Assembly (NCBI GenBank): GCA_025560025.1
Contig: CP048485.1
Location: 868,001 to 932,000, forward strand
DNA from: Agrobacterium tumefaciens
GTDB lineage: Bacteria; Pseudomonadota; Alphaproteobacteria; Rhizobiales; Rhizobiaceae
Direction: 5' to 3'
Length of the DNA: 64,000 nt
A program made the translations under genes and the position numbers. Positions 1 to 64,000 of the stretch are shown here, in pieces. The stretch's first letter is position 1; the number at the start of each line of letters is the position of its first letter. Below the pieces are notes generated by a model that did not search any database, was not told where the DNA came from, and saw only the letters and a list, made by a program, of their open reading frames with translations.

Positions 1-19
1 TGCAACTTTGGGGGACGCT

Positions 20-274
20 ATGTTTTTTTCACACCTTTCTCGGATTTTTGCAGCGCTGGCCTTTATCGCGGGCGTGTACAAAATGGGGCTGGGGATATCG
101 ATCGCACAAGAGTGGCTTCTTCCATACGAGGAAGCCTTGGCGCGTTACGCACCTAGGGCGAAAAGCTCAGGCGAACTTATAGACCGTGGCTTCTATACCG
201 TCGTCGTAGCGGTCGTCTTGGGGACGCTGGCTGAGGTCAGCTTTCGCTTGCGGCAGATGCAGCGAGACCGGTGA
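20..274 (+). CDS. small two-helix membrane protein (prophage cargo)
   Basis: This is an 84-aa protein of unknown function. Two hydrophobic stretches (about residues 7-26 and 58-76) predict an inner-membrane hairpin with an acidic and basic loop between them. The ATG at 20 is preceded by a GGGGGA ribosome site 5 nt upstream; an in-frame TTG at 8 would sit on that site and is less likely. The stop is followed after 1 nt by the start of the nuclease gene, so the two are co-transcribed. I do not recognise a family. Confidence 0.6.
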   Translation: MFFSHLSRIFAALAFIAGVYKMGLGISIAQEWLLPYEEALARYAPRAKSSGELIDRGFYTVVVAVVLGTLAEVSFRLRQMQRDR

Positions 275-275
275 C

Positions 276-725
276 ATGAACAGAGTTCTTTTCTCAATCG
301 CCGCGATTGCTACGCTTACGCTGTCTCCCGTTATATCAACATCTGGGCAAGGTGTGGCGTGCGCGTCCCTGGTGGTTATCGACGGTGATACGATCAAGTG
401 CGACGGGCAGAACATGCGTCTGCTCGGGGGAGGGGTCCCATTCAAGTCTGGCGTGGATGCCCCTGAGATGGGGAGCCGCGCCAAATGCGAGTTTGAGCGG
501 GATCTAGCCTTGAAGGCAAAGGCGCGCTTGAAAGAACTGCTGCTGGCTGGCGTCCCCCGCATTGAGGACAGCGGCGCGAGGGACCGGACGCAAAGCCGCC
601 GGCCGCTCGTCAAAATCTATCTCCCCGATGGCCAAGAAGTTGGGCGGGTGCTTATGTCAGAAAGGCTAGCGAAGCCGTGGCATCCGAAGAGACGAATTGA
701 TTGGTGCCATACGTCAGGCGTATGA
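276..725 (+). CDS. secreted thermonuclease (SNase-like) family protein
   Basis: This 149-aa protein has an N-terminal signal peptide (hydrophobic residues about 4-24) followed by a staphylococcal-nuclease OB fold. Visible signatures are VVIDGDTI (about 32-39), the MRLLG strand, DAPE (about 62-65) and a CEFERDLALKAK helix. These match the Ca-binding and catalytic Asp/Arg/Glu positions of the SNase family. The protein is short, as in many alphaproteobacterial TNase-like proteins, and ends in a WC motif. Family knowledge implies a Ca-dependent phosphodiesterase exported to the periplasm or outside. Its substrate and whether it benefits the phage or the lysogen are unknown. It follows the small membrane protein gene by 1 nt. 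Confidence 0.8.
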   Translation: MNRVLFSIAAIATLTLSPVISTSGQGVACASLVVIDGDTIKCDGQNMRLLGGGVPFKSGVDAPEMGSRAKCEFERDLALKAKARLKELLLAGVPRIEDSGARDRTQSRRPLVKIYLPDGQEVGRVLMSERLAKPWHPKRRIDWCHTSGV

Positions 726-732
726 AGACCGG

Positions 733-1362
733 ATGGAGAAAAAACTATATGCCCGCATTCGCCTATACGAACTTCTTGAAGGAGGCGAACTAGTCTCACT
801 TCTCGATTATCCACTTGACCATTTTGGTACCTGCCCCAACGTGGGTGACACTCTTATTCTTGAGTTTGCAGATCATTCGTTTCTGTCAGTCGTACGACGG
901 TATTACATAGAAATGCGAGGATGGGCCGTCGTTGTCAGGAAACTCGAACGGTCTGCCCAAATAGATTCGTTGCTCCGCGCTTGGCAGGAAGATGATGCTT
1001 TCGACGCTGCATTAGACGCCGAAGAGGAAGAAGAAAAGCGGCAGATTTCGCGCCGCGAGGAAGAAAAACGAGAATTTATCTACGGTAAGCCGCCGAAAGA
1101 GTTTGCATTGGATCATTGGGAAGAGCCGACCATGGAACGTTTAGTTAAGCGGGGTGTTGGCAAACATGTTCTTTTCAGCAGTCTCATAGGCTGCGGACGA
1201 AGCACCCGCGATAAGCTTAAGCGACGCGGCTTCATCAACGTTCAGTCAGATGGAAGTGGAAAGAAAAACAATCTGATTTCTCTCACATCAGAGGGCGCCA
1301 AAGCTTGGAGAAATCTAATGAATCACCGGAAGAAGGTTGAGGCGGCGAGAAAGGGCTTTTGA
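733..1362 (+). CDS. hypothetical protein with central acidic coiled coil and possible winged-helix C-terminus
   Basis: This 209-aa protein is not recognised. Residues 1-80 are mixed alpha/beta. Residues about 95-125 form a strongly charged Glu/Arg helix, probably a coiled coil. The C-terminal 80 residues contain a pattern (STRDKLKRRGFI, then NLISLTSEG) like a recognition helix followed by a wing, so DNA binding is possible. The ATG at 733 lies just after the nuclease stop at 725; an in-frame start at 697 would overlap that gene. The bases here are more AT-rich than in the region beyond 14 kb. Confidence 0.6.
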   Translation: MEKKLYARIRLYELLEGGELVSLLDYPLDHFGTCPNVGDTLILEFADHSFLSVVRRYYIEMRGWAVVVRKLERSAQIDSLLRAWQEDDAFDAALDAEEEEEKRQISRREEEKREFIYGKPPKEFALDHWEEPTMERLVKRGVGKHVLFSSLIGCGRSTRDKLKRRGFINVQSDGSGKKNNLISLTSEGAKAWRNLMNHRKKVEAARKGF

Positions 1363-1393
1363 CACGGCCAGTAGATTCGTTTTTGGCAACAAG

Positions 1394-1470
1394 CATGGCT
1401 TAAGCAATTTGGGACAACGAGATTAAATTGTCCTCATATATCCAATGATTTAGTCTCCGCTTAAGCCATG
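1394..1470. repeat. nested inverted repeats in intergenic region
   Basis: CATGGCTTAAGC at 1394-1405 is the exact reverse complement of GCTTAAGCCATG at 1459-1470. Inside it, GGACAA (1412-1417) pairs with TTGTCC (1428-1433). The arrangement could be a structured RNA or a large operator. It lies in the 231-nt gene-free stretch 1363-1593, just upstream of the SOS-type promoter. Confidence 0.6.
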
Positions 1471-1486
1471 ACTGGTTGAGACTGCA

Positions 1487-1520
1487 TTGACTCCCTTGAT
1501 GTTGAGAACATAATAAGAAC
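1487..1520 (+). promoter_or_regulatory. sigma70-like promoter overlapped by LexA (SOS) box
   Basis: TTGACT at 1487-1492 and CATAAT at 1509-1514 are separated by 16 bp. GAAC-ATAATAA-GAAC at 1506-1520 matches exactly the alphaproteobacterial LexA box GAAC-N7-GAAC and covers the -10 element. LexA binding would block transcription of the genes at 1594-2098 until DNA damage. LexA control is inferred from the motif only. Confidence 0.65.
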
Positions 1521-1593
1521 TCGCTTGGCACGGCGGCGTGTGCCTTTCGGAAAATCAGGGACGATTTGAACTCTTGAACCGGAGAATGAGAAC

Positions 1594-1788
1594 GTGCGCC
1601 CAGAAAAACGAGAACCGGAAGCCGATCCTGTGGATCATATCATTGCATGGCATGACGGAGACAGCCGCGCCGCGATCGAAACCTTGATGGAAGACATCCA
1701 GCATTTGCGGATGCAGCTTGCTTTAGCAACCGCCGCAATGGGCACGGGATTTACGAGGGGGTGGAAACCGGAGGCAGATCGGACGTGA
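1594..1788 (+). CDS. small SOS-box protein, HDGD...TRGW family
   Basis: This 64-aa protein is probably helical, with a conserved core HDGD-x2-AA-x-E-x-L ... MG-x-G-x-TRGW-x-P. About 25 of 44 core residues are identical to the chromosomal protein at 50212-50415. The start is GTG at 1594, preceded by GGAG at 1581-1584. A promoter overlapped by a LexA box lies 74 nt upstream, and the chromosomal paralogue also has a LexA box. The zinc-ribbon gene follows after 1 nt. The function is unknown; the shared motif pattern and shared SOS control suggest a damage-response role, which is inference. Confidence 0.75.
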   Translation: MRPEKREPEADPVDHIIAWHDGDSRAAIETLMEDIQHLRMQLALATAAMGTGFTRGWKPEADRT

Positions 1789-1789
1789 C

Positions 1790-2098
1790 ATGCACCATCG
1801 TCGCGGGATCGATCTTACCGGCGGCAACAACGACAATCAGCCGCCAAAGCCCACGGGCATCTTCGTCCCCCAGCGCGACCACTCCGCCACCTTGGCCGAT
1901 CTGCCACAATGGTATGTTCTCGGTGCTCAGTGTTGGCGGTGCAAGCGGGTCGGCATGCTGGATAGGTGGGCAATCCAGCGCAGGCATGGAAAGTTCAGGC
2001 CGATCATTTCCATGGAACCGCTGCTGCGTTGTCTCGGCTGCCAGAACCGCGAGAAAAACAGTTTTGTTCTCTCAAGGGCGAAAAGAGATTGGCCATGA
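1790..2098 (+). CDS. zinc-ribbon-like small protein (prophage)
   Basis: This 102-aa protein carries two cysteine pairs, CWRC (about residue 48) and CLGC (about residue 82), spaced as in a treble-clef or zinc-ribbon fold. It has no signal peptide. The ATG at 1790 follows the preceding stop by 1 nt, so translation is probably coupled and expression should follow the upstream SOS-type promoter. Zinc binding is inferred from the cysteines. A role in nucleic-acid or protein contact is plausible but not shown. Confidence 0.6.
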   Translation: MHHRRGIDLTGGNNDNQPPKPTGIFVPQRDHSATLADLPQWYVLGAQCWRCKRVGMLDRWAIQRRHGKFRPIISMEPLLRCLGCQNREKNSFVLSRAKRDWP

Positions 2099-2225
2099 TT
2101 ATGCCAAGACCTTTACCCACGCCGCCGGATGTTGCCTCTAGCTCCGCTAATAAAAATTCTGGTTGAGTAGACTCGACTCCAATCTCTCTGCGTGTTTGTT
2201 TTGCTGCTTGGGATTGGGGAATCCA

Positions 2226-2861
2226 ATGAAGTATCGAAATTTTGCGATCGGCATTTTGCCTTTGGTTCTATCTGCATGTGGGTCGGTAACTTTGCCGGCA
2301 GCAGTGAAACTCGATAGCGGCGAAGTGCTCATAGGTACAACAACTGCTGCTGTGAGCGGCGGAACATTCCAAGTTGCCAATCCAACGGCGTCAACGAGTT
2401 GTACAGGAAACTACGACGCCCTCGACACGAGGCCGATCATTTCAGCCCCGTTCACTTGCACAGACGGAAGGTATGGCACAGTTACCGTCTACAGGTCTCC
2501 TAATGGCATGGACGGTACCGGATTGGTAAATCTAGCTGACGGAGACATGGGGCGGGTCGCATTTGGGAAATCAGCTGCTCGCGTTTTAGGCGAACCATCA
2601 GTGACGCCTGTTAACGTCAGTACGGCGGCGGGTGCCTCCATTCCGAGGGTAAATGACACTGGTAATTGTCCCGCGCCTGGCAGCATCGCGGCAGACGGTA
2701 AACGCTGCGGTGCGCGCGCCTCAGGCGGCGGATACATCACGCCCAGCAAACCCCGGCGCCCTTCCGGCTTCCGGCAATACCATACCGGCTCTCGTGGCGG
2801 TTGCTACTATCTGACCGCCAGCGGAAACAAGAGCTACGTTGACCGTAGCATGTGCAGATGA
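2226..2861 (+). CDS. lipoprotein with Cys-rich C-terminal region
   Basis: This 211-aa protein starts with a lipoprotein signal: MKYR, a hydrophobic core, and lipobox LSAC with Cys at about residue 18. The mature part is Gly/Ser/Thr-rich. The last 30 residues contain GSRGGCYYLTASGNKSYVDRSMC, a pattern also seen at the ends of phage and plasmid surface proteins. GGGGA lies 5 nt before the ATG at 2226; an upstream in-frame start at 2163 would put charged and Cys residues before the signal. A lysogenic-conversion or surface-exclusion role is possible, with no direct support. Confidence 0.65.
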   Translation: MKYRNFAIGILPLVLSACGSVTLPAAVKLDSGEVLIGTTTAAVSGGTFQVANPTASTSCTGNYDALDTRPIISAPFTCTDGRYGTVTVYRSPNGMDGTGLVNLADGDMGRVAFGKSAARVLGEPSVTPVNVSTAAGASIPRVNDTGNCPAPGSIAADGKRCGARASGGGYITPSKPRRPSGFRQYHTGSRGGCYYLTASGNKSYVDRSMCR

Positions 2862-2887
2862 ACTTGGGCTGTTGAAAGAGTTAGGCT

Positions 2888-3121
2888 GTGAAGATTGCAT
2901 TCGAAACCGACGGAATTTTCTTACTAGATCTAGTTAGGGCGCTGCAGGAAATTGGCCACGAGAAAGGCCGGGAATATAGAGTGATTGGGAAAGTCGGTAA
3001 TTCTCATCATATTGAGTTCGAAGACGAATGCACGGGTGGTTTGGCGCCTGCGTCTTTTGCTGTCTTCATATCCTTCATGATGCAAGGAGCTTGGCATTCC
3101 AAGGTTCGGCCAGTACCTTAA
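2888..3121 (+). CDS. hypothetical protein (prophage)
   Basis: This 77-aa soluble protein is not recognised. It starts with GTG at 2888 after a purine-rich stretch and lies 26 nt after the lipoprotein gene. It is mostly mixed alpha/beta, with a helix early (LVRALQEIGHEKG). It appears to belong to the same plus-strand cargo operon. Confidence 0.45.
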   Translation: MKIAFETDGIFLLDLVRALQEIGHEKGREYRVIGKVGNSHHIEFEDECTGGLAPASFAVFISFMMQGAWHSKVRPVP

Positions 3122-3169
3122 ACGGGTGGAACGGGTCGGGGTGAAGAAGCAGTGGGTAACGGACCGTAA

Positions 3170-3433
3170 ATGATGAAACTTGCGCGGTTCATCTGCGGGC
3201 TGTTCGCAATTGTGGCCATTGTGGTCTTCGTAGGCCTGCTGACTATCGATCATTGGTTTTCAATCGGTGAGCGGGCGCAGGGAGGATATCCCGCACAGAC
3301 GCCAGCGGAACAAGCAGAGGCGGAGGCTGGAGCGAGCGCAGCGGCCGACGCAGCCAGCGATGCGGCTAACGAGGCTTTGAAGGCTGCTCAGGACAGAGCC
3401 TCCGTTAAAAGTAACAATGTGGGGAAACCGTGA
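3170..3433 (+). CDS. single-pass membrane protein with Ala/Glu-rich helical tail
   Basis: This 87-aa protein has one N-terminal transmembrane segment (about residues 5-26). A long Ala/Glu/Asp-rich helix follows (residues 45-80), probably a periplasmic coiled coil. The topology resembles i-spanin-like or other small phage envelope proteins. No lysozyme or holin gene is recognisable next to it, so a lysis role is only a suggestion. Its TGA overlaps the GTG start of the next gene. Confidence 0.55.
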   Translation: MMKLARFICGLFAIVAIVVFVGLLTIDHWFSIGERAQGGYPAQTPAEQAEAEAGASAAADAASDAANEALKAAQDRASVKSNNVGKP

Positions 3434-3768
3434 GCACCGAAGGGGATGAAAGGCCGATTGAATCACACGCTCCAGCCCGCGAGCCTAGTTTGGGGATCCA
3501 CGTTACGCTGGTCGTCGTTGTTTTGGTCACTTTCTCGACGTTTGCCTGGGAGGTTTACCATGGGGAACTGGGGCGCTTACACAGTTCAGGTTGGCTTCTC
3601 AAGGAGGACGATCCGGCTGATTTCTGGATAAGCACCGGAATTTGGACCGCGATATTTATCCCCGTTTGTTGGCAGGCATTTAAGAGTTCGCGTGCCATCT
3701 TGCGTATTGCGTACGTGAAATTTCGCGGTCCTCAAGACCCGCGACGGGACGAGGTGACGAAGCAGTGA
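3430..3768 (+). CDS. two-pass membrane protein (prophage)
   Basis: This 112-aa protein has hydrophobic segments at about residues 22-43 and 66-84. The GTG start at 3430 overlaps the upstream stop (GTGA), and its own stop overlaps the next GTG in the same way, a sign of translational coupling. I do not recognise the family. An inner-membrane location is predicted. Confidence 0.55.
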   Translation: MSTEGDERPIESHAPAREPSLGIHVTLVVVVLVTFSTFAWEVYHGELGRLHSSGWLLKEDDPADFWISTGIWTAIFIPVCWQAFKSSRAILRIAYVKFRGPQDPRRDEVTKQ

Positions 3769-4016
3769 GCCTGACAACAGATAAGTATGTAAAGTTTCTC
3801 ACCCATTTCAAGGCCGACGGGGAGTGCCCAGTATGCCGCACTGATATGTGGTCTATCTCAACTGCAGAAGATGGAGACAAGGTCAGAAAAGTAACTATGC
3901 CTGACGTCGACTTAAACCACTATCAAGCATTCTACACGCTATCTTGCAGCAATTGTGGTTACACAAAAATGTTCAGTTCAAGCCAAGTGGAAGCGAGGGT
4001 CGAAGAAATTGAGTAA
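3765..4016 (+). CDS. zinc-ribbon protein (prophage)
   Basis: This 83-aa protein has CPVC at about residues 21-24 and CSNCGYTKMF at about 60-69. This is a classical rubredoxin or zinc-ribbon arrangement seen in small conserved proteins annotated only as hypothetical. The GTG start overlaps the preceding stop (GTGA). It is probably cytosolic. Zn binding is inferred from the four cysteines. Confidence 0.65.
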   Translation: MSLTTDKYVKFLTHFKADGECPVCRTDMWSISTAEDGDKVRKVTMPDVDLNHYQAFYTLSCSNCGYTKMFSSSQVEARVEEIE

Positions 4017-4536
4017 CGTTCGTTTTTCGATCACTGCCGCGAACGATACATTCCCAGAAGAAGCCCGCTATCGAAGAATTGACAATGGAGACGGAGGGGG
4101 CAAAGGTGGGGGGATGGACACCGTTGACGCCAAAATCGCCGCATCCGAAGCGCGGACTGATACAAAATTCGCTCAGTTGATGGGTGAATTATCCACAATG
4201 CGTGCCGAAATAAATGGCCGTCTCGACGTTCTCGGGACCAGGGTCGGGCACGTTGAGACATCAACCGCCGGCATGAAAACAACCGTCATCGTAACTGCAA
4301 TCGCAGCGCTTGGTTTGACAGTGGCAGTGATGGCTTACGGTTCTCAGTGGTTCGGACTGGGTATGGATGCTCAACAGGTGGCTGATCGCGCAGCTCAAAC
4401 GTCTATGCAGAACCTTCAGCCTCAAGTAGACGCACTGAACGTCAAGATGGATACGCTTATTCGCGGCTTGAACGAACGGATGATGGGAAGCGGAGAAATG
4501 CCGGCGCCGTACAAGCCGCAACAACCCAACAATTGA
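4009..4536 (+). CDS. coiled-coil membrane-anchored hypothetical protein
   Basis: This protein is 175 aa from a TTG start at 4009 that overlaps the end of the zinc-ribbon gene. A Gly/Asp-rich linker (about 35-52) is followed by a coiled coil with heptads around KIAASEARTDTKFAQL, one transmembrane helix (about 90-112) and a second amphipathic stretch. ATG at 4114 is an alternative start directly after a G-rich tract. This layout recurs in hypothetical proteins of rhizobial mobile elements. A terminator follows directly, so this is probably the last gene of the cargo operon. Confidence 0.55.
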   Translation: MSNVRFSITAANDTFPEEARYRRIDNGDGGGKGGGMDTVDAKIAASEARTDTKFAQLMGELSTMRAEINGRLDVLGTRVGHVETSTAGMKTTVIVTAIAALGLTVAVMAYGSQWFGLGMDAQQVADRAAQTSMQNLQPQVDALNVKMDTLIRGLNERMMGSGEMPAPYKPQQPNN

Positions 4537-4562
4537 GCCCCGCTCCGGCGGGTTTCTTTTTG
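4537..4562 (+). terminator. rho-independent terminator
   Basis: CCCGC-TCCG-GCGGG forms a short strong hairpin and is followed by TTTCTTTTT. It ends the plus-strand cargo operon and lies before the convergent gene at 4613. Confidence 0.75.
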
Positions 4563-4612
4563 ATCTGCAGCTCGGGTAACTCGACAGTTTCTCCGGGTAA
4601 TCGTCCACTCTG

Positions 4613-4945
4613 CTACATGGACGCAAGTTCTACTATCAGACGTCGAATCTCGCTCTCGCTTAGCTCAAACTCCGGGCCCTCTTCCATCGACATCAATGTG
4701 AGGATTATCCGGTCCATCTCTGGCGTGAGATCCAAGCCATACTGCTGATAAACTCCGTAAGCTAAGCGTGACAGCTTGGTCGTATCGAGGCCGCCAATGA
4801 GAGCCTTCTCCAGCAGCATGGCCAATTCGTTAGGCCCTAGCGCCACTTCCGTCATTTTCAGTTCTTCCCCTGTGAGGCTGGTGAAACCGCTCGACCCAGT
4901 CGCTCCAACATTCCCCGTATTAACGCCTATTTTAGGCTCTGACAT
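4613..4945 (-). CDS. hypothetical protein (prophage)
   Basis: This 110-aa acidic protein has a Gly/Ser/Thr-rich N-terminus (1-30) and a helical C-terminal half. I do not recognise it. The ATG at 4945 lacks a clear ribosome site; an in-frame GTG at 4975 is the alternative. The upstream DNA carries one copy of a TATACCGACT repeat that ends immediately before the start codon. Confidence 0.5.
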   Translation of the reverse strand: MSEPKIGVNTGNVGATGSSGFTSLTGEELKMTEVALGPNELAMLLEKALIGGLDTTKLSRLAYGVYQQYGLDLTPEMDRIILTLMSMEEGPEFELSESEIRRLIVELASM

Positions 4946-4948
4946 AGC

Positions 4949-5057
4949 TATACCGACTGAAAAAAAGCGGTGCACGTCAAGTTTAGTCAGGTTCGAATCT
5001 GATCGGGAATAGCCTGAAGCTCGTTATTTTCCGTTTTTTTAACCGCATATACCGACT
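4949..5057. repeat. two direct copies of TATACCGACT followed by an A-tract
   Basis: TATACCGACT occurs at 4949-4958 and at 5048-5057, each followed by five or more A residues and then a G-rich stretch. The copies are 99 bp apart in a gene-free region (4946-5159). They read as a promoter- or operator-like element for minus-strand transcription. No binding protein can be named. Confidence 0.5.
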
Positions 5058-5159
5058 AAAAAACGGGAGTGCGGGTTCCAAGCATACCGCCATCTTAGTT
5101 TCAATGTAAACGTTTGTTAACAGGCGCGAATTTTCATCGCCGCCTGTGTGGCCACTATT

Positions 5160-5303
5160 TTAAAATCCGTATGCGTCTGAAATATCATCGCCTTCGCCCC
5201 AAGGACGGTCAATGAAGCGCATTGTAATATCCGCAAGGAGACAACAGAAAACGCGCTGATGGGCTTGCTGTGGGCGAAATGGATGGAAAAGGGCTCGATC
5301 CAT
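5160..5303 (-). CDS. hypothetical 47-aa protein, coupled to a short hydrophobic peptide
   Basis: The ATG at 5303 overlaps the stop of the 23-aa peptide gene in a TGATG arrangement, suggesting reinitiation. The product contains a CC pair and an acidic C-terminus. No family is recognised. Its support is the coupling geometry, not similarity. Confidence 0.4.
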   Translation of the reverse strand: MDRALFHPFRPQQAHQRVFCCLLADITMRFIDRPWGEGDDISDAYGF

Positions 5304-5374
5304 CACACGAACAGGACGAACGCCGATAGGAATACGAGTGACAGGCTGCATGCGATGCCGGGAATGCTCATCAT
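5303..5374 (-). CDS. 23-aa hydrophobic peptide with very strong ribosome site
   Basis: The peptide reads MMSIPGIACSL then SLVFLSAFVLFV. It is one hydrophobic segment with no charged residue. GGAGGAAA lies 4 nt before the first ATG. The stop overlaps the next start (TGATG). It could be a small membrane peptide, a type I toxin-like peptide, or a leader controlling the 47-aa protein. None of these is established. Confidence 0.5.
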   Translation of the reverse strand: MMSIPGIACSLSLVFLSAFVLFV

Positions 5375-5386
5375 GTGCTTTCCTCC

Positions 5387-5602
5387 TCAAGGCTGCGATG
5401 TGACGGCTTTAACAGACTGAGCCTCAAGCCGGTTGCGCAAAACTACCGAGATTCCGGCAGTTTGTTCATAAGTCAGCATTTTTAGAGCTGGGTGGTCTTT
5501 GAACCTTCTCTGTTTCTTCGGTGTATTATCAGAGACGCCGGCCCGCTCGACACCGGCGAAAAATAAGGCATAATCCTGCGATGACAGAGCGGACGCGCAC
5601 AC
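5387..5602 (-). CDS. possible hypothetical protein upstream of the hydrophobic peptide
   Basis: The open frame is 71 codons from GTG 5602, or 30 codons from ATG 5479. It ends with a TGA that is immediately followed by the strong ribosome site of the 23-aa peptide (TGAGGAGG). That junction suggests translation through this frame, but no good ribosome site was found for its own start. It also overlaps the divergent gene at 5581. Confidence 0.3.
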   Translation of the reverse strand: MCASALSSQDYALFFAGVERAGVSDNTPKKQRRFKDHPALKMLTYEQTAGISVVLRNRLEAQSVKAVTSQP

Positions 5603-5772
5603 GAAAAGCTATATCCATTGGCCTTGGCTTAGCATTATCTGGGTTTGGCCTGTTGGGCTTCATCTATATGTTCCTTTTCTCTGGCCCTGTGACGCTGTTG
5701 GTCTGGGCAGCGCCGATAACTTTGCTAGCCTCTGGTGTGGCCATTCTTTGGGATGATGTAAAACCCTCATGA
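5581..5772 (+). CDS. two-pass small membrane protein
   Basis: This 63-aa protein has a basic N-terminus (TERTRTRK) and two hydrophobic helices (about 12-32 and 36-54). Its TGA overlaps the ATG of the next gene (ATGA), which supports both starts. AAGG lies about 12 nt upstream, a weak site. The family is unknown. Confidence 0.5.
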   Translation: MTERTRTRKAISIGLGLALSGFGLLGFIYMFLFSGPVTLLVWAAPITLLASGVAILWDDVKPS

Positions 5773-5975
5773 CCCAGCCACAAAAAGACTACGACAAGAG
5801 TCTTGACCTGCATGATTCCGAATGGGGCAAAGATGGTAAGAAAGCCCCCATGTTCGGACCGGGCGCTTTCTGGTTCTTTCGCGTAATTCTTCCGACGATT
5901 ATTACGGGTATCGTCATAGCTTATGGCGTCAGTTGGTTTTTAGTCTCGGTAGTTGGGATGCCGACAGGCCGCTGA
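5769..5975 (+). CDS. single-pass small membrane protein
   Basis: This 68-aa protein has an acidic and basic N-terminal half and one transmembrane segment (about 38-60). The start is coupled to the preceding gene by ATGA. The 3' end overlaps the convergent ejection-like gene by 47 bp. The topology (cytosolic N-terminus, single anchor) would fit a membrane-anchored accessory protein. The family is not recognised. Confidence 0.5.
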   Translation: MTQPQKDYDKSLDLHDSEWGKDGKKAPMFGPGAFWFFRVILPTIITGIVIAYGVSWFLVSVVGMPTGR

Positions 5976-7557
5976 CGCTTCCGATAAACGGCACGCTCTT
6001 GTTCGTGATGTTCTTCAGCGCCGGCGCCGATCCTGTGGCTGCTGCATTCCGCAATGCATTGAAGCCTTGAACCGCTGCACGGTCGGCCACGTTTGCTGCA
6101 CCGAATCCAATAACACCCGGAGCAGCAGCGCCGATAGCGATTCCAGGAGGGCCAAAGACGCTGCCCAATAGCCCGCCAACGGCAGACCCGGCGCCAGCAG
6201 AAACAACGCCGCGCGGGGCAAACTTGCTGAGCCAGTTGACGACGCGCGGCGTCATCTCGCTCTTAGCAAGCTGCCGGATCAAAGCCACTTCCTCACCTGA
6301 AAAACCTTTTTCCTTGCCTTTGGCGATCTGCGTGTAAAGCTGAGACGCCTTGTCGCGAATGGCATTCTGCATACCGGACTGAGAATATTTCGCGCTTTTC
6401 ACGTCAGCGAGGTCGAACAGTTCCTCAATCTTTTGAGCCTTGGCCCGCTTCGCCCAAACCGAGTTTGCCTCCTTGAACAGCTTGAAACCCTGCACGTTGC
6501 CGGTCACATCGTTTGCGGTCGCATTATCCGCAGCAGCATCGATGATGGTTTTCATTCGCATCAACGTGCGTTCGTCCTGCGGCTGGGCGTTCTTCATCGC
6601 AAGATTGACTTCCTGCCGAAGCTCATGGAACTGCGACAGGGATATTGGCTTGCCCCGCAACGCCTGAATGTCTTCGACAATGCCGAGTGTGTTGGGACGC
6701 AGCTTGTCGTTCGGGCGGCCAGCCGCGAACGTCATGTTGTTGATGAGCTTGTCCGTTGTTTGCGGTTTCAGAACGATTTGCGCCTGATCGGCCTGTTGGT
6801 ACAGGTTTTGTGCCATGCTGGTCAGGACATCGACAGACGGTGCATTTACTATGGAAGCATTGCGGGCCGCTGCTCCAGCATAAATATCCGCAGCCTTAGA
6901 TACCCCGGCACCGGTTACGCCGCCAACGAGCGCGCCAAATAGCGCTCCTTCTCCTCTGCCGCCCGGCCTTGCCTCTCCCGCTCCTGTCAACGCCCCATAT
7001 CCAGCCCCTTCGAGCGCTGCGGCTCCTGTCCTGCCGATGACTGGCAAAGAACGACCGGCTAATGTCGCACCAGTGCTGGCAATCGTGCCGCCTGTCGCCA
7101 AACCGCCTGCAAGCTCGCCAACGGTGGATGCAACGGGGTTCTGGCTGCGCATCGCTGCCTTTTTGGCGTCTTCCTGCTTTTGGGCTTCGGAATAGCTGGT
7201 ATTCCCCCCGAGCGAACGGGTCGCAGCTACCGCTTCATCGTCCCAGCCGAACAGCGGAGCACGCTGCGCACCGCTTGAAAATGCATCGATCGATTTTGCG
7301 ATGGGACCGAGCGGGTTGTAAGCCCCGCTGTAAATGCCACTGGAATAATACTTGTCCCGCTCCACTTCCGCTGACCGTTCGGATGCGCCAGGCAGGCGGC
7401 CGGTTTTCGGGGCGGCTTGCTGATCCGGTGTTGCTGGCGCTCTCTGGCCGAGAGCCGCCGCAATCTCGTCCACGGTCTTTTCCTGATCGGCGCGGGACAG
7501 AGAGAGGAAAGAATCGTCTACCTCGACATCGCGACCGTTGATTTCAAGCATAGCCAT
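5929..7557 (-). CDS. phage virion ejection/internal-like protein
   Basis: This 542-aa protein begins with a conserved-looking module (MAMLEINGRDVEVDDSFLSL) seen at the start of long phage particle proteins in Rhizobiales. A Gly/Ala-rich hydrophobic region (about 155-235) follows, then a mostly helical middle, and a second Gly/Ala-rich hydrophobic stretch near 445-500. Long helical proteins with glycine-rich membrane-like segments are typical of podovirus DNA-ejection proteins. The ATG at 7557 shares its A with the upstream stop (TAATG). The match is by composition and layout, so it remains tentative. Confidence 0.55.
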   Translation of the reverse strand: MAMLEINGRDVEVDDSFLSLSRADQEKTVDEIAAALGQRAPATPDQQAAPKTGRLPGASERSAEVERDKYYSSGIYSGAYNPLGPIAKSIDAFSSGAQRAPLFGWDDEAVAATRSLGGNTSYSEAQKQEDAKKAAMRSQNPVASTVGELAGGLATGGTIASTGATLAGRSLPVIGRTGAAALEGAGYGALTGAGEARPGGRGEGALFGALVGGVTGAGVSKAADIYAGAAARNASIVNAPSVDVLTSMAQNLYQQADQAQIVLKPQTTDKLINNMTFAAGRPNDKLRPNTLGIVEDIQALRGKPISLSQFHELRQEVNLAMKNAQPQDERTLMRMKTIIDAAADNATANDVTGNVQGFKLFKEANSVWAKRAKAQKIEELFDLADVKSAKYSQSGMQNAIRDKASQLYTQIAKGKEKGFSGEEVALIRQLAKSEMTPRVVNWLSKFAPRGVVSAGAGSAVGGLLGSVFGPPGIAIGAAAPGVIGFGAANVADRAAVQGFNALRNAAATGSAPALKNITNKSVPFIGSVSGLSASQLPRLKTN

Positions 7558-8660
7558 TATTTCACCCGCCATTTCGTGCCACTGGTCGTGCGGCCGGTAT
7601 CGACCGTCGCCGCGCCGCTGGACGGCACGTATTCGTTGCCAGATGCCTGAGCCTCAAGTTTGCGCACGCCTTCGCTAACGGCGTCGTTGAAGTCATCGAG
7701 CGCTATCTTGAAATCCTTCTCGTTCTGAGCCGTGTTAAGCCGGACATAGGCGTCTTCAGCCTTCTTGCCTTCGAAGTCGGTAATCTGACCGCCGCCTTGC
7801 AGCAACTGGCGAGCCTGAAGGAATGCGCCGCCCTGAAGCTGATTGATCTTGCCTTGCACGCGATTGGATTCCGGCGACCGATTTGGCATGTCGGACCGGA
7901 GCAAAAGGCCACCCGTATTCGGCACGGATCCGAGCATATTCGGCAAGTATGGATCGGTTTTCAAGTCGTTGACCTGTTTGGCCACCATAGCCGCCGTTTG
8001 ACGAGCGGAACCAAGTTGGCCTGCTGCCTCGCCCCGGCTCTTGCCGGAGAGCTTTTCGCGCTCAGCATCAGCAAGGTTTTTCGGCGTCTCAGAAATTCGC
8101 GCGCCGGTCCGGTTGTTAATCGTAAGCGTTCCTGTGCCGGTGTCGATGTTGCTGGTTCCCGGCGTCGGCGTGAAGCCATCCGGCAACTTTGTCTGCTGGA
8201 AGGTGCCGTTTTTCGATAGCTGACCGAGAACAGTGCGTCCCTGTGCATCGGTACCGTACACCGGAGCAAGACCGTATTCGGCATCGTCGGCACCACCGAC
8301 GCCACCCGGCGGCTCAATCCACTGGCGGGTATTGGCATCGTACAGACGTTTTCCAACGGCCATCAGATTGCTTTTCGGCTTCTTAGCTTCCATATCTGCG
8401 GCATAGTGCAGCTTGAAAGCATCTCCGCCGCTGAGCATTCCGCTTTCCACGGCTTGCGCCAGTTCTGGATTTGCAGTCTTCAGGAATTCCACGGTGCGGT
8501 TCAGCTTTCGCGCATCGGAAAATCCCTTTGCGCCGAGCGCCGCCTGTTCAGTGCCGGTTTTGCCGGACAGCAGCCCAAGGCCAGACTGAAGCAGAGCGTC
8601 ACCATTATTGTTCAGCCATGATCCGAAGCCCTGATTTTTGAAGGGTGGGACAGGTGCCAT
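7557..8660 (-). CDS. phage structural/ejection-associated protein
   Basis: This 367-aa protein is rich in Gly, Asn, Gln and Thr. Its C-terminal half is helical (about 205-345) and the middle (about 115-190) resembles a beta repeat region. GAGGAG lies 9 nt before the ATG at 8660. It overlaps the next gene by one base (TAATG), so both are made together. Its position before the ejection-like protein and its similar composition suggest a virion component. No enzymatic motif is visible. Confidence 0.45.
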   Translation of the reverse strand: MAPVPPFKNQGFGSWLNNNGDALLQSGLGLLSGKTGTEQAALGAKGFSDARKLNRTVEFLKTANPELAQAVESGMLSGGDAFKLHYAADMEAKKPKSNLMAVGKRLYDANTRQWIEPPGGVGGADDAEYGLAPVYGTDAQGRTVLGQLSKNGTFQQTKLPDGFTPTPGTSNIDTGTGTLTINNRTGARISETPKNLADAEREKLSGKSRGEAAGQLGSARQTAAMVAKQVNDLKTDPYLPNMLGSVPNTGGLLLRSDMPNRSPESNRVQGKINQLQGGAFLQARQLLQGGGQITDFEGKKAEDAYVRLNTAQNEKDFKIALDDFNDAVSEGVRKLEAQASGNEYVPSSGAATVDTGRTTSGTKWRVK

Positions 8661-8662
8661 GT

Positions 8663-8902
8663 TCAAGCACTCCTCATGTTTGCGTTACCGAAGTCACCGC
8701 TGCTGAACACGCCGGGGAACTCTTGGCCGGAGGCTCGGAGTTTTTCGGCTGCTGCTCGCAACACGAACTCGTTCACGGAAAGCCCCTCGCGCTGCGTTGC
8801 GTCGAAAAGGGCTGTTCTGAAACCGGCGGTCACCCGGTTATCTCGCAGCATCAGATTTACAATCTCGGCTTTGGGCTGCCGCTGGCGCTTGGCTTCTTTC
8901 AT
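8663..8902 (-). CDS. ribbon-helix-helix-like small DNA-binding protein
   Basis: This 79-aa protein contains a basic N-terminus (KEAKRQRQPK) and an Arc/CopG-like pattern (VTAGFRTALFDATQ, then GLSVNEFVLRAAAEKL). AAGGAGG lies 7 nt before the ATG at 8902. Dyads in its promoter (8929-8960) would fit self-repression. It ends 2 nt before the structural-like gene begins, so it may control or lead that late operon. Confidence 0.55.
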   Translation of the reverse strand: MKEAKRQRQPKAEIVNLMLRDNRVTAGFRTALFDATQREGLSVNEFVLRAAAEKLRASGQEFPGVFSSGDFGNANMRSA

Positions 8903-8928
8903 CAGAGCCTCCTTGAAACTCAAATCAC

Positions 8929-8960
8929 GAGAATCATAGGCTATTCTCTACCCCTTGGGG
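8929..8960 (-). promoter_or_regulatory. two adjacent dyads upstream of the RHH-like gene
   Basis: GAGAAT (8929-8934) pairs with ATTCTC (8943-8948), and CCCC (8951-8954) pairs with GGGG (8957-8960). They lie in the 95-bp gap before the ribbon-helix-helix-like gene and are candidate operators. Nothing else is recognised in the gap. Confidence 0.4.
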
Positions 8961-8997
8961 ATTTGACATGTGTGGACATTTGGCGGTTTTCTCGGGT

Positions 8998-9282
8998 TCA
9001 AAGGGGAACGCCGATGCGGTCGATATAGCGGCGAACGTCTGGGTGTGACCTGTTGCCGCTCCGAAGCAACTCAAGCGTTGCGTGGTCGCCCTCCATTACC
9101 ATCTCAAGCGCGACGGCGGAAATCTGCAACGGAGCGCCCGGGGCAGACTGACGCCCAATGCCGTGCTGCCGGTTCCATCGGCGGATAGTTCGGGGGCAGA
9201 CCGCCGCCCGGTGTGCCGCCTCGTTAATCCTGATTATCTCATCTGGTCGCATCGGAACCGGCGTTCGTGCAGATTCGATCAA
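8998..9282 (-). CDS. helix-turn-helix protein (prophage)
   Basis: This 94-aa protein has a MerR/excisionase-like helix-turn-helix (IIRINEAAHRAAVCPRTIRR then WNRQ). The TTG start at 9282 overlaps the upstream stop (TTGA) and has GAGGG 7 nt before it, so TTG is preferred to the in-frame ATG at 9252. It is the last gene of the coupled early operon. A DNA-binding role in phage regulation is likely from the fold. Confidence 0.55.
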   Translation of the reverse strand: MIESARTPVPMRPDEIIRINEAAHRAAVCPRTIRRWNRQHGIGRQSAPGAPLQISAVALEMVMEGDHATLELLRSGNRSHPDVRRYIDRIGVPL

Positions 9283-9563
9283 TGAAAGGCCCTCTTCATC
9301 GTGCGATCCACTACCCGGACGCCCAGTCGCTGAGCCCAAGCCTTCGCATGTCGTCGAGCTTCTTCTGCGCATTGGCCCATCCATAATCCTTGCCGCTCTC
9401 CGTCATCAAATGACAGCTCTACGAGGCAGAATGTCGGTGCGTTAAAAAACGGAATTATGCCTTGCGGGTCGCTATCGTTATCGCGAAACACGCCGGTTAT
9501 CTGAGTTTGCACGATTTCGATTTGTTCGAATACGTCACCCACCAACACAAAATTTTCGTTCAT
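9279..9563 (-). CDS. hypothetical protein (prophage early operon)
   Basis: This 94-aa soluble protein is not recognised. GGAGG lies 8 nt before the ATG at 9563. Both ends are coupled: its start overlaps the upstream stop (ATGA) and its stop overlaps the next start (TTGA). The acidic N-terminal half and basic C-terminus (GVRVVDRTMKRAFH) give no functional clue. Confidence 0.55.
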   Translation of the reverse strand: MNENFVLVGDVFEQIEIVQTQITGVFRDNDSDPQGIIPFFNAPTFCLVELSFDDGERQGLWMGQCAEEARRHAKAWAQRLGVRVVDRTMKRAFH

Positions 9564-9847
9564 GGTGCAGCCCTCCAACCGCGGACGGTACGCACGATCA
9601 AGAAATCATTCTCGGAAGCTTTCGACTTGCGAGGGTGTCGTAGGTGAAAAAGAGAGTTTGAGGCTTTCACCCCTTCAAGAGCAAAAACACCTTGCTGCGA
9701 ATGAGCGGTCGATTTTTTTGTTTTCGCGTAAAAAGTCTTTTTCTTTGTTTTTGTCTTTTTCTCTGTCTTGTTTCCATCTCCCTCTACATCTCTATCTCCA
9801 TCTCTGTATATCGAAAGGCTTTGGATAGGCTTTGCAAAGGGTATCAT
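9560..9847 (-). CDS. Lys-rich hypothetical protein (prophage replication operon)
   Basis: This 95-aa frame has an unusual centre of Lys/Thr runs (KTEKKTKTKKKTF) and a basic C-terminus. It could look like a chance frame, but GGAGG lies 6 nt before its ATG and both ends overlap neighbours by ATGA, which strongly suggests translation. Many phage replication proteins contain such charged linkers. It may therefore be a separately translated C-terminal module of the preceding replication-like protein. Confidence 0.5.
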   Translation of the reverse strand: MIPFAKPIQSLSIYRDGDRDVEGDGNKTEKKTKTKKKTFYAKTKKSTAHSQQGVFALEGVKASNSLFHLRHPRKSKASENDFLIVRTVRGWRAAP

Positions 9848-10329
9848 CGGAAGCCTCCATTAAGGTATCTGGTTGATGCCAGCCGGTCGGGCATGCCGAG
9901 CACGTTCGAGGCTGCTTTGTCAGTCTCCTGCTTGTCCGCAAAGTCACGAGATACTTCAAACTCGAGCTGGGTGGACGCCCGCAAAGCGTCACTTTCAATA
10001 GCTGCTATGACACGCTCTATCCCCAGTGCATGCTTTCGGTTGGTAGGCGGATTCGTGTCAAACCAACCACACACGAACACCTCAAAAGTTTCGGGGTCGC
10101 CTATAACCAAACCCGAGTTCTTCAGGGCGGCTAAAGCGCTGCGATATTGCTCTCCTTGCCATCCCAAATCATCTACGGCATATCCTTCAGGTAAACGGAA
10201 GCAACCTGTGATGTTCTGGTGTTCGCACGTCATGAGATAGAGCATCAACAGCCTCGCCTCATCGGTCGGGAGCGCCTTGAAAGCTTTGTTGCGCCAAATT
10301 TTGGGGGAAACCTTTGTGAAATCGCGCAT
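9844..10329 (-). CDS. phage replication-type helix-turn-helix protein
   Basis: This 161-aa protein begins with a DnaD/replisome-organiser-like N-terminal pattern (KVSPKIWRNKAFKALP then TDEARLLMLYLM), found in phage replication proteins. Residues about 60-110 resemble the winged portion (SALAALKNSGLVIGDPETFEVFV). Its start shares a base with the upstream stop (TGATG) and its end overlaps the Lys-rich protein by ATGA. It probably helps load the replication machinery at a phage origin. A helicase or primase is not visible in the window. Confidence 0.6.
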   Translation of the reverse strand: MRDFTKVSPKIWRNKAFKALPTDEARLLMLYLMTCEHQNITGCFRLPEGYAVDDLGWQGEQYRSALAALKNSGLVIGDPETFEVFVCGWFDTNPPTNRKHALGIERVIAAIESDALRASTQLEFEVSRDFADKQETDKAASNVLGMPDRLASTRYLNGGFR

Positions 10330-10511
10330 CAGCCGTACACCTTCCGATTAACTCGGAAGTTCTGCGCCAGCTTGCACGCCTCGCATGCTTGAAGGGCAGA
10401 AAGACCAAATTCAGCTTTCAGGGTTGGAACCGCCTGGGGCGGCGGCTCCTTTTGTTCGGCAAGCCATTGGGCTGCACGTATAACCTTTGGGTTATTTTTC
10501 GGCTCCCTCAT
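10329..10511 (-). CDS. hypothetical protein (prophage replication operon)
   Basis: This 60-aa basic protein is helical (NPKVIRAAQWLAEQ and LSALQACEACKLAQ). The start overlaps the preceding stop by ATGA and the stop overlaps the next start by TGATG. It could be a small helix-turn-helix protein. The family is not recognised. Confidence 0.55.
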   Translation of the reverse strand: MREPKNNPKVIRAAQWLAEQKEPPPQAVPTLKAEFGLSALQACEACKLAQNFRVNRKVYG

Positions 10512-10822
10512 GCGGCGGCCCTCCCATCTGTCTCGGAGGCTTCAGCCGGGATTATCTCGACTTCGGTATGCAGCAGGTAGCGCGCGTGCGACCCGGGGAA
10601 GGGGCCGTCGTGAGCTTCGTTCACTGTCTCGATAACAAGGCCGAAATCCTTACGCAGCCGATGAATATATGCGGACCAACGCGGGCCGGGATGATCGATC
10701 GGAGTGCAGCCGTGCTTGCCGGCGTCAACAAGGTTCTTAAGCGCCCAGCCAAATCGGCCAATGAGCTTGAACGGCTGCCCGTCAGGGAGAACACGGGCGG
10801 TTGTGATGATACGTTTCGTCAT
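10508..10822 (-). CDS. winged-helix protein (HTH_39-like)
   Basis: This 104-aa protein contains a winged-helix domain (LVDAGKHGCTPIDHPGPR, then a recognition-helix segment and the wing VIETVNE...ARYLLHTEVEII). It resembles the phage winged-helix domain family HTH_39. GGAGG lies 9 nt before the ATG at 10822. It is coupled on both sides by ATGA. It probably acts in early gene control or replication. Confidence 0.6.
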   Translation of the reverse strand: MTKRIITTARVLPDGQPFKLIGRFGWALKNLVDAGKHGCTPIDHPGPRWSAYIHRLRKDFGLVIETVNEAHDGPFPGSHARYLLHTEVEIIPAEASETDGRAAA

Positions 10823-11034
10823 GCTGCCAGACCTCCAAGGCCGTGAAGCTGGCAAATGGTCTTCGCATGCCAGAAGGACACGCGGCACCGACGCATGACG
10901 GACTTGACCGCCAGCAATTCAGATTGATTTTCGGGGGTGGATTCTGTAGGGTTCCAAGCATCAAGCCCAGCCAGAGCATTGATATTGGAACCCGGTTTAG
11001 CGCCTGCCAGCGCGGCCGGGTTTTCCGTTTTCAT
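10819..11034 (-). CDS. hypothetical protein (prophage early operon)
   Basis: This 71-aa protein has a disordered N-terminal half and a short basic Cys-containing helix (VMRRCRVSFWHAKTICQLHG). GAGG precedes the ATG. It lies 9 nt after the AlpA-like gene and overlaps the winged-helix gene by ATGA. The function is unknown. Confidence 0.5.
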   Translation of the reverse strand: MKTENPAALAGAKPGSNINALAGLDAWNPTESTPENQSELLAVKSVMRRCRVSFWHAKTICQLHGLGGLAA

Positions 11035-11043
11035 CAGGACACC

Positions 11044-11256
11044 TCAAGCGGCGCGCTGCTGTTTCGCGGCTTCAATGGCGCCGAGAATTTCAGACTGAGG
11101 AAAGCGGCTTGTTCGGCCGAGCTTGACCGGCTTTTGAAGTGTGCCGTCGTTTACTCGGTTCCAAACCGAAGCCCGGGAGATGCCAAGAAGTGCACCCACT
11201 TCCTTGTCGGTCAAGAGCCGATCGGCAAAAGGGAGATTGCTATTTGTCGCATCCAT
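11044..11256 (-). CDS. AlpA/excisionase-type helix-turn-helix regulator
   Basis: This 70-aa protein carries a MerR-like HTH (LLTDKEVGALLGISRASVWN then RVNDGTLQKPVKLGRTSRF) that matches AlpA-family phage regulators and excisionases. Such proteins activate or direct prophage excision. It is the first gene of the leftward early operon. Its promoter region (11265-11324) contains two dyads, so it is probably repressed during lysogeny. No repressor gene is recognised in the window. Confidence 0.75.
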   Translation of the reverse strand: MDATNSNLPFADRLLTDKEVGALLGISRASVWNRVNDGTLQKPVKLGRTSRFPQSEILGAIEAAKQQRAA

Positions 11257-11264
11257 GTGATTTA

Positions 11265-11324
11265 CCTCGTTAGGCTGCGCGGTTAACGAGGATTAGACTA
11301 TGGTAGACGAAATGCGCAGTCTAA
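11265..11324. promoter_or_regulatory. two dyad operators upstream of the AlpA-like gene
   Basis: CCTCGTTA (11265-11272) pairs with TAACGAGG (11284-11291), and TTAGACT (11293-11299) pairs with AGTCTAA (11318-11324). They lie back to back in the control region of the early operon, as phage operators often do. The binding protein is unknown. Confidence 0.55.
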
Positions 11325-11332
11325 ACAAACAC

Positions 11333-11403
11333 TTGCGCGCGATTGCGCGCGCTTGCCCGGCTTCTGCGCAGGCCTTGCGCGGCTTCTGCTCGACGGTTGC
11401 GCG
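11333..11403. repeat. iteron-like TTGCGCG repeats
   Basis: TTGCGCG occurs at 11333, 11343, 11375 and 11397, with a variant TTGCCCG at 11353. The spacings are 10, 10, 22 and 22 bp, about one and two helix turns. The units at 11353 and 11375 are near-identical 22-bp repeats. This could be a replication-initiator or repressor binding array. Confidence 0.5.
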
Positions 11404-11405
11404 GA

Positions 11406-12296
11406 TTATTGATCGTATTTCCCAGCGTTCTTTAACTCATATACTCTACGGGATACGCCTGAAGATATGCCCTCAAGAGCGCAAGCTTTCTGGTGAAGAT
11501 TTCGCGTTATATGGCCGTTCCGTTCAGCTTTGATCTGATCATAAATCGCGGAGGCCTTGTCCTCTATCGCTTTGACAGCATCGCTGTTGGTAGGCTTCGG
11601 CGGCGGCGGCAAAAGCGCCTCAAGATCGGCTTCTTTGACGAAAATATGTTCATACCCATTGCCAGCAAAACCAGAGCCATAAGGCGCGGCCGGGTTCATC
11701 CGGCACATGGTGAGACGGTTTTCTATGTCGGGTACATTCCACCACTCTTTAGGCCGTAGCGATGAGAATGCGCCCCCATGCGTCGGCAGCGTCACATATC
11801 CAAGCTTGCCGTCTCGCAGCGCATCCTTCACAAGACCGACAACACGCGCCCATCGGTCTTTAGCTTTGATCCGTTTTCGGTTCTCTTCGGGTATCAAGCT
11901 TCTCCCATATAGTACGGCCTCGTCGCTTAGTACTCGGCGCGTTCCAACACGGTCATCAGGTGAAATGGGGCTTGATCTAGCAGTCTGAAGAGGGAGCAGT
12001 AATTCAAACGTTTCGACTTTCCACGAAAGCTTAGAGGGGTCCGTAGAGGCGATTAAAGCGGATAGCTCGCGCAGGTAATCTTCGTAAGCCCGCTGGTAAG
12101 CGCCACCAGCGAGCCCGCGCGCAATCAAGTCCTGCGGCGTCTCTATCGGAGGCGCGGTAAAAAGTTCGTTTCCCGCCCATTCGTCTGCATAGGTCGCCTT
12201 GCCGATGCGCCGTATGGCGCGGGCTAAGAATACAAACCCATATGCATCATCCGGCCACAAATTCGGTTTTGACCAGAACTGATAACGTTCATTCAT
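11406..12296 (-). CDS. hypothetical protein (prophage)
   Basis: This 296-aa soluble protein is not recognised. It has a Trp/aromatic-rich N-terminus (MNERYQFWSKPNLWPDD), a long mixed middle, and a helical C-terminal region after a Pro-rich linker (LLPPPPKPTN, about 227-236). It lies between the integrase and the early control region, a usual place for excision, immunity or accessory genes. The ATG at 12296 is chosen over a nearby upstream in-frame start for its context. Confidence 0.6.
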   Translation of the reverse strand: MNERYQFWSKPNLWPDDAYGFVFLARAIRRIGKATYADEWAGNELFTAPPIETPQDLIARGLAGGAYQRAYEDYLRELSALIASTDPSKLSWKVETFELLLPLQTARSSPISPDDRVGTRRVLSDEAVLYGRSLIPEENRKRIKAKDRWARVVGLVKDALRDGKLGYVTLPTHGGAFSSLRPKEWWNVPDIENRLTMCRMNPAAPYGSGFAGNGYEHIFVKEADLEALLPPPPKPTNSDAVKAIEDKASAIYDQIKAERNGHITRNLHQKACALEGISSGVSRRVYELKNAGKYDQ

Positions 12297-12391
12297 TCGC
12301 TGCACTCCGCGAAAGCACCAGATACCGCAGGGAAACCAAAGGTGCAGTGGCTTGTCGGATGGCCGTCCTATACCTACGGATTCGAAATCCT

Positions 12392-13588
12392 CTATCCTTC
12401 AGCAACCAGCCGCAGGACTTGCCCGCCCTTACCCGTCACATGCTTTGCCCAGCGCTCAAGAAGCTTGCGGCGCTGCTCTAGGAAATCAGTGCGCCGATAA
12501 GCTCGCTCAACTTTACCGCCCACGGTATGCGCAAGCGTTGTTTCCGCGATGTCATGTGGTGTGTCGGTGGTTTCAGCGATCCAATCCCTTAATGACGAGC
12601 GGAAGCCGTGGGGGCGATAAGGCATCTTAGCCCGCTCCATCAGCCTGGACATCGTGGCATCAGAAATGACGCCTTTTTTGACGCTGGGGAAAAGAAACCC
12701 ATCACGAGCCAAAGGTGTGGCGGCTTTCACGACTTCAAGCGCTTCAGGGGGCAGGGGAACGCGAAAGTCGGGCGTCTTGCCTTTCCGGCCCTTCATTGTC
12801 TCCCCTGGTATCGTCCACACGTCGTCATCGACCTGGGAAAGATGGAGAAAGCGCAACGGGCGAGAGCGAACGCCTGTCAGGATAAGAAGGCGGAGGGCTA
12901 GATGGGTTATCGAGCCATCAGAGAGACGCTCGTAGAAAGCTGGCACATCTTGCCAAGGCATTGCTGGGATATTTGTCGCGTCGTGGCGCTGTTGGCCGAG
13001 TAATGCACGCGCTTTTGCCGTCGCTTGCAAATCCACGTCTAGACCAAGAGCTGCTGCATGTCTCATGCAGATATCCAGGCGATTGAGTGCCTTTTGAGCC
13101 GTGGCCGCTTTGGTATGCCAGATGGGTGAGAGTGTATCGCGAATTTGCGTCTGTTCGATCTCGGCAACGGGCGTCTTCCCAAGCCTCGGCAGAACATGAA
13201 TCTCTAGAGGACTGAACCAGCGCCCCGCTTTACCATCATCTTTCAGTTCCGCCTTCCTGCTTTCAAATGCATCCTCGGCAACGTCCTTTAGAAGATGAAG
13301 ACGTTTGGCGGCTTCTCGCCTCCGTTTCTCGCGTTGGGTAATTGGATCCAAGCCAGAGCGGATAACAGCACGCCAGCGTTCCGCGCCTTCACGCGCCTCT
13401 TTCAATGAGACTTCCGCAATAGCGCCTAGACCCATTTCCCGGCGCCGTCCGTGGATAGTGAAACGCAACACCCATTGGCCGCCGCCATCTTCGCGCTTGA
13501 AAAGCCAAAGGCCGCCACCGTCTGCGTGCTTTCCGGCCGAAGAGTTCTTTACCGAAAGCGCCGAAAGCCTGTTGAGAGTGCGCACCAC
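12392..13588 (-). CDS. prophage tyrosine integrase (P4-like)
   Basis: This protein of about 398 aa has the usual order: an N-terminal DUF4102-like arm-binding domain (RTLNRLSALSVKNSSAGKHA, GGGLWLFK), a SAM-like core-binding domain (about 110-200) and a C-terminal catalytic domain. The active-site residues are visible: Arg in LTGVRSRP, HGFR, the second His in LAHTVGGK and Tyr in ERAYRRTDF. It catalyses site-specific integration and excision. The start is uncertain among GTG 13588, GTG 13585 and upstream TTG codons; AAAGGTGG lies just before. The gene marks the right end of the prophage. Confidence 0.9.
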   Translation of the reverse strand: MVRTLNRLSALSVKNSSAGKHADGGGLWLFKREDGGGQWVLRFTIHGRRREMGLGAIAEVSLKEAREGAERWRAVIRSGLDPITQREKRRREAAKRLHLLKDVAEDAFESRKAELKDDGKAGRWFSPLEIHVLPRLGKTPVAEIEQTQIRDTLSPIWHTKAATAQKALNRLDICMRHAAALGLDVDLQATAKARALLGQQRHDATNIPAMPWQDVPAFYERLSDGSITHLALRLLILTGVRSRPLRFLHLSQVDDDVWTIPGETMKGRKGKTPDFRVPLPPEALEVVKAATPLARDGFLFPSVKKGVISDATMSRLMERAKMPYRPHGFRSSLRDWIAETTDTPHDIAETTLAHTVGGKVERAYRRTDFLEQRRKLLERWAKHVTGKGGQVLRLVAEG

Positions 13589-13939
13589 CAATCCACCTTT
13601 CAATCCACCCAAAGCACCTAGACTTGCGTAGACTTCATTATACGTGGTTGATTGGCGATAGGCAGCAGGAAACTTTGCATATCAAGGTATATTAGAAGGC
13701 GCTAGGCGGCGCTGGAAACTGTTAGACTTCAATTCAATGCCCGCCGTCCGCACCATTTTCATTCCAGATTACAAGATTTCTCTCTGGTTTTTCTGCGACC
13801 TGCGGGCTTTCCGCATGGGTTTTACGCCGGATTCGCTCATTTTTTGGCATAGACCGCACTGAATCAGGCGGGTTAGCCTAAAAAATGAACGTGGTTAAGC
13901 AGACGGCATTTTTCCGTAAAAATCACCCAAAAGAGCCTA
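13589..13939. other. gene-free stretch between integrase and copper operon; probable attachment-site region
   Basis: No supported gene lies here. TAGACTT occurs at 13619, 13629 and 13723; the first two are 10 bp apart, as integrase arm-binding sites often are. The prophage/host junction must be in this interval or close to it. The core cannot be fixed without the other attachment site. No tRNA is present. Confidence 0.45.
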
Positions 13940-13970
13940 TTGACCTTGCCACGATGGGAAGCCCTATCTT
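13940..13970 (+). promoter_or_regulatory. CueR/HmrR-type promoter of copA operon
   Basis: TTGACC (13940-13945) and TATCTT (13965-13970) are separated by 19 bp, the over-long spacer typical of MerR-family promoters. The spacer holds the imperfect dyad CTTGCC-ACGAT-GGGAAG. A copper-sensing MerR protein is encoded by the operon itself (17553-18041). Confidence 0.8.
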
Positions 13971-14001
13971 TTTTTAATACAAGAAAAGAGGGGTCATAAG
14001 C

Positions 14002-16506
14002 ATGTCACAAATCCAGCTCCGGGCGAGCCATACGATAGCCATCGATGGGATGACATGCGCCTCTTGTGTTGGCCGTGTGGAAAAGGCGATTGCCAAGGTG
14101 CCGGGTGTCCTCAAGGCTTCGGTCAATCTGGCAACGGAACGCGCCGATATTTCTTTTTCCGGTCCGCCTGATGTACTGGCCGTTATCGATGCCGTCCGGA
14201 ATGCGGGATATGGCGTCGAAGAGAAAACCGTCGAGCTCGATATTGAGGGCATGACCTGCGCCTCCTGTGTCGGGCGTGTCGAAAAAGCGCTGAAGGCCGT
14301 CTCCGGTGTTTCCGGTGCGAGCGTAAATCTGGCGACGGAGCGCGCCACTGTCCGCGTTGCCGGCAATGCCGTCTCGGCCGCCACCCTGGCGGAAGCGATC
14401 AAGCAAGCGGGTTATAAGGCGAGCGAGACTGCCGCCGATAAAGCCAAGGGTGATGAGCCCGACCGACGTGAAGCTGAACTACGCGGTCTGAAAATCAGCC
14501 TTGCTATCGCGGTCGCCCTGACGCTGCCGGTCTTCGTTCTGGAAATGGGCTCGCATATGGTGCCCGCCATCCATGACTTCGTGATGGAAACCGTCGGCAT
14601 GCGGGAAAGCTGGTATCTGCAATTCGCGCTGACCACGCTTGTTCTCTTCGGGCCGGGCTTACGCTTCTTCAAAAAGGGCATACCAGCGCTTCTGCGGCTG
14701 GCGCCGGACATGAATTCGCTTGTCGTGCTGGGCACCGCCGCCGCCTGGGGATTTTCGGTGGTCGCCACCTTTGTGCCCGAGATCCTGCCGAGAGGCACGG
14801 CCAATGTCTATTATGAGGCGGCGGCGGTTATCGTCACGCTGATCCTGCTCGGCCGTTTTCTGGAAGCGCGCGCCAAGGGCCGCACCAGCGAGGCGATAAA
14901 GCGGCTCGTTGGCCTGCAAGCCAAGTCGGCCCGCGTGTTGCGCAATGGTGAAACGATTGACGTGCCGCTGCAGGATGTTGTGGCCGGCGATGTGATCGTG
15001 GTTCGCCCCGGCGAGAAGGTGCCCGTTGACGGTCTGGTGCTTGATGGTTCCTCCTATGTGGATGAATCGATGATCACGGGCGAACCTGTGCCGGTGACCA
15101 AGGTGGCAGGCTCCGAAGTCGTCGGCGGCACGATCAACCGGAACGGTTCCTTCACCTTCCGCGCTACCAAGGTGGGTGCCGATACGCTGATTGCGCAGAT
15201 CATCCGCATGGTTGAGGAGGCGCAGGCCGACAAGCTGCCCATTCAGGCTTTGGTGGACAAGGTGACCAACTGGTTCGTGCCGGCGGTGATGCTGGCAGCA
15301 CTCGCCACCTTTATCGTCTGGTTCGTTCTTGGGCCGGAGCCGGCGCTTACCTTTGCGCTCGTCAACGCCGTCGCGGTTCTCATCATTGCCTGCCCGTGCG
15401 CCATGGGCCTTGCCACGCCGACATCGATCATGGTCGGAACCGGCCGTGCCGCCGAGATGGGTGTCCTGTTCCGCCGCGGCGATGCGCTCCAGACCCTGCG
15501 TGACGCCGACGTCATCGCCGTCGACAAGACCGGCACGCTGACGCTCGGCAAGCCGACGCTGGTTCATTTCACCACGACGGAAGGCTTCGATCCGGATGAA
15601 GTGCTGCGCCTTGTCGCCTCGCTTGAGAACCGTTCCGAACATCCGATTGCCGAAGCGATTGTCGAGGCGGCGAAACATGGTGGCCTGACGCTTGCCGACG
15701 CGGAGGGCTTTGAGGCCACCCCTGGTTTCGGCGTAGCGGCAATGGTTGACGGTCGCAGGGTCGAGGCCGGAGCTGACCGGTTCATGGTGAAGCTCGGTTA
15801 CGATGTCACGATGTTCGCGGATGAAGCCGACCGGCTTGGCCGGGAAGGGCAGTCGCCGCTCTATGCCGCCGTGGATGGCAGACTGGCAGTGATTATTGCC
15901 GTTGCCGATCCGGTCAAGCCGACGACGCCGGAGGCGATAGCGGCTCTGCACGCACTTGGTCTCAAGGTCACGATGATCACCGGCGACAACCGCCGCACCG
16001 CCGAAGCCATTGCCCGCCGTCTCGGTATCGATGAGGTGGTGGCGGAAGTCTTGCCCGACGGCAAGGTGGACGCTGTGAAGAGGCTGGCCGCTGGCGGGCG
16101 GAAAGTTGCCTTTGTCGGCGATGGCATCAACGATGCGCCGGCCCTTGCGGCAGCCGATGTCGGGCTTGCCATCGGCACGGGTACGGATGTCGCCATTGAA
16201 AGCGCCGATGTGGTGCTGATGTCGGGTGATCTGCGCGGCGTTGCCAATGCCATCGCGCTCTCCAAGGCGACGATCCGCAATATCGGCCAGAATCTGTTCT
16301 GGGCCTTCGCCTACAATGCCGCGCTCGTTCCCGTGGCGGCCGGAATATTGTATCCTGTCAACGGCGTTCTGCTGTCGCCTGTCCTTGCTGCCGGAGCCAT
16401 GGCGCTTTCCAGCGTCTTCGTCTTGACGAATGCGCTACGCCTCAAAAGCTTCCGCCCGCCGCTTGTGGACAGGTCATCCGACACGCAACTCGCAGCGGCC
16501 GAATAG
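14002..16506 (+). CDS. copA: copper-translocating P-type ATPase
   Basis: This 834-aa inner-membrane ATPase exports Cu(I) from the cytosol. Two N-terminal HMA domains carry MTCASC (Cys19/22 and Cys86/89). The membrane core has CPC at 464-466 (P1B-1 type), the phosphorylation motif DKTGTLT starts at Asp508, and GDGIND lies at 706-711. Length and order are those of CopA; rhizobia call it actP. The upstream promoter has the CueR/HmrR layout. The ferredoxin-reductase gene follows after 12 nt and the regulator gene after that, so the three form one copper-induced operon. Confidence 0.95.
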
Positions 16507-16518
16507 GAGGCTGATGTC

Positions 16519-17541
16519 ATGACGCCTGGAAACACAGTCTATCTGCCGCGTATCGGACGCAGCATTCTGGCGGCGCAGGGTGAAACCGTGCTTCAGGCCG
16601 CCCTTGCCGCCGGGATTTCTTATCCGCATGGCTGTCGCATGGGCCGGTGCGGGGCCTGCAAATCGCACCTCGTTTCGGGTGAGATCGACCTTCTCAAGCA
16701 CACACCCTTTTCATTGACCGAAGAGGAAAAGGCCGAGGGCCTGACGCTCGCCTGCCGCGCCGTGCCGCTGAGCGACGTGACCATCGGCTGGCTCGACGGT
16801 GAGGATGAGTTCGCCGATATTCCGACCGGCCGTTTCGAAGGCATTATTGCGGAAGCGATTGACGCGACGCATGATATCAAGCTCATTCGGATCAGGCTCA
16901 ACGACCGCGAACTGTTCACCTTCAAGGCAGGGCAATATGTGCGCCTGCTTTATCAGGACTGTTCGCCGCGTGACTATTCCATCGCCAGCCGCATCGATGA
17001 GGAACTGATAGAATTCCACGTCCGGCATGTCCCCGGCGGTGTCACGAGCGGCCATATTTTCGCGAATGCCAGGGCTGGCGACCCTGTCACGCTCGTCGGT
17101 CCCTTCGGGTCTTCATACCTGCGGGAAAAACATTGCGGACCGATCCTCGGCATTGCCGGCGGTTCGGGGCTGGCGCCGGTGAAGGCGGTGGTGGAGGCAG
17201 CGCTTGCCGCAGGCCGGGCCACGGGTCGCGAACGCCCGATCCACGTCTATTTCGGCGCCCGTGCGCAGCGTGACCTCTATATGGTCGACCGTTTCGAGGA
17301 ACTTGCCGCAACGCACCGTAATCTGAGCTTCGTTCCGGTTCTCTCGAATGAAGAACATGCACAAATCCGGTGCGGTTATGTCGGCTCAGCCGTGGCGGAT
17401 GACTTTGACGATCTCGATGGCTGGAAGGCCTATCTCGCAGGCCCGCCGGCGATGATCGAGGCGACGGTGCCGCAGCTTCTGGCAAGGGGCATTCGCACCG
17501 CCGACATTCATGCAGATGTGTTTTTCACTCCCGAAAGATAG
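16519..17541 (+). CDS. 2Fe-2S ferredoxin/FAD-NAD(P)H oxidoreductase in copper operon
   Basis: This 340-aa protein has an N-terminal plant-type 2Fe-2S domain (CRMGRCGAC, about 36-44, plus a later Cys in TLACRA). A ferredoxin-reductase FAD domain follows (RDYSIAS about 151-157), then an NAD domain (GIAGGSGLAPV about 212-222). The architecture matches oxygenase reductases and CDP-glucoseen reductase-like enzymes. No partner oxygenase is encoded nearby. Its place between copA and the copper regulator suggests a role in copper stress, for example electron delivery to a damaged Fe-S or copper-reducing system; that is inference. AGGAGG precedes the start. Confidence 0.85.
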   Translation: MTPGNTVYLPRIGRSILAAQGETVLQAALAAGISYPHGCRMGRCGACKSHLVSGEIDLLKHTPFSLTEEEKAEGLTLACRAVPLSDVTIGWLDGEDEFADIPTGRFEGIIAEAIDATHDIKLIRIRLNDRELFTFKAGQYVRLLYQDCSPRDYSIASRIDEELIEFHVRHVPGGVTSGHIFANARAGDPVTLVGPFGSSYLREKHCGPILGIAGGSGLAPVKAVVEAALAAGRATGRERPIHVYFGARAQRDLYMVDRFEELAATHRNLSFVPVLSNEEHAQIRCGYVGSAVADDFDDLDGWKAYLAGPPAMIEATVPQLLARGIRTADIHADVFFTPER

Positions 17542-17552
17542 GAGCAGGATCG

Positions 17553-18041
17553 ATGAATATTGGCACAGCCGCCACCGCATCCGGTGTTTCTGCAAAGATG
17601 ATCCGCCATTACGAAACGATCGGCCTGATCAAATCGGCAAACCGCACGGAATCCGGTTATCGGGTCTATACCGCCAACGATCTGGAAACGCTGCGCTTCA
17701 TCAGGCGCGGGCGCGATCTCGGTTTTTCAATCGAAAAGATCCGGCAGCTCATGACCCTGTGGCGCGATCCGGGCGGCGCATCCTGCGATGTCAAGCGCAT
17801 CGTCATGGAACATGTTGTCGACCTGGAAGCCAAGATGCATTCGCTTCGGGACATGGCCGACACGCTTCGAAATCTCGCGACCTATTGCCCTGATAATGGT
17901 GAGCCGGATTGCCCGATCATCCAGGACCTGGCGCAATCAGAAGATCCCGATTTTGCAGCGGTGGCGGCGGTGCCCAAGCGGTCCGGCATGCTGAAGGGCA
18001 CGTCCGGTCCACTGACGGAATTACATCGCCTCGCGAAATAA
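17553..18041 (+). CDS. hmrR: copper-responsive MerR-family regulator (CueR/HmrR)
   Basis: This 162-aa protein has an N-terminal MerR HTH (MNIGTAATASGVSAKMIRHY) and a dimerisation helix. The metal loop has Cys at 112 and 120 in CPDNGEPDC, the positions used by E. coli CueR, with Ser at 77. It should activate the 19-bp-spacer promoters of the copA operon and copZ when Cu(I) binds. A tail of about 40 residues after the metal loop is longer than in E. coli CueR, as in rhizobial HmrR. AGGAG lies 7 nt before the ATG. Confidence 0.9.
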   Translation: MNIGTAATASGVSAKMIRHYETIGLIKSANRTESGYRVYTANDLETLRFIRRGRDLGFSIEKIRQLMTLWRDPGGASCDVKRIVMEHVVDLEAKMHSLRDMADTLRNLATYCPDNGEPDCPIIQDLAQSEDPDFAAVAAVPKRSGMLKGTSGPLTELHRLAK

Positions 18042-18113
18042 ACAGCCGTTCCCTGCCGGGCACCGGCAGCCGATTGCAGTGCAAACACCAATTGTGGTGA
18101 AGGAGACCAGGCC

Positions 18114-19058
18114 ATGTGGATACAGATATTACAGCGCTTTCTTATTCTGTGCCTGATGCTGGCGATCGTTTCCGTCATCGCGTTTCTTTTGCCCTATATG
18201 GCGGGCGGCGATCCGGCCCGCACCATTCTCATGTCGCGCATGCGCGATACGGCGCTCGATCCGCACGCGGTCGAGGCGCTGAGGGTAAGCCTCGGACTGG
18301 ACCGTCCGCTTTATGTGCAATATTTCGCATGGCTGTCTGGCGCGCTGCGGGGCGATCTCGGCTTTTCCTTCACCAGCAGCCAGCCGGTAGCCGCCGAGCT
18401 TTTGCGGTCGCTCTGGGTATCGGTGACACTGGCGCTGACTGCCCTTGCGATTGCCGTCGCCGTCGCCCTGCCGCTCGGCACGCTGGCAGCGATGCGACCT
18501 GGCGGACGGCTGGACAATTTCGCGACGCTGATGATCCAGACCTTTGTTGCAACGCCGGAATACTGGTTCGCGCCGATGTCGGCGCTGGTTTTCGCGCTTT
18601 ATCTCGGCTGGTTGCCATCTGCGGGATGGGATAGCTGGCGCTCGCTGGTGCTTCCCGCCCTGACGCTGACCCTGCGTCCGCTGGCCTATTTCACGCAGGT
18701 GACGCGCGCCGCCATGGCCGAGGTTCTTCGTGCGCCTTACATCACGGCGGCCCGCAGCCGCGGCCTCGGCATGCATAGCACGGTCCTGCGGCACGGTGTC
18801 CGCAATGGCTCGCTTCCGGTCGTCACCTTCTTTGCATTGTGGCTTGCCGGCCTGCTTGGCGGATCGGTGGTTGTGGAAGTTATATTCGCCATCCCCGGCA
18901 TGGGCCGGCTGCTCTACGACGCCGTGGTCAATCGGGATATTCCTATGCTGCAGGGCGGTTTCATCTGCATCGTTGCCCTGTCCATCCTGATCAATACCCT
19001 GGCCGACGGCTTTTATGTCCTGATCAATCCAGCAATGCGAGGTCACCATGACCATTAG
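18114..19058 (+). CDS. ABC transporter permease (DppB/NikB type)
   Basis: This 314-aa inner-membrane protein has about six transmembrane helices and the OppB/DppB-family loop (APYITAARSRGLG, about 207-219) that contacts the ATPases. It overlaps the second permease gene by 11 bp. It is the first gene of a five-gene transporter set that starts 72 bp after the copper regulator. The substrate could be a peptide, nickel or a metal chelate; the copper neighbourhood makes a metal ligand worth considering, but this is not shown. Confidence 0.9.
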   Translation: MWIQILQRFLILCLMLAIVSVIAFLLPYMAGGDPARTILMSRMRDTALDPHAVEALRVSLGLDRPLYVQYFAWLSGALRGDLGFSFTSSQPVAAELLRSLWVSVTLALTALAIAVAVALPLGTLAAMRPGGRLDNFATLMIQTFVATPEYWFAPMSALVFALYLGWLPSAGWDSWRSLVLPALTLTLRPLAYFTQVTRAAMAEVLRAPYITAARSRGLGMHSTVLRHGVRNGSLPVVTFFALWLAGLLGGSVVVEVIFAIPGMGRLLYDAVVNRDIPMLQGGFICIVALSILINTLADGFYVLINPAMRGHHDH

Positions 19059-19953
19059 TCACTTTCCGAGCGCGACAGCTGCCGCCATGCCGATGACCAC
19101 GCCCAAGCGCCCCGCGACACTGTCCCGGTTCACGGACTTCATCCGCCGGCGGCACTGGACCTTCTATGCGGGATCGGCGATTTTTCTCGTCATCATCCTC
19201 CTGCTGGTGATCGCGCCGTGGATTTCGCCCTACAATCCCGCGCAGCAGAATCTGCGCCTGCGGTTGAATGCCCCCAGCGCCGCCTATTGGCTGGGAACCG
19301 ACCATCTGGGGCGCGACGTCCTGAGCCGGCTGCTGATCGGCGGTCGTTTCACGGTCACGATCGCCGCCATCACGGTCATTCTGTCGGTCGTCATCGGAAC
19401 CTTCATCGGCATTATCAGCGGCCGCAGCCGTGGCGTCCTTGACGAGATATTGATGCGGGTGGTGGATCTGCTCATCGCGATACCGGATGTCGTGATCGCC
19501 ATTTTCCTCGTCGCCATTTTCGGTCCGGGATATGGAACGCTGATCGCGTCTTTGACCATTGTCGGCTGGACACCCTTTGCGCGGCTGGCACGCGGGCTGA
19601 CGCTTTCCATCAATTCACGCGAATATATCCGCGCCGCCGAAGTCCTGGGCTGCACGCGGCGTTTCATCATCTTCCGGCATGTCATCCCCAACACCATCTG
19701 GCCCATCGCAGCCGTTGCCTTCCTGCGCTTCGGCCACAAGCTGATCACGGTGGGTGGATTGTCGTTTCTCGGCCTCGGCGTGCAACCGCCGGCCGCCGAC
19801 TGGGCGCTGATGCTGGCGGATGCGCAGGCTTATGCGGAGCGGATGCCCGTTCTCGTCATCGCACCGGGTCTGGCGATTTTCCTGTCGGCGCTCAGCGTCA
19901 CGTGGATCGGCCATGGCCTCAACCTGGAGACCAAGAAAACGAACGGTCACTGA
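19048..19953 (+). CDS. ABC transporter permease (DppC/NikC type)
   Basis: This 301-aa protein has an N-terminal OppC-type helix, then DHLGRDVLSR (about 88-97), a hallmark of DppC-family permeases, and the loop SREYIRAAEVLGCT near 190-203. It forms the pore with the preceding permease. The start overlaps the upstream gene by 11 bp. A 108-bp gap with its own ribosome site separates it from the ATPase genes. Confidence 0.9.
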   Translation: MTISHFPSATAAAMPMTTPKRPATLSRFTDFIRRRHWTFYAGSAIFLVIILLLVIAPWISPYNPAQQNLRLRLNAPSAAYWLGTDHLGRDVLSRLLIGGRFTVTIAAITVILSVVIGTFIGIISGRSRGVLDEILMRVVDLLIAIPDVVIAIFLVAIFGPGYGTLIASLTIVGWTPFARLARGLTLSINSREYIRAAEVLGCTRRFIIFRHVIPNTIWPIAAVAFLRFGHKLITVGGLSFLGLGVQPPAADWALMLADAQAYAERMPVLVIAPGLAIFLSALSVTWIGHGLNLETKKTNGH

Positions 19954-20061
19954 GGTTCATGAAACAAACGATGATCGAGAGCCGGAAGGAGAGTAATATC
20001 GTCTAAAGCCGCATGAAAATACGCAAATGCCTCCGATTCAAAAATAATAAGGGGAACTCTT

Positions 20062-21123
20062 ATGAATATCGAAGGACAAACGCATGCCAATACGGCCATA
20101 TCTCCGGAGCGGACGCAGCTTCTGGAAATCGAGGACCTGCACGTTTCGGTGCCGGCGCAAAATGGCCGCAAGTTTGTTATTTCGGGCCTGACGCTTTCCG
20201 TCAATGCTGGCGAAGTCGTCGCTCTCGTCGGCGAATCCGGATCGGGCAAGAGCATGACGGCGCTGTCGCTGATGCGGCTCTTGCCGCAGGGCGCGGAAAT
20301 CAATTCCGGCCGTATTTCCTTTGCCGGTCGCGATATTCTGGCCTTGTCATCCTCCGAGCTTGATGCGCTGCGCGGCGCCGATATCGGCATGCTGTTCCAG
20401 CAACCCCAGGCCATGCTCGATCCGACCAGCCGGGTGAGGACACAGGTTGCCGAGCCGCTCTGGATCCACCGCAAGATGAGTCGGCACGCGGCGCTCAGCC
20501 GGGTTGTCGGCCTCTTGTCGGATGTCGGAATTCCCGATCCGTCGGCGCGGGCGCAATGTTTCGCCCATGAGCTTTCGGGCGGCATGGCGCAACGTGTCAT
20601 GATCGCGGCGGCACTCTCTGGTAATCCGCAACTGCTGATCGCCGACGAACCGACAACGGCGCTCGATGTCACCGTGCAGGCACAGATATTGCGGTTGCTT
20701 GACGATGAGCGCCGCAAGCGCCGGCTTGCGACGCTGCTCATCACCCACGACCTGTCGGTCGTCGCCGCATTCGCGGACCGGATAGCGGTGATGTATGCCG
20801 GTCGTATTGTCGAGGAGGGGCCGACCCAGGCAATCCTCAAGTCACCGCAACACCCCTACACCAAGGCGCTGATCAGCTGTTCGCTTCTGACGACAGACAG
20901 CGATGGCCAGCTGCTGACGATCCCGGGCTCCAGTTCGCAGGCCCATGACATGTCCTGCGGCTGCCGGTTTCATCCGCGTTGCGCGCTGGCCAAGTCGGCT
21001 GGCATGGGCAGCCGGTGCATGGCATCGGAACCCGATCTGAATAGCTTGCCCGAGGGGCGCAAAGCACGGTGCTGGGCGGTTGACGATGACCATGCCAGCC
21101 ATACCAGTCACGCGGTCTGCTGA
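20062..21123 (+). CDS. ABC transporter ATPase (DppD/OppD type)
   Basis: This 353-aa ATPase has Walker A GESGSGKS (about 57-64), signature LSGGM (about 172-176) and Walker B LLIADEPTTALD (about 192-203). The C-terminal oligopeptide/dipeptide-family extension has the Cys cluster CGCRFHPRC. It pairs with the next ATPase to drive the two permeases. AGGGG precedes the ATG. Confidence 0.9.
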   Translation: MNIEGQTHANTAISPERTQLLEIEDLHVSVPAQNGRKFVISGLTLSVNAGEVVALVGESGSGKSMTALSLMRLLPQGAEINSGRISFAGRDILALSSSELDALRGADIGMLFQQPQAMLDPTSRVRTQVAEPLWIHRKMSRHAALSRVVGLLSDVGIPDPSARAQCFAHELSGGMAQRVMIAAALSGNPQLLIADEPTTALDVTVQAQILRLLDDERRKRRLATLLITHDLSVVAAFADRIAVMYAGRIVEEGPTQAILKSPQHPYTKALISCSLLTTDSDGQLLTIPGSSSQAHDMSCGCRFHPRCALAKSAGMGSRCMASEPDLNSLPEGRKARCWAVDDDHASHTSHAVC

Positions 21124-21135
21124 GGGAGGGTAGCG

Positions 21136-22146
21136 ATGTTATCGACAGAGAAGACACAGACCCCGCCATCGGCGGAGAGCAAGAACCACCCCTATGTGGT
21201 GGCGAAGAACCTCTGCAAATATTACCCGATATCCGGGCTTGGTCACCGGGTGGTGAAATCCGTCGACGATGTTTCCCTGACCATCGGCGAAGGCGAAGTT
21301 CTGGGTCTCGTCGGCGAATCCGGCTGCGGTAAAAGCACCGTCGCCGGGCTGATAACGCGGCTGACCCACGCGACCAAAGGCGAGGTCAGCATTGGCGACC
21401 ACGATATTCTGCATATGCAGGGCGAGACGCTCCGGCGCATGCGCCGGGTCGTGCAGCTGGTGTTTCAGGACCCTTATTCCGCGCTCGATCCGCGCATGCG
21501 CATCGGACAGAGCATGGAAGCGCCGCTTGCCCAGCATGGCATCGGCACACGCGATGAACGTGTGGCCCGTGTTTTCAAGATGCTGGAAGAAGTCGGCCTC
21601 GATGCCTCCTTTTATGACCGTTATCCAAGCCAGTGTTCCGGTGGGCAATTGCAACGCGTGGTCATAGGGCGCGCGCTTCTTCTCAATCCGAGCTTCCTTG
21701 TGTGCGATGAACCGACATCGGCGCTCGATGCCTCGATGCGCACGCAGATACTCAACCTGCTGATGGACATGAAGCGCCGTCACGGTTTGACGGTCCTGAT
21801 GATTTCCCATGATCTTCGTGTTGTGCGTTATCTCTGCGACCGCATCGCGGTGATGTATCTCGGGCGCATCGTTGAAATCGCTGACCGCGAGGAGCTTTTC
21901 CGGGCACCGAAGCATCCTTATACGAAGGCGCTGATCGCCTCTTCGATGCTGGATGAGACCGGACTATATGCGCCGGAAATGCTTCTGGACGGAGATTTGC
22001 CAAGCCCGCTCAATCCTCCCGGCGGCTGCAAATTTCACACCCGCTGCAAATATGCGACGCAGATTTGCGGTGAAAAGGAACCGGTTCTGGAAAAGGTCGC
22101 CGGGGAGCATTCCGCACGCTGTCACCATTGGCGCGAGTGGGGCTGA
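21136..22146 (+). CDS. ABC transporter ATPase (DppF/OppF type)
   Basis: This 336-aa ATPase has Walker A GESGCGKS (about 62-69), signature CSGGQ (about 165-169), Walker B LVCDEPTSALD and the OppF-type C-terminal Cys cluster (CKFHTRCKYATQICG). It starts 12 nt after the DppD-type gene with GAGGG upstream. The set has two different ATPases, as in dipeptide and nickel/metallophore systems. Confidence 0.9.
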   Translation: MLSTEKTQTPPSAESKNHPYVVAKNLCKYYPISGLGHRVVKSVDDVSLTIGEGEVLGLVGESGCGKSTVAGLITRLTHATKGEVSIGDHDILHMQGETLRRMRRVVQLVFQDPYSALDPRMRIGQSMEAPLAQHGIGTRDERVARVFKMLEEVGLDASFYDRYPSQCSGGQLQRVVIGRALLLNPSFLVCDEPTSALDASMRTQILNLLMDMKRRHGLTVLMISHDLRVVRYLCDRIAVMYLGRIVEIADREELFRAPKHPYTKALIASSMLDETGLYAPEMLLDGDLPSPLNPPGGCKFHTRCKYATQICGEKEPVLEKVAGEHSARCHHWREWG

Positions 22147-22385
22147 GGGACAACGCAATAACAGTCTTCTGACCCGATAAAAACAGATGAATAGTGCGTT
22201 TGCGATTTAATATCGGAATTATATTCCGAGTATAAAAACATAAAATGAATAATATTCAGGTGGATGTTGAGTAAGCATCTAACGGATATGCTTTGTCATT
22301 CAAAAAGTAATAAATGAAAATTGGAAATTTTGTGAATGTGAATGAATTGTGAGCGTTGTCATCAAAAATAAAAGGGGAATATTCT
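22147..22385 (+). promoter_or_regulatory. AT-rich leader of the binding-protein gene with palindrome
   Basis: This 239-bp stretch is clearly more AT-rich than its neighbours. It contains the perfect palindrome CGGAAT-TAT-ATTCCG at 22214-22228, a possible operator. The binding-protein gene probably has its own promoter here, allowing higher expression than the membrane components. No -10/-35 pair stands out uniquely. Confidence 0.45.
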
Positions 22386-23879
22386 ATGGTCAAGCACGCA
22401 CTTTTGGCGACATGCGCCATTGTGGTTTCGTTTGGAGCTGACGCGGCAAAGGCCGCCACGATTACCTATGACGATAATTTTGGTGTGAAAACCGGCTGGC
22501 AGATGGCTTCTGACGACGCCTATCTCGGCTCACGCGCGGGTTGCTTCGAGAGCCTGGTACGCGTCGGCTATGATATGAAGCTGGAGCCAAGCCTTGCCGA
22601 GTCCTGGAAGCAGACGGATCCCAAAGTGTGGGAATTCAAGCTGCGCAAGGGCGTCAAGTTCCAGAACGGCGAGCCGCTCGATGCCAAGGCCGCGGTCAAT
22701 GCGCTGAGCAATCTTCTGAAGGCGCCGGTTCCGGCCCGCGCCTTTTCGCCGAAGCTGATCGCTGCCGTCGAGGCAGGCGGCGACGATGTCGTGAAGATAA
22801 CCACCATCGAGCCCTCGGTGTTGGTGCCGGCACAGATGGCGAGCCCCGCCACCTCGATCCTTGCTCCGTCCGCCTATAAGGACGGCAAGGTCGATCCGGT
22901 GGGAACCTGCACCGGACCTTTCAAGATCACGGAGGTTGACCCCAGCCAGCATATGGTTCTGGAGGCCAACCACGATTATTGGGGCGGCATGCCGAAGCTT
23001 GCGGGCGGACGCGTGAATTTCGTGCCCGATGCCGATACCCGCGCTACCCAGGCCCGCACCGGTGAAGCGCAGATTTCGCGCCTCGTCCCGCCATGGACGG
23101 TCAAGACCATCGAATCCACCGATGGCGTCAAGGTTGCGCCGATCCCATCGCCCCGCATCACGGAACTGTTGCTGAACAATTCGAAACCGCCTTTCAACAA
23201 TATCAAAGTCCGGCAGGCGATCCAGGCTGCCATCGATACGGGCGGTATCGCCGACAGTATCTATGAAGGTGTGGTCAAGGGCGCGGCCATGCCCTTCGCA
23301 GCGGGTGAGCCTTGGGCTGAAAAGGAATCCAAGTCCACCTATGACGTGGAAAAAGCAAAGTCTCTGCTGAAGGAAGCGGGTGTCGCACCCGGCAGTCTGA
23401 AAGTGACGCTTCTCGCCTATACGGCGAAGACGGAACTCAAGGATGTCGCGGCGATTATCCAGGCCCAGTTGCAGGAAGTCGGCATCAAGGTCGATGTGCG
23501 CGTTGCCGACTATAGCGCGATCGAACCGGATATGCTGGCCGGCAATTTCGACATGGCGTTGCTGTCGCGTGGTTACGCCACTGACGTCGCCGAACCGGCC
23601 GGTTTCCTCAACGCCGATTATACCTGCGGCGGCAGCTACAACATCTCGCATTATTGCAATGCGGATACGGACAAGCTGATCAAATCCGCCTATGCTGCGG
23701 CCGAGCCTGCCAAGCGGTACGCCATCTACGGCGAAGCGGCAAAAAAGATCTATGACGAGGCCGTCTCGGTCTTCCTCATCCATGAAACCGTGTTTGACGC
23801 CTATTCGGCCAAGCTTGAAAACTACAAGCCGCATCCGCTCAACTACTTTATCATGACGAAGGATCTGACGACGAAGTAA
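22386..23879 (+). CDS. periplasmic solute-binding protein, family 5 (DppA/NikA type)
   Basis: This 497-aa protein has an N-terminal signal peptide cleaved near AKA-A (about residue 24). The SBP_bac_5 fold is seen in SLAESWKQ, WEFKLRKGVKFQNGEPLDA and NHDYWGG. It delivers the ligand to the upstream permease/ATPase set. The ATG at 22386 has AAGGGGAA 6 nt upstream; an in-frame start at 22356 would spoil the signal. The gene comes last in the transporter set and ends in a strong terminator. The ligand is not predictable from sequence alone. Confidence 0.9.
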   Translation: MVKHALLATCAIVVSFGADAAKAATITYDDNFGVKTGWQMASDDAYLGSRAGCFESLVRVGYDMKLEPSLAESWKQTDPKVWEFKLRKGVKFQNGEPLDAKAAVNALSNLLKAPVPARAFSPKLIAAVEAGGDDVVKITTIEPSVLVPAQMASPATSILAPSAYKDGKVDPVGTCTGPFKITEVDPSQHMVLEANHDYWGGMPKLAGGRVNFVPDADTRATQARTGEAQISRLVPPWTVKTIESTDGVKVAPIPSPRITELLLNNSKPPFNNIKVRQAIQAAIDTGGIADSIYEGVVKGAAMPFAAGEPWAEKESKSTYDVEKAKSLLKEAGVAPGSLKVTLLAYTAKTELKDVAAIIQAQLQEVGIKVDVRVADYSAIEPDMLAGNFDMALLSRGYATDVAEPAGFLNADYTCGGSYNISHYCNADTDKLIKSAYAAAEPAKRYAIYGEAAKKIYDEAVSVFLIHETVFDAYSAKLENYKPHPLNYFIMTKDLTTK

Positions 23880-23908
23880 ACCGGCGTGATGTTGCTGATG
23901 AACAGACG

Positions 23909-23936
23909 CCCGGCTCGCAAGAGCCGGGTCTTTTTT
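23909..23936 (+). terminator. rho-independent terminator of the ABC operon
   Basis: CCCGGCTC-GCAA-GAGCCGGG is a perfect 8-bp stem with a GNRA-type tetraloop and is followed by TCTTTTTT. Confidence 0.95.
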
Positions 23937-23956
23937 ATGAGAAGGCCCTCGAACTT

Positions 23957-24081
23957 CTCCTCCGTCATTCCTGCCTTGACACGGAATCCAGCCGACGTGC
24001 GTCTGCGCGACGGGAAAATTCCTTTCAGCCCAAGGACTTGGGCTGGCTGGATTCCGGCTTAAGGCCGGAATGACGGAGGAG
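23957..24081. repeat. palindromic intergenic repeat element
   Basis: The ends CTCCTCCGTCATTCC (23957-23971) and GGAATGACGGAGGAG (24067-24081) are exact inverted copies. Inner segments (GGAATCCAGCC and GGCTGGATTCC) also pair. It is a long cruciform-capable element of the kind scattered between genes in rhizobial genomes. It occupies part of the 498-bp gene-free stretch 23880-24377, in which nothing else except the terminator is recognised. Confidence 0.75.
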
Positions 24082-24377
24082 TGGAAGGTCACGAATACAA
24101 CAAATGTTGTAGTTTTATCTACCGGCCGAAAACTGAAGTCAGACGCGTGCACAAGCCCGGTGTGTAACGGCATGTGGATGGTGTTCGCTTCATTAAAACC
24201 GGAAAACCTCCACCACCATCCCTGATCAAAAAAGGAGAGGGCATCTGCCGTTTGGGGAGGTAAGAGGGGCGAATGCTTATGTCATTCGCCGGGTATCAAC
24301 TGAGGGCAGCGTGAAACGGGGCAGGCAAGGCGAAGCCGGCGGCAGCGGGGATAAAGCGCCGCCGGTATCTCATCCGA

Positions 24378-24632
24378 TCAGGCGCGCGCTTCCGGCGTAT
24401 AGCCAGCAGCGGTGATGATTTCGGCAATACGGGCCGCGTCGGAGACGCCGCCAACCACGACCGTGCGGCTTGCCGGATCGGCATGCACGGCGGCACCGGG
24501 AACGGTCTTTTCGATCGCGCCCTTGATCACACCGGCGCAGTGACCGCAGGTCATGTCTTCAACATGGAAAGAAAGGTCGGCATCAACAGGTGCGGCGGCG
24601 GTTTCGGGGTGATGCTGGTGGGCGGTGCACAT
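24378..24632 (-). CDS. copZ: copper chaperone CopZ (HMA domain)
   Basis: This 84-aa protein has a His-containing N-terminus (CTAHQHHPE) and one heavy-metal-associated domain with MTCGHC (about 28-33). It binds Cu(I) in the cytosol and can hand it to CopA. AAGGAG lies 8 nt before the ATG. Its promoter carries the same CueR/HmrR motif as copA, although the two genes are 8 kb apart. Confidence 0.9.
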   Translation of the reverse strand: MCTAHQHHPETAAAPVDADLSFHVEDMTCGHCAGVIKGAIEKTVPGAAVHADPASRTVVVGGVSDAARIAEIITAAGYTPEARA

Positions 24633-24669
24633 AGGCGGTTCTCCTTGGTTTGGAAGTCGTGACAGGAGG

Positions 24670-24700
24670 AGCCTGGACTATTCCAACGTGGGAAGGTCAA
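24670..24700 (-). promoter_or_regulatory. CueR/HmrR-type promoter of copZ
   Basis: On the minus strand TTGACC (24700-24695) is followed by a 19-bp spacer holding TTCCCACGTTGGAA and then CAGGCT (24675-24670). The spacing and the shared core GACCTT-x-CCACG-x-TGG match the copA promoter at 13940-13970. The -10 is weak, as expected for an activator-dependent promoter. Confidence 0.7.
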
Positions 24701-24739
24701 GCGCTTTATTCATAAAGGCTGAAAGAGCGCGCTGCCATT

Positions 24740-26197
24740 TTAGCTGCGCCAGAAAATCGGCATCAGGAGCACGAGAACGGTGAGGATTTCCAGGCGTCCG
24801 AGCAGCATCATCACCGACAGCAGATAAAGCGCCGGATCGCTGATGGTGGAAAAATTGCCCGCCGGTCCGATGATCGGGCCAATGCCGGGGCCGACATTGG
24901 CAAGCGAGGTCGCAACGGCCGAGGTGGCTGTCAGGAAATCATAGCCCATCAGGCTCATGGCGAGGCTGCCGGCGATCCACAGCGCGATGAAACAGCTGAC
25001 GAAGAGGAAGATCGTTCTGATCGTATCGGGATCGACCACCTGCTGGCCGTAACGCACCGAATAGACGGCGTTCGGATAGATCAGCTTTTTCAGCCCCGCC
25101 CGCACGACATTGAACATGATGAGAAAGCGGTAGGCCTTGATACCGCCCGCCGTCGAGCCGGAGCAGCCGCCCATGAATGTTGCGAAAAAGGCGACGACGA
25201 CAACGAAGGGCCCCCAGAGCGTGTAGTCATCACTCGCAAAACCACCCGTGGAAAGAATGGAGGTCATGTTGAAGAAGGAATGGCTGAGCGCATCATCCAA
25301 GGGCACGCCGTTCCTGAAGTGGTGATAAACGCCGACCGCAATCGAGATCGCGCAGAGATAACCGAGGAAGACGGCGATCTGCGGATCGCGCAGCGTCTCC
25401 AGCCTGCGGCGCACGGCTAGCAGGATCATGACCGAAAAGGGCAGGCTGCCGAAGATCAGGAAGATGGTGGCGATCCAAAGCAGCGCCGTATTGTTGAAAT
25501 AGGCGAAAGACGCGTCATGGGTGGAGAAACCACCGGTCGCGACCGTCGACATGGCATGGTTCAGCGCATCGAAATGCGACATGCCGGCAAAATCGTAAGC
25601 GATCGTGCAGGCGAGCGTCATGATGATGTAAATGGCCACGAAAGCCCGGGTGAAGCTCGCCAGCCGCGCAAAAGGCCGGTCGTTGCCGGTATCGGAGGAT
25701 TCCATGCGGAAAAAGGTCATGCCGCCGACGCGCAGCAGCGGCAGGATGAAGAGGCCGAGCGCGACAATACCGATACCGCCAAGCCAGCACAGCAGCGAAC
25801 GCCAGAGAAGGATGCCCTGCGGCGCGTTGTCGAGACCGGCGATGGCTGTCGATCCTGTCGTGGTAATGGCGGAAACGGATTCGAATATTGCCTGGCCGAG
25901 CGTCAGGTTGAGTTCGGACAGGTAAAGCGGAACCGCGCCGACGACGGAAAAGACCAGCCAGAGCAGGTTGACGAGCAAAAAGCCGAAACGTTTGTTGAAG
26001 GAGGCTATTGGCCCACGCGTCGCCAGCGCACAGGCAAGCGCAAAACCGCCGCACATGAAACCCGACAGCGCAAACACCATCCAGTCGTCATTGCCGTAAT
26101 AGAGATCGGTGAGCGCCGGCAGAAACATGGCCGTCGCCATGTAAAGCCCGAAGATGGAAGCCACATAGATGACCGAGCGCAGAAGGTTACTGTTCAA
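24740..26197 (-). CDS. trkH: Trk-type potassium uptake membrane protein TrkH
   Basis: This 485-aa integral membrane protein has four pore-loop repeats typical of TrkH, with TTTGSTA, VATGGFST, LSTGGFAS and a last loop SLANVGPG. It forms the K+ channel part of the Trk system and needs the NAD-binding TrkA protein, which is not in the window. The length is normal. It is transcribed divergently from the threonine deaminase gene. Confidence 0.9.
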   Translation of the reverse strand: MNSNLLRSVIYVASIFGLYMATAMFLPALTDLYYGNDDWMVFALSGFMCGGFALACALATRGPIASFNKRFGFLLVNLLWLVFSVVGAVPLYLSELNLTLGQAIFESVSAITTTGSTAIAGLDNAPQGILLWRSLLCWLGGIGIVALGLFILPLLRVGGMTFFRMESSDTGNDRPFARLASFTRAFVAIYIIMTLACTIAYDFAGMSHFDALNHAMSTVATGGFSTHDASFAYFNNTALLWIATIFLIFGSLPFSVMILLAVRRRLETLRDPQIAVFLGYLCAISIAVGVYHHFRNGVPLDDALSHSFFNMTSILSTGGFASDDYTLWGPFVVVVAFFATFMGGCSGSTAGGIKAYRFLIMFNVVRAGLKKLIYPNAVYSVRYGQQVVDPDTIRTIFLFVSCFIALWIAGSLAMSLMGYDFLTATSAVATSLANVGPGIGPIIGPAGNFSTISDPALYLLSVMMLLGRLEILTVLVLLMPIFWRS

Positions 26198-26277
26198 GAA
26201 ATGAAACCCGGAGTTCGTTGCCGCGCTGAAATGAGTCTTTGTCTCGGACGCCTTCCTATGGCATAGCGGGTGCCATT

Positions 26278-27552
26278 ATGAATTTCAATGGATTGACTAT
26301 CGTGGACAAGCAGCTTGTGGAAGCAGCGCGGCGGGAAGTGCGGGAAATATTCCCGGAAACGCCGTTGCAGTTGAATGAACATCTCAGCCGTCGGTATGGC
26401 GCGTCGATTTGGCTGAAGCGTGAAGATCTGTCCCCGGTTCGCTCCTACAAGATTAGAGGCGCATTCAATTTTCTCCGCAAGGCGGTGGCCAAGGCTGGCA
26501 AGAACAAGATTTTCGTCTGTGCGTCGGCGGGTAACCACGCGCAGGGTTTTGCTTTCGCCTGCCGCCATTTCGGCGTTCACGGCGTCGTTTTCATGCCGGT
26601 GACGACACCGCAGCAGAAAATCGAAAAGACCCGCATCTTCGGCGGTGAATTCATCAGCATCCGTCTGGTGGGTGATATATTCGACCAGTGTTACGCCGCT
26701 GCCCGCAAATATGTTGAGGACAATGACGGCTACATGGTGCCGCCCTTCGACCATGAGGACATCATCGAGGGCCAGGCGACGGTCGCTGCCGAAATCATGG
26801 ATCAGCTTCCGGAAGGCACGAAGCCCGATATCGTCGTCATGCCCGTTGGCGGCGGCGGTCTCTCTGCGGGTCTTTCAGGTTTTCTCGCCGGCACGGTCCG
26901 CAAGGAGAACTTCGTGTTCTGCGAGCCGGAAGGTGCGCCGAGCCTGAAGAAGAGCATCGAGCGCGGTGAACCGGTGACGCTGAACAAGGTCGACAATTTC
27001 GTTGACGGCGCCGCCGTTGCCCGCATCGGCGACCTGAACTTCAAGGCGCTGAAGGACTTTCCGGCCGAGCAGGTCTTGCTCATCCCGGAAAACGCCATCT
27101 GTGTCACGATCATCGAGATGCTGAATCTCGAAGGTGTGGTGCTGGAGCCGGCGGGCGCGCTGGCGATCGCCGCTCTGGAAAAGCTCGGCCGTGAAAGGCT
27201 GGAAGGCAAGACGGTCATCGCCGTCGTCTCCGGCGGCAATTTCGATTTCGAGCGTCTGCCGGATGTGAAGGAACGCGCCATGCGTTACACCGGCGTGAAG
27301 AAATACTTCATTCTGCGCCTGCCGCAGCGTCCCGGCGCCTTGCGCGATTTCCTCAACCTTCTCGGTCCGGACGACGATATCGCCCGTTTCGAATATCTGA
27401 AGAAATCGGCCCGCAATTTCGGTTCGATCCTGATCGGTATCGAAACCAGCGCGAAGGAGAATTTCGCCGGCCTGCTGGAGCGCTTCGAGGCGGCTGGTCT
27501 CGGCTACGAAGACATCACTGAAAACGACATCCTGTCGAACCTGATCATCTGA
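26278..27552 (+). CDS. ilvA: threonine ammonia-lyase (threonine dehydratase)
   Basis: This 424-aa PLP enzyme converts threonine to 2-oxobutyrate, the first committed step to isoleucine. The PLP lysine is in RSYKIRGAFNF (about 54-64), with the substrate loop SAGNHAQG and the Gly-rich phosphate-binding GGGGLS motif (about 188-193). The C-terminal 90 residues are an ACT-like regulatory domain (KKYFILRLPQRPGALRDFLN). This is the single-ACT form. ATG 26278 gives the usual family N-terminus. Confidence 0.9.
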   Translation: MNFNGLTIVDKQLVEAARREVREIFPETPLQLNEHLSRRYGASIWLKREDLSPVRSYKIRGAFNFLRKAVAKAGKNKIFVCASAGNHAQGFAFACRHFGVHGVVFMPVTTPQQKIEKTRIFGGEFISIRLVGDIFDQCYAAARKYVEDNDGYMVPPFDHEDIIEGQATVAAEIMDQLPEGTKPDIVVMPVGGGGLSAGLSGFLAGTVRKENFVFCEPEGAPSLKKSIERGEPVTLNKVDNFVDGAAVARIGDLNFKALKDFPAEQVLLIPENAICVTIIEMLNLEGVVLEPAGALAIAALEKLGRERLEGKTVIAVVSGGNFDFERLPDVKERAMRYTGVKKYFILRLPQRPGALRDFLNLLGPDDDIARFEYLKKSARNFGSILIGIETSAKENFAGLLERFEAAGLGYEDITENDILSNLII

Positions 27553-27571
27553 TTGGGGAGTTAAAGACAGG

Positions 27572-27600
27572 GAAGGGCGGATCATCTCCGCCCTTCGAAC
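27572..27600 (+). terminator. hairpin terminator after ilvA
   Basis: GAAGGGCGGA-TCATC-TCCGCCCTTC is a perfect 10-bp stem. The T-tract is poor, so it may act partly as an mRNA-stabilising hairpin. Confidence 0.65.
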
Positions 27601-27627
27601 GTGACATAGATTGAGGGAGTGAAAGCC

Positions 27628-27939
27628 ATGGCATCGTTTTTTTCCAAAATCCTCTCGGCCTTCGGCTCCGGCCAGCCGTCTTCCGACGAGCCGCAGAAGA
27701 CGGCCCAGGCGGAGCCGCATGCGCATGGCGAATATCTGATCTATGCGACACCGCTCAAAGAAGGCGGACAGTTCCGGCTGGCCGGCCGTATCGAGAAAAA
27801 GGTCGGTGATGAAGTGCTGGTGCACGAATTCGTGCGCGCCGATGTCTTCACCAGCCTGGACGATGCGGTGGAGTTTACGGTCCGCAAGGCAAGATTGATC
27901 ATCGACCAGAACGGCGCATCGCTTTTCCCAGGAAAATGA
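27628..27939 (+). CDS. HlyU family protein
   Basis: This 103-aa protein has a short hydrophobic N-terminus (MASFFSKILSAF), a variable linker, and the HlyU domain (about 37-100: YLIYATPLKEGGQFRLAGRI, then RADVFTSLDDAVEFTVRKAR). The family is named after a Vibrio hemolysin activator, but the alphaproteobacterial members have no proven function. GAGGGAG precedes ATG 27628 by 9 nt and argues against the in-frame GTG at 27619. Confidence 0.85.
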   Translation: MASFFSKILSAFGSGQPSSDEPQKTAQAEPHAHGEYLIYATPLKEGGQFRLAGRIEKKVGDEVLVHEFVRADVFTSLDDAVEFTVRKARLIIDQNGASLFPGK

Positions 27940-28054
27940 TGACGGTTTCTTGCGACTTGCATTAAGATTCCGTTGGTTGCTTCGGCCTATCGTCCCCGAG
28001 GAGCATGGAGTCGCGCCAATGAACGCGCGACGTGGATAGATAGGGCATGTGCCG

Positions 28055-29320
28055 ATGCAATGGGCAAATCTGGCACTCTTCGCGACGGAGGCCATCGTCT
28101 ATTTCGCGGTAATGACGGCATTCCTTCATTACCGGCATATTCTCGGCATCGGTGTTTTTCTCACCGCGCTGGGAGTGATGCATTTTCTGGAGACCTATCT
28201 GGCGGCCGTCTTTTACGTCGAGCTGCCCTTCGGCGTGGCATCTCCCGGCTCCTCGATCCTTTTTGCCGGCAAGCTGATGATGATCCTGATGCTTTATATG
28301 CGGGAGGATGCGGCGGTCGTCCGCCAGCCGATCTACGGCCTGCTTCTCGGCAACATACTGACCGTCATCATGGCGCAGATCGTCCATTTTCATCAGACGG
28401 TGGCGATCGTGCCCGGACAATCGGTCAGCGCCGGTTTTCTGGATGAGATGGGTGTGCTGATGGTCTGGGGAACCAGCCTTCTTTATATCGACGCCATCGC
28501 CATCATTCTTTTCTACGAAAAGCTCGGGCGTTATTTGCAGCGCCATATCGTGCTGCGTTTCGCAATCTGCGGCGTCGTGATTCTAAGCCTGGATCAGGCC
28601 GGTTTTTACGCGGCGTTGCGATATATGCTGAACGCGCCGATCGATGTCTTTTACGATGGCTGGAAGGCGAAAATGGCGGCGGTCGCCATTTATTCTCTGC
28701 TCTTCGCCATCTATCTCAAGCTGACGGCAGCAAAAGGCCGCTTCCTGACGCGCCGCAGCGTTGCCGATGTTTTCAACGACCTCACCTTCAGGGAACGCTA
28801 CGAGGAGCTTTTGTCCCGCTCCGGCCGCGACATGCTGACCGGCGTATCGGACCGCGCCCGCATGGAGCTCGATGCGCCTTCGGTTGTCGTGGAATGCCTG
28901 GAGAAAAAGCGCCCTGTCAGCGTGCTGATCGTCGATATCGATCACTTCAAGACCGTCAACGATACGTTCGGGCATTTGCAGGGCGATGAAATATTGCGGG
29001 AATTTGCCGCTGTGCTGAAACGCATCGTGCAGCCGCATGGCCATTTGTACCGCTTCGGCGGTGAGGAGTTCGTGGCGCTTTTGCCGGCGGTGCCGCATGA
29101 GGCCGCGCTTACCTTTTCGGCCAATCTCAGAATGGCGATCCTCGCGGACCTGCAACGGCCGGACGGTACACCATTGACCGTCAGCATCGGTGTCGCCACG
29201 GCTTTCGAGGACGGACAGCTTTTTCGCGCGCTTCTATCGGAGGCGGATGCGCGGCTCTACGCGGCAAAAAATAACGGCCGGGACCAGGTCCACGGCCGTC
29301 ACGGATTGTGGGTCGGCTGA
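28055..29320 (+). CDS. membrane-bound diguanylate cyclase (GGDEF)
   Basis: This 421-aa protein has about seven N-terminal transmembrane helices (1-225) and a C-terminal GGDEF domain with RFGGEEF, so it should make c-di-GMP. Asp/Asn signature positions (DIDHFKTVNDTFGH) are intact. The inhibitory I-site RxxD is absent; the matching residues are QPHG. The membrane part may sense an envelope signal. The start is ATG 28055 or GTG 28049. Agrobacterium polysaccharide adhesion depends on c-di-GMP, so a link to the 53-61 kb cluster is possible. Confidence 0.88.
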   Translation: MQWANLALFATEAIVYFAVMTAFLHYRHILGIGVFLTALGVMHFLETYLAAVFYVELPFGVASPGSSILFAGKLMMILMLYMREDAAVVRQPIYGLLLGNILTVIMAQIVHFHQTVAIVPGQSVSAGFLDEMGVLMVWGTSLLYIDAIAIILFYEKLGRYLQRHIVLRFAICGVVILSLDQAGFYAALRYMLNAPIDVFYDGWKAKMAAVAIYSLLFAIYLKLTAAKGRFLTRRSVADVFNDLTFRERYEELLSRSGRDMLTGVSDRARMELDAPSVVVECLEKKRPVSVLIVDIDHFKTVNDTFGHLQGDEILREFAAVLKRIVQPHGHLYRFGGEEFVALLPAVPHEAALTFSANLRMAILADLQRPDGTPLTVSIGVATAFEDGQLFRALLSEADARLYAAKNNGRDQVHGRHGLWVG

Positions 29321-29350
29321 TAGCGGCAATCACGCCGCCATCAGACAGGC

Positions 29351-29968
29351 TCAGGCGGCCTGCGCCAGTTCGGCAACCTTGGCGCCGGCGGCTGCAACGG
29401 CCTTCTCGACGGCTTCCGGGCCGAATGCCAGACCTTCGACATAGATCACTTCCACATCGGTCATGCCCATGAAACCGAGAACGGTCTTGAGGTAGGGCAC
29501 GGCATGGTTCAGCGGAGCGGCGGGGCCTTCCGAATAAACGCCGGCTGCTGCGAGCACGATGTAGACCTTCTTGCCCTTGGCAAGACCTTCCGGACCGGTT
29601 TCGGTGTAGCGGAAGGTCTGGCCGGCGCGGGCGACATTGTCGATCCACGACTTCAGGCCGGAATAGATGTTGAAGTTGATGAGGCCGGTGCCGATAACGA
29701 CCGTGTCGGCAGCCAGAAGCTCGGCAACCAGCTTGTCGGAATAGTCGGCGGCAACAGCTTCTTCAGCCGTGCGCTGGTCAGCCGGCTTGCGGATGGCGGC
29801 GGTCTTGACGGTGTCGAGATGCGGAATGGGGTCGGCGGCGAGATCGCGGTGGATCAGGGTGTTGGACGCCGACTTGGCCTTCAGCTTGCTGGCGAGTTCG
29901 CCGGAAAACTTGTTGGAGACCGATTCCTCGCCACGCGGGCTGGAGGTGATGAGCAGAATGTTGGACAT
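29351..29968 (-). CDS. azoR: FMN-dependent NADH-azoreductase
   Basis: This 205-aa flavodoxin-fold protein starts MSNILLITSSPRGEESVSNK, the FMN phosphate-binding loop of AzoR. A helix and GTGLINFNIYSGLKSWIDN (about 91-109) follow. It reduces azo compounds and quinones with NAD(P)H and is thought to protect from quinone stress. The ATG at 29968 has GGAAAG upstream. A LysR gene diverges from it and probably regulates it. It converges with the GGDEF gene. Confidence 0.9.
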   Translation of the reverse strand: MSNILLITSSPRGEESVSNKFSGELASKLKAKSASNTLIHRDLAADPIPHLDTVKTAAIRKPADQRTAEEAVAADYSDKLVAELLAADTVVIGTGLINFNIYSGLKSWIDNVARAGQTFRYTETGPEGLAKGKKVYIVLAAAGVYSEGPAAPLNHAVPYLKTVLGFMGMTDVEVIYVEGLAFGPEAVEKAVAAAGAKVAELAQAA

Positions 29969-30118
29969 GGTCTTTCCTTGCAATATGCGATGAATTGACG
30001 GGCGCCTTGGGAGGGCGGGAGAGCACGACGCCCTTCCATTGCCCCCTATATGAGGAATTGCTGCCATCAAGAAAACTGTGATAATGTGGAAGCCATCTAT
30101 CGATGAAATGGATGGAAC

Positions 30119-31087
30119 ATGGACGCGAACCCGACGCTCGACCAATTGCAGGTGTTTTTGACGGTTGCCGAGACCGGCAGTTTTTCCGCCGCGTCGCGGA
30201 CGCTCAATCGCGCCCAGTCGGTGGTCAGCTATACCATCGCCAATCTTGAGGCGCAGCTGGAAGTCACCCTGTTCGAGCGCAATGGCGTTCGCCAGCCGCG
30301 GCTGACCGATGAAGGCCGCGCCATGCTTGAGGATGCAAGGCGCATCGTCGCCGGCCTGCAGGAAATGCGCGCGCGCGCCAAGGGGCTGAAGCAGGGGCTT
30401 GAGGCGGAACTTTCCGTCGCCATCAGTACCATGGTGCCGGCGGAGGCCATGGTGGCCGTGCTGCGGGATTTTCGCAAGGAATTCCCCACTGTCACCCTCA
30501 GCCTCAATGTCGGCGAGCTGGGCATGGTCATGGACATGGTGCTTTCCCGCAAGGCCGGCATCGGCATCGGCGGCGCGCTGCTGCGCCAGGATGACGAACT
30601 GGTCGTCGAAAAGGTCGGCCATTCCTTCATGCTGCCGGTCGTGGCTTCGGATCACCCGCTGGCGCAGATCGAACGGCCGCTGGTCCTTGGCGATGTCCGC
30701 GAGGAGGTGCAACTCGTCGTCACCGACGCGTCGGGGCTGACCAAGGGACGTGATTTCAACGTTCTGTCCTACAAGACCTGGAGGGTGAGCGACATCGCCA
30801 CGAAATATCAGCTCATCAAGGGTGGTCTCGGCTGGGGCGGTCTGCCCGCATCGATCGTCCGCAACGATCTGACCAATGGCAGCCTGAAGGCGCTGGACCT
30901 CGAGGCCTATGAGCAGGGCGAGTACCCGCTCTTTGCGCTCCGCCGTGTCGATTCACCCGCCGGCCCGGCCGGCCAGTGGCTGGCCACGGCATTCCAGCAG
31001 CGTCTGTCGGCCTGCCCGAACCAGAAGGATTTCAACAGGATAGTTGCCGGAAGCAAGCAGAGGAATATTTCTGTCGCCGCTGAGTGA
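30119..31087 (+). CDS. LysR-family regulator, divergent from azoR
   Basis: This 322-aa protein has an N-terminal winged HTH (TLDQLQVFLTVAETGSFSAA, then SRTLNRAQSVVSYTIANLE) and a periplasmic-binding-like effector domain. It is transcribed away from azoR across a 150-bp gap, the usual layout for a LysR regulator and its target. A quinone or aromatic ligand is plausible but unproven. Confidence 0.88.
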   Translation: MDANPTLDQLQVFLTVAETGSFSAASRTLNRAQSVVSYTIANLEAQLEVTLFERNGVRQPRLTDEGRAMLEDARRIVAGLQEMRARAKGLKQGLEAELSVAISTMVPAEAMVAVLRDFRKEFPTVTLSLNVGELGMVMDMVLSRKAGIGIGGALLRQDDELVVEKVGHSFMLPVVASDHPLAQIERPLVLGDVREEVQLVVTDASGLTKGRDFNVLSYKTWRVSDIATKYQLIKGGLGWGGLPASIVRNDLTNGSLKALDLEAYEQGEYPLFALRRVDSPAGPAGQWLATAFQQRLSACPNQKDFNRIVAGSKQRNISVAAE

Positions 31088-31138
31088 AATTATTTGAAAC
31101 CGCGACAAATGCTTTTTGGCTGAGAAGGTGCCGCGTGT

Positions 31139-31260
31139 TTCTTCTCCCCGAGGGGGAGAAGTCCGCGGCAGCGGGATGAGGGGGCAACGTTCGTAATAAA
31201 CCGAGAGCTTGCCCCCTCATCCGACCCTTTGGGCCACCTTCTCCCCAACGGGGAGAAGAA
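31139..31260. repeat. rhizobial palindromic intergenic repeat
   Basis: TTCTTCTCCCC (31139-31149) and GGGGAGAAGAA (31250-31260) are inverted ends. Both ends are themselves hairpins (CTTCTCCCCGAGGGGGAGAAG-like). GATGAGGGGGCAA near 31174 pairs with TTGCCCCCTCATC near 31209. It fills a third of the 391-bp gene-free stretch 31088-31478, in which nothing else is recognised. Confidence 0.75.
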
Positions 31261-31478
31261 AAAAGGCAGCAATCTCGGCACCAAGCCCCAGGCAACACCA
31301 ATTGACGCAAGCGACCGGCCTGCCTATACCTGACCCACGGTCAGCAGTTCACCGAGGCATCGCCGTACCGCAAGGGAAGCTAAACCTGCATTTGGAAAGA
31401 TTGACAGCACTTAACCCGTGCCTTGTCGGAAGCCGGCGATCAGCGACACCGTTTCGGAATGGCACTTGAGGGTAAGTC

Positions 31479-32033
31479 ATGCCACGTTCGATCCTTTCCA
31501 TTGATATTGCCGACGTCTCGACCTTTGCCAGATCGCTCCGCGAACAGATCGGCCGGCTGGACCGCCAGCCAAGCCATGTGGAGATGCTCAATCTTCTGAG
31601 CCGCGCTGCCGGGTTCCGCAATTTCCAGCATCTGCGTGCGTCACGCACGCCATCCGCCGAAAGCGGGCCTCCGTTACCGCAGACACGAGCGGAGACAATG
31701 CCCGCCGCCAATGAGGGCAGGGTGCTGAAGACCGCGCGGATTTTCGATGGCGACGGCCGGTTGATGCAATGGCCCGCCCGCCGATCCCAGCAGGAATTAT
31801 GCCTCTGGTATTTCTGGGCGAAAATCCCGGCCGGCCGCAGTTTCTCCGAACGCGAATTCAGCGGCTTTCTGGATGGTCTGCATCTCTTTCGGGATGCTGC
31901 GATGCTTCGGCGTGACATGGTCGGCCTGCGGCTCATCCGCCGCAACCGCGACGGCAGCGACTATCGGCGCATCGAGCAGAAGCCACCGGCGGAACTGCCG
32001 CTGCTGCTACGCGCTGTGGTTGGCCGTGATTGA
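31479..32033 (+). CDS. DUF2087-domain protein
   Basis: This 184-aa protein has an N-terminal helical region (RSLREQIGRLDRQPSHVEML, AGFRNFQHLRA) and a C-terminal DUF2087 domain (about 85-165: ARIFDGDGRLMQWPARRSQQ, then FSEREFSGFLDGLHLF). The domain looks like a winged-helix. Members often occur with HTH modules, so a transcription role is likely. The biological role is unknown. Confidence 0.8.
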   Translation: MPRSILSIDIADVSTFARSLREQIGRLDRQPSHVEMLNLLSRAAGFRNFQHLRASRTPSAESGPPLPQTRAETMPAANEGRVLKTARIFDGDGRLMQWPARRSQQELCLWYFWAKIPAGRSFSEREFSGFLDGLHLFRDAAMLRRDMVGLRLIRRNRDGSDYRRIEQKPPAELPLLLRAVVGRD

Positions 32034-32116
32034 GGAATAGTCAGCGATGTGGCTGACAGGCTTTCATCAAGCCCGAGGACGACGTCGAGTTGATGGAGGC
32101 GTGGTGAGCAAGTTTG

Positions 32117-32144
32117 CCCTCCCGGCGTGAATGCGCCGGGAGGG
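32117..32144 (-). terminator. terminator after cpdB
   Basis: CCCTCCCGGCG-TGAATG-CGCCGGGAGGG is a perfect 11-bp stem lying 10 bp beyond the cpdB stop. The T-tract is weak on the minus strand; it may serve both convergent genes. Confidence 0.7.
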
Positions 32145-32153
32145 CTGCAATCC

Positions 32154-34142
<1,989 letters not shown>

Positions 34143-34353
34143 GGGAACTCCTTCGGATGAAGCTGGCTCTGTCATGGAAGACGACAAGGTAGAAGCAATC
34201 GCCGAGGAGTCCATCATCAAAATGACAGGCCGGTGACGGAGAAGCCTGTTTTCAACCGTTTGATAAATTTTTTGTCACGACAGCGCCGCATGCGCCATCG
34301 CAAGGGAATGCGCTGCGTTCGCTTGGCGCATTCCGATTTCGAAAACCAGTGGC

Positions 34354-34689
34354 TTAACGCGCGAGCGTCGGCTTCACTTCTTCATGGAAGAAGCGGAAAT
34401 AGGAGGAGAGCTGCGCCAGCGTATTGGTGGAAAGCTTCAGCTGCAGGCCGAGGCGGTTTTGATGCTGCCATTGCACCTCGCCCTCGATGAAGCCCAGATC
34501 CTCGCTTTGCACCTTGACCCGGCTACCCTTGGCGGCTGCGAAAGGTCCATCCAGTTCGAGCGCCATGCCGGTGGCCGACAGGTCCAGCACGCGGCCTCGG
34601 GTCGACTGGCTGAAGTAATGCACGGTCGCAAAGATCCTGGTCTTGCTCCGGGGCGCGGCGCGGGTCACTATGTTGAGGTTGTTTGCCAT
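34354..34689 (-). CDS. PilZ-domain protein
   Basis: This 111-aa protein is a single PilZ domain. RSKTRIF with DLSATGMALEL matches the RxxxR...DxSxxG c-di-GMP-binding signature, although the first motif is shortened to R-x3-R (R14-R18 region). It may bind c-di-GMP. The start could be ATG 34689 or an in-frame codon at 34725. A 9-bp hairpin (34305-34334) lies downstream. Confidence 0.75.
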   Translation of the reverse strand: MANNLNIVTRAAPRSKTRIFATVHYFSQSTRGRVLDLSATGMALELDGPFAAAKGSRVKVQSEDLGFIEGEVQWQHQNRLGLQLKLSTNTLAQLSSYFRFFHEEVKPTLAR

Positions 34690-34788
34690 TTTGCTGCTCA
34701 AATCAATTTGTTTCCGATGCCCCAACCATGACGCATAAAACTTGAAGCCCGTTTAGTTCATCAGTTAAAATTGCAGGTAATCTTGCGA

Positions 34789-35256
34789 TTATGCTGTATC
34801 GATACGGCACTGGTAACAATTGTTCCGGGCAGAGCGCACATGTACATAAGCGATATCCTCTCGGCTGAGGAGATGTTCGGCGCGTGCGACAATATCGCCT
34901 GTCGCCGTCACGGCGCCGGTGCCGTAGACGATCCGGTCGTCGCTGCCATATCCGCGAACGATATAATCGGGGCTATCGAGCATCGGGGGAACGGCATCCG
35001 TCTGCGGATATCGCTCGCAGGCCTCAGCGTGAAGAAAGATCGGACCCGTTTCGGCATAGGGTTGGAGCGAGGGAAAGGGCCGGTAGGCGAGGATCAGCAT
35101 GCCTTCACCCTGATTGATCTGGGAGAGGCAATGACGGCACGGCATGCCGCCCGGGGAAACGGCCTTTTCCGGCGGGTTGCCATAGGCGTCGGCAGCGCCC
35201 GCGCGGAAAGCCTCGGCATCCTTAGCCGGCATTGCTGTAAAAACGAGATTGGTCAT
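34789..35256 (-). CDS. DUF1203 family protein
   Basis: This 155-aa soluble protein has CRHCL (about 39-43) and further His/Cys residues (LHAEACERY) typical of DUF1203, whose function is unknown. The start MTNLVFTAMPAK at 35256 matches family N-termini; the 40-residue upstream extension is not conserved-looking. It lies between two unrelated genes. Confidence 0.8.
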   Translation of the reverse strand: MTNLVFTAMPAKDAEAFRAGAADAYGNPPEKAVSPGGMPCRHCLSQINQGEGMLILAYRPFPSLQPYAETGPIFLHAEACERYPQTDAVPPMLDSPDYIVRGYGSDDRIVYGTGAVTATGDIVARAEHLLSREDIAYVHVRSARNNCYQCRIDTA

Positions 35257-35418
35257 GGTGGGGTCCTCCGGTTCGGATCGGCGTTGCTTCTTTGCAGCTA
35301 TGATCTCGAAACAGGACACTATCCACCCGATTCTTGAGGGGTGATGCAACCAGCCCATTGCGTGTTTCGTTAGCATCGGGAATCAGTGACGCTCCTCGAT
35401 CCCGGAAGGTCTGATTTT

Positions 35419-36303
35419 ATGTTCCGTCGTTTTCTGGCCGCCGTTCCGCTGGCTTTTGTTTCGTTGACGGCCCCGATTGAGGCGAACGCGCAGGTCGCCT
35501 CCGGTCTCGATGGCCTGTCCGACGAGCAGCTGCAGCAGGCGGTCAATTTCGTTATCGGCAACGCAATCTTCTCGCTCTACCACGAGGGTGCGCGCATGCT
35601 GATCTCGGATTTCGGAACGCCTGATACCGGCAGCGTCCAGGCTCCTGCCGATCAGCTGGCGGGCACGCTCATCCTCCAGGCCAATGAGGAATGGCTCGAT
35701 ACCGCGCTCGTCAACGCCACCGACAGCTGGTATCTGGCGCGCGAGGCGGAGACCTTGCCCGATCACGAAGCGCCGGTCTTTTCCGCGCTGGTGCCTGACA
35801 GAAGCCGCGACCGCAACATGGCCTGCCTGATGGTCGGCCGTGACAAGGACGGTTATGGCGATCTTGCCGCGATGATGGGGCTGGACAATGCCGAATTCGG
35901 CAAATGCGCCGCCACCTATCCGGGCGTCGCTTCGGCCTGGGAGAATTTTCTGGCGCCCCACCGCAGCCAGACACCGTCCAGATTTTCCGTCAGCTATGTG
36001 CCGCCGCGTGACCCTGAACTTGAACCCTATGCCATCATGGTCAAGGAATCGAAGGTTCTCGATCTTATCAGCCGCAGTTTCGGCGGTTATGGCCTCAAGG
36101 GCGACGTCAAGCTGACGGCAAAGTCCTGTGGCCGTCCCGATGTCTACTGGTCGGCGGAAAAGCGCGAGATCACCTATTGCTACGAGCTTGGTAAATTCCA
36201 GGCGGAGCTGATCGCCGATCATCTCCTGAACACTGTTACGGAAGACAAGGGCGCTGCTGGCGGACAAATTCCGACGGCTGTCAATCTGGAAAGAGAAATC
36301 TGA
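35419..36303 (+). CDS. DUF4344 metallopeptidase-like protein with degraded active site
   Basis: This 294-aa exported protein has an N-terminal signal peptide (MFRRFLAAVPLAF... ANA). The DUF4344 family normally has HExxH and a later GREEDAAD-like segment; here the segment reads YHEGARMLI and GSVQAPADQ. The second His is replaced by Arg and the Glu ligand is lost, so it is probably not a zinc peptidase. The rest of the fold (ITYCYELGKFQAEL) is kept. Confidence 0.75.
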   Translation: MFRRFLAAVPLAFVSLTAPIEANAQVASGLDGLSDEQLQQAVNFVIGNAIFSLYHEGARMLISDFGTPDTGSVQAPADQLAGTLILQANEEWLDTALVNATDSWYLAREAETLPDHEAPVFSALVPDRSRDRNMACLMVGRDKDGYGDLAAMMGLDNAEFGKCAATYPGVASAWENFLAPHRSQTPSRFSVSYVPPRDPELEPYAIMVKESKVLDLISRSFGGYGLKGDVKLTAKSCGRPDVYWSAEKREITYCYELGKFQAELIADHLLNTVTEDKGAAGGQIPTAVNLEREI

Positions 36304-36356
36304 GGCAGATTGCCGGCGCTGGCGATCCAGCCTCCTGAATGATGGAGGAAAGTGCC

Positions 36357-37001
36357 ATGCCGAAGGTCGTCGTTCGCAATTTCGCTATCTCGCTTGACGG
36401 ATATGGTGCCGGGCCGGACCAGAGCCTGCAGAACCCGCTGGGCGTGAACGGCGAGGAGCTGCATCAATGGGCGTTCAAGACCCGCACTTTTCACCGCATG
36501 TTCGGCAAGGAAGGTGGTTCGACCGGCACGGATGAGAAATTCTCCGAGAAAAGTTTTGAAAATATCGGCGCCTGGATTTTGGGGCGCAACATGTTCGGCC
36601 CTATCCGCGGCGCCTGGCCGGATGATAACTGGAAGGGCTGGTGGGGCGATGAGCCGCCCTATCACGTTCCGGTTTTCGTGTTGACGCACCATGAGCGCCC
36701 ATCCTTCACCATGAAAGGCGGCACGGTTTTCCATTTCGTCACCAAGGGCATCGAGGCCGCTCTGGACATGGCGCTCACCGCCGCTGACGGCAAGGATGTC
36801 CGCATCGGCGGCGGCGTTTCCACCATCCGGCAATATATGGCCGGGGGCATGATCGACGAATTGCATCTGGCGCTTGCGCCGGTTTTCCTTGGAAAGGGCG
36901 AACATCTTTTCGAAGGGCTGGATTTACCTGCGCTCGGTTATCGCTGCACGGAGACGATATCGGGCGAGGGGGCCACACATCTCGTCATCGACAAGGCATG
37001 A
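36357..37001 (+). CDS. RibD C-terminal/dihydrofolate-reductase-like protein
   Basis: This 214-aa protein belongs to the bacterial RibD_C/YwjB/DHFR-like group: VVRNFAISLDGYGAG at the start, ILGRNMFGPIRG in the middle and GGGVSTIRQYMAGGMIDELHL toward the end. It likely binds NADPH and reduces a small molecule, but the substrate is unknown. GGAGG lies upstream of ATG 36357. A 12-bp inverted repeat follows the gene. Confidence 0.85.
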   Translation: MPKVVVRNFAISLDGYGAGPDQSLQNPLGVNGEELHQWAFKTRTFHRMFGKEGGSTGTDEKFSEKSFENIGAWILGRNMFGPIRGAWPDDNWKGWWGDEPPYHVPVFVLTHHERPSFTMKGGTVFHFVTKGIEAALDMALTAADGKDVRIGGGVSTIRQYMAGGMIDELHLALAPVFLGKGEHLFEGLDLPALGYRCTETISGEGATHLVIDKA

Positions 37002-37019
37002 ATGCAGCGTCTCTCCACT

Positions 37020-37048
37020 CTCATTCCTGTGACAGGCACAGGAATGAG
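37020..37048. terminator. perfect inverted repeat, probable terminator
   Basis: CTCATTCCTGTG-ACAGG-CACAGGAATGAG is an exact 12-bp inverted repeat between two convergent genes. It lacks a strong T-tract and may also be a small repeat element. Confidence 0.6.
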
Positions 37049-37072
37049 GAGGCGTTTGTATAGGCCGAAACC

Positions 37073-38494
37073 TCAATTACGCAGCGAGATTTCCAGAAGC
37101 TCGGTATCAGAAAGCGGCTCCACCCAGGCCTCATAGGTGCCGACAGGCGAAAAACCCATCATCTGGTAAAGCTGCAGCGCCCGCGGATGGTCAAGCGTGT
37201 TGGTTGTCACGGTCACGCGTTTGGGATTGTCCTGCCAGGCGGCGTAAAGCGCCTGCAACAGGAACCACTTGCCGACACCCGCGCCGATCGCCTCTTCGAG
37301 AAGCCCGAAATAGGAAAGCTCGGTCACCTCGTCGTTCGCCTTGTTCAGCTCGAAGAAACCGGCAGGCGCGCCGTTCATGTAAAGAACCGTAACGCTGTTC
37401 TTCGGGTCCTTGAGGACGGCGGAGAGTTCCGCATCGCTCATGCGCATGCGTTTTTGCCAGTGCCAGCGTTTTCCCACCCGCCAGTAAATATAACGATAGA
37501 AGTGCAGGGGAATATCGGTAACCCGCATCAGCGCCGTCTGGATGTTGACGGGAATCGGCAGGCTGACCTTCGGCGGAGCGGTCATTTCAAGCTGTGTGAC
37601 ATGCGCCTTCAAAGGGCCATGCGATACCAGGGGGACAGGCTCGGCGGGGCCGGTGACGACAGGCGTATCTTCCAGTCCGCCCCATTCTGACCAGGAGCCG
37701 TCATAGAGCGAATTGTCCCGATGGCCGAGTGATTCCAGCGCCAAGGTAAGGACGGCGGCGGTGACGCCCGAGCCGCAGCTGGTGACGACCGGCTTGCTGA
37801 GGTCGATGCCCGCATCGGCGACCATCTTGCGGATGGCGGTGAGGTCCTTGAAATGGCCGTTCTCGGAAAAGGCAGTGGCCGGCAGGCTGCGTGCGCCGGG
37901 CATATGCCCGGAACGCATGCCGGCACGCGGCTCGGCCTCGTCGCCGGTGAAGCGGCCGGCACCACGGGCATCGGCGATCTGCTTTTCACCGCTGTCGACG
38001 ATGCCGCGCATGGTCGACAGGGAAGTCACGCGCTTCTCGTTGAAGTCAGGCGTGAAGGTGGCGGGCGCAATCTCCGGCGTGCCGGTTTCAAGCGGCCGGC
38101 CTTCGCGCTTCCAGCCGTCGAGGCCGCCATCCAGCACATAGGCCTTGCGCACGCCCATCACCCGCAGCATCCACCACACGCGCGGCGCGGAAAAGAAGCC
38201 GGGGCCGTCATAGACCACGATCGTATCCGTATCGCTGAGGCCAAGCGCACCGGCCTGTTCCGCGAAGAATTCCGGCGAGGGCAGGGAATGCGGCAGGCCG
38301 GTGGTATGATCGGCGATCTTGTCCTGATCGAAGAATACCGCACCGGGCAGATGGCCGGCTGCGAATTCTTCCGCGCCGTTGCGCTTGTGCGCCGGCAGAT
38401 ACCAGGAGGCATCAACGACACGAAACCCGGCCGTGCCGAGCTGCTTTTCCACCCAGTCCGCCGAAACGACGAAACGGCTCTTATCCGTGCTCAC
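37073..38494 (-). CDS. 3-mercaptopyruvate sulfurtransferase fused to a GNAT domain
   Basis: The protein is 473 aa. Residues 1-285 are a two-domain rhodanese (SseA type) with active-site loop CGSGVTA. From about residue 305 a GNAT acetyltransferase domain follows (GVGKWFLLQALY, LYQMMGFSPVGTYEAW). SseA proteins usually end after about 285 aa, so this is a fusion or a read-through of two genes. An internal ATG (MTAPPKVSL) could start the GNAT alone but has no visible ribosome site. GGGAGAA precedes GTG 38494. The gene starts 16 nt after alaX. Confidence 0.85.
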   Translation of the reverse strand: MSTDKSRFVVSADWVEKQLGTAGFRVVDASWYLPAHKRNGAEEFAAGHLPGAVFFDQDKIADHTTGLPHSLPSPEFFAEQAGALGLSDTDTIVVYDGPGFFSAPRVWWMLRVMGVRKAYVLDGGLDGWKREGRPLETGTPEIAPATFTPDFNEKRVTSLSTMRGIVDSGEKQIADARGAGRFTGDEAEPRAGMRSGHMPGARSLPATAFSENGHFKDLTAIRKMVADAGIDLSKPVVTSCGSGVTAAVLTLALESLGHRDNSLYDGSWSEWGGLEDTPVVTGPAEPVPLVSHGPLKAHVTQLEMTAPPKVSLPIPVNIQTALMRVTDIPLHFYRYIYWRVGKRWHWQKRMRMSDAELSAVLKDPKNSVTVLYMNGAPAGFFELNKANDEVTELSYFGLLEEAIGAGVGKWFLLQALYAAWQDNPKRVTVTTNTLDHPRALQLYQMMGFSPVGTYEAWVEPLSDTELLEISLRN

Positions 38495-38510
38495 GATGTT
38501 TCTCCCAATC

Positions 38511-39248
38511 TCAGGCAACAGCTTCAGGCGCGCCGAAACGAATGCGGAACCGCCTGTTCTCCTTGCCCTTCTTTTCTATCTTGGCAATGTGAATATCGCC
38601 CACTTCCTGCGTTTCGGAAACATGGGTGCCGCCGCAGGGCTGGCTGTCGATGCTGGAATTTTCGCCGATGCAGACGAGGCTGACCCGACCAAGGCCCATC
38701 GGTGGGCGCACATTCTTGGATTTGACGATGCCCGGATTGGCCTGCAGCTCCTCGTCGGTGATCCATTGCAGGAAAACGGGATGGTTGGCTTTCACCAGCT
38801 CCATCAGCTTTGCCGTCACCTCGTCCTTGTCGATGGTTTCCGACATGTCGAAATCGACACGCGATTCGTCCTCGCCGACGGCGGCTCCGGTGATCGGCCA
38901 GTGGCAGACCACGGAGAGCAGATGGCAGGCGGTGTGCATGCGCATCAGTTTGTAGCGACGCGGCCAGTCCACATGCAGGGTCAGTTTTTCGCCGATCTCG
39001 GGGGAAGGCTGGCCTTCGAGCGGCACATGGACGATCACGCTCTTGTCGGCGCCGTTTCTGGTGATGCCGAGTTCGATGCGCGAACCATCGGCCCGCTCGA
39101 GAAAACCGCTATCGCCCGGCTGGCCGCCGGAGGTGGCGTAAAAGCAGGTCTGGTCTAGCTCTATGCCGCCATCCTCATGCACCGCCGTGACGATTGCTTC
39201 TGCGGTGGAAAGATAAAAATCGTCACGGAACAGGGCATTCACAGGCAT
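38511..39248 (-). CDS. alanyl-tRNA editing protein AlaX
   Basis: This 245-aa protein is a freestanding editing domain related to the AlaRS C-terminus. It keeps the zinc-binding HTACH (about 104-108) and CGGTH (about 211-215) motifs and the family signature SGGQPGDSG. It hydrolyses Ser- or Gly-mischarged tRNA-Ala. It sits 12 nt after cysK and 16 nt before the sulfurtransferase, so the three form one minus-strand operon. Confidence 0.9.
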   Translation of the reverse strand: MPVNALFRDDFYLSTAEAIVTAVHEDGGIELDQTCFYATSGGQPGDSGFLERADGSRIELGITRNGADKSVIVHVPLEGQPSPEIGEKLTLHVDWPRRYKLMRMHTACHLLSVVCHWPITGAAVGEDESRVDFDMSETIDKDEVTAKLMELVKANHPVFLQWITDEELQANPGIVKSKNVRPPMGLGRVSLVCIGENSSIDSQPCGGTHVSETQEVGDIHIAKIEKKGKENRRFRIRFGAPEAVA

Positions 39249-39260
39249 TTCGGCATGTCC

Positions 39261-40298
39261 TCAAACGGTTTCGTACGGAACCGCAATCTCGCTTTTCGTC
39301 GCCAGCCACTGCGGAATGGGAAGCCCCTTGGAGCGCAGGAAATCCGGGTTGAACAGCTTCGACTGATAACGATTGCCGTAGTCGCACAGTATCGTCACGA
39401 TTGTATGCCCCGGACCGAGCTCGCGGGCAAGGCGGATTGCGCCGGCAATGTTGATGCCGGAGGAGCCGCCAAGGCAAAGGCCCTCTTTCGTGACCAAGTC
39501 GAACAGCACCGGCAGCGCTTCCGCATCTGAAATGCGATAGGAAAAGTCAGGCGTAAAACCTTCCAGATTGGCGGTGATGCGCCCCTGTCCGATGCCTTCG
39601 GTGATGGAAGATCCTTCCGATTTCAGCACGCCGTGCTTGTAAAATTCATAGAGGGCCGCACCCTCGGGATCGGCAAGGCCGATCTTGATGTCAGGGTTGA
39701 AATCGCGAAGGCCATCGGCGACGCCCGCAAGCGTCCCACCGGAACCGACCGAGCATATGAAGCCATCGACCTTGCCATCTGTCTGGTCCCAGATCTCAGG
39801 CGCCGTCGTTTCGATGTGGGCCTGCCGGTTGGCGATATTGTCGAACTGGTTGGCCCAGATCGCGCCGTTTTCATCGGTCGCGGCGAGCTGTTTTGCCAGC
39901 CGGCCGGAAACCTTCACGTAATTGTTCGGATTGGAATAGGGGGCTGCCGGAACCTCGACCAGCTTGGCGCCGAGAAGCTTCAGAGCGTCCTTCTTTTCCT
40001 GGCTCTGCGTCTCGGGAATGACGATGACCGTCTTGTAGCCCAGCGCATTGGCGACCAGCGACAGACCAATGCCGGTATTGCCCGCAGTACCCTCCACAAT
40101 GGTGCCGCCCGGTCGCAACTGACCGCGCCGCTCGGCGTCGCGGATGATATAGAGCGCCGCGCGATCCTTCACCGATTGACCGGGATTGAGGAATTCCGCC
40201 TTGCCGAGGATTTCACACCCCGTCGCTTCCGAGGCGGCTTTCAGACGGATGAGCGGCGTGTTGCCGATAGCACTGAGCGCAGAGGGATGAATGGTCAT
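39261..40298 (-). CDS. cysK: cysteine synthase A
   Basis: This 345-aa PLP enzyme makes cysteine from O-acetylserine and sulfide. The PLP Lys is in GQSVKDRAA (about 40-48), with EGTAGNTGIGL and GSGGTLAGV (phosphate loop). It is longer than E. coli CysK, as in the alphaproteobacterial variant. It is followed by alaX and the sulfurtransferase, so a cysteine/sulfur metabolism operon is likely. Confidence 0.9.
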   Translation of the reverse strand: MTIHPSALSAIGNTPLIRLKAASEATGCEILGKAEFLNPGQSVKDRAALYIIRDAERRGQLRPGGTIVEGTAGNTGIGLSLVANALGYKTVIVIPETQSQEKKDALKLLGAKLVEVPAAPYSNPNNYVKVSGRLAKQLAATDENGAIWANQFDNIANRQAHIETTAPEIWDQTDGKVDGFICSVGSGGTLAGVADGLRDFNPDIKIGLADPEGAALYEFYKHGVLKSEGSSITEGIGQGRITANLEGFTPDFSYRISDAEALPVLFDLVTKEGLCLGGSSGINIAGAIRLARELGPGHTIVTILCDYGNRYQSKLFNPDFLRSKGLPIPQWLATKSEIAVPYETV

Positions 40299-40420
40299 GA
40301 TTGAGCCTTCTTGTCTGAGCGGAAATTAGGTGCCGTTATGTCCCGTTACAACCGCCTCAAGGCAAGAAATTATCTTCCCGGCTTTGGCTTAGCCACGCAA
40401 AATTTTGCCGATACCCAATT

Positions 40421-41860
40421 TTATGCGTTCTTCTTGACGTCGGCATAGGCCGCAAGCGCTCTTTCTCGCGCCTTTCCATGGTCAATGATCGGCAACGGAT
40501 AGGTTTTGCCAAGCTCGATGCCCGCCTTTTTCAACACCTCCTTCGGTGCTTCGAACGGCTTGTGGATGAATTTCCGCTCGAGCTTTTCGAGTTCGGGCAC
40601 GAAGCGGCGCACATAATCGCCATCGCCATCGAATTTTTCGCCCTGCAGGATGGGGTTGAAGATGCGGAAAAACGGCGAGGCGTCCGCGCCCGAACCCGCC
40701 ACCCATTGCCAGTTGGCGGCATTGGAAGCCGGGTCGGCATCCACAAGCGTGTCGCGAAACCATTTTTCACCCTTCCGCCAGTCGATCAGCAGATGTTTGA
40801 TGAGGAAGGAGGCCACGATCATGCGCACCCGATTGTGCATGGTGCCGTGTTTCCACAATTGCCGCATGCCGGCATCGACGATGGGGTATCCCGTCATGCC
40901 GCGCGTCCAGGCCTCGAAGGCTTCTTCATCATCCCGCCAGCCGAAGGCGTCGAAACTGTCGTTCCAGTTTTTTTCGTCCAGTTCGGGAAAGTGAAACAGC
41001 AGGTGGTAGCAGAATTCCCGCCAGACGAGCTCCTTGCGGAAGCGGCTGATATCGTTGGAGGCGATATGGCGTGAGAGGCCTTTCGTCGCGTGCCAGACGG
41101 CGGCGGGCGATATTTCGCCGAGAGCCAGATGTGGTGCAAGCAGCGAGGTGGCATCCTTTGCCGGAAAATCACGGCCTTCTTCATAACCCTTCAAGGCGCC
41201 ATCAATGAAATCGTCGAGTCTCTCCCGCGCACTAATTTCGCCCGGGGTCCATATTTCGCTGAAATCCTTGGCCCAGTCCGGTTTGGATGGCAGGAGCTTC
41301 CAATCGTTGAGTTTCTCTGATTGAGGCCAAGTGTCCGGTGCTTTCAGCCTCTTCGGCGCATCCGCCGGCGCATGTGGCTCCTCACCGCCCTCCAGCGCCC
41401 GCCAGAAGGGGGTATAGACCCGGTAGGGCCCGCCGGATTTTGTCTGTAGCCGGGATGGTTCATGCAGCAGATGGCCAGCAAAGCTGTGAACCGTCAGGCC
41501 GTCGTCCCTCAGCGTCTGTTTCAGTGCCTTGTCCGTCGCCATGCCCGCCGGATCGTAGCGGCGGTTCCAGAACACTGTGTCGGCACCTGTTTCGGTTATC
41601 ACATGGCGTAACGTCTCTTCGGCGTCGCCGCTTGCGAGCAGCAGACGGCTACCGGTTTTTTCCAGCGCGGTGGCAAGAGAGGCCAGCGAGTGGTGAAGCC
41701 ACCATTCCTGTGCACCGCCCAGCGGCCCGGAGGATTTCTCCCTTATATAAAGCGGTATCACGGGGCCGCCGTGTTCGAGCGCCGCAAGCAGGGCGAGATT
41801 GTCCGCAAGGCGCAGGTCCTTGCGGAACCAGACGATGACGGGAGAGGATTCTGTCGGCAT
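40421..41860 (-). CDS. phrB: deoxyribodipyrimidine photolyase
   Basis: This 479-aa class I photolyase has an N-terminal alpha/beta antenna domain (IVWFRKDLRLADNLALL) and a C-terminal FAD domain with RGMTGYPIVDAGMRQLW, HNRVRMIVASFLIKHLL and NWQWVAGSGADA. It repairs UV-induced cyclobutane dimers using light. The length is normal. No SOS-type box was found in its promoter region. Confidence 0.95.
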   Translation of the reverse strand: MPTESSPVIVWFRKDLRLADNLALLAALEHGGPVIPLYIREKSSGPLGGAQEWWLHHSLASLATALEKTGSRLLLASGDAEETLRHVITETGADTVFWNRRYDPAGMATDKALKQTLRDDGLTVHSFAGHLLHEPSRLQTKSGGPYRVYTPFWRALEGGEEPHAPADAPKRLKAPDTWPQSEKLNDWKLLPSKPDWAKDFSEIWTPGEISARERLDDFIDGALKGYEEGRDFPAKDATSLLAPHLALGEISPAAVWHATKGLSRHIASNDISRFRKELVWREFCYHLLFHFPELDEKNWNDSFDAFGWRDDEEAFEAWTRGMTGYPIVDAGMRQLWKHGTMHNRVRMIVASFLIKHLLIDWRKGEKWFRDTLVDADPASNAANWQWVAGSGADASPFFRIFNPILQGEKFDGDGDYVRRFVPELEKLERKFIHKPFEAPKEVLKKAGIELGKTYPLPIIDHGKARERALAAYADVKKNA

Positions 41861-41989
41861 GAAAAGACCCGGTTCACTTCCGCTTGAACGAGTGTTGAAA
41901 CGCTTTGTTCCGCAAATCAGCTAGAATGGGAAGATGGGGCACATGGTTTCTCGAGGGTTATTTTTTCGACCTTGAAACCGCAGGTGAAG

Positions 41990-42014
41990 GGAACCAACTG
42001 GAGGAGCCGGCGTT
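41990..42014 (+). promoter_or_regulatory. EcfG-type general-stress promoter
   Basis: GGAAC (41990-41994), a 16-bp spacer and CGTT (42011-42014) match exactly the alphaproteobacterial EcfG/RpoE2 consensus. The transcript would start near 42022 and lead into the DUF982 gene. Confidence 0.75.
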
Positions 42015-42048
42015 TGTCGCGGGTTAATAGAGCATGGAAGTGCAATCA

Positions 42049-42330
42049 ATGTTGCTGAATGACGTTAAGTGGGAAAAGCCCGTTACCATCTCCCTTGAAA
42101 ACGGTGCTCCCCGGATTTTCAACGGCGTTTACGAAGCCTTCGATTTTTTACAGCACGAATGGCCGGAACGCGGTGGCAAAGCGCATGAACAGGCCCTGCG
42201 CCTGTGCCGTTCCTCGCTGATGGGCGATGTGGCAGGAGAAATCGCCCGCACCGCCTTCGTTGCCGCAAGCCGCCAGGCGCAATGCCTGATGGAGGACAAA
42301 GCGGAGGAACAGAATAAGATCGCATCCTGA
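42049..42330 (+). CDS. DUF982 family protein
   Basis: This 93-aa protein is a single DUF982 domain (KWEKPVTISLENGAPRIFNG, AFDFLQHEWPERGG). The domain is abundant in Rhizobiales and has no known function. GGAAG lies 8 nt before ATG 42049; ATG 42034 has no ribosome site. The upstream EcfG-type promoter suggests induction in general stress. Confidence 0.85.
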   Translation: MLLNDVKWEKPVTISLENGAPRIFNGVYEAFDFLQHEWPERGGKAHEQALRLCRSSLMGDVAGEIARTAFVAASRQAQCLMEDKAEEQNKIAS

Positions 42331-42358
42331 TCCGCATTTTCAGGACCGAAACCAGAGA

Positions 42359-42387
42359 GGCCACCCGCCAGAACCGGGTGGCCTTCG
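42359..42387 (+). terminator. terminator after the DUF982 gene
   Basis: GGCCACCC (42359-42366) pairs with GGGTGGCC (42376-42383) and is followed by TTCGT. Confidence 0.7.
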
Positions 42388-42465
42388 TCATTCAGGGGCA
42401 GGAAACGGGTTGTTTCGAACGCAGGATATGGCATCGTGCAGGCGAAATGACGGATCAAGACGGCA

Positions 42466-43023
42466 ATGAGCAACCACTACGGCTATATTGTTTTTCCAAC
42501 GGCACTCGGCCATTGCGGCCTCGCTTGGGCAGGGCGTGGCATAGCCCGTCTGCAATTGCCCGGCGCTGATGCTGGCGAAACCGAAAAGCTGCTGCTGAAA
42601 CGCCTGCCATCCTCCACGATCGCTGTTCCCGAGACACGGACGCGTGAGGTGATCGCGATGATCACCCGCTATTTCAGCGGCGAAGCAATCGATTTTGCCA
42701 CCGTCGAACTCGATCTTGCCGGGCAGGATCGTTTCTTTCTCGATGTTTACGCCGTTGCGCGGCAGATCGGCTGGGGCCGCACGACGACCTATGGCGGCAT
42801 TGTGAAAACGCTTGGCCTTGGCATGGAAAAGGCCCGTGATGTCGGACAGGCGATGGCGAAAAATCCGGTGCCGCTCATCATTCCCTGCCACCGCGTTCTG
42901 GCTGCGGGTGGCAAGCTTGGCGGCTTTTCCGCACCGGGCGGCACCAACACCAAATTGCGCATGCTCGATCTCGAAAATGCCGGCCGCAGCAACGCGGATG
43001 ATGCGCAGGGCAGCCTGTTTTAA
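42466..43023 (+). CDS. ogt: methylated-DNA-[protein]-cysteine S-methyltransferase
   Basis: This 185-aa protein has an N-terminal MGMT domain and the C-terminal DNA-binding/active-site domain with IPCHRVLA (acceptor Cys). It transfers the methyl group of O6-methylguanine to itself. A Trp/Gly turn (GWGRTTTYGGIVKTLG) forms the HTH. It follows the DUF982 gene and stands alone. Ogt versus Ada-type naming is by size: there is no AraC-like N-terminal domain. Confidence 0.9.
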   Translation: MSNHYGYIVFPTALGHCGLAWAGRGIARLQLPGADAGETEKLLLKRLPSSTIAVPETRTREVIAMITRYFSGEAIDFATVELDLAGQDRFFLDVYAVARQIGWGRTTTYGGIVKTLGLGMEKARDVGQAMAKNPVPLIIPCHRVLAAGGKLGGFSAPGGTNTKLRMLDLENAGRSNADDAQGSLF

Positions 43024-43136
43024 AGCAATGACAGATCAGTGCGCATGAATAGGCGTCTGATTTCTGCCCATTTCTCGTCAAATTGTCGCTAAATTGTCAC
43101 AATACACGGACGCCCTCTAACATAAGGGCGAGACGT

Positions 43137-43580
43137 TTGAGAGTATCCGCGTTAATTCTATCCGCTGCATTGTCTTTTACAGTCGTGGCGTCAGCTTCGG
43201 CTGGCATGCTGAACCAGGCTGAAAAATACACCGGACTGCATGAATCTAAAAACAACAAGAGTCTGAAGAATATTCTCGGGGCAAATCCCCGCAGTACACC
43301 TTGGTGCGGCCTTTTCCTGCATGCCGTCGCCAGCAAGGCGGGTCGGCAATCGCCCAAATCCTATGGATTTGCGAAATCCTGGACGTCGTTCGGTTACGCC
43401 GTTCCGGTGAACCAGGCCAAGCCGGGCGATGTGGTCGTCATCCGCAACGGACGCGGTTATCATGCCGGTATATTGAAGGGCATGAGCGGCAAGACCGCAC
43501 AAATCCTCGGCGGCAATCAGTCTGGCCGGGTGCAGGTATCGAATTTCAATCGCAAGGCCATCGTGTCCGTCCGTCGCTGA
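43137..43580 (+). CDS. secreted CHAP/NlpC-P60-like protein (TIGR02594 type)
   Basis: The protein is about 147 aa. It has a signal peptide (ALILSAALSFTVVASASAG) and a compact domain with STPWCGLFLHAVA (catalytic Cys candidate), GFAKSWTSFG and GYHAGILKG (His). This matches the TIGR02594 group of small cysteine peptidase-like cell-wall hydrolases. TTG 43137 has AAGGGCGAG upstream and places the signal correctly; an upstream in-frame start at 43083 would add 18 polar residues. A strong terminator follows. Confidence 0.75.
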   Translation: MRVSALILSAALSFTVVASASAGMLNQAEKYTGLHESKNNKSLKNILGANPRSTPWCGLFLHAVASKAGRQSPKSYGFAKSWTSFGYAVPVNQAKPGDVVVIRNGRGYHAGILKGMSGKTAQILGGNQSGRVQVSNFNRKAIVSVRR

Positions 43581-43612
43581 AGATCGACCAGGAAACATTG
43601 CATCGCCATAAA

Positions 43613-43641
43613 GGCGGGCCATGGCCCGCCCTTTTTGTTTT
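43613..43641 (+). terminator. rho-independent terminator
   Basis: GGCGGGCC-AT-GGCCCGCC followed by CTTTTTGTTTT ends the gene at 43137-43580. Confidence 0.9.
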
Positions 43642-43648
43642 AAGGCGC

Positions 43649-43888
43649 CTATGGCTGTTCCCTGACGCCGGGCGCTGCCTCGCGCTGGTCGTCGTCCTCA
43701 AGGTCCGTGGAGACGATAAAGGCGTCTTCATGCTGCCGGGCCGCCTGTCGGCGTGCACGTAGGTTCATGGATTCATCCGGATAAATCTCGCCCTGCCTGG
43801 ATTTGAGTTCGCTGTCGGTTTCGAAATGCGCCACGTCCTCGTCGCGAATGTCGAGCGGCTTGCTGTCTTTATGTTTCGGCGCGTCCAT
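43649..43888 (-). CDS. acidic hypothetical protein with EcfG-type promoter
   Basis: This 79-aa hydrophilic protein is probably disordered or helical, rich in Asp, Glu and Arg (DIRDEDVAHFETDSE, NLRARRQAARQHED). GGAGG precedes ATG 43888 by 7 nt. An exact GGAAC-N16-CGTT promoter lies 34 bp upstream. The function is unknown; the promoter suggests stress induction. Confidence 0.75.
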   Translation of the reverse strand: MDAPKHKDSKPLDIRDEDVAHFETDSELKSRQGEIYPDESMNLRARRQAARQHEDAFIVSTDLEDDDQREAAPGVREQP

Positions 43889-43921
43889 GGATGATCCTCC
43901 TGAAGGGTTTCCAGCAGGGCA

Positions 43922-43946
43922 AACGATCAGCGGCGAGGACGGTTCC
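43922..43946 (-). promoter_or_regulatory. EcfG-type promoter of the 79-aa gene
   Basis: On the minus strand GGAAC (43946-43942) and CGTT (43925-43922) are separated by exactly 16 bp, matching the EcfG/RpoE2 consensus. Confidence 0.75.
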
Positions 43947-43985
43947 CTATTTTTGAGGAAACGCCGCTTCGCAATGGGGCAGAGC

Positions 43986-44010
43986 GGAACAATTTCTTGC
44001 CTTTTCTGTT
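43986..44010 (+). promoter_or_regulatory. near-consensus EcfG-type promoter of the DUF2934 gene
   Basis: GGAAC (43986-43990) and TGTT (44007-44010) are 16 bp apart. One base differs from the CGTT consensus. The divergent promoter 40 bp away is an exact match. Confidence 0.5.
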
Positions 44011-44029
44011 TTTCTCTCGGCACAATTGA

Positions 44030-44452
<423 letters not shown>

Positions 44453-44556
44453 CGTTCATAACCGTGCTCTGGGCAGCATAAGTGATGCTCGGCCCGAATA
44501 TGCGTGTCGAATGCGCCTTGCCCGGCACAGTGGCAAGGCGCGGCCGGTGATGGTCG

Positions 44557-45477
44557 TCAATTACCTGAGAGCGTTTCAGTCAGCATGTTGATCAGCGCTC
44601 TCAGGCCGGATGATACATGCCGGCGTCCCGAGTAGTAGAGACATAGTCCCGGATAGACCGGACACCATTCTTCCAGAACGCGCTTGAGGCGACCGTCTTC
44701 AAGTGCGTCTGTCGCAAGATGGTCGGGCACGAAAGCGATGCCTATTCCATCGATTGCCGCCTCCACCATAAGCGGTTGGTCACTCAATGTGAGAGGTCCG
44801 GAAACGTTGATCCTCTCCACCACGCCCAGACGTTCAAATTCCCATCGATAGATAGCACCGCTTTCAAACCGGAATCGGATGCAGTCGTGGCTATAGAGAT
44901 CCTGCGGTGCGACTGGATAGCCGCGTTGCTCGAAATACCCGGGCGACGCAACCGCAGCAAAGCGCACCTCCTTCATGACTGGGATCGCCACCATGTCTTT
45001 CGGCACGGCCTCCGCCAGTCGGATACCGGCATCGAAACCATCGGCAACGATATCACTGAGCCTGCCATCACTGACTATGTCGAGATGGACCTGAGGATAT
45101 TCGCGCAGGAAGCGTGCGAGTACGGGCCGCAATATCAAGCGGATAGCGCCTTCACTGGCATTGATCCGAACGGTGCCGGTGGGAACGGGAGCATTACCCT
45201 CCAGCTCCTGAACGGCCTCCTCAATCGATGCCATTGCTGGCCTGAGTTTTGCGGCAAGGCGTTCTCCCGCCTCGGTCAAGGAGACGCTGCGGGTCGTTCG
45301 GTTGAAAAGGCGGACGTTCAAACGCTGTTCGAGAACCTTGATCGAATGGCTGATCGCCGAGGGCGTCATGTTGAGCTCGGTTGCGGCGCTGCGAAAACTG
45401 CGATGGGACGCGACCGTCAGGAATGCGGCAAAGGCCGCCAGATCGTTCCCCTTGGATTGGTGAATTGCTTTCATCAT
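44557..45477 (-). CDS. LysR-family regulator, divergent from alcohol dehydrogenase
   Basis: This 306-aa protein has a winged HTH (FAAFLTVASHRSFRSAATEL then MTPSAISHSIKVLE) and an effector domain. It belongs to the large group with aromatic or alcohol-type targets. It is divergent from the zinc alcohol dehydrogenase at 45629 with 151 bp between them, so that gene is its probable target. The inducer is unknown. Confidence 0.88.
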   Translation of the reverse strand: MMKAIHQSKGNDLAAFAAFLTVASHRSFRSAATELNMTPSAISHSIKVLEQRLNVRLFNRTTRSVSLTEAGERLAAKLRPAMASIEEAVQELEGNAPVPTGTVRINASEGAIRLILRPVLARFLREYPQVHLDIVSDGRLSDIVADGFDAGIRLAEAVPKDMVAIPVMKEVRFAAVASPGYFEQRGYPVAPQDLYSHDCIRFRFESGAIYRWEFERLGVVERINVSGPLTLSDQPLMVEAAIDGIGIAFVPDHLATDALEDGRLKRVLEEWCPVYPGLCLYYSGRRHVSSGLRALINMLTETLSGN

Positions 45478-45628
45478 GTCATCAAGAATTGATCAGATTG
45501 TTTCGATAGTCAACGATCCATAAACTCCGCGCAGGGCGCAGCATTGCGGGGGGCAGCGACCGGCTGGTCGCTTCCAGGGCCCCGAACCGCCAATTCCACC
45601 AGCGGCCCGCCAAAGAGAGGAAAAGTTG

Positions 45629-46660
45629 ATGAAGATGAAAGCTGTTGTGATGACCGGGGCGAACCGCCCCTGGGAAGTTCAGGAGGTTCCCATTCCCAGG
45701 GCAGAGCCCGGACTGGTCCTTGTGAAAGTCCACGCCTCCGGCATGTGTTATACGGACGTATGGGCTACGAAGGGTGCTGGTGGTGACATCTATCCGCAGA
45801 CCCCGGGTCACGAAGTGGTCGGCGAGATTGTCGAGGTCGGCGCGGGCGTGCACACGCGCAGGGTCGGAGACCGGGTTGGCACCACCTGGGTGCAATCCTC
45901 ATGCGGTCGTTGCCCATATTGCCGCCAGAACCGCCCGTTGACCGGCCAGACGGCCATGAACTGCGATTCACCCAGAACGACCGGTTTCGCGACACAGGGC
46001 GGACACGCAGAGTATATTGCGATCTCTGCCGAAGGCACGGTGTTGTTGCCCGATGGGCTGGACTACGTGGATGCCGCACCCATGATGTGCGCCGGCTACA
46101 CCACCTGGAGCGGCCTGCGTGATGCGTCGCCGAAGCCCGGTGAAAGGGTCGCGGTGCTGGGTATCGGCGGGCTGGGCCATGTCGCCCTGCAATTCTCCAA
46201 GGCCTGCGGCTTCGAGACCGTCGCGATCACGCATTCGCCGGACAAGCACAAGCTGGCGACCGATCTGGGTGCCGACATCGTTGTCGCCGATGGCGAGGGG
46301 TTGCTGGCGGCAGGCGGCGCAGACGTTCTTCTGGTCACAACCAACGACTTCGACACCGCCGTAAAGGCGATGGCCGGCATAAGGCCCGACGGGCGCATCG
46401 TCCTTTGCGGGCTCGACTTCAGCAAGCCGTTTTCGATTCCGTCCGATGGCAAGCCATTCCACATGATGCGCCAACGCGTGATCGGCTCCACGCATGGCGG
46501 ACAGCATTACCTTGCCGAAATTCTCGACCTCGCCGCAAAAGGCAAGGTCAAGCCCATTGTCGAAACCTTCACGCTTGATCAGGCAACCGAGGCATATGAC
46601 CGGCTATCCTCCGGCAAGATGCGGTTCCGCGGTGTGTTCTTGCCCTCGCAGGGCAAATAA
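45629..46660 (+). CDS. zinc-dependent alcohol dehydrogenase
   Basis: This 343-aa MDR-superfamily enzyme has the catalytic zinc ligands Cys in GMCYTDVWA and His/Glu in GHEVVGEI. Structural zinc cysteines are in CGRCPYCRQNRPL..MNC, and the NAD loop is GIGGLGHVALQFS (about 173-185). Its size matches AdhP-like alcohol dehydrogenases. AGAGAGGA precedes ATG 45629. The divergent LysR probably regulates it. The substrate cannot be chosen from sequence. Confidence 0.88.
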   Translation: MKMKAVVMTGANRPWEVQEVPIPRAEPGLVLVKVHASGMCYTDVWATKGAGGDIYPQTPGHEVVGEIVEVGAGVHTRRVGDRVGTTWVQSSCGRCPYCRQNRPLTGQTAMNCDSPRTTGFATQGGHAEYIAISAEGTVLLPDGLDYVDAAPMMCAGYTTWSGLRDASPKPGERVAVLGIGGLGHVALQFSKACGFETVAITHSPDKHKLATDLGADIVVADGEGLLAAGGADVLLVTTNDFDTAVKAMAGIRPDGRIVLCGLDFSKPFSIPSDGKPFHMMRQRVIGSTHGGQHYLAEILDLAAKGKVKPIVETFTLDQATEAYDRLSSGKMRFRGVFLPSQGK

Positions 46661-46675
46661 TTTTAAGGCTAGAGC

Positions 46676-46708
46676 AATTCCGGCGACCCGTTTCGCCGGA
46701 ATTTCTCC
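46676..46708 (+). terminator. hairpin after the alcohol dehydrogenase gene
   Basis: AATTCCGGCG-ACCCGTTT-CGCCGGAATT is a perfect 10-bp stem followed by TCTCC. It may also be a short repeat. The rest of the 369-bp gap before tRNA-Asn (46709-46990) holds nothing I recognise. Confidence 0.6.
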
Positions 46709-46990
46709 ACCTAGAGAAATATTCCAGGATACGTTCCCATCCGACGGGAGCGAAGGTGTTTCCCTGTGCGGGCAGACGCACCATGCGCCGAGATCCTTGC
46801 CTGTCGTTGCTGATGCCGTGTTCCCTTAAACTGCGCCACATATTTCATGACAACGTGCGCTGCCATCTTGTCATTCTTATCGCTCCGTATGGAAGAATGT
46901 ATGGAAAATGTATGCAGAATGGCAAGCGCGCCCAGAATAGAGAATGCGCGGGAAAGTCTTGTTTCTCGGCCATATCAACGGCTTGAAATG

Positions 46991-47024
46991 AAAAAGGGCT
47001 CGTATCTTTCGATACAAGCCCTTT
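46991..47024 (-). terminator. terminator of tRNA-Asn
   Basis: AAAGGGCT-x-GTATC pairs with GATAC-x-AGCCCTTT around a TTTC loop. On the minus strand it is followed by a short T-run. Confidence 0.75.
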
Positions 47025-47029
47025 GAAAC

Positions 47030-47104
47030 TGGCTCCCCGGGCCGGATTCGAACCGGCGACCTGTCGATTAACAGTCGAATGCTCTACCGCTGAGCTACCA
47101 GGGA
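47030..47104 (-). tRNA. tRNA-Asn (anticodon GUU)
   Basis: A full cloverleaf reads on the minus strand: acceptor TCCCTGG/CCGGGGA, D-arm with AGCTCAGCGGTAGAGC, anticodon loop CTGTTAA (GUU), T-loop GGTTCGAATCC and an encoded CCA at 47032-47030. A terminator follows at once. Confidence 0.97.
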
Positions 47105-47280
47105 AAGTGCGCTGCTTGGCGCGCTGTGAGCGGGGTAATACAAATGCTTTTCCGATTTGCCAAGCGGTTTTTTCAAAAAAAACGCATTCCTCTTGTTTTA
47201 TATCGCCGGAGTCCCGATTTTCCGGGCTTATCGCCTGTGAAAAAATTATCCACAGGCTGGATGCAAAAGGGCAGGATGGA

Positions 47281-47559
47281 ATGAAATTCGGTATGGACCA
47301 CAGAACGGGTCGCCTCAATCTCGGAAAATGGAGCCTCGCCATGCCGCGTTCGCGCGTCGGCAGGATCGTCACGGGTTCGGCGTTGGTCGTGGGCGGAACG
47401 CTTGGATTCCTGCCCATCCTCGGTTTCTGGATGATTCCGCTTGGCCTGATCGTACTCTCCCAGGATTTACCGGCGGTACGTCGCAGACGGCGACGGCTGG
47501 CAGTGTGGTGGGCATCGCGACAGAACCGCCGCGAGGCGCGCAATAAAGGCCGCCAGTAG
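47281..47559 (+). CDS. small membrane protein with basic tail
   Basis: This 92-aa protein has one long hydrophobic region with prolines (GGTLGFLPILGFWMIPLGLI, about 38-57), then a run of Arg (AVRRRRRRLAVWW). It resembles small PGPGW-type membrane proteins of Rhizobiales. The start ATG 47281 lies after GGCAGGATGGA. It converges with exoD. Confidence 0.6.
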   Translation: MKFGMDHRTGRLNLGKWSLAMPRSRVGRIVTGSALVVGGTLGFLPILGFWMIPLGLIVLSQDLPAVRRRRRRLAVWWASRQNRREARNKGRQ

Positions 47560-47563
47560 CCGC

Positions 47564-48208
47564 TCAGCCGCCGATGGAGCTGCTGATGCCCTGACCGGCC
47601 CAGAAGGCCGCATAGGCAAGCGCTGTGAAGTAGATGGCCGTGAGGCCAAGGAAGAGATAGCCGCCAAGCACCGTGATGCCATCCCGCTGGATCATGCCCG
47701 CCGAAAAAAGCAGGATGGCGACGCCCGGCAGCGTGTTGGAAAAGGGAATGAAGCCGAGCGGCATCATCAGCAGGACGCCCGCTGTCATCAGGGCAAGGCC
47801 GTTTATCCTGTTGGCGACGATGCCCGTCGTCAGCGCGGGAATGCGCGGCCGGATGAAGCGATCGAGCTTGGAGACGATAGCGACACCCTTTTGCAGCGCT
47901 GGCACAAGCTTTGCCGTTTCCATCTGCCGGTCGAGAATTTTGGCGGGAAGCCACGGCAGGCGATTAAGCGTGATCGCCAGGCTCACGAGAATGATTGCGG
48001 CACCGAAGACGGTGCTGACACCGGGAATGGATACCGGTATGAGGAACGGCAGGGAGGCAATCGCGCAGATGAGCAACAGGCCCTGTTCGCCAATCGCCTC
48101 CATCAGCTCGCGCAATGTGATCGTCTGACCCTGCAGTTTTCCTATCAGTTTCTCAAGCGTGGTGCTGAGCTTTTCAGACGTATCAGTGAATGCGAATTCG
48201 TTCGACAT
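47564..48208 (-). CDS. exoD: ExoD family membrane protein
   Basis: This 214-aa protein has about four membrane helices typical of ExoD (SLPFLIPVSIPGVSTVFGAA, LPWLPAKILDRQ, RPRIPALTTGIVANRINGLA). In Rhizobium, exoD mutants make altered exopolysaccharide and are alkali-sensitive. The function of this copy is inferred from the family. GGGAAG precedes ATG 48208. Confidence 0.85.
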   Translation of the reverse strand: MSNEFAFTDTSEKLSTTLEKLIGKLQGQTITLRELMEAIGEQGLLLICAIASLPFLIPVSIPGVSTVFGAAIILVSLAITLNRLPWLPAKILDRQMETAKLVPALQKGVAIVSKLDRFIRPRIPALTTGIVANRINGLALMTAGVLLMMPLGFIPFSNTLPGVAILLFSAGMIQRDGITVLGGYLFLGLTAIYFTALAYAAFWAGQGISSSIGG

Positions 48209-48319
48209 GCCGCTTCCCGGAAGTTGTTTTAACTCCGGGTTTGATAACATTCATCCGGCCCGATGCCTATCACCGATAGAAATCGGCATCTTCGCCGTCT
48301 GTCGCGTCGTTCGCCTTTG

Positions 48320-48421
48320 TTAGTGCGAAACCCAGCTGCTGTAAGCACCGGCGAGAAGAACCACCAGCAGGATGACAAGTATGACCGGGTTGATCGACGT
48401 AATGAAGCCGACATAGTCCAT
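48320..48421 (-). CDS. 33-aa single-helix membrane protein
   Basis: The peptide is MDYVGFITSINPVILVILLV followed by VLLAGAYSSWVSH, one transmembrane helix. GGAGGA lies 9 nt before its ATG. It is too short to appear in many gene lists. It has no recognised family; the strong ribosome site and clean hydrophobic pattern support it. The 312-bp stretch 48422-48733 upstream holds only the presumed promoters of this gene and the next. Confidence 0.6.
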   Translation of the reverse strand: MDYVGFITSINPVILVILLVVLLAGAYSSWVSH

Positions 48422-48733
48422 GATAACTTCCTCCTCTTTCTTCCACGCCTTATTCTATCGCAAAAACAGAGGTTTATCTACCATAGGGTGAAATTTCGCA
48501 TCGCAGCAACCTGTTGCCGCTAGGGGCTGGAATTGTTTGTTTTTCCTGTTTTCCGCAATGCAAAAATAAATCTCTCCATATTTGCCCCAACATTTGCCAT
48601 TGTCGTACGTTGTCTCTAAATCGTGATGGGGTGATGGGCTGAAACGGCCGGTGCCCTGCCGACAAACCACCGCTGAGTTGCCTTGGCTCCCGCCTTGCCT
48701 TCGGTCTATGCTGATCTTCCCCGGGGACATGAA

Positions 48734-49321
48734 ATGCTGAAAAACATCTATGCTTGGACGATGGCGCTTGCCGCCCGCAAGACGGCCGTGTGGTGGCTGG
48801 CGATCGTGGCTTTCGTGGAAAGCTCCGTCTTTGTCGTGCCGGCGGATGTGCTTTTCCTGCCCATGGTGCTGGCGAAGCCGAAGAAGGCGATGTTTTATGC
48901 ATTTGTTGCCACCGTCGCCTCCGTTCTCGGCGGCATCGCCGGCTGGTTCCTCGGCCACTACGCTTTCGAAAGCATTGCAAGGCCCATTCTGGAATTTTAC
49001 GGCAAGCTCGACAGCTTCGAGCACCTCAAGAATTCGGTTGACTATGAGACCATCGTTCTCCTGCTGGTGACATCCGGGCTTGCGCATCTGCCGCCGATCA
49101 AGGTCGTGACGATCCTCTCGGGTGCGGCCAATATCAGCCTCGGCCTGTTCATTCTTTCCGCCGTCGTCACGCGCGGTGCACGCTTTTTCATTCTCGCCGG
49201 ACTGCTGCAGAAATACGGCGAGTCGGTGCGCCATTTCATCGAAAAACGCCTCGGCGTCATCACGGCTGCGGCTGCCGCTGCGCTCATCGCGGTCTATGCG
49301 GTTTACGTTTTCGTGCGTTGA
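48734..49321 (+). CDS. YqaA/DedA-family membrane protein
   Basis: This 195-aa protein has the DedA-superfamily pattern (FVESSVFVVPADVLFLPMVL, GGIAGWFLGHYAF, LPPIKVVTILSGA) with about five helices. The family moves or handles membrane lipids or drugs, and the precise role of YqaA is unknown. The start ATG 48734 follows a GGGG run. Confidence 0.85.
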   Translation: MLKNIYAWTMALAARKTAVWWLAIVAFVESSVFVVPADVLFLPMVLAKPKKAMFYAFVATVASVLGGIAGWFLGHYAFESIARPILEFYGKLDSFEHLKNSVDYETIVLLLVTSGLAHLPPIKVVTILSGAANISLGLFILSAVVTRGARFFILAGLLQKYGESVRHFIEKRLGVITAAAAAALIAVYAVYVFVR

Positions 49322-49425
49322 CCACGCGAAAATATCTACTCTTACAATACTGTCGCATAACTTTCAGCCTACTGTCAGAATCCGCCTGTATCCGTTCCCT
49401 TGTCGAATAAGGGAACCATTTTATT

Positions 49426-50013
49426 ATGCGAAGATTCTGGAAGTGCTCCTTTTGGGGCATGGGTATTGCTGTGCTTGCCACAGGCGGTTATCTCTACGCC
49501 ATCCAGCTTCTCGGCAACTTCCACGAGGTGCTGGCTGGGCAGCTTTATCGCTCCAACCAGCCGAGCGTTGAAGAACTTGTTCGCTACACCAAGGAAAATG
49601 GCATCAGAACTGTCATCAACCTGCGCGGCCCGAATGAATCAAAGGCCTGGTATCAGGACGAAATTAGAACAGCGCGCGAGCTTGGACTGAACCATATCGA
49701 TTTTGGCATGTCGGCAAGCCGGGAACTCAATATGAACGAGGTGAATCAGCTGGTCGCCATCATGCGCGATGCGCCGAAACCCATCCTCATTCATTGCAAG
49801 GCCGGTGCGGACAGGACGGGTCTCGCAACCGCGCTCTATCTCAGCCGCATAGCGCTTCTCAGCGAAAAAGAGGCTGAAAGCCAGCTTTCCATCCGTTACG
49901 GCCACGTCGGCATCCCCTATCTGTCGGCAACCTATGCCATGGACCGGACATGGGAAAATGTGGAAGACATGCCGATCACCGCCGACTTCGCCGTTGCCTC
50001 CAACGAGTTCTGA
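49426..50013 (+). CDS. membrane-anchored dual-specificity/tyrosine phosphatase-like protein
   Basis: This 195-aa protein has an N-terminal signal anchor (about 8-29) and a phosphatase domain with active site HCKAGADRTGLA (about 125-136), matching C-x5-R. It resembles the SIW14/DSP-type family. The anchor would place the catalytic domain in the periplasm. It could act on phosphoinositides or polyphosphates; the substrate is unknown. Confidence 0.85.
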   Translation: MRRFWKCSFWGMGIAVLATGGYLYAIQLLGNFHEVLAGQLYRSNQPSVEELVRYTKENGIRTVINLRGPNESKAWYQDEIRTARELGLNHIDFGMSASRELNMNEVNQLVAIMRDAPKPILIHCKAGADRTGLATALYLSRIALLSEKEAESQLSIRYGHVGIPYLSATYAMDRTWENVEDMPITADFAVASNEF

Positions 50014-50211
50014 AGGCGGGTCGGTCGGAACTCCTGCCGCAACTTGATTATCCAGCTGCAGCTGCGCGCCGCCTTGGTTGAACAGACCACCCGGGCAGCT
50101 GCGAAGCCGTCGGTATAGGCCGGGTAAATTCACAAAGTCCGGACATGTATTTGGATCACGTGGCGTGACATCTGCAGCAGGCCTGTATCGAAAACAGGGC
50201 TATAAAGCTGC

Positions 50212-50415
50212 TCAGTCGCGTCCGATATCCGGTGTCCATCCACGCGTATAGCCTTTTCCCATGATCGCAACCGCGAGGGAAAGCTGTTCCTGCAAATGCT
50301 CGATTTCGCCGAGAAGGGCCTCGACAGCCGCCTTCGCATCGCCGTCATGACACTGGATGACATATCCCGCTATGTCGTCCGGTCGTATGGGAGTGATTTT
50401 TTCAGCGTCGGGCAT
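50212..50415 (-). CDS. small SOS-box protein, paralogue of the prophage protein at 1594
   Basis: This 67-aa protein has the core HDGDAKAAVEALLGEIEHLQ and AIMGKGYTRGWTP. About 25 of 44 core residues match the prophage protein at 1594-1788. The start ATG 50415 follows GAGAGG by about 9 nt. A perfect LexA box (50435-50449) lies 20 bp upstream. Unlike the phage copy it has no zinc-ribbon neighbour. The function is unknown. Confidence 0.75.
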   Translation of the reverse strand: MPDAEKITPIRPDDIAGYVIQCHDGDAKAAVEALLGEIEHLQEQLSLAVAIMGKGYTRGWTPDIGRD

Positions 50416-50434
50416 AATGGATGACCTCTCTTTT

Positions 50435-50449
50435 GTTCACTAAATGTTC
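50435..50449 (-). promoter_or_regulatory. LexA (SOS) box upstream of the small-protein gene
   Basis: GTTC-ACTAAAT-GTTC matches exactly the alphaproteobacterial LexA consensus GTTC-N7-GTTC. It sits 20 bp before the start codon, in the core promoter of the gene at 50212-50415. Confidence 0.7.
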
Positions 50450-50584
50450 TAATTTTAGCGGAGAGTCAATAAGGCAATGCGCGCTGTCCCTGGACGGCCG
50501 ACGGCTTTACAATCGAGTTCATATTTTCAGGGGTTTAACCCGTGAATGCGCTCGAACATAAATGGAATGCTCGAGAGCGAAATG

Positions 50585-50635
50585 GGCAGAACGAGGGATT
50601 TGAACCCGAGACCTCCGGGGCCGGTGACGCGGAAG
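50585..50635 (-). other. tRNA-like 3' remnant
   Basis: The minus strand reads like the 3' half of a tRNA: GGGTTCAAATCCC as T-arm and CCGGCCCCGG as a collapsed anticodon stem, with TCTGCCC at the acceptor end. It lacks a full cloverleaf. It could be a decayed tRNA or an attachment-site scar. Confidence 0.35.
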
Positions 50636-50641
50636 CAAGCG

Positions 50642-50902
50642 TTAATGAACCGACGGGTCTTCGCCGTCCAGAAAGCTGCGAATCCCATCTTTTTCGCAAG
50701 TTGCCAGGAATTCCTCCCAGGCGTCCTTATCGGTAGCGAAAGGTTCGTCCCACGTGGTGACATCGTCGTGCTCGCTGATAACCTCGAGCGTCCAGTCCTG
50801 CTGGGTGCCAGCGGGACGGTGGATATCAACCAGGACCGTGATGCCGTCGTCTTCAAACTCGCCTGAGAATTCTGAGTGTTCGATTTTCGTTTTTTTGGCC
50901 AT
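50642..50902 (-). CDS. small acidic hypothetical protein
   Basis: This 86-aa soluble protein is acidic (EFEDDGITVLVDIHR, DKDAWEEFLATCEKDG). It looks like a compact alpha/beta protein of unknown function, with homologue-like composition seen in Rhizobiales. GAGGCG precedes ATG 50902. It lies between a tRNA-like remnant and tRNA-Pro. Confidence 0.65.
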   Translation of the reverse strand: MAKKTKIEHSEFSGEFEDDGITVLVDIHRPAGTQQDWTLEVISEHDDVTTWDEPFATDKDAWEEFLATCEKDGIRSFLDGEDPSVH

Positions 50903-50989
50903 CTCGGCACGCCTCATTCTCAGTTTTGGATAAACACACACCCGAACCGGTCTTAGTAATTCGCGCCTGGCGCTGACCGCAGGAGGGCT

Positions 50990-51025
50990 AAAACAAATAT
51001 AGCCAGCTCTGGGGGAACTGGCTAT
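50990..51025 (-). terminator. terminator of tRNA-Pro
   Basis: ATAGCCAG (50999-51006) pairs with CTGGCTAT (51018-51025). A T-rich run follows on the minus strand. Confidence 0.7.
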
Positions 51026-51039
51026 CTATCTGTTTTTAC

Positions 51040-51116
<77 letters not shown>

Positions 51117-51283
51117 AACCTGAAAGCCGTTTATATATAAGCCTGTTAGGGCGCAAGTGGAAAATCGTCTTTTCTCAAAAAAAGGAACAATGGATGTGGA
51201 CGAGGGGAAGGGGAAAAGGCTTGGCCATCCCGCCGGATGGGTAGCCCGTCAAACGCCTGACACATCACCTTTCCATCATTGCG

Positions 51284-51308
51284 GGAACCTGCCGTGGTCT
51301 TTGGCGTT
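51284..51308 (+). promoter_or_regulatory. EcfG-type promoter of the DUF1269 gene
   Basis: GGAAC (51284-51288), 16 bp and CGTT (51305-51308) match the EcfG/RpoE2 consensus exactly. The start codon at 51344 is 36 bp downstream. Confidence 0.75.
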
Positions 51309-51343
51309 CAAACGCAGCGGAACTGAAACTCAGGGAGATGAAT

Positions 51344-51883
51344 ATGTCTGAACTCGTCGTTGTTGGTTTTGACGGAACGGAAGAGGCCGATCGGGTCCTT
51401 CTGAAGCTTGCAAGCCTGAAAAAGGAATATCTGGTCGATCTGGAGGATGCCGTGGTCGTGGTTCGCGATGAAAACGGCAAGGTGCATCTGAAGCAGAGCG
51501 TCAATCTGACCGCGCTCGGCGCAAGCTCGGGTTTTCTGTCCGGCGGTCTCTGGGGCGGCCTCGTTGGCCTGCTGTTCCTCAATCCCCTGGCGGGATTTGC
51601 CATTGGCGGCGCGATTGGCGCGGGCACGGGCGCGCTTGCGGGGTCGCTGACGGATTTCGGCATTGACGACGATTTCATCAAATCGCTTGGCGAGACCATT
51701 CCGAACGGTTCTTCGGCACTCTTCGTGCTGATCCGCAAGGTGCAACCGGAAAAGGTGCTGGCGGAACTGGAAGGGCTGCGCGGGCGGGTCATCAAAACCT
51801 CGCTGTCGCCAGAGCAGGAAGCGCAACTGCAAAAGGCGCTTTCCGGTGGAACCGAACAGGCCGCTGCCGCGCCCGCCGCGTGA
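51344..51883 (+). CDS. DUF1269 membrane protein
   Basis: This 179-aa protein has an N-terminal alpha/beta part (VVVGFDGTEEADRVLLKL), a Gly-rich hydrophobic hairpin (GFLSGGLWGGLVGLLFL then GGAIGAGTGALAG, about 63-102) and a C-terminal regulatory-like part. This matches the DUF1269 family. GGGAG precedes ATG 51344. The exact EcfG-type promoter suggests stress-induced envelope protection. Confidence 0.85.
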   Translation: MSELVVVGFDGTEEADRVLLKLASLKKEYLVDLEDAVVVVRDENGKVHLKQSVNLTALGASSGFLSGGLWGGLVGLLFLNPLAGFAIGGAIGAGTGALAGSLTDFGIDDDFIKSLGETIPNGSSALFVLIRKVQPEKVLAELEGLRGRVIKTSLSPEQEAQLQKALSGGTEQAAAAPAA

Positions 51884-51897
51884 AGCGGGCAGACAAA

Positions 51898-51934
51898 GAA
51901 ATGGCTGCGACATGATCCATGTCGCAGCCATTTC
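51898..51934. terminator. perfect 17-bp hairpin between convergent genes
   Basis: GAAATGGCTGCGACATG (51898-51914) pairs exactly with CATGTCGCAGCCATTTC (51918-51934) around a 3-nt loop. It can stop transcripts from both sides. Confidence 0.85.
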
Positions 51935-51958
51935 TCGACGTAATCCGGAAACGCTCGC

Positions 51959-52606
51959 TTATACCGTCAGCGAGCCATCTTTCGCCTGTGGCCAGGTGAG
52001 GTAATAATAACGGCTGCCGACGCTGCCAAAAAAAGCATTGTCCCCAGAAATGCGGTCGACATAGGCGCCGCCAGCGCTCTTGGTATAGGCCGAGCCGTCG
52101 CGTTTGAGATGGTCCTTCAGAAAATCGCTCCAGCCCGTTGTTGCGATTTCCGATGCCGGTTTGGACGTGGTCTTCTTGTCGGCCTCCACATCCCACGCCT
52201 TGATCTGTGCACCTTCCGCCGGATCGGAGACGGTGAGCGTTCCTTTGGCAAGGGCTTCCAGCATCGCCTTGGCCTGTCCCGACTTGTCCGCATCTTTGGA
52301 GAGCTCTTCCAGCGTCTCTTTCAATTCCTTCATGAAATCGGCCTGGGTAATATCTCCGGAAGACACCGTGCTCGTATCGTCGGTCTGCGTGTCGTCGTCG
52401 GAGGTGTGGCCATATTGGGCCAGAAGCTGCGTCAGCCTCGTATTGGTGGAAGACGAGGAGGAGGTGTCGACCCCGTAGGAAGCGAGCAGCGCCGTTCGTG
52501 GTGACGAGGAAGTGGTTGCCGCGGAATTGTCTTCCTGCTCCCTGATGGCCTTGAGGGCGAGCTTGGTGGCGGTGAGGCGTGTGGAAAGGTCGATGGAGGA
52601 GACCAT
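51959..52606 (-). CDS. hypothetical protein with Ser/Thr/Asp-rich middle
   Basis: This 215-aa protein begins with a helical stretch (STRLTATKLALKAIREQE) and has a low-complexity middle with Ser/Thr/Asp runs. A more compact C-terminal part follows (GAYVDRISGDNAFFGSVGSR). No signal peptide is visible. Similar proteins occur across Rhizobiales with no function assigned. ATG 52606 is preferred to an upstream in-frame start. Confidence 0.65.
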   Translation of the reverse strand: MVSSIDLSTRLTATKLALKAIREQEDNSAATTSSSPRTALLASYGVDTSSSSSTNTRLTQLLAQYGHTSDDDTQTDDTSTVSSGDITQADFMKELKETLEELSKDADKSGQAKAMLEALAKGTLTVSDPAEGAQIKAWDVEADKKTTSKPASEIATTGWSDFLKDHLKRDGSAYTKSAGGAYVDRISGDNAFFGSVGSRYYYLTWPQAKDGSLTV

Positions 52607-52704
52607 TTTTCTAACTGTTCCATGATCGGCTCCGATACGCATCATTCGTACCGAACCGGCTCGGCGCGGATCCTCGATCCCGCCTTTCGTCCTCTCTCAT
52701 AAGA

Positions 52705-52752
52705 AGACCGGGTGCATCCGACGCCGTTTCCGGCTTGGATTGCACCCGGTCT
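52705..52752 (-). terminator. terminator after the 49-aa gene
   Basis: AGACCGGGTGCA (52705-52716) is the exact inverse of TGCACCCGGTCT (52741-52752). The 24-nt loop contains a smaller stem. Confidence 0.65.
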
Positions 52753-52782
52753 AAAAGCCGGACTTTGCGCGACGCTTGCGTC

Positions 52783-52932
52783 TTAATTTTCCTGAACGGA
52801 AACGCCGTTCGGGCCGATATTCATCTCGATCCCCTTCGGCTTGCTTTCCTCGTGCCAGACATAAGCTCCGAGCCCGACAAGAACGACCAGAAGTGCGCCG
52901 ATAATGAGATAGAGATTATTGGTCTGCGTCAT
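52783..52932 (-). CDS. 49-aa single-pass membrane protein with EcfG-type promoter
   Basis: The protein reads MTQTNNLYLIIGALLVVLVG followed by a basic/polar tail ending SVQEN. It has one transmembrane helix and a small soluble tail (IEMNIGPNGVSV). GGGGAA precedes ATG 52932. An exact GGAAC-N16-CGTT promoter is 38 bp upstream. The function is unknown; similar short proteins are found in many Rhizobiales. Confidence 0.75.
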   Translation of the reverse strand: MTQTNNLYLIIGALLVVLVGLGAYVWHEESKPKGIEMNIGPNGVSVQEN

Positions 52933-52969
52933 AAGATGTTTCCCCGTGTGCCAACATAATCGGGGGCTA

Positions 52970-52994
52970 AACGCATGAAATAGCGCAGGGTTCC
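52970..52994 (-). promoter_or_regulatory. EcfG-type promoter of the 49-aa gene
   Basis: On the minus strand GGAAC (52994-52990) and CGTT (52973-52970) are 16 bp apart, an exact consensus match. Confidence 0.75.
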
Positions 52995-53009
52995 GTAAGG
53001 GTAAGTATT

Positions 53010-54251
53010 TTAGGAGTTGCTTCTGCTGCGGCGCAGGCTTTCGCGTTTTTCCAGCGCCATGCACCCCCACAATATGCCGAGCAGCAGGAAGAAATGCCGC
53101 CAGTGGTCGGTATCGATGACGGCGCCGATCATGACATGGCCGACGAAAGTCACCCAGGAAATGATCAGGAACGGCTGCCAGGGCCGCTGGCGCAGCAGAT
53201 TCCTGAAGCCGGCGGCGATGGTCCAGCAGATCAGCGTGAGATAGATGACGAAACCGAACCAGCCATGCGTGGTCAGGCTTTTCAGCCAGATATTATGTTC
53301 GGCGGCGGGAAAGATATTGTCGAAGACCAGGGGCCCGATGCCGAGCGGATGCTCCATCGCCATCAGGAAACCGAGATAATGGCGGGCAAAACGCCCGAGA
53401 TGGCCGCCATCATAGGATTGCACCGCCGAGGCGCGACTGGAGAACAGATCCGCCACCTGCTTGAACTGCAGCGCGATAATGACGGCCGCAACCATCAAGG
53501 CGACGGCAACAAGAAACAGCACGAGGATTTTCAGACGGAACGCGGCGGTGCGTTCCTTCAGCAGCATGACGAAAACCAGAAGGAGCGCCGAAAACAGGAA
53601 CAGGCCCCAGGCCGCGCGCGAAAACGACAGGAAGACGCCGAGCGACAGGATGAGCAGGCCAACGATCCGCCACGGCGCATGCATCGCCTTGCCGGTCAGC
53701 AGGCCGTAAATCAGATAAAGCGAGGGTGTCACCAGAAAGGGACCGAAGACGTTCGGGTCCTGAAAGGCGCCTTTGGCGCGATCGTAAAGGGTGAAGACCT
53801 CGAAACCGGGAATGGCGTGGAAATAGCCGATAATGCCAAGCAGGGAGGTAATCAGCGCCGCCGCGAGCCAGGCCCGGAAAATCAAAAGCAGACGCTGATA
53901 TTTATCCTCGATGATCGCCGCATAAAAAACCGAGGTCAGCGCCAGAAAGGTCGATACGGCGAGATAAAGCGGTCCCTCGTCCAGATCGGCCATGGTGGTG
54001 AGCGAAAGATAACCGCCGACGTTAAAGGCAAGCAGCAGGCACAAAAGCAGCACGACGGTTCGTGAAAGGCGCAAGCCCAGCAGGAACCAGATGGCCACCT
54101 GCCCAACCATCATCACCTCGTATGGCGCGGGCTCCGAAATCACGAAACCGGAGAGAAACACGCCGAAAGCGATAAAAAACGCACCGACCAGCCGCATGGC
54201 GGCAAGCGGCGCGTCGAAATCAGGGGCGTGCTGGTAGCCGGTGTGGGTCAA
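53010..54251 (-). CDS. O-antigen ligase/Wzy-like polysaccharide polymerase
   Basis: This 413-aa inner-membrane protein has about ten helices and the O-antigen ligase (Wzy_C) pattern: a large periplasmic loop with EHPLGIGPLVFDN and AEHNIWLKSLTTHGWFG. It would polymerise or ligate repeat units. It overlaps the initiating transferase by 4 bp (ATGA). If the cluster is upp, its position fits uppF. Confidence 0.8.
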   Translation of the reverse strand: MTHTGYQHAPDFDAPLAAMRLVGAFFIAFGVFLSGFVISEPAPYEVMMVGQVAIWFLLGLRLSRTVVLLLCLLLAFNVGGYLSLTTMADLDEGPLYLAVSTFLALTSVFYAAIIEDKYQRLLLIFRAWLAAALITSLLGIIGYFHAIPGFEVFTLYDRAKGAFQDPNVFGPFLVTPSLYLIYGLLTGKAMHAPWRIVGLLILSLGVFLSFSRAAWGLFLFSALLLVFVMLLKERTAAFRLKILVLFLVAVALMVAAVIIALQFKQVADLFSSRASAVQSYDGGHLGRFARHYLGFLMAMEHPLGIGPLVFDNIFPAAEHNIWLKSLTTHGWFGFVIYLTLICWTIAAGFRNLLRQRPWQPFLIISWVTFVGHVMIGAVIDTDHWRHFFLLLGILWGCMALEKRESLRRSRSNS

Positions 54252-55801
54252 TAGGCGTTTTCCGATTTGAGCAGTCGGATCGGCGTCAGGAACAGGATCT
54301 TGAGATCGAAGAACAGCGACCAGTTCTCGATGTAATAAAGGTCGTATTCGGTGCGGAACTTGATCTTGTCGCCGTGGTCGATCTCACCGCGCCAGCCGTT
54401 GATCTGCGCCCAGCCGGTAACGCCGGGCTTGACCTTGTGGCGCGCGAAATAATGCTCCACCACTTCGGTATATTTCAGGTCGCCCGTCTGGGCATGGACG
54501 GCGTGGGGGCGTGGTCCCACCAGCGAAAGATCGCCGTAAAGCACGTTGAAAAGCTGCGGCAGCTCATCCATCGAGGATTTACGCAGGAAGCGGCCGACCG
54601 GCGTGACGCGCGGATCGTTCTTCGTGACAGCCTTTTTTGCGGTCGGATCGCTGAGTTCCGTATACATGGAACGGAACTTCCAGACATTGATCGTTTCATT
54701 GTTGAAGCCGTGGCGCTTCTGCTTGAAGAGGACGGGGCCTTTGGACGTTGCCTTGACGGCGATGCCTGCGCCCAGCATCACCGGCCACAAAAGCGCAATG
54801 CCGATCAGGCTGAAGGTGATGTCGAATATCCGTTTCGCCACTGAATCCCAGTCGCGGATCGGCTTGTCGAACACATCGAGCATCGGCACATTGCCCACAT
54901 GCGAATAGGCACGCGGACGGAAACGCAATTTATTGGCATGAGCCGCGATGCGGATATCGACCGGCAGCACCCAGAGCTTGCGCAGCAGCTGGAGAATACG
55001 CGCCTCGGCACTGAGCGGCAGGGCGATGATCAGCATGTCGAGCTTCGTCAGGCGGGCAAATTCCACCAGCTCCGCGAAGGTGCCGAGTTTGGGATATCCG
55101 GCGACCACTTCGGGCGAGCGCTCACTTTTGCGGTCGTCGAAAATGCCGCAGATGCGGATGTCGTTGTCCGATTGCTGCTCCAGCGAGCGGATGAGGTCTT
55201 TCGCCGTGTCACCGCCGCCAACGATGACGGCGCGGCGTTCCATGACGCCGTTGCGCCCCCAGTGGCGAATGGCAAAGCCGAGGATGAGCCGTCCGGTGAA
55301 AATCGCGATTGCGCTCGTGGCATACCAGATGCCGAAAGCCTGCCAGGAATGCAGCGCGTCGGGGAAAAGGGAAAGGAGGAAACAGGCGACGCCGACGAAG
55401 GAAAGGCAGACGGCGCCTTGAATGCGGGCGAACATTTTAAGCGGCGTTCGCAGCGTCGGAAGCTGGTAGCAGTCTCCCGCCTGCAGCAGGAACACGCAGA
55501 GCGCCGCACCCAGCACGCCAGTGCCGAAAACCGCCAGAAAGGTCTCGAGGCCGCGGTCGGCGGCAATGCCGTTGACGATGGCGGCGATGACCACAAGCAT
55601 CGAAAATTCCAGCAGCCGCAACTGGCCGATGACCATGTTCGGGGAATGGTTGCCGACGCGCAGCTGGTTGGCGATCTGCCGCGCAAGTGGATTGAGAACG
55701 ACCGTCTCGGACGCCGATGGTTCCCCGGCGTCACGCTCGGAGATCTGCTTGCGCAACGACGCCAGATCGAATTGCAGTCTGTCCTTGTCAGCCTTGGTCA
55801 T
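54248..55801 (-). CDS. uppE: undecaprenyl-phosphate glycosyl-1-phosphate transferase
   Basis: This 517-aa polyprenyl glycosylphosphotransferase (WcaJ/ExoY group) has several N-terminal helices and a CoA-binding-like middle domain (VIVGGGDTAKDLIRSLEQQ). The C-terminal catalytic part carries KSSMDELPQLFNVLYGDLSL and VGPRPHAV. It transfers the first sugar phosphate to undecaprenyl phosphate. The upp naming is by cluster content and order and is tentative. Confidence 0.85.
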   Translation of the reverse strand: MTKADKDRLQFDLASLRKQISERDAGEPSASETVVLNPLARQIANQLRVGNHSPNMVIGQLRLLEFSMLVVIAAIVNGIAADRGLETFLAVFGTGVLGAALCVFLLQAGDCYQLPTLRTPLKMFARIQGAVCLSFVGVACFLLSLFPDALHSWQAFGIWYATSAIAIFTGRLILGFAIRHWGRNGVMERRAVIVGGGDTAKDLIRSLEQQSDNDIRICGIFDDRKSERSPEVVAGYPKLGTFAELVEFARLTKLDMLIIALPLSAEARILQLLRKLWVLPVDIRIAAHANKLRFRPRAYSHVGNVPMLDVFDKPIRDWDSVAKRIFDITFSLIGIALLWPVMLGAGIAVKATSKGPVLFKQKRHGFNNETINVWKFRSMYTELSDPTAKKAVTKNDPRVTPVGRFLRKSSMDELPQLFNVLYGDLSLVGPRPHAVHAQTGDLKYTEVVEHYFARHKVKPGVTGWAQINGWRGEIDHGDKIKFRTEYDLYYIENWSLFFDLKILFLTPIRLLKSENAY

Positions 55802-55816
55802 TGCTTGGTCCGCACC

Positions 55817-55887
55817 CTCTAGCGCATCGGCCCGAAAACCGGAATCGGTCTTCGACAGGAACGATGCGCAACTTCAAAGTGGTAGAG
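55817..55887. repeat. RIME-like rhizobial intergenic repeat
   Basis: The 71-bp element starts CTCTAGCGCATCGGCC and ends with a TAGAG inverse. GCGCATCG pairs with CGATGCGC at 55862-55869. This form is typical of short palindromic repeats between genes in Agrobacterium and Rhizobium. The rest of the 221-bp gap to 56022 is AT-rich and holds no clear gene. Confidence 0.65.
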
Positions 55888-56022
55888 TGTCCTCATGTAG
55901 CATCCGGATGGATGCACGCACTCTACGAGCAGGAAACTAGCCGAAACATGCTAAGAAACGTTTATGATGAGTTTTTCAGAAGAGTGGAATATACAATTAA
56001 AAATCGTGTTTTTGAAACGTTT

Positions 56023-57174
56023 CTAGGGCGAAAGCAGGTCGCGATAGAGCTTCATCATGTCATCGGCCATGACCGGGGTTGAAAATTTCGCCTTGAAGCT
56101 GTCGGGGAGGGGCATCACCCGTTTTGCCCAGTCGTCGTTTTCGGCGTCCTTGACCATGATCTGCGCCAGCGCACCGGCATCTCCGGCCGGAACGAGCGCC
56201 TCACTGTCCTCGCCCAGAACCTCGGCAATGCCGCCGACATGCGAGGCGATGACGGTTTTACCCGCCGCGAGCGCTTCCAGAACGATATAGGGCATGGCCT
56301 CGGCGCGGGAGGGAACCACCACTGTCGGCGCCAGTTCGAAAGCCTGTCTGGCGGGCATGGCGGCATGCATGGAAATGCGTTGGGAGAGCCCGGCCTTTTC
56401 GATCATCGCCGCATATTTATCCCTGTCCGGCCCGTCACCGACGATCACGCCGGACATGGGCCTTCCGATGCTGCGTTCCATGCTCGCAAATGCCTTGATG
56501 AAGACATCCGGTCCCTTCAGGTCGCGCAGCATGCCTATATAAAGGAAGCGCGCAGCGCCCTCTCGCGTGGGCACGGCCTCGAATTCGCTTTCCTGCACGC
56601 CGTTATAGATCATCGCGGTGCGCGTGCGCGGCTTGCCGACCTTTGCTTCGTAGGTCGCCTGCTCGAAATTGCAGACGAAACAGAGCGCGTCGGTAAAGCG
56701 CTCCTGAAACCGTTCCAGCCGCAGGAACAGCTGTCCCTTCAGGCTCTTGCGGTCATAGTGCAGGCTGCCGCCATGCGGCGAATAGAGGCGGGCTACGCGA
56801 TACCTGTTTGCCCGCAGCAATGAGCCGATCAGCCGGGCCAATGCGCCACCCTTGGCGCTGTGCCCGTGCAGAATGTCCGGCCGCAAACTTTTGATATGGT
56901 TATAGGACTTGAGAAGGGCGGGCAGGTCGCCCGGGCTGATCGACCTTTTGATGGGAAGGCGGGTCAATCCCAGCTCCAGCATCGGGGCGATCTGCGCAAA
57001 AAGCCGCTCCTCATGGGCGCCGCCCGTGGAGCTGTCGCAGAGGATGCCGACCTTGTGGCCCTGTTTGACATGTTCTTCAATGAGGTCGCGTACATGGCGG
57101 AAGACACCGCCGACGGGCGAGCGGAAACAGTGAATGATGCGCAGGGGAGGGCCGTCATCCGACATCTGTGCCAC
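56023..57174 (-). CDS. glycosyltransferase family 4
   Basis: This 383-aa GT-B enzyme has GGVFRHVRDL near the N-terminus, a Rossmann second half (YIGMLRDLKGPDVFIKAFA) and the donor-site motif PSRAEAMPYIVLEALAAGK (about 292-310). It adds a sugar from a nucleotide-sugar donor to the growing repeat unit. It starts 9 nt after the Wza-like gene. If the cluster is upp, it fits uppD. Confidence 0.85.
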   Translation of the reverse strand: MAQMSDDGPPLRIIHCFRSPVGGVFRHVRDLIEEHVKQGHKVGILCDSSTGGAHEERLFAQIAPMLELGLTRLPIKRSISPGDLPALLKSYNHIKSLRPDILHGHSAKGGALARLIGSLLRANRYRVARLYSPHGGSLHYDRKSLKGQLFLRLERFQERFTDALCFVCNFEQATYEAKVGKPRTRTAMIYNGVQESEFEAVPTREGAARFLYIGMLRDLKGPDVFIKAFASMERSIGRPMSGVIVGDGPDRDKYAAMIEKAGLSQRISMHAAMPARQAFELAPTVVVPSRAEAMPYIVLEALAAGKTVIASHVGGIAEVLGEDSEALVPAGDAGALAQIMVKDAENDDWAKRVMPLPDSFKAKFSTPVMADDMMKLYRDLLSP

Positions 57175-57182
57175 TCCGTTCG

Positions 57183-57755
57183 TCAGAAGAAGCGTTCGCG
57201 CACATAGACCGTATCGCCCGCCAGAATGGGGGCGGTGATCCCGATCCGGCCGGTCAGCACCTCGGTATTGATCTTGCGGGTGATGTCGACATCGGCCTGA
57301 TTGGCGCGCGGGGTGAAACCGCCGGCGATGGCGATGGCGTTTTGCACCGTCATGCCCGGCACGTAGGAATATTGGCCGGGACGGCCGACTTCGCCCATGA
57401 TGAAGACGGGGCGATAACGGTCGATCTCGATCGTGACATCGGGATCGCGCAGATAACCCTGGCGCAATTTGGCGGCGATGGCGGCTTCGAGCTGCGGCAG
57501 CGTCTTGCCGCGGGCAGGAACCTGGCCGACGAGAGGGAAAGCGACGTAACCGGCCTGATCGACCGTATAGGTATTCGTCAGGCCGGTCTGTTCGAACACG
57601 TTGATGCGCAGCCTGTCGCCGCTATCGACATGGTAGGGCTGCAAGGCGACCTCGTGAAACGCCTTGGGTGCGGGTTGATATGCCGCGCAACCGGAAAGGG
57701 CCGTTAGGACGGCAAGCGTCAGTGCGGTGGCATGTCGTGATCCGGCGAGCGGCAT
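57183..57755 (-). CDS. uppC: Wza/ExoF-like outer-membrane polysaccharide export lipoprotein
   Basis: This 190-aa protein has a lipoprotein signal with lipobox LSGC and the Poly_export domain (VDSGDRLRINVFEQTGL, FPLVGQVPARGKTLPQLEAA). SLBB-like repeats follow (VFIMGEVGRPGQYSYVPGMT). It is short, as in ExoF/Wza homologues that lack the C-terminal helix. It exports the polysaccharide. The symbol follows from the matching cluster and is tentative. Confidence 0.8.
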   Translation of the reverse strand: MPLAGSRHATALTLAVLTALSGCAAYQPAPKAFHEVALQPYHVDSGDRLRINVFEQTGLTNTYTVDQAGYVAFPLVGQVPARGKTLPQLEAAIAAKLRQGYLRDPDVTIEIDRYRPVFIMGEVGRPGQYSYVPGMTVQNAIAIAGGFTPRANQADVDITRKINTEVLTGRIGITAPILAGDTVYVRERFF

Positions 57756-57965
57756 CTCATCTGGCTCCGAGTCGATCTTTGATCATTCTTATCGTTCTGT
57801 TAGGGTTAATGCGCGGTAAACGCCCGACCCGAGTGATGATAATATCGGCTTTATTTCGTCGGATTCTGCGGGATTAACTGTTGTGTTACCGGAAAGACTT
57901 AAACTCCGCGAAAATTGGCCATCTATATTTGAGCGCCCGAGGTTTGCCTCGGTTACGGAGCCTGC

Positions 57966-60224
57966 ATGAACGGCGATCGCATTGACGACAGGGATGTGGA
58001 TATCGATCTTGCGCGGCTGGTCGCGGCCATATGGCAGCGCAAGGGCCGGATAGCGGCCGTGACGCTGCTGGCCGGGGGCGCCGCCTTCGTGATCGCGAGC
58101 ATGATGTCGCCCGCTTACAAGGGGGAGGCGCGTGTCCTCATTGAATCCCGTGCGGCCTCCTTCGGCGCCTCGCAGCAGTCGAACGCACCGGCCGAACCCG
58201 TGCTTGATGAATTGACCGTTTCCAGCCAGGTGCAGATCCTGCAATCCGTGGATCTCATCAAGCAGGTCGCGAAGGACATGAAGCTTTATGAGCTGGAGGA
58301 GTTCGATCCAGAAGCGCACCCCTCCTTCATCTCAGGGCTGCTGGTGGCGATCGGCATCAAGAAGGACCCGCTGCAGGTGCCGCCCGAGGAGCGCATTCTG
58401 ACGGCCTTCCGCGAGAAGCTGCAGGTCTATCAGGTCGAAAGCTCGCGTGTCATCACCGTCGAATTTTCCTCCGAAGACCCGAAGCTCGCAGCAACCATCC
58501 CCAACGAGATGATGAAGGCCTATATCGCGTTGCAAAGCGGCGCGAAGCTGGACACGAGCACCGAGGCGGCGCGCTGGCTGGAGCCGGAAATCGCCAATCT
58601 GCGTGAAAAGGTACGCGATGCGGACCGGAAGGTTGCGGATTATCGCGCCTCGTCCGACCTTCTCTCGGCGGGGCAGGGTGAAACGCTCGCCACCCGGCAG
58701 CTCAGCGATATTTCGACAGAACTCGGCCGTATCCGCGGCGAAAGGGCCAATGCGGAGGCGCGGGCGGAAGGCGTGCGCAACGCGCTTGCGAGCGGTCGCC
58801 CTCTCGACACTTTCCCCGATGTCGTCGGCTCTCCGACGATCCAGCGGCTGAAGGAAAACGAAACGGCCATCCGCAGCCAGATTTCCGATCTCTCGTCCTC
58901 GCTGCTGGGTGGCCATCCGCGCATCCGGGCGCTGCGTAACCAGCTTGACGGCATACAGGCACAGATTCAGGAAGAGACCCGCAAGGTTCTCGCAAGTCTC
59001 GAAAACGAGGCCAATGTGTCCCGCCTGCGCGAACGACAGCTGGTGCAGCAGTTGAACGTGCTGAAGACGGAGAGCGTGCGCGCCGGCGAACAGCAGGTTG
59101 GCCTGAACGATCTCGAACGTGAAGCGTCAGCCCAGCGGCAGCTTCTGGAAACCTATCTTGCCCGTTACCGCGAGGCGACCTCGCGCGCCGGTTCCGTGGA
59201 TTCCACGCCCGCCGATGCACGTGTGATCTCGGCGGCGGTGGAACCGCGCGAACCCTATTTCCCGAAGACCGGTGCAATCACCATCGTCGTTACGCTGGCG
59301 GCGTTCCTGCTCTCCTGCATCGTCGTCATGCTGGTGGAGCTGTTCACCGGGCGTGCCCTGAAGCCGGTAGGCAAAAACCACGTTCCGCCCTTGTCTGATC
59401 CGCCCTCGCCAACGCGGGCGCCTGCGGAAAAGGACGAAACCACGGATGTGCCGGAGCAGCTCCTGTCCACGCCTCATGAGGATGAACAGCCCGCCATCCG
59501 GGTGATGCCCGCCGCGGCTTCCCAGCCCATTATCGAAGAGGAGCGGCCGATACCCGTTGCAGCCGTTGCTGCTCCACCCGCCTTGCCGGCGGAAGAGCCG
59601 GCTGCCGCAATACCGGATTTGTCGGAAGACGAGACGGATGCCGAGGGTGATTTCTCGATCGATGCCGTCGCAGGATTCCTTGCCACCCGTCTTGCCAAAC
59701 CTGTCGCCGCCGTCGTGTCTCCGGCCGGTGATAGCGGTTCCACAACGACTGTTATGCTGGCGCGTGCCCTGTCGGAAATGGGCCGGTCGGTCGTTCTCGT
59801 CGATATGACGGCATCGGCCTGTCCGACGCGTCTGATGGCCCCCGAAGCTGGATTGCCGGGTGTCATGGATCTTCTGGCGGGTGCCGCGGCCTTTGGCGAA
59901 ACCATTCACGGCGACCGACTTTCCGACGCCCACATCGTACCGCGCGGCAACGCGCAGCCACGCGAGGCCATGCGCGCCATCGATCGTCTGACGATGATCC
60001 TCAGCGCCCTTTCCGACGCCTATGATACGGTGCTTGTCGAATGCGGCGCCGTGCAGATATCGAGCCTTGAGAAGATGTTGCGCAATCTTCCGGCGGAAAT
60101 CATTATTTCCGTGCCGGGCAAGGATAGCGAGATGCTGGAAAAGACGCTCGACGACCTGGTGGCTCAGGGATATGAACAGGCCTTGCCGATGACCGGCATG
60201 CGCAAGCCGGACCTTGCCGCCTGA
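57966..60224 (+). CDS. Wzz/ExoP-like polysaccharide co-polymerase with degenerate BY-kinase domain
   Basis: The protein is 752 aa. Its Wzz domain (about 12-450) has an N-terminal helix, a periplasmic coiled coil and a second helix (AITIVVTLAAFLLSCIVVML). A Pro/Ala/Glu-rich linker leads to a C-terminal P-loop fold (about 590-740). Its Walker A reads SPAGDSGSTTT without the usual Lys, and there is no C-terminal Tyr cluster. It controls chain length or export, and kinase activity is doubtful. It is divergent from the Wza-like gene; if upp, it fits uppB. Confidence 0.85.
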   Translation: MNGDRIDDRDVDIDLARLVAAIWQRKGRIAAVTLLAGGAAFVIASMMSPAYKGEARVLIESRAASFGASQQSNAPAEPVLDELTVSSQVQILQSVDLIKQVAKDMKLYELEEFDPEAHPSFISGLLVAIGIKKDPLQVPPEERILTAFREKLQVYQVESSRVITVEFSSEDPKLAATIPNEMMKAYIALQSGAKLDTSTEAARWLEPEIANLREKVRDADRKVADYRASSDLLSAGQGETLATRQLSDISTELGRIRGERANAEARAEGVRNALASGRPLDTFPDVVGSPTIQRLKENETAIRSQISDLSSSLLGGHPRIRALRNQLDGIQAQIQEETRKVLASLENEANVSRLRERQLVQQLNVLKTESVRAGEQQVGLNDLEREASAQRQLLETYLARYREATSRAGSVDSTPADARVISAAVEPREPYFPKTGAITIVVTLAAFLLSCIVVMLVELFTGRALKPVGKNHVPPLSDPPSPTRAPAEKDETTDVPEQLLSTPHEDEQPAIRVMPAAASQPIIEEERPIPVAAVAAPPALPAEEPAAAIPDLSEDETDAEGDFSIDAVAGFLATRLAKPVAAVVSPAGDSGSTTTVMLARALSEMGRSVVLVDMTASACPTRLMAPEAGLPGVMDLLAGAAAFGETIHGDRLSDAHIVPRGNAQPREAMRAIDRLTMILSALSDAYDTVLVECGAVQISSLEKMLRNLPAEIIISVPGKDSEMLEKTLDDLVAQGYEQALPMTGMRKPDLAA

Positions 60225-60239
60225 CCAGCTGCAAAATGC

Positions 60240-61472
60240 TTAGTCGGCGGCGGCCTCGGCGTCCGTCCGTCGCCGCCCGGCGCGGAAACGCTGGATAAGC
60301 GCATAAAGCGACGGATTGGATTTGATCAGGCTCTTTGTTCTCGCAATCGCCACGTAAGCGGATGCCGCAGCGCGGCCCTTCAATGTCACCGGCAGGAATA
60401 TATCGTGCTGCACGGTGGAAAGCGGACACCAGCTGCGTTTGTAGGGCTGGTCGCCGACGCCGAAATCGAACAGCGTGGCTTTTTCCCTGCACGCCCTCTC
60501 GATCATCAGCCAGAATAGCAACTCGCCGGGGCTGAGCTCCGAAACCGCCTCATCGATTGAGCCGAACTGACAGATGATGTGATCCTGCTTGCGCGAAAGA
60601 CCCGATATGGCGGCGATGACGCCTTCGCTTTCACCGTGCAGACGAATGGCATGCAGTTCCAGAAGACTGTCCGTGCCCGTCTCCGGAAAATTGGCCAGGT
60701 CGTAGAAAAAATTCTTCACCGTCTGATCGCGAAAGGCATCCGGAATGCCCTGAGAGGCAAAACGGGCGGCCTTCTGCCGGAAGAAAGCCTGCAGCAATTC
60801 GCATTTCTCTTTGGGCGAACGGGCGATCACATGGCTATAGCCACCCATTTCCTCGGCCCTTCGGCTCTGGATACGGAATTTCTTTCGCCGTCTCTTGGCA
60901 TTGACCTGCCGAAGGGTGTTTTCGAAACTGTCGAGCAGGGGAAGCTGGAAGGCCGGGTTCTGGTTTTCAACCGAAGCCAGATGCGAGAGCGGGTTGGTCC
61001 TGCCGCGCCAAATCAGCGGTATGTTCTGCAGCGCGAGAATATCGGCCCGGCCATGCAGCAGTTTTCGCGCCTCGCGGGCGATGGCCGCCGCGGTCTTCTG
61101 TCCCGCCTCTTCGGCGAAGGACGCGTCGAAAAGTCCGGTATTGATATTGTTGAAACGTCCGCCGGGGAAGTGCGCCTTGCGGATGCCGCCTTCCTGAACG
61201 ATTTCGAGCGGCAGCAGGAACACCGTCTTTCCGCCCTGCCGGCCGCGAATGATGACAAGGGGGCTGTTTTGCGTTTGCGCCCAGATGGAGCACCAGCCGA
61301 AACCCTGGTGCAGGGAATTGAGCGGATCACGCTCCAGCGCCTCCCAGTCGGAGCGGATTGCCGAGGCATCATCAACGAGATCGATGGTCAGACGGTCGGC
61401 GCCGCGCCGCTCGCCTTGCATGGCCGCAGGTTCCTTGCCCTCGCTTGTTGTGACCGGCCCCACAGCCGCCAT
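60240..61472 (-). CDS. CelD/BcsL-like FemAB-type acyltransferase
   Basis: This 410-aa cytosolic GNAT/FemAB-fold protein has DWEALERDPLNSLHQ, HFPGGRFNNINTG and a C-terminal half with ERACREKATLFDFGVGDQPYKR, typical of CelD/BcsL proteins near cellulose and polysaccharide genes. It may acylate or modify the sugar precursor. GGAGAGAG precedes ATG 61472. It converges with the Wzz-like gene; if upp, it fits uppA. Confidence 0.75.
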   Translation of the reverse strand: MAAVGPVTTSEGKEPAAMQGERRGADRLTIDLVDDASAIRSDWEALERDPLNSLHQGFGWCSIWAQTQNSPLVIIRGRQGGKTVFLLPLEIVQEGGIRKAHFPGGRFNNINTGLFDASFAEEAGQKTAAAIAREARKLLHGRADILALQNIPLIWRGRTNPLSHLASVENQNPAFQLPLLDSFENTLRQVNAKRRRKKFRIQSRRAEEMGGYSHVIARSPKEKCELLQAFFRQKAARFASQGIPDAFRDQTVKNFFYDLANFPETGTDSLLELHAIRLHGESEGVIAAISGLSRKQDHIICQFGSIDEAVSELSPGELLFWLMIERACREKATLFDFGVGDQPYKRSWCPLSTVQHDIFLPVTLKGRAAASAYVAIARTKSLIKSNPSLYALIQRFRAGRRRTDAEAAAD

Positions 61473-61570
61473 CCACTCTCTCCGGTTGTTCCGATCGCAC
61501 TATAGCGTTGAGCGGCAAACAATCGGTTTATAAAATTGCGACCTCTGGATGTCCCATGAAAAGAGGGCGG

Positions 61571-61798
61571 CTACCCCCGTTTTTTTGATCCGGCCATCCA
61601 TTTGATGACGAGCATGGCGGGCAATATCCACAAGAGACCGCTCAGCACGAAATAGATGAGATGCACCCACCAGGGCGATTGCGCCAGCGTTGCCGATGCG
61701 ATGGCCGTCGCCGCCACGGCGTAAACGACGACGAGGCAGATGATGACGATGGTGCCGATAAGCGATCTGAGGCGAGGGTGCATGAAGTCTTCCGTCAT
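61571..61798 (-). CDS. DUF2842 membrane protein
   Basis: This 75-aa protein has two transmembrane helices and the DUF2842 pattern (RSLIGTIVIICLVVVYAVAA then FVLSGLLWILPAMLVIKWM). It often neighbours heme/cytochrome genes in Alphaproteobacteria, as here before heme A synthase. The function is unknown. Confidence 0.8.
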   Translation of the reverse strand: MTEDFMHPRLRSLIGTIVIICLVVVYAVAATAIASATLAQSPWWVHLIYFVLSGLLWILPAMLVIKWMAGSKKRG

Positions 61799-61911
61799 TG
61801 AGTATCTGCGCGGGACTATAGCGCCGCGACCCGATGCCGCAAACCCTGAGGCCTTGTTTTGTGGTGCGGGTTGGGGCTAATCAACATGACTGTATGATGG
61901 AGACCTGAAAG

Positions 61912-63030
61912 ATGCGTTCGAGCGGCATGACGATGGCAAATGGTTCTGCGGAAATGGTGGTGGAGGCTGCCCTGCAGAAACAGGAGAAGGACCGCCGCCT
62001 GCTGCGCATCTGGCTGCGCGTCGTGCTCTTCACGCTCTTCTGTCTGGTCCTCGTCGGCGGCGCCACGCGGCTCACCGAATCCGGCCTGTCTATTACCGAA
62101 TGGAAGCCGATCCACGGCGCCATTCCGCCGCTTTCCGTCGCCGAATGGGAAGAGGAGTTCCAGCTTTACAAGCGCATTCCCCAATATCAGGAAATCAACA
62201 AGGGCATGTCGCTCGACGAGTTCAAGACGATTTTCTGGTGGGAATGGGCGCATCGCCTGCTTGCCCGCGCCATTGGCCTCATCTTCGCTTTGCCGCTCGC
62301 CTTCTTCTGGCTCACCGGCCGCGTCGAAAAGCGCCTGCGCCTGCCGCTGGTCGGCCTTCTGGCGCTTGGTGGCTTTCAGGGCTTCATCGGCTGGTGGATG
62401 GTATCCTCAGGCCTCGTCAACCGCACCGATGTTTCGCAGTATCGCCTTGCCACGCATCTGACCATTGCCTGCCTCATCTTTGCGGGCTGTATGTGGATCT
62501 TGCGCGGGCTGTCGCTTCATTCCCCCGAGGCCGCCGACGAAAAGACGGGCAGGGGTTTTGCCGCGCTGCTGACGGTGCTCTGTCTCTTCCAGATCTATCT
62601 CGGCGCATTGGTGGCGGGGCTGAATGCCGGCCTTTCCTATAATACCTGGCCGCTGATGGATGGCTCGCTGGTGCCTGGCGATCTGTTCCTGCAACAGCCC
62701 TGGTGGATCAACCTCTTTGAGAACCCCAAGACGGTGCAGTTCGTCCACCGCCTTGGCGCCTACACGCTGTTTGCCGCCACGTTGTGGCATATGGTGTCTA
62801 TGGCCCGCGCCTTGCCCAATACACCGCATGCCCGCCGCGCGGTGCTGTTCTTCGTGCTCGTCTCCATTCAGGCGGCGCTCGGGATCACCACGCTTTTGAT
62901 GCATGTGGATATTCACGTCGCGCTCGCTCATCAGGGCATGGCGCTGATCGTGCTTGGTTTCGCCGTCGCCCACTGGCGCGGGTTCATCGGCGAATATCCG
63001 GCGCCCGTTGCGGTCGAGGTCAGGGACTGA
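61912..63030 (+). CDS. ctaA: heme A synthase (COX15/CtaA)
   Basis: This 372-aa membrane protein has about eight helices and converts heme O to heme A for cytochrome oxidase. Characteristic His-containing segments are [33 protein letters not shown] and [13 protein letters not shown], with His ligands for hemes. It is longer than Bacillus CtaA, as in the alphaproteobacterial type. GGAG precedes the ATG. Confidence 0.9.
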
Positions 63031-63036
63031 GGTGGC

Positions 63037-63882
63037 TTAGAACTGCCCGAGCACCGTTTTGATGGTGGTCGCGACGGCGAGTTCGTTGTCGCGTTCCTCC
63101 GCATTGCCGTCCTCTTCATGCCACGCGGCAGAAAGGCAGCCATAGGCAAAGGCATATTGCAGCAATAGCCGTTCGTCCCGTTGCAGCGCCTTCGCAAAGA
63201 TCGCCGCCATGGAGGCGATGCGCGCCTCGCTGCGGGTGAGGTCGAAACGGTCGAGCGGGTTGGAGAACATGTTGGCGACATCAAGCGCCGCATCGCCGAT
63301 CAGGCCGGCCGGGTCGATGATGATCCAGCCGCGTTCGCTGCGCATGATGTTCTCGTGATGCAGATCGCCGTGCAGCGGCTTCACATCCCGTTGCTGGCTG
63401 ATCAGTTCCTGCGCAAGCCCGGCCGCCTCGATATAGGGGCTGTCCACACTGTCGGTACGGTCCTGTTCGGCCTTGCGGAACAGGCTCTCGAAATAGAGTG
63501 GCAGAGTCAGCAGGCTTGAAGGTGGCGGCTGCTGCGATGGCTGATGATATCTGAGCAGGACATCGGCGGCGATCTCCGTGGTGGCATCGTCGTTGCCGTC
63601 GCGAAACAGCACGTCGCGCAGGGTCTCCGTACCGGCATGTTCCATCAGCAGAATATCGTCAGAGCGGTCGAGCAGTTCCACGCAGCCGATGCCGGCGCGC
63701 CATGCGATGAAATCCGCGCCGCGAAGGCTGTCTTCCAGCACTTTCTGTTTCAGAACCTTGGCGACGGCAAGGGAGCCGTCGCCGCGCGTAAGCTCGTAAA
63801 CCACCCCGGCCGGCGTATCGGCAATAGGTTTCGCGGCCTCGATATTCCACGAGGCCGGAAAAGGGGGCGGGGCAATGTTCAT
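63037..63882 (-). CDS. aminoglycoside/hydroxyurea phosphotransferase-like kinase
   Basis: This 281-aa kinase-fold protein of the APH(6)/hydroxyurea phosphotransferase family has HGDLHHENI (catalytic loop) and IDPAGLIGDAALDVANM (DFG-like Mg site). It could phosphorylate an aminoglycoside, another small molecule or hydroxyurea. Resistance cannot be inferred from sequence. It is convergent with ctaA, with a 6-bp gap. Confidence 0.85.
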   Translation of the reverse strand: MNIAPPPFPASWNIEAAKPIADTPAGVVYELTRGDGSLAVAKVLKQKVLEDSLRGADFIAWRAGIGCVELLDRSDDILLMEHAGTETLRDVLFRDGNDDATTEIAADVLLRYHQPSQQPPPSSLLTLPLYFESLFRKAEQDRTDSVDSPYIEAAGLAQELISQQRDVKPLHGDLHHENIMRSERGWIIIDPAGLIGDAALDVANMFSNPLDRFDLTRSEARIASMAAIFAKALQRDERLLLQYAFAYGCLSAAWHEEDGNAEERDNELAVATTIKTVLGQF

Positions 63883-63892
63883 GAGAAAAGTC

Positions 63893-64000
63893 TCATGCGG
63901 AGAGCATCAGTTCCATGTTCTGCACGGCAGCACCGGATGCACCCTTGCCGAGATTGTCGAGCAGCGCGACGAGGTTGATGTGTTCGCCGCCCGGCGTACC
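63893..64000 (-). CDS. argC: N-acetyl-gamma-glutamyl-phosphate reductase, C-terminal end
   Basis: Only the last 35 residues are present; the gene runs off the window. The end reads [19 protein letters not shown], the conserved C-terminus of ArgC. The enzyme catalyses the third step of arginine biosynthesis. Confidence 0.85.

Follow-up and report, generated by a model that had tools for sequence, protein, structure and literature searches.

The LexA box is printed as GAACN7GAAC for the Alphaproteobacteria (PMC3091678) and as GTTCN7GTTC for Caulobacter (PMC12700426), each in the available part of the paper's text. SRAP (YedK/HMCES) operons are a second described point of comparison, reported by Aravind et al. 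(2013) with Ku, an ATP-dependent ligase and two Zn-ribbon-like domains (PMC3765255, available text). The Agrobacterium tumefaciens gene studied here resembles members of the alphaproteobacterial LexA (SOS) regulon in having an exact upstream box that is kept in orthologues, and differs from the described regulon in belonging to a family that the libraries scanned neither name nor model. Loci of this family resemble SRAP operons in placing SRAP near genes for possible Zn ribbons and, in part of them, near LigD; they differ in that the small SOS family is absent from the available text of PMC3765255 and in that the chromosomal copy is a solo gene. The available text of the phi2LM21 paper (PMC5537653) notes that phage's SRAP and ligase, not the family gene.

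The 64,000-nucleotide stretch analysed (hereafter the window) encodes two members, a chromosomal gene and a prophage paralogue (Table 1). The original prediction took the chromosomal 67-aa protein to be a homologue of the prophage protein, at about 25 of 44 shared core residues, and BLASTP agrees on the homology (27/53 identical residues, E 6e-21). It also placed a LexA motif ahead of the chromosomal gene and the same SOS motif at both copies: an exact GAAC-N7-GAAC indeed stands upstream of each, 19 nt 5′ of the chromosomal ATG and 73 nt 5′ of the prophage start. The window holds five exact sites against 1.61 expected, and five are reached in 1 of 100 shuffles; the other three (49723, in the phosphatase ORF; 23163; 45316) lie inside coding ORFs. 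The single LexA gene found in the genome carries an exact box (GAACACATATGGAAC) immediately upstream, and recA of the same genome a one-mismatch box (GAACAAATAGAGTAC). On the prophage side, gene C has no Pfam match at E ≤ 0.1, and a weak staphylococcal-nuclease-like protein (276-725, plus strand; Pfam E 0.08) is encoded 5′ of the paralogue.

Table 1. Coordinates in the window of the family genes, their LexA boxes and the blocks matching phage genes.
Feature	Position	Strand	Basis
Prophage LexA box GAACATAATAAGAAC	1506..1520	+	Exact motif match
Prophage paralogue, 64 aa, GTG start	1594..1788	+	Open frame, homology
Gene C, 102 aa, two CxxC pairs (possible Zn ribbon)	1790..2098	+	Directly 3′ of prophage paralogue; relatives in family loci
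67-aa SOS-family gene (chromosomal, fused copy), ATG start	50212..50415	-	Open frame, homology
Block matching body of phage gene B (family gene)	50235..50390	-	156 nt, 73.1% to L083
Block matching promoter, LexA box and first ~7 codons of phage gene A	50394..50469	-	76 nt, 80.3% to L083
Chromosomal LexA box GAACATTTAGTGAAC (gene strand), GTTCACTAAATGTTC (forward)	50435..50449	-	Exact motif match
TTGACT, possible -35 element of chromosomal gene	50464..50469	-	Kept in 21/21 fused orthologues (alignment)

The motif is not rare, with 162 exact sites genome-wide against 88 of its reversed form, and the boxes could in principle be chance matches next to small ORFs that LexA does not regulate. Across the family, an exact box lies in 121 of 137 distinct upstream regions (≤400 bp), which remain from 158 hits after removal of duplicate promoters (last 150 nt) and of those with less than 60 nt upstream, a few loci (L034, L121, L133) being counted repeatedly through alternative starts or split hits. 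Chromosomal orthologues have it in 15/15 cases, prophage-type members in 47/48 (the sole exception offers 72 bp of upstream sequence), other members in 39/43 and remote ones (E > 1e-9) in 20/31; control motifs in the same 137 regions give 7 (N6 spacing), 5 (N8) and 0 (reversed). Because many members are close relatives, we merged 216 hits by shared promoter or protein words into 88 clusters, which stay partly dependent (the fused orthologue L225 is set apart from the others); the exact box is found in 68 of them and missing in 20, against 2, 4, 5 and 1 for N5, N6, N8 and N9 spacings and 1 for the reversed motif. Of 13 box-negative members inspected, only two carry, within 200 bp, an A+T-rich site with one mismatch, compared with 26 of 1,090 random windows. 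Other ORFs of the same loci have the box upstream in 64 of 746 cases (reversed 10, N6 13, N8 13), a point in favour of chance, although part of this excess must come from neighbours in the same operon. With 68 of 88 clusters set against 1-5 for the controls, we rejected a chance origin of the box on shuffles, spacing and reversed-motif controls, and consider it extremely improbable that these small ORFs escape LexA regulation. The same comparison bears out the proposal of a conserved family under a LexA box in host and phage. The box also backs the distant kinship independently, since the profiles were built from protein sequence alone; among further members found with the remote-member profile it occurs in 8 of 14 (15 were new, one of which, L196, had been seen under another start; two of the 14, L209 and L210, are doubtful hits).

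The family comprises 978 proteins found with a 14-sequence profile, 120 of them listed, and homologues are thus not rare. On sequence, its members are Hyphomicrobiales proteins of ~65 aa, and the alphaproteobacterial LexA box accompanies most of their genes or operons. Within the genus 38 of the 39 genomes surveyed have a match; matches also occur in at least 27 of 121 of the taxonomic family (three of the genus included) and, mostly weakly, in at least 26 of 199 of the order. The remote-member profile matches at least 13 of 101 genomes of the order and, in a sample of the class, the window's own genome only (1/96, candidates scored); absences in the family, order and class surveys are soft, many genomes having only part of their candidates scored. 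The distribution therefore looks genus-wide (38/39) but patchy across the order. The window proteins have no match at E ≤ 0.001 in Pfam, NCBIfam or PHROGs, nor do wider family alignments in Pfam or NCBIfam (best 0.0011, in 1 of 25 members), and the open-access literature searched yielded no description of the family. Database labels read 'hypothetical protein' or 'dehydrogenase'; the latter, on many NCBI records, seems ill suited to a protein of ~65 aa with a two-helix model.

A third member lies in the same genome on contig C2, where a LexA box is followed by gene A (79 aa), the family gene B (66 aa), a gene C whose 159-aa product has CxxC pairs, and SRAP (Pfam PF02586, E 6.8e-29). Gene A (L002:1168-1407), directly behind the operon box, has no Pfam match at E ≤ 0.1 and has relatives in 34 of the loci searched. 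Agrobacterium phage Rivra shows the contig C2 order for genes A and B and an SRAP relative, and on a plasmid of Agrobacterium salinitolerans genes A and B have SRAP and LigD annotated alongside. Relatives of the prophage protein were found at 34 viral-contig loci, in 2 of 50,697 phage records and in 131 of 72,556 plasmid records. In two genomes (G005 and G006) the phage-operon family gene (L244, L245) is seemingly broken, its match split over two frames; the fused chromosomal copy (L104, L103) is intact in both.

Comparison with this operon suggests where the chromosomal gene came from. Its 5′ part matches gene A, over a slightly longer stretch in L002 (79 nt, 81.0%) than in L083, and this block spans TTGACT, the LexA box, the ribosome-binding region and codons for about MSDAEKI. 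Its remainder matches gene B, also in L098 (136 nt, 78.7%), and about 305 nt that separate the two blocks in L083 are missing from the chromosomal copy. The chromosomal gene thus joins the promoter, box and first codons of gene A to the body of gene B, as a deletion would leave them, and we conclude with considerable confidence that it is of phage origin. In two other members of the genus (L105 and L238) an unfused relative adjoins the same phosphatase, with a box at -74 in L105 and no exact box in L238. As a family gene sits at the same site in other lineages, the fusion may stem from recombination into a resident copy; this and deletion in place may both be compatible with the data. The original prediction of two separate copies thus stands in that both are real and is refined as to descent, the host copy being read as two genes of a phage operon fused by deletion and not as an old independent host lineage.

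Of the 39 genus genomes, 21 have a fused orthologue, in each case of 67 codons. The box, expected by the original prediction to be kept in orthologous promoters, is identical in all 21 of those fetched, at -33/-34; the box stands at -33/-34 in each of 12 named loci, among them those of A. tumefaciens, A. pusense, A. salinitolerans, A. arsenijevicii, A. leguminum and R. nepotum. A phosphatase adjoins the gene in 17 and an 89-99-aa ORF in 20, with at least one of the two in 21/21; in the window this ORF (50642-50941, minus strand) has no Pfam match (best E 0.15). The promoter block from TTGACT to GAGAGG is near-invariant among fused orthologues and sequence farther upstream has diverged. A -10 element would fall at 50441-50446, overlapping the LexA box; a consensus promoter scan upstream of the gene returned no promoter-like site. 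The dN/dS of the fused gene is 0.094 over 20 distinct orthologues (core 0.040), a value that indicates strong purifying selection and, like the sharply conserved footprint, runs against boxes placed by chance. LexA control of the chromosomal gene is accordingly predicted as very likely, and the joint reading, a phage gene kept by the host under LexA control, as likely. Upstream, 50584-50623 looks by eye like the 3′ part of a tRNA gene; we considered a tRNA remnant serving as attachment site and set it aside, since the stretch matched neither the neighbouring tRNA-Pro nor tRNA-Asn and Rfam found only the intact tRNA.

SRAP is present in the fetched flank of 49 of 135 distinct entries (L161 counted twice) and missing from that of 86, many of which have only a 1.5 kb flank; 46 of the 49 SRAP genes lie downstream on the same strand, 159-1,335 bp away. 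Seven of 31 remote entries have SRAP, three on the opposite strand and one being the second L161 copy. These counts are not independent, because many phage entries are close kin. With a background of 57 matches in 41 whole genomes of the order, we estimate that chance would put SRAP in roughly 0.1% of such flanks, and the linkage appears to recur across distant lineages. Around remote members SRAP (6) outnumbers every other Pfam family, HATPase_c (3), SNase (3) and Ku (1) among them, in a count that covers 99 of the 162 ORFs in their flanks and lists 25 of 42 families; LigD relatives occur in 11 of 123 family loci. The chromosomal copy (L001) has no SRAP in its flanks. Since it stands alone, an SRAP-like partner would have to be encoded elsewhere; three SRAP matches exist in the genome, including the one next to the contig C2 copy.

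From these neighbours, SRAP-type abasic-site or gap repair is the best single guess for what the family does, and we propose an SRAP-linked role there tentatively. Small phage- and plasmid-borne SOS modulators exist, and the protein, itself small, SOS-controlled and found on phages and plasmids, could instead modulate the SOS switch (RecA filaments or LexA cleavage) rather than act in repair, as might fit a gene that can stand without SRAP; recurrent SRAP, together with LigD in 11 loci, points to repair, the scans returned no known modulator at E ≤ 0.001, and we rank modulation second and regard it as rather unlikely. Another precedent is the small SOS-controlled cell-division proteins of Caulobacter (PMC4211646, available text), by which the family might be an SOS-induced brake on division. 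That role is improbable, given neighbours that are DNA-repair genes and no membrane segment visible in the two-helix model or the sequences. A damage-response action of the family, as the SRAP-linked role assumes, is suggested by regulation and neighbours, the two lines on which it rests.

AlphaFold2 modelling of the chromosomal protein (56 sequences; mean pLDDT 80.6, pTM 0.54) gives helices at 15-22 and 27-56, a turn between them at the conserved HDGD and a flexible tail with TRGWTP. G55, R58, G59 and W60 are invariant in a 64-sequence alignment; the remote set keeps the tail G at ≥90% and does not keep the W. A search of solved structures gave mostly designed or coiled-coil proteins, none of them below E 0.039, and Foldseek hits with the model were all above E 5 (best 5.2). 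The arrangement of helix, GD/GN turn and helix recalls UBA/CUE domains, CUE/UBA chains are among the Foldseek hits, and a few of 25 remote members have weak Pfam UBA matches (best E 0.0011). The model differs in having two helices rather than three, one of them ~30 residues long; with Foldseek above E 5 and Pfam at 0.0011 at best, we found kinship to UBA/CUE too weak to retain. A sliding-clamp-like motif in the long helix (QLSL) was also dropped, as its Gln is not conserved in remote members and the segment is a predicted helix.

In the mechanism we propose, LexA bound to the box would block the promoter of the chromosomal gene. On DNA damage, activated RecA would prompt LexA self-cleavage and the small protein would be made. 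Modelled as a short helix, GD turn and long helix, it would probably pair as a coiled coil and may present the conserved tail (G-Y/F-x-R-G-W-x-P) to a partner that repairs gaps or abasic sites; the SRAP (YedK/HMCES) pathway, often encoded alongside, would be the likeliest. More broadly, and as tentatively as for the SRAP-linked role, the family could be an unnamed group of small Hyphomicrobiales SOS effectors traded among phages, plasmids and chromosomes, an adaptor coupling SRAP-type abasic-site protection to the damage response; in the A. tumefaciens complex a phage copy would have turned into a stand-alone SOS gene of the host, a single deletion having left the phage promoter and LexA box in place. 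Beyond the original prediction, the analysis adds the wide family, its SRAP link, a third copy (contig C2) and the origin of the host gene as a phage fusion. SOS regulons are usually described by known repair genes; here, a large family that has no model in the scanned libraries is best marked by its LexA box, and provides a direct test case for what an uncharacterised SOS protein does. The chromosomal gene would also illustrate plainly how a phage operon can give rise to an SOS gene of the host, with the switch transferred together with the protein.
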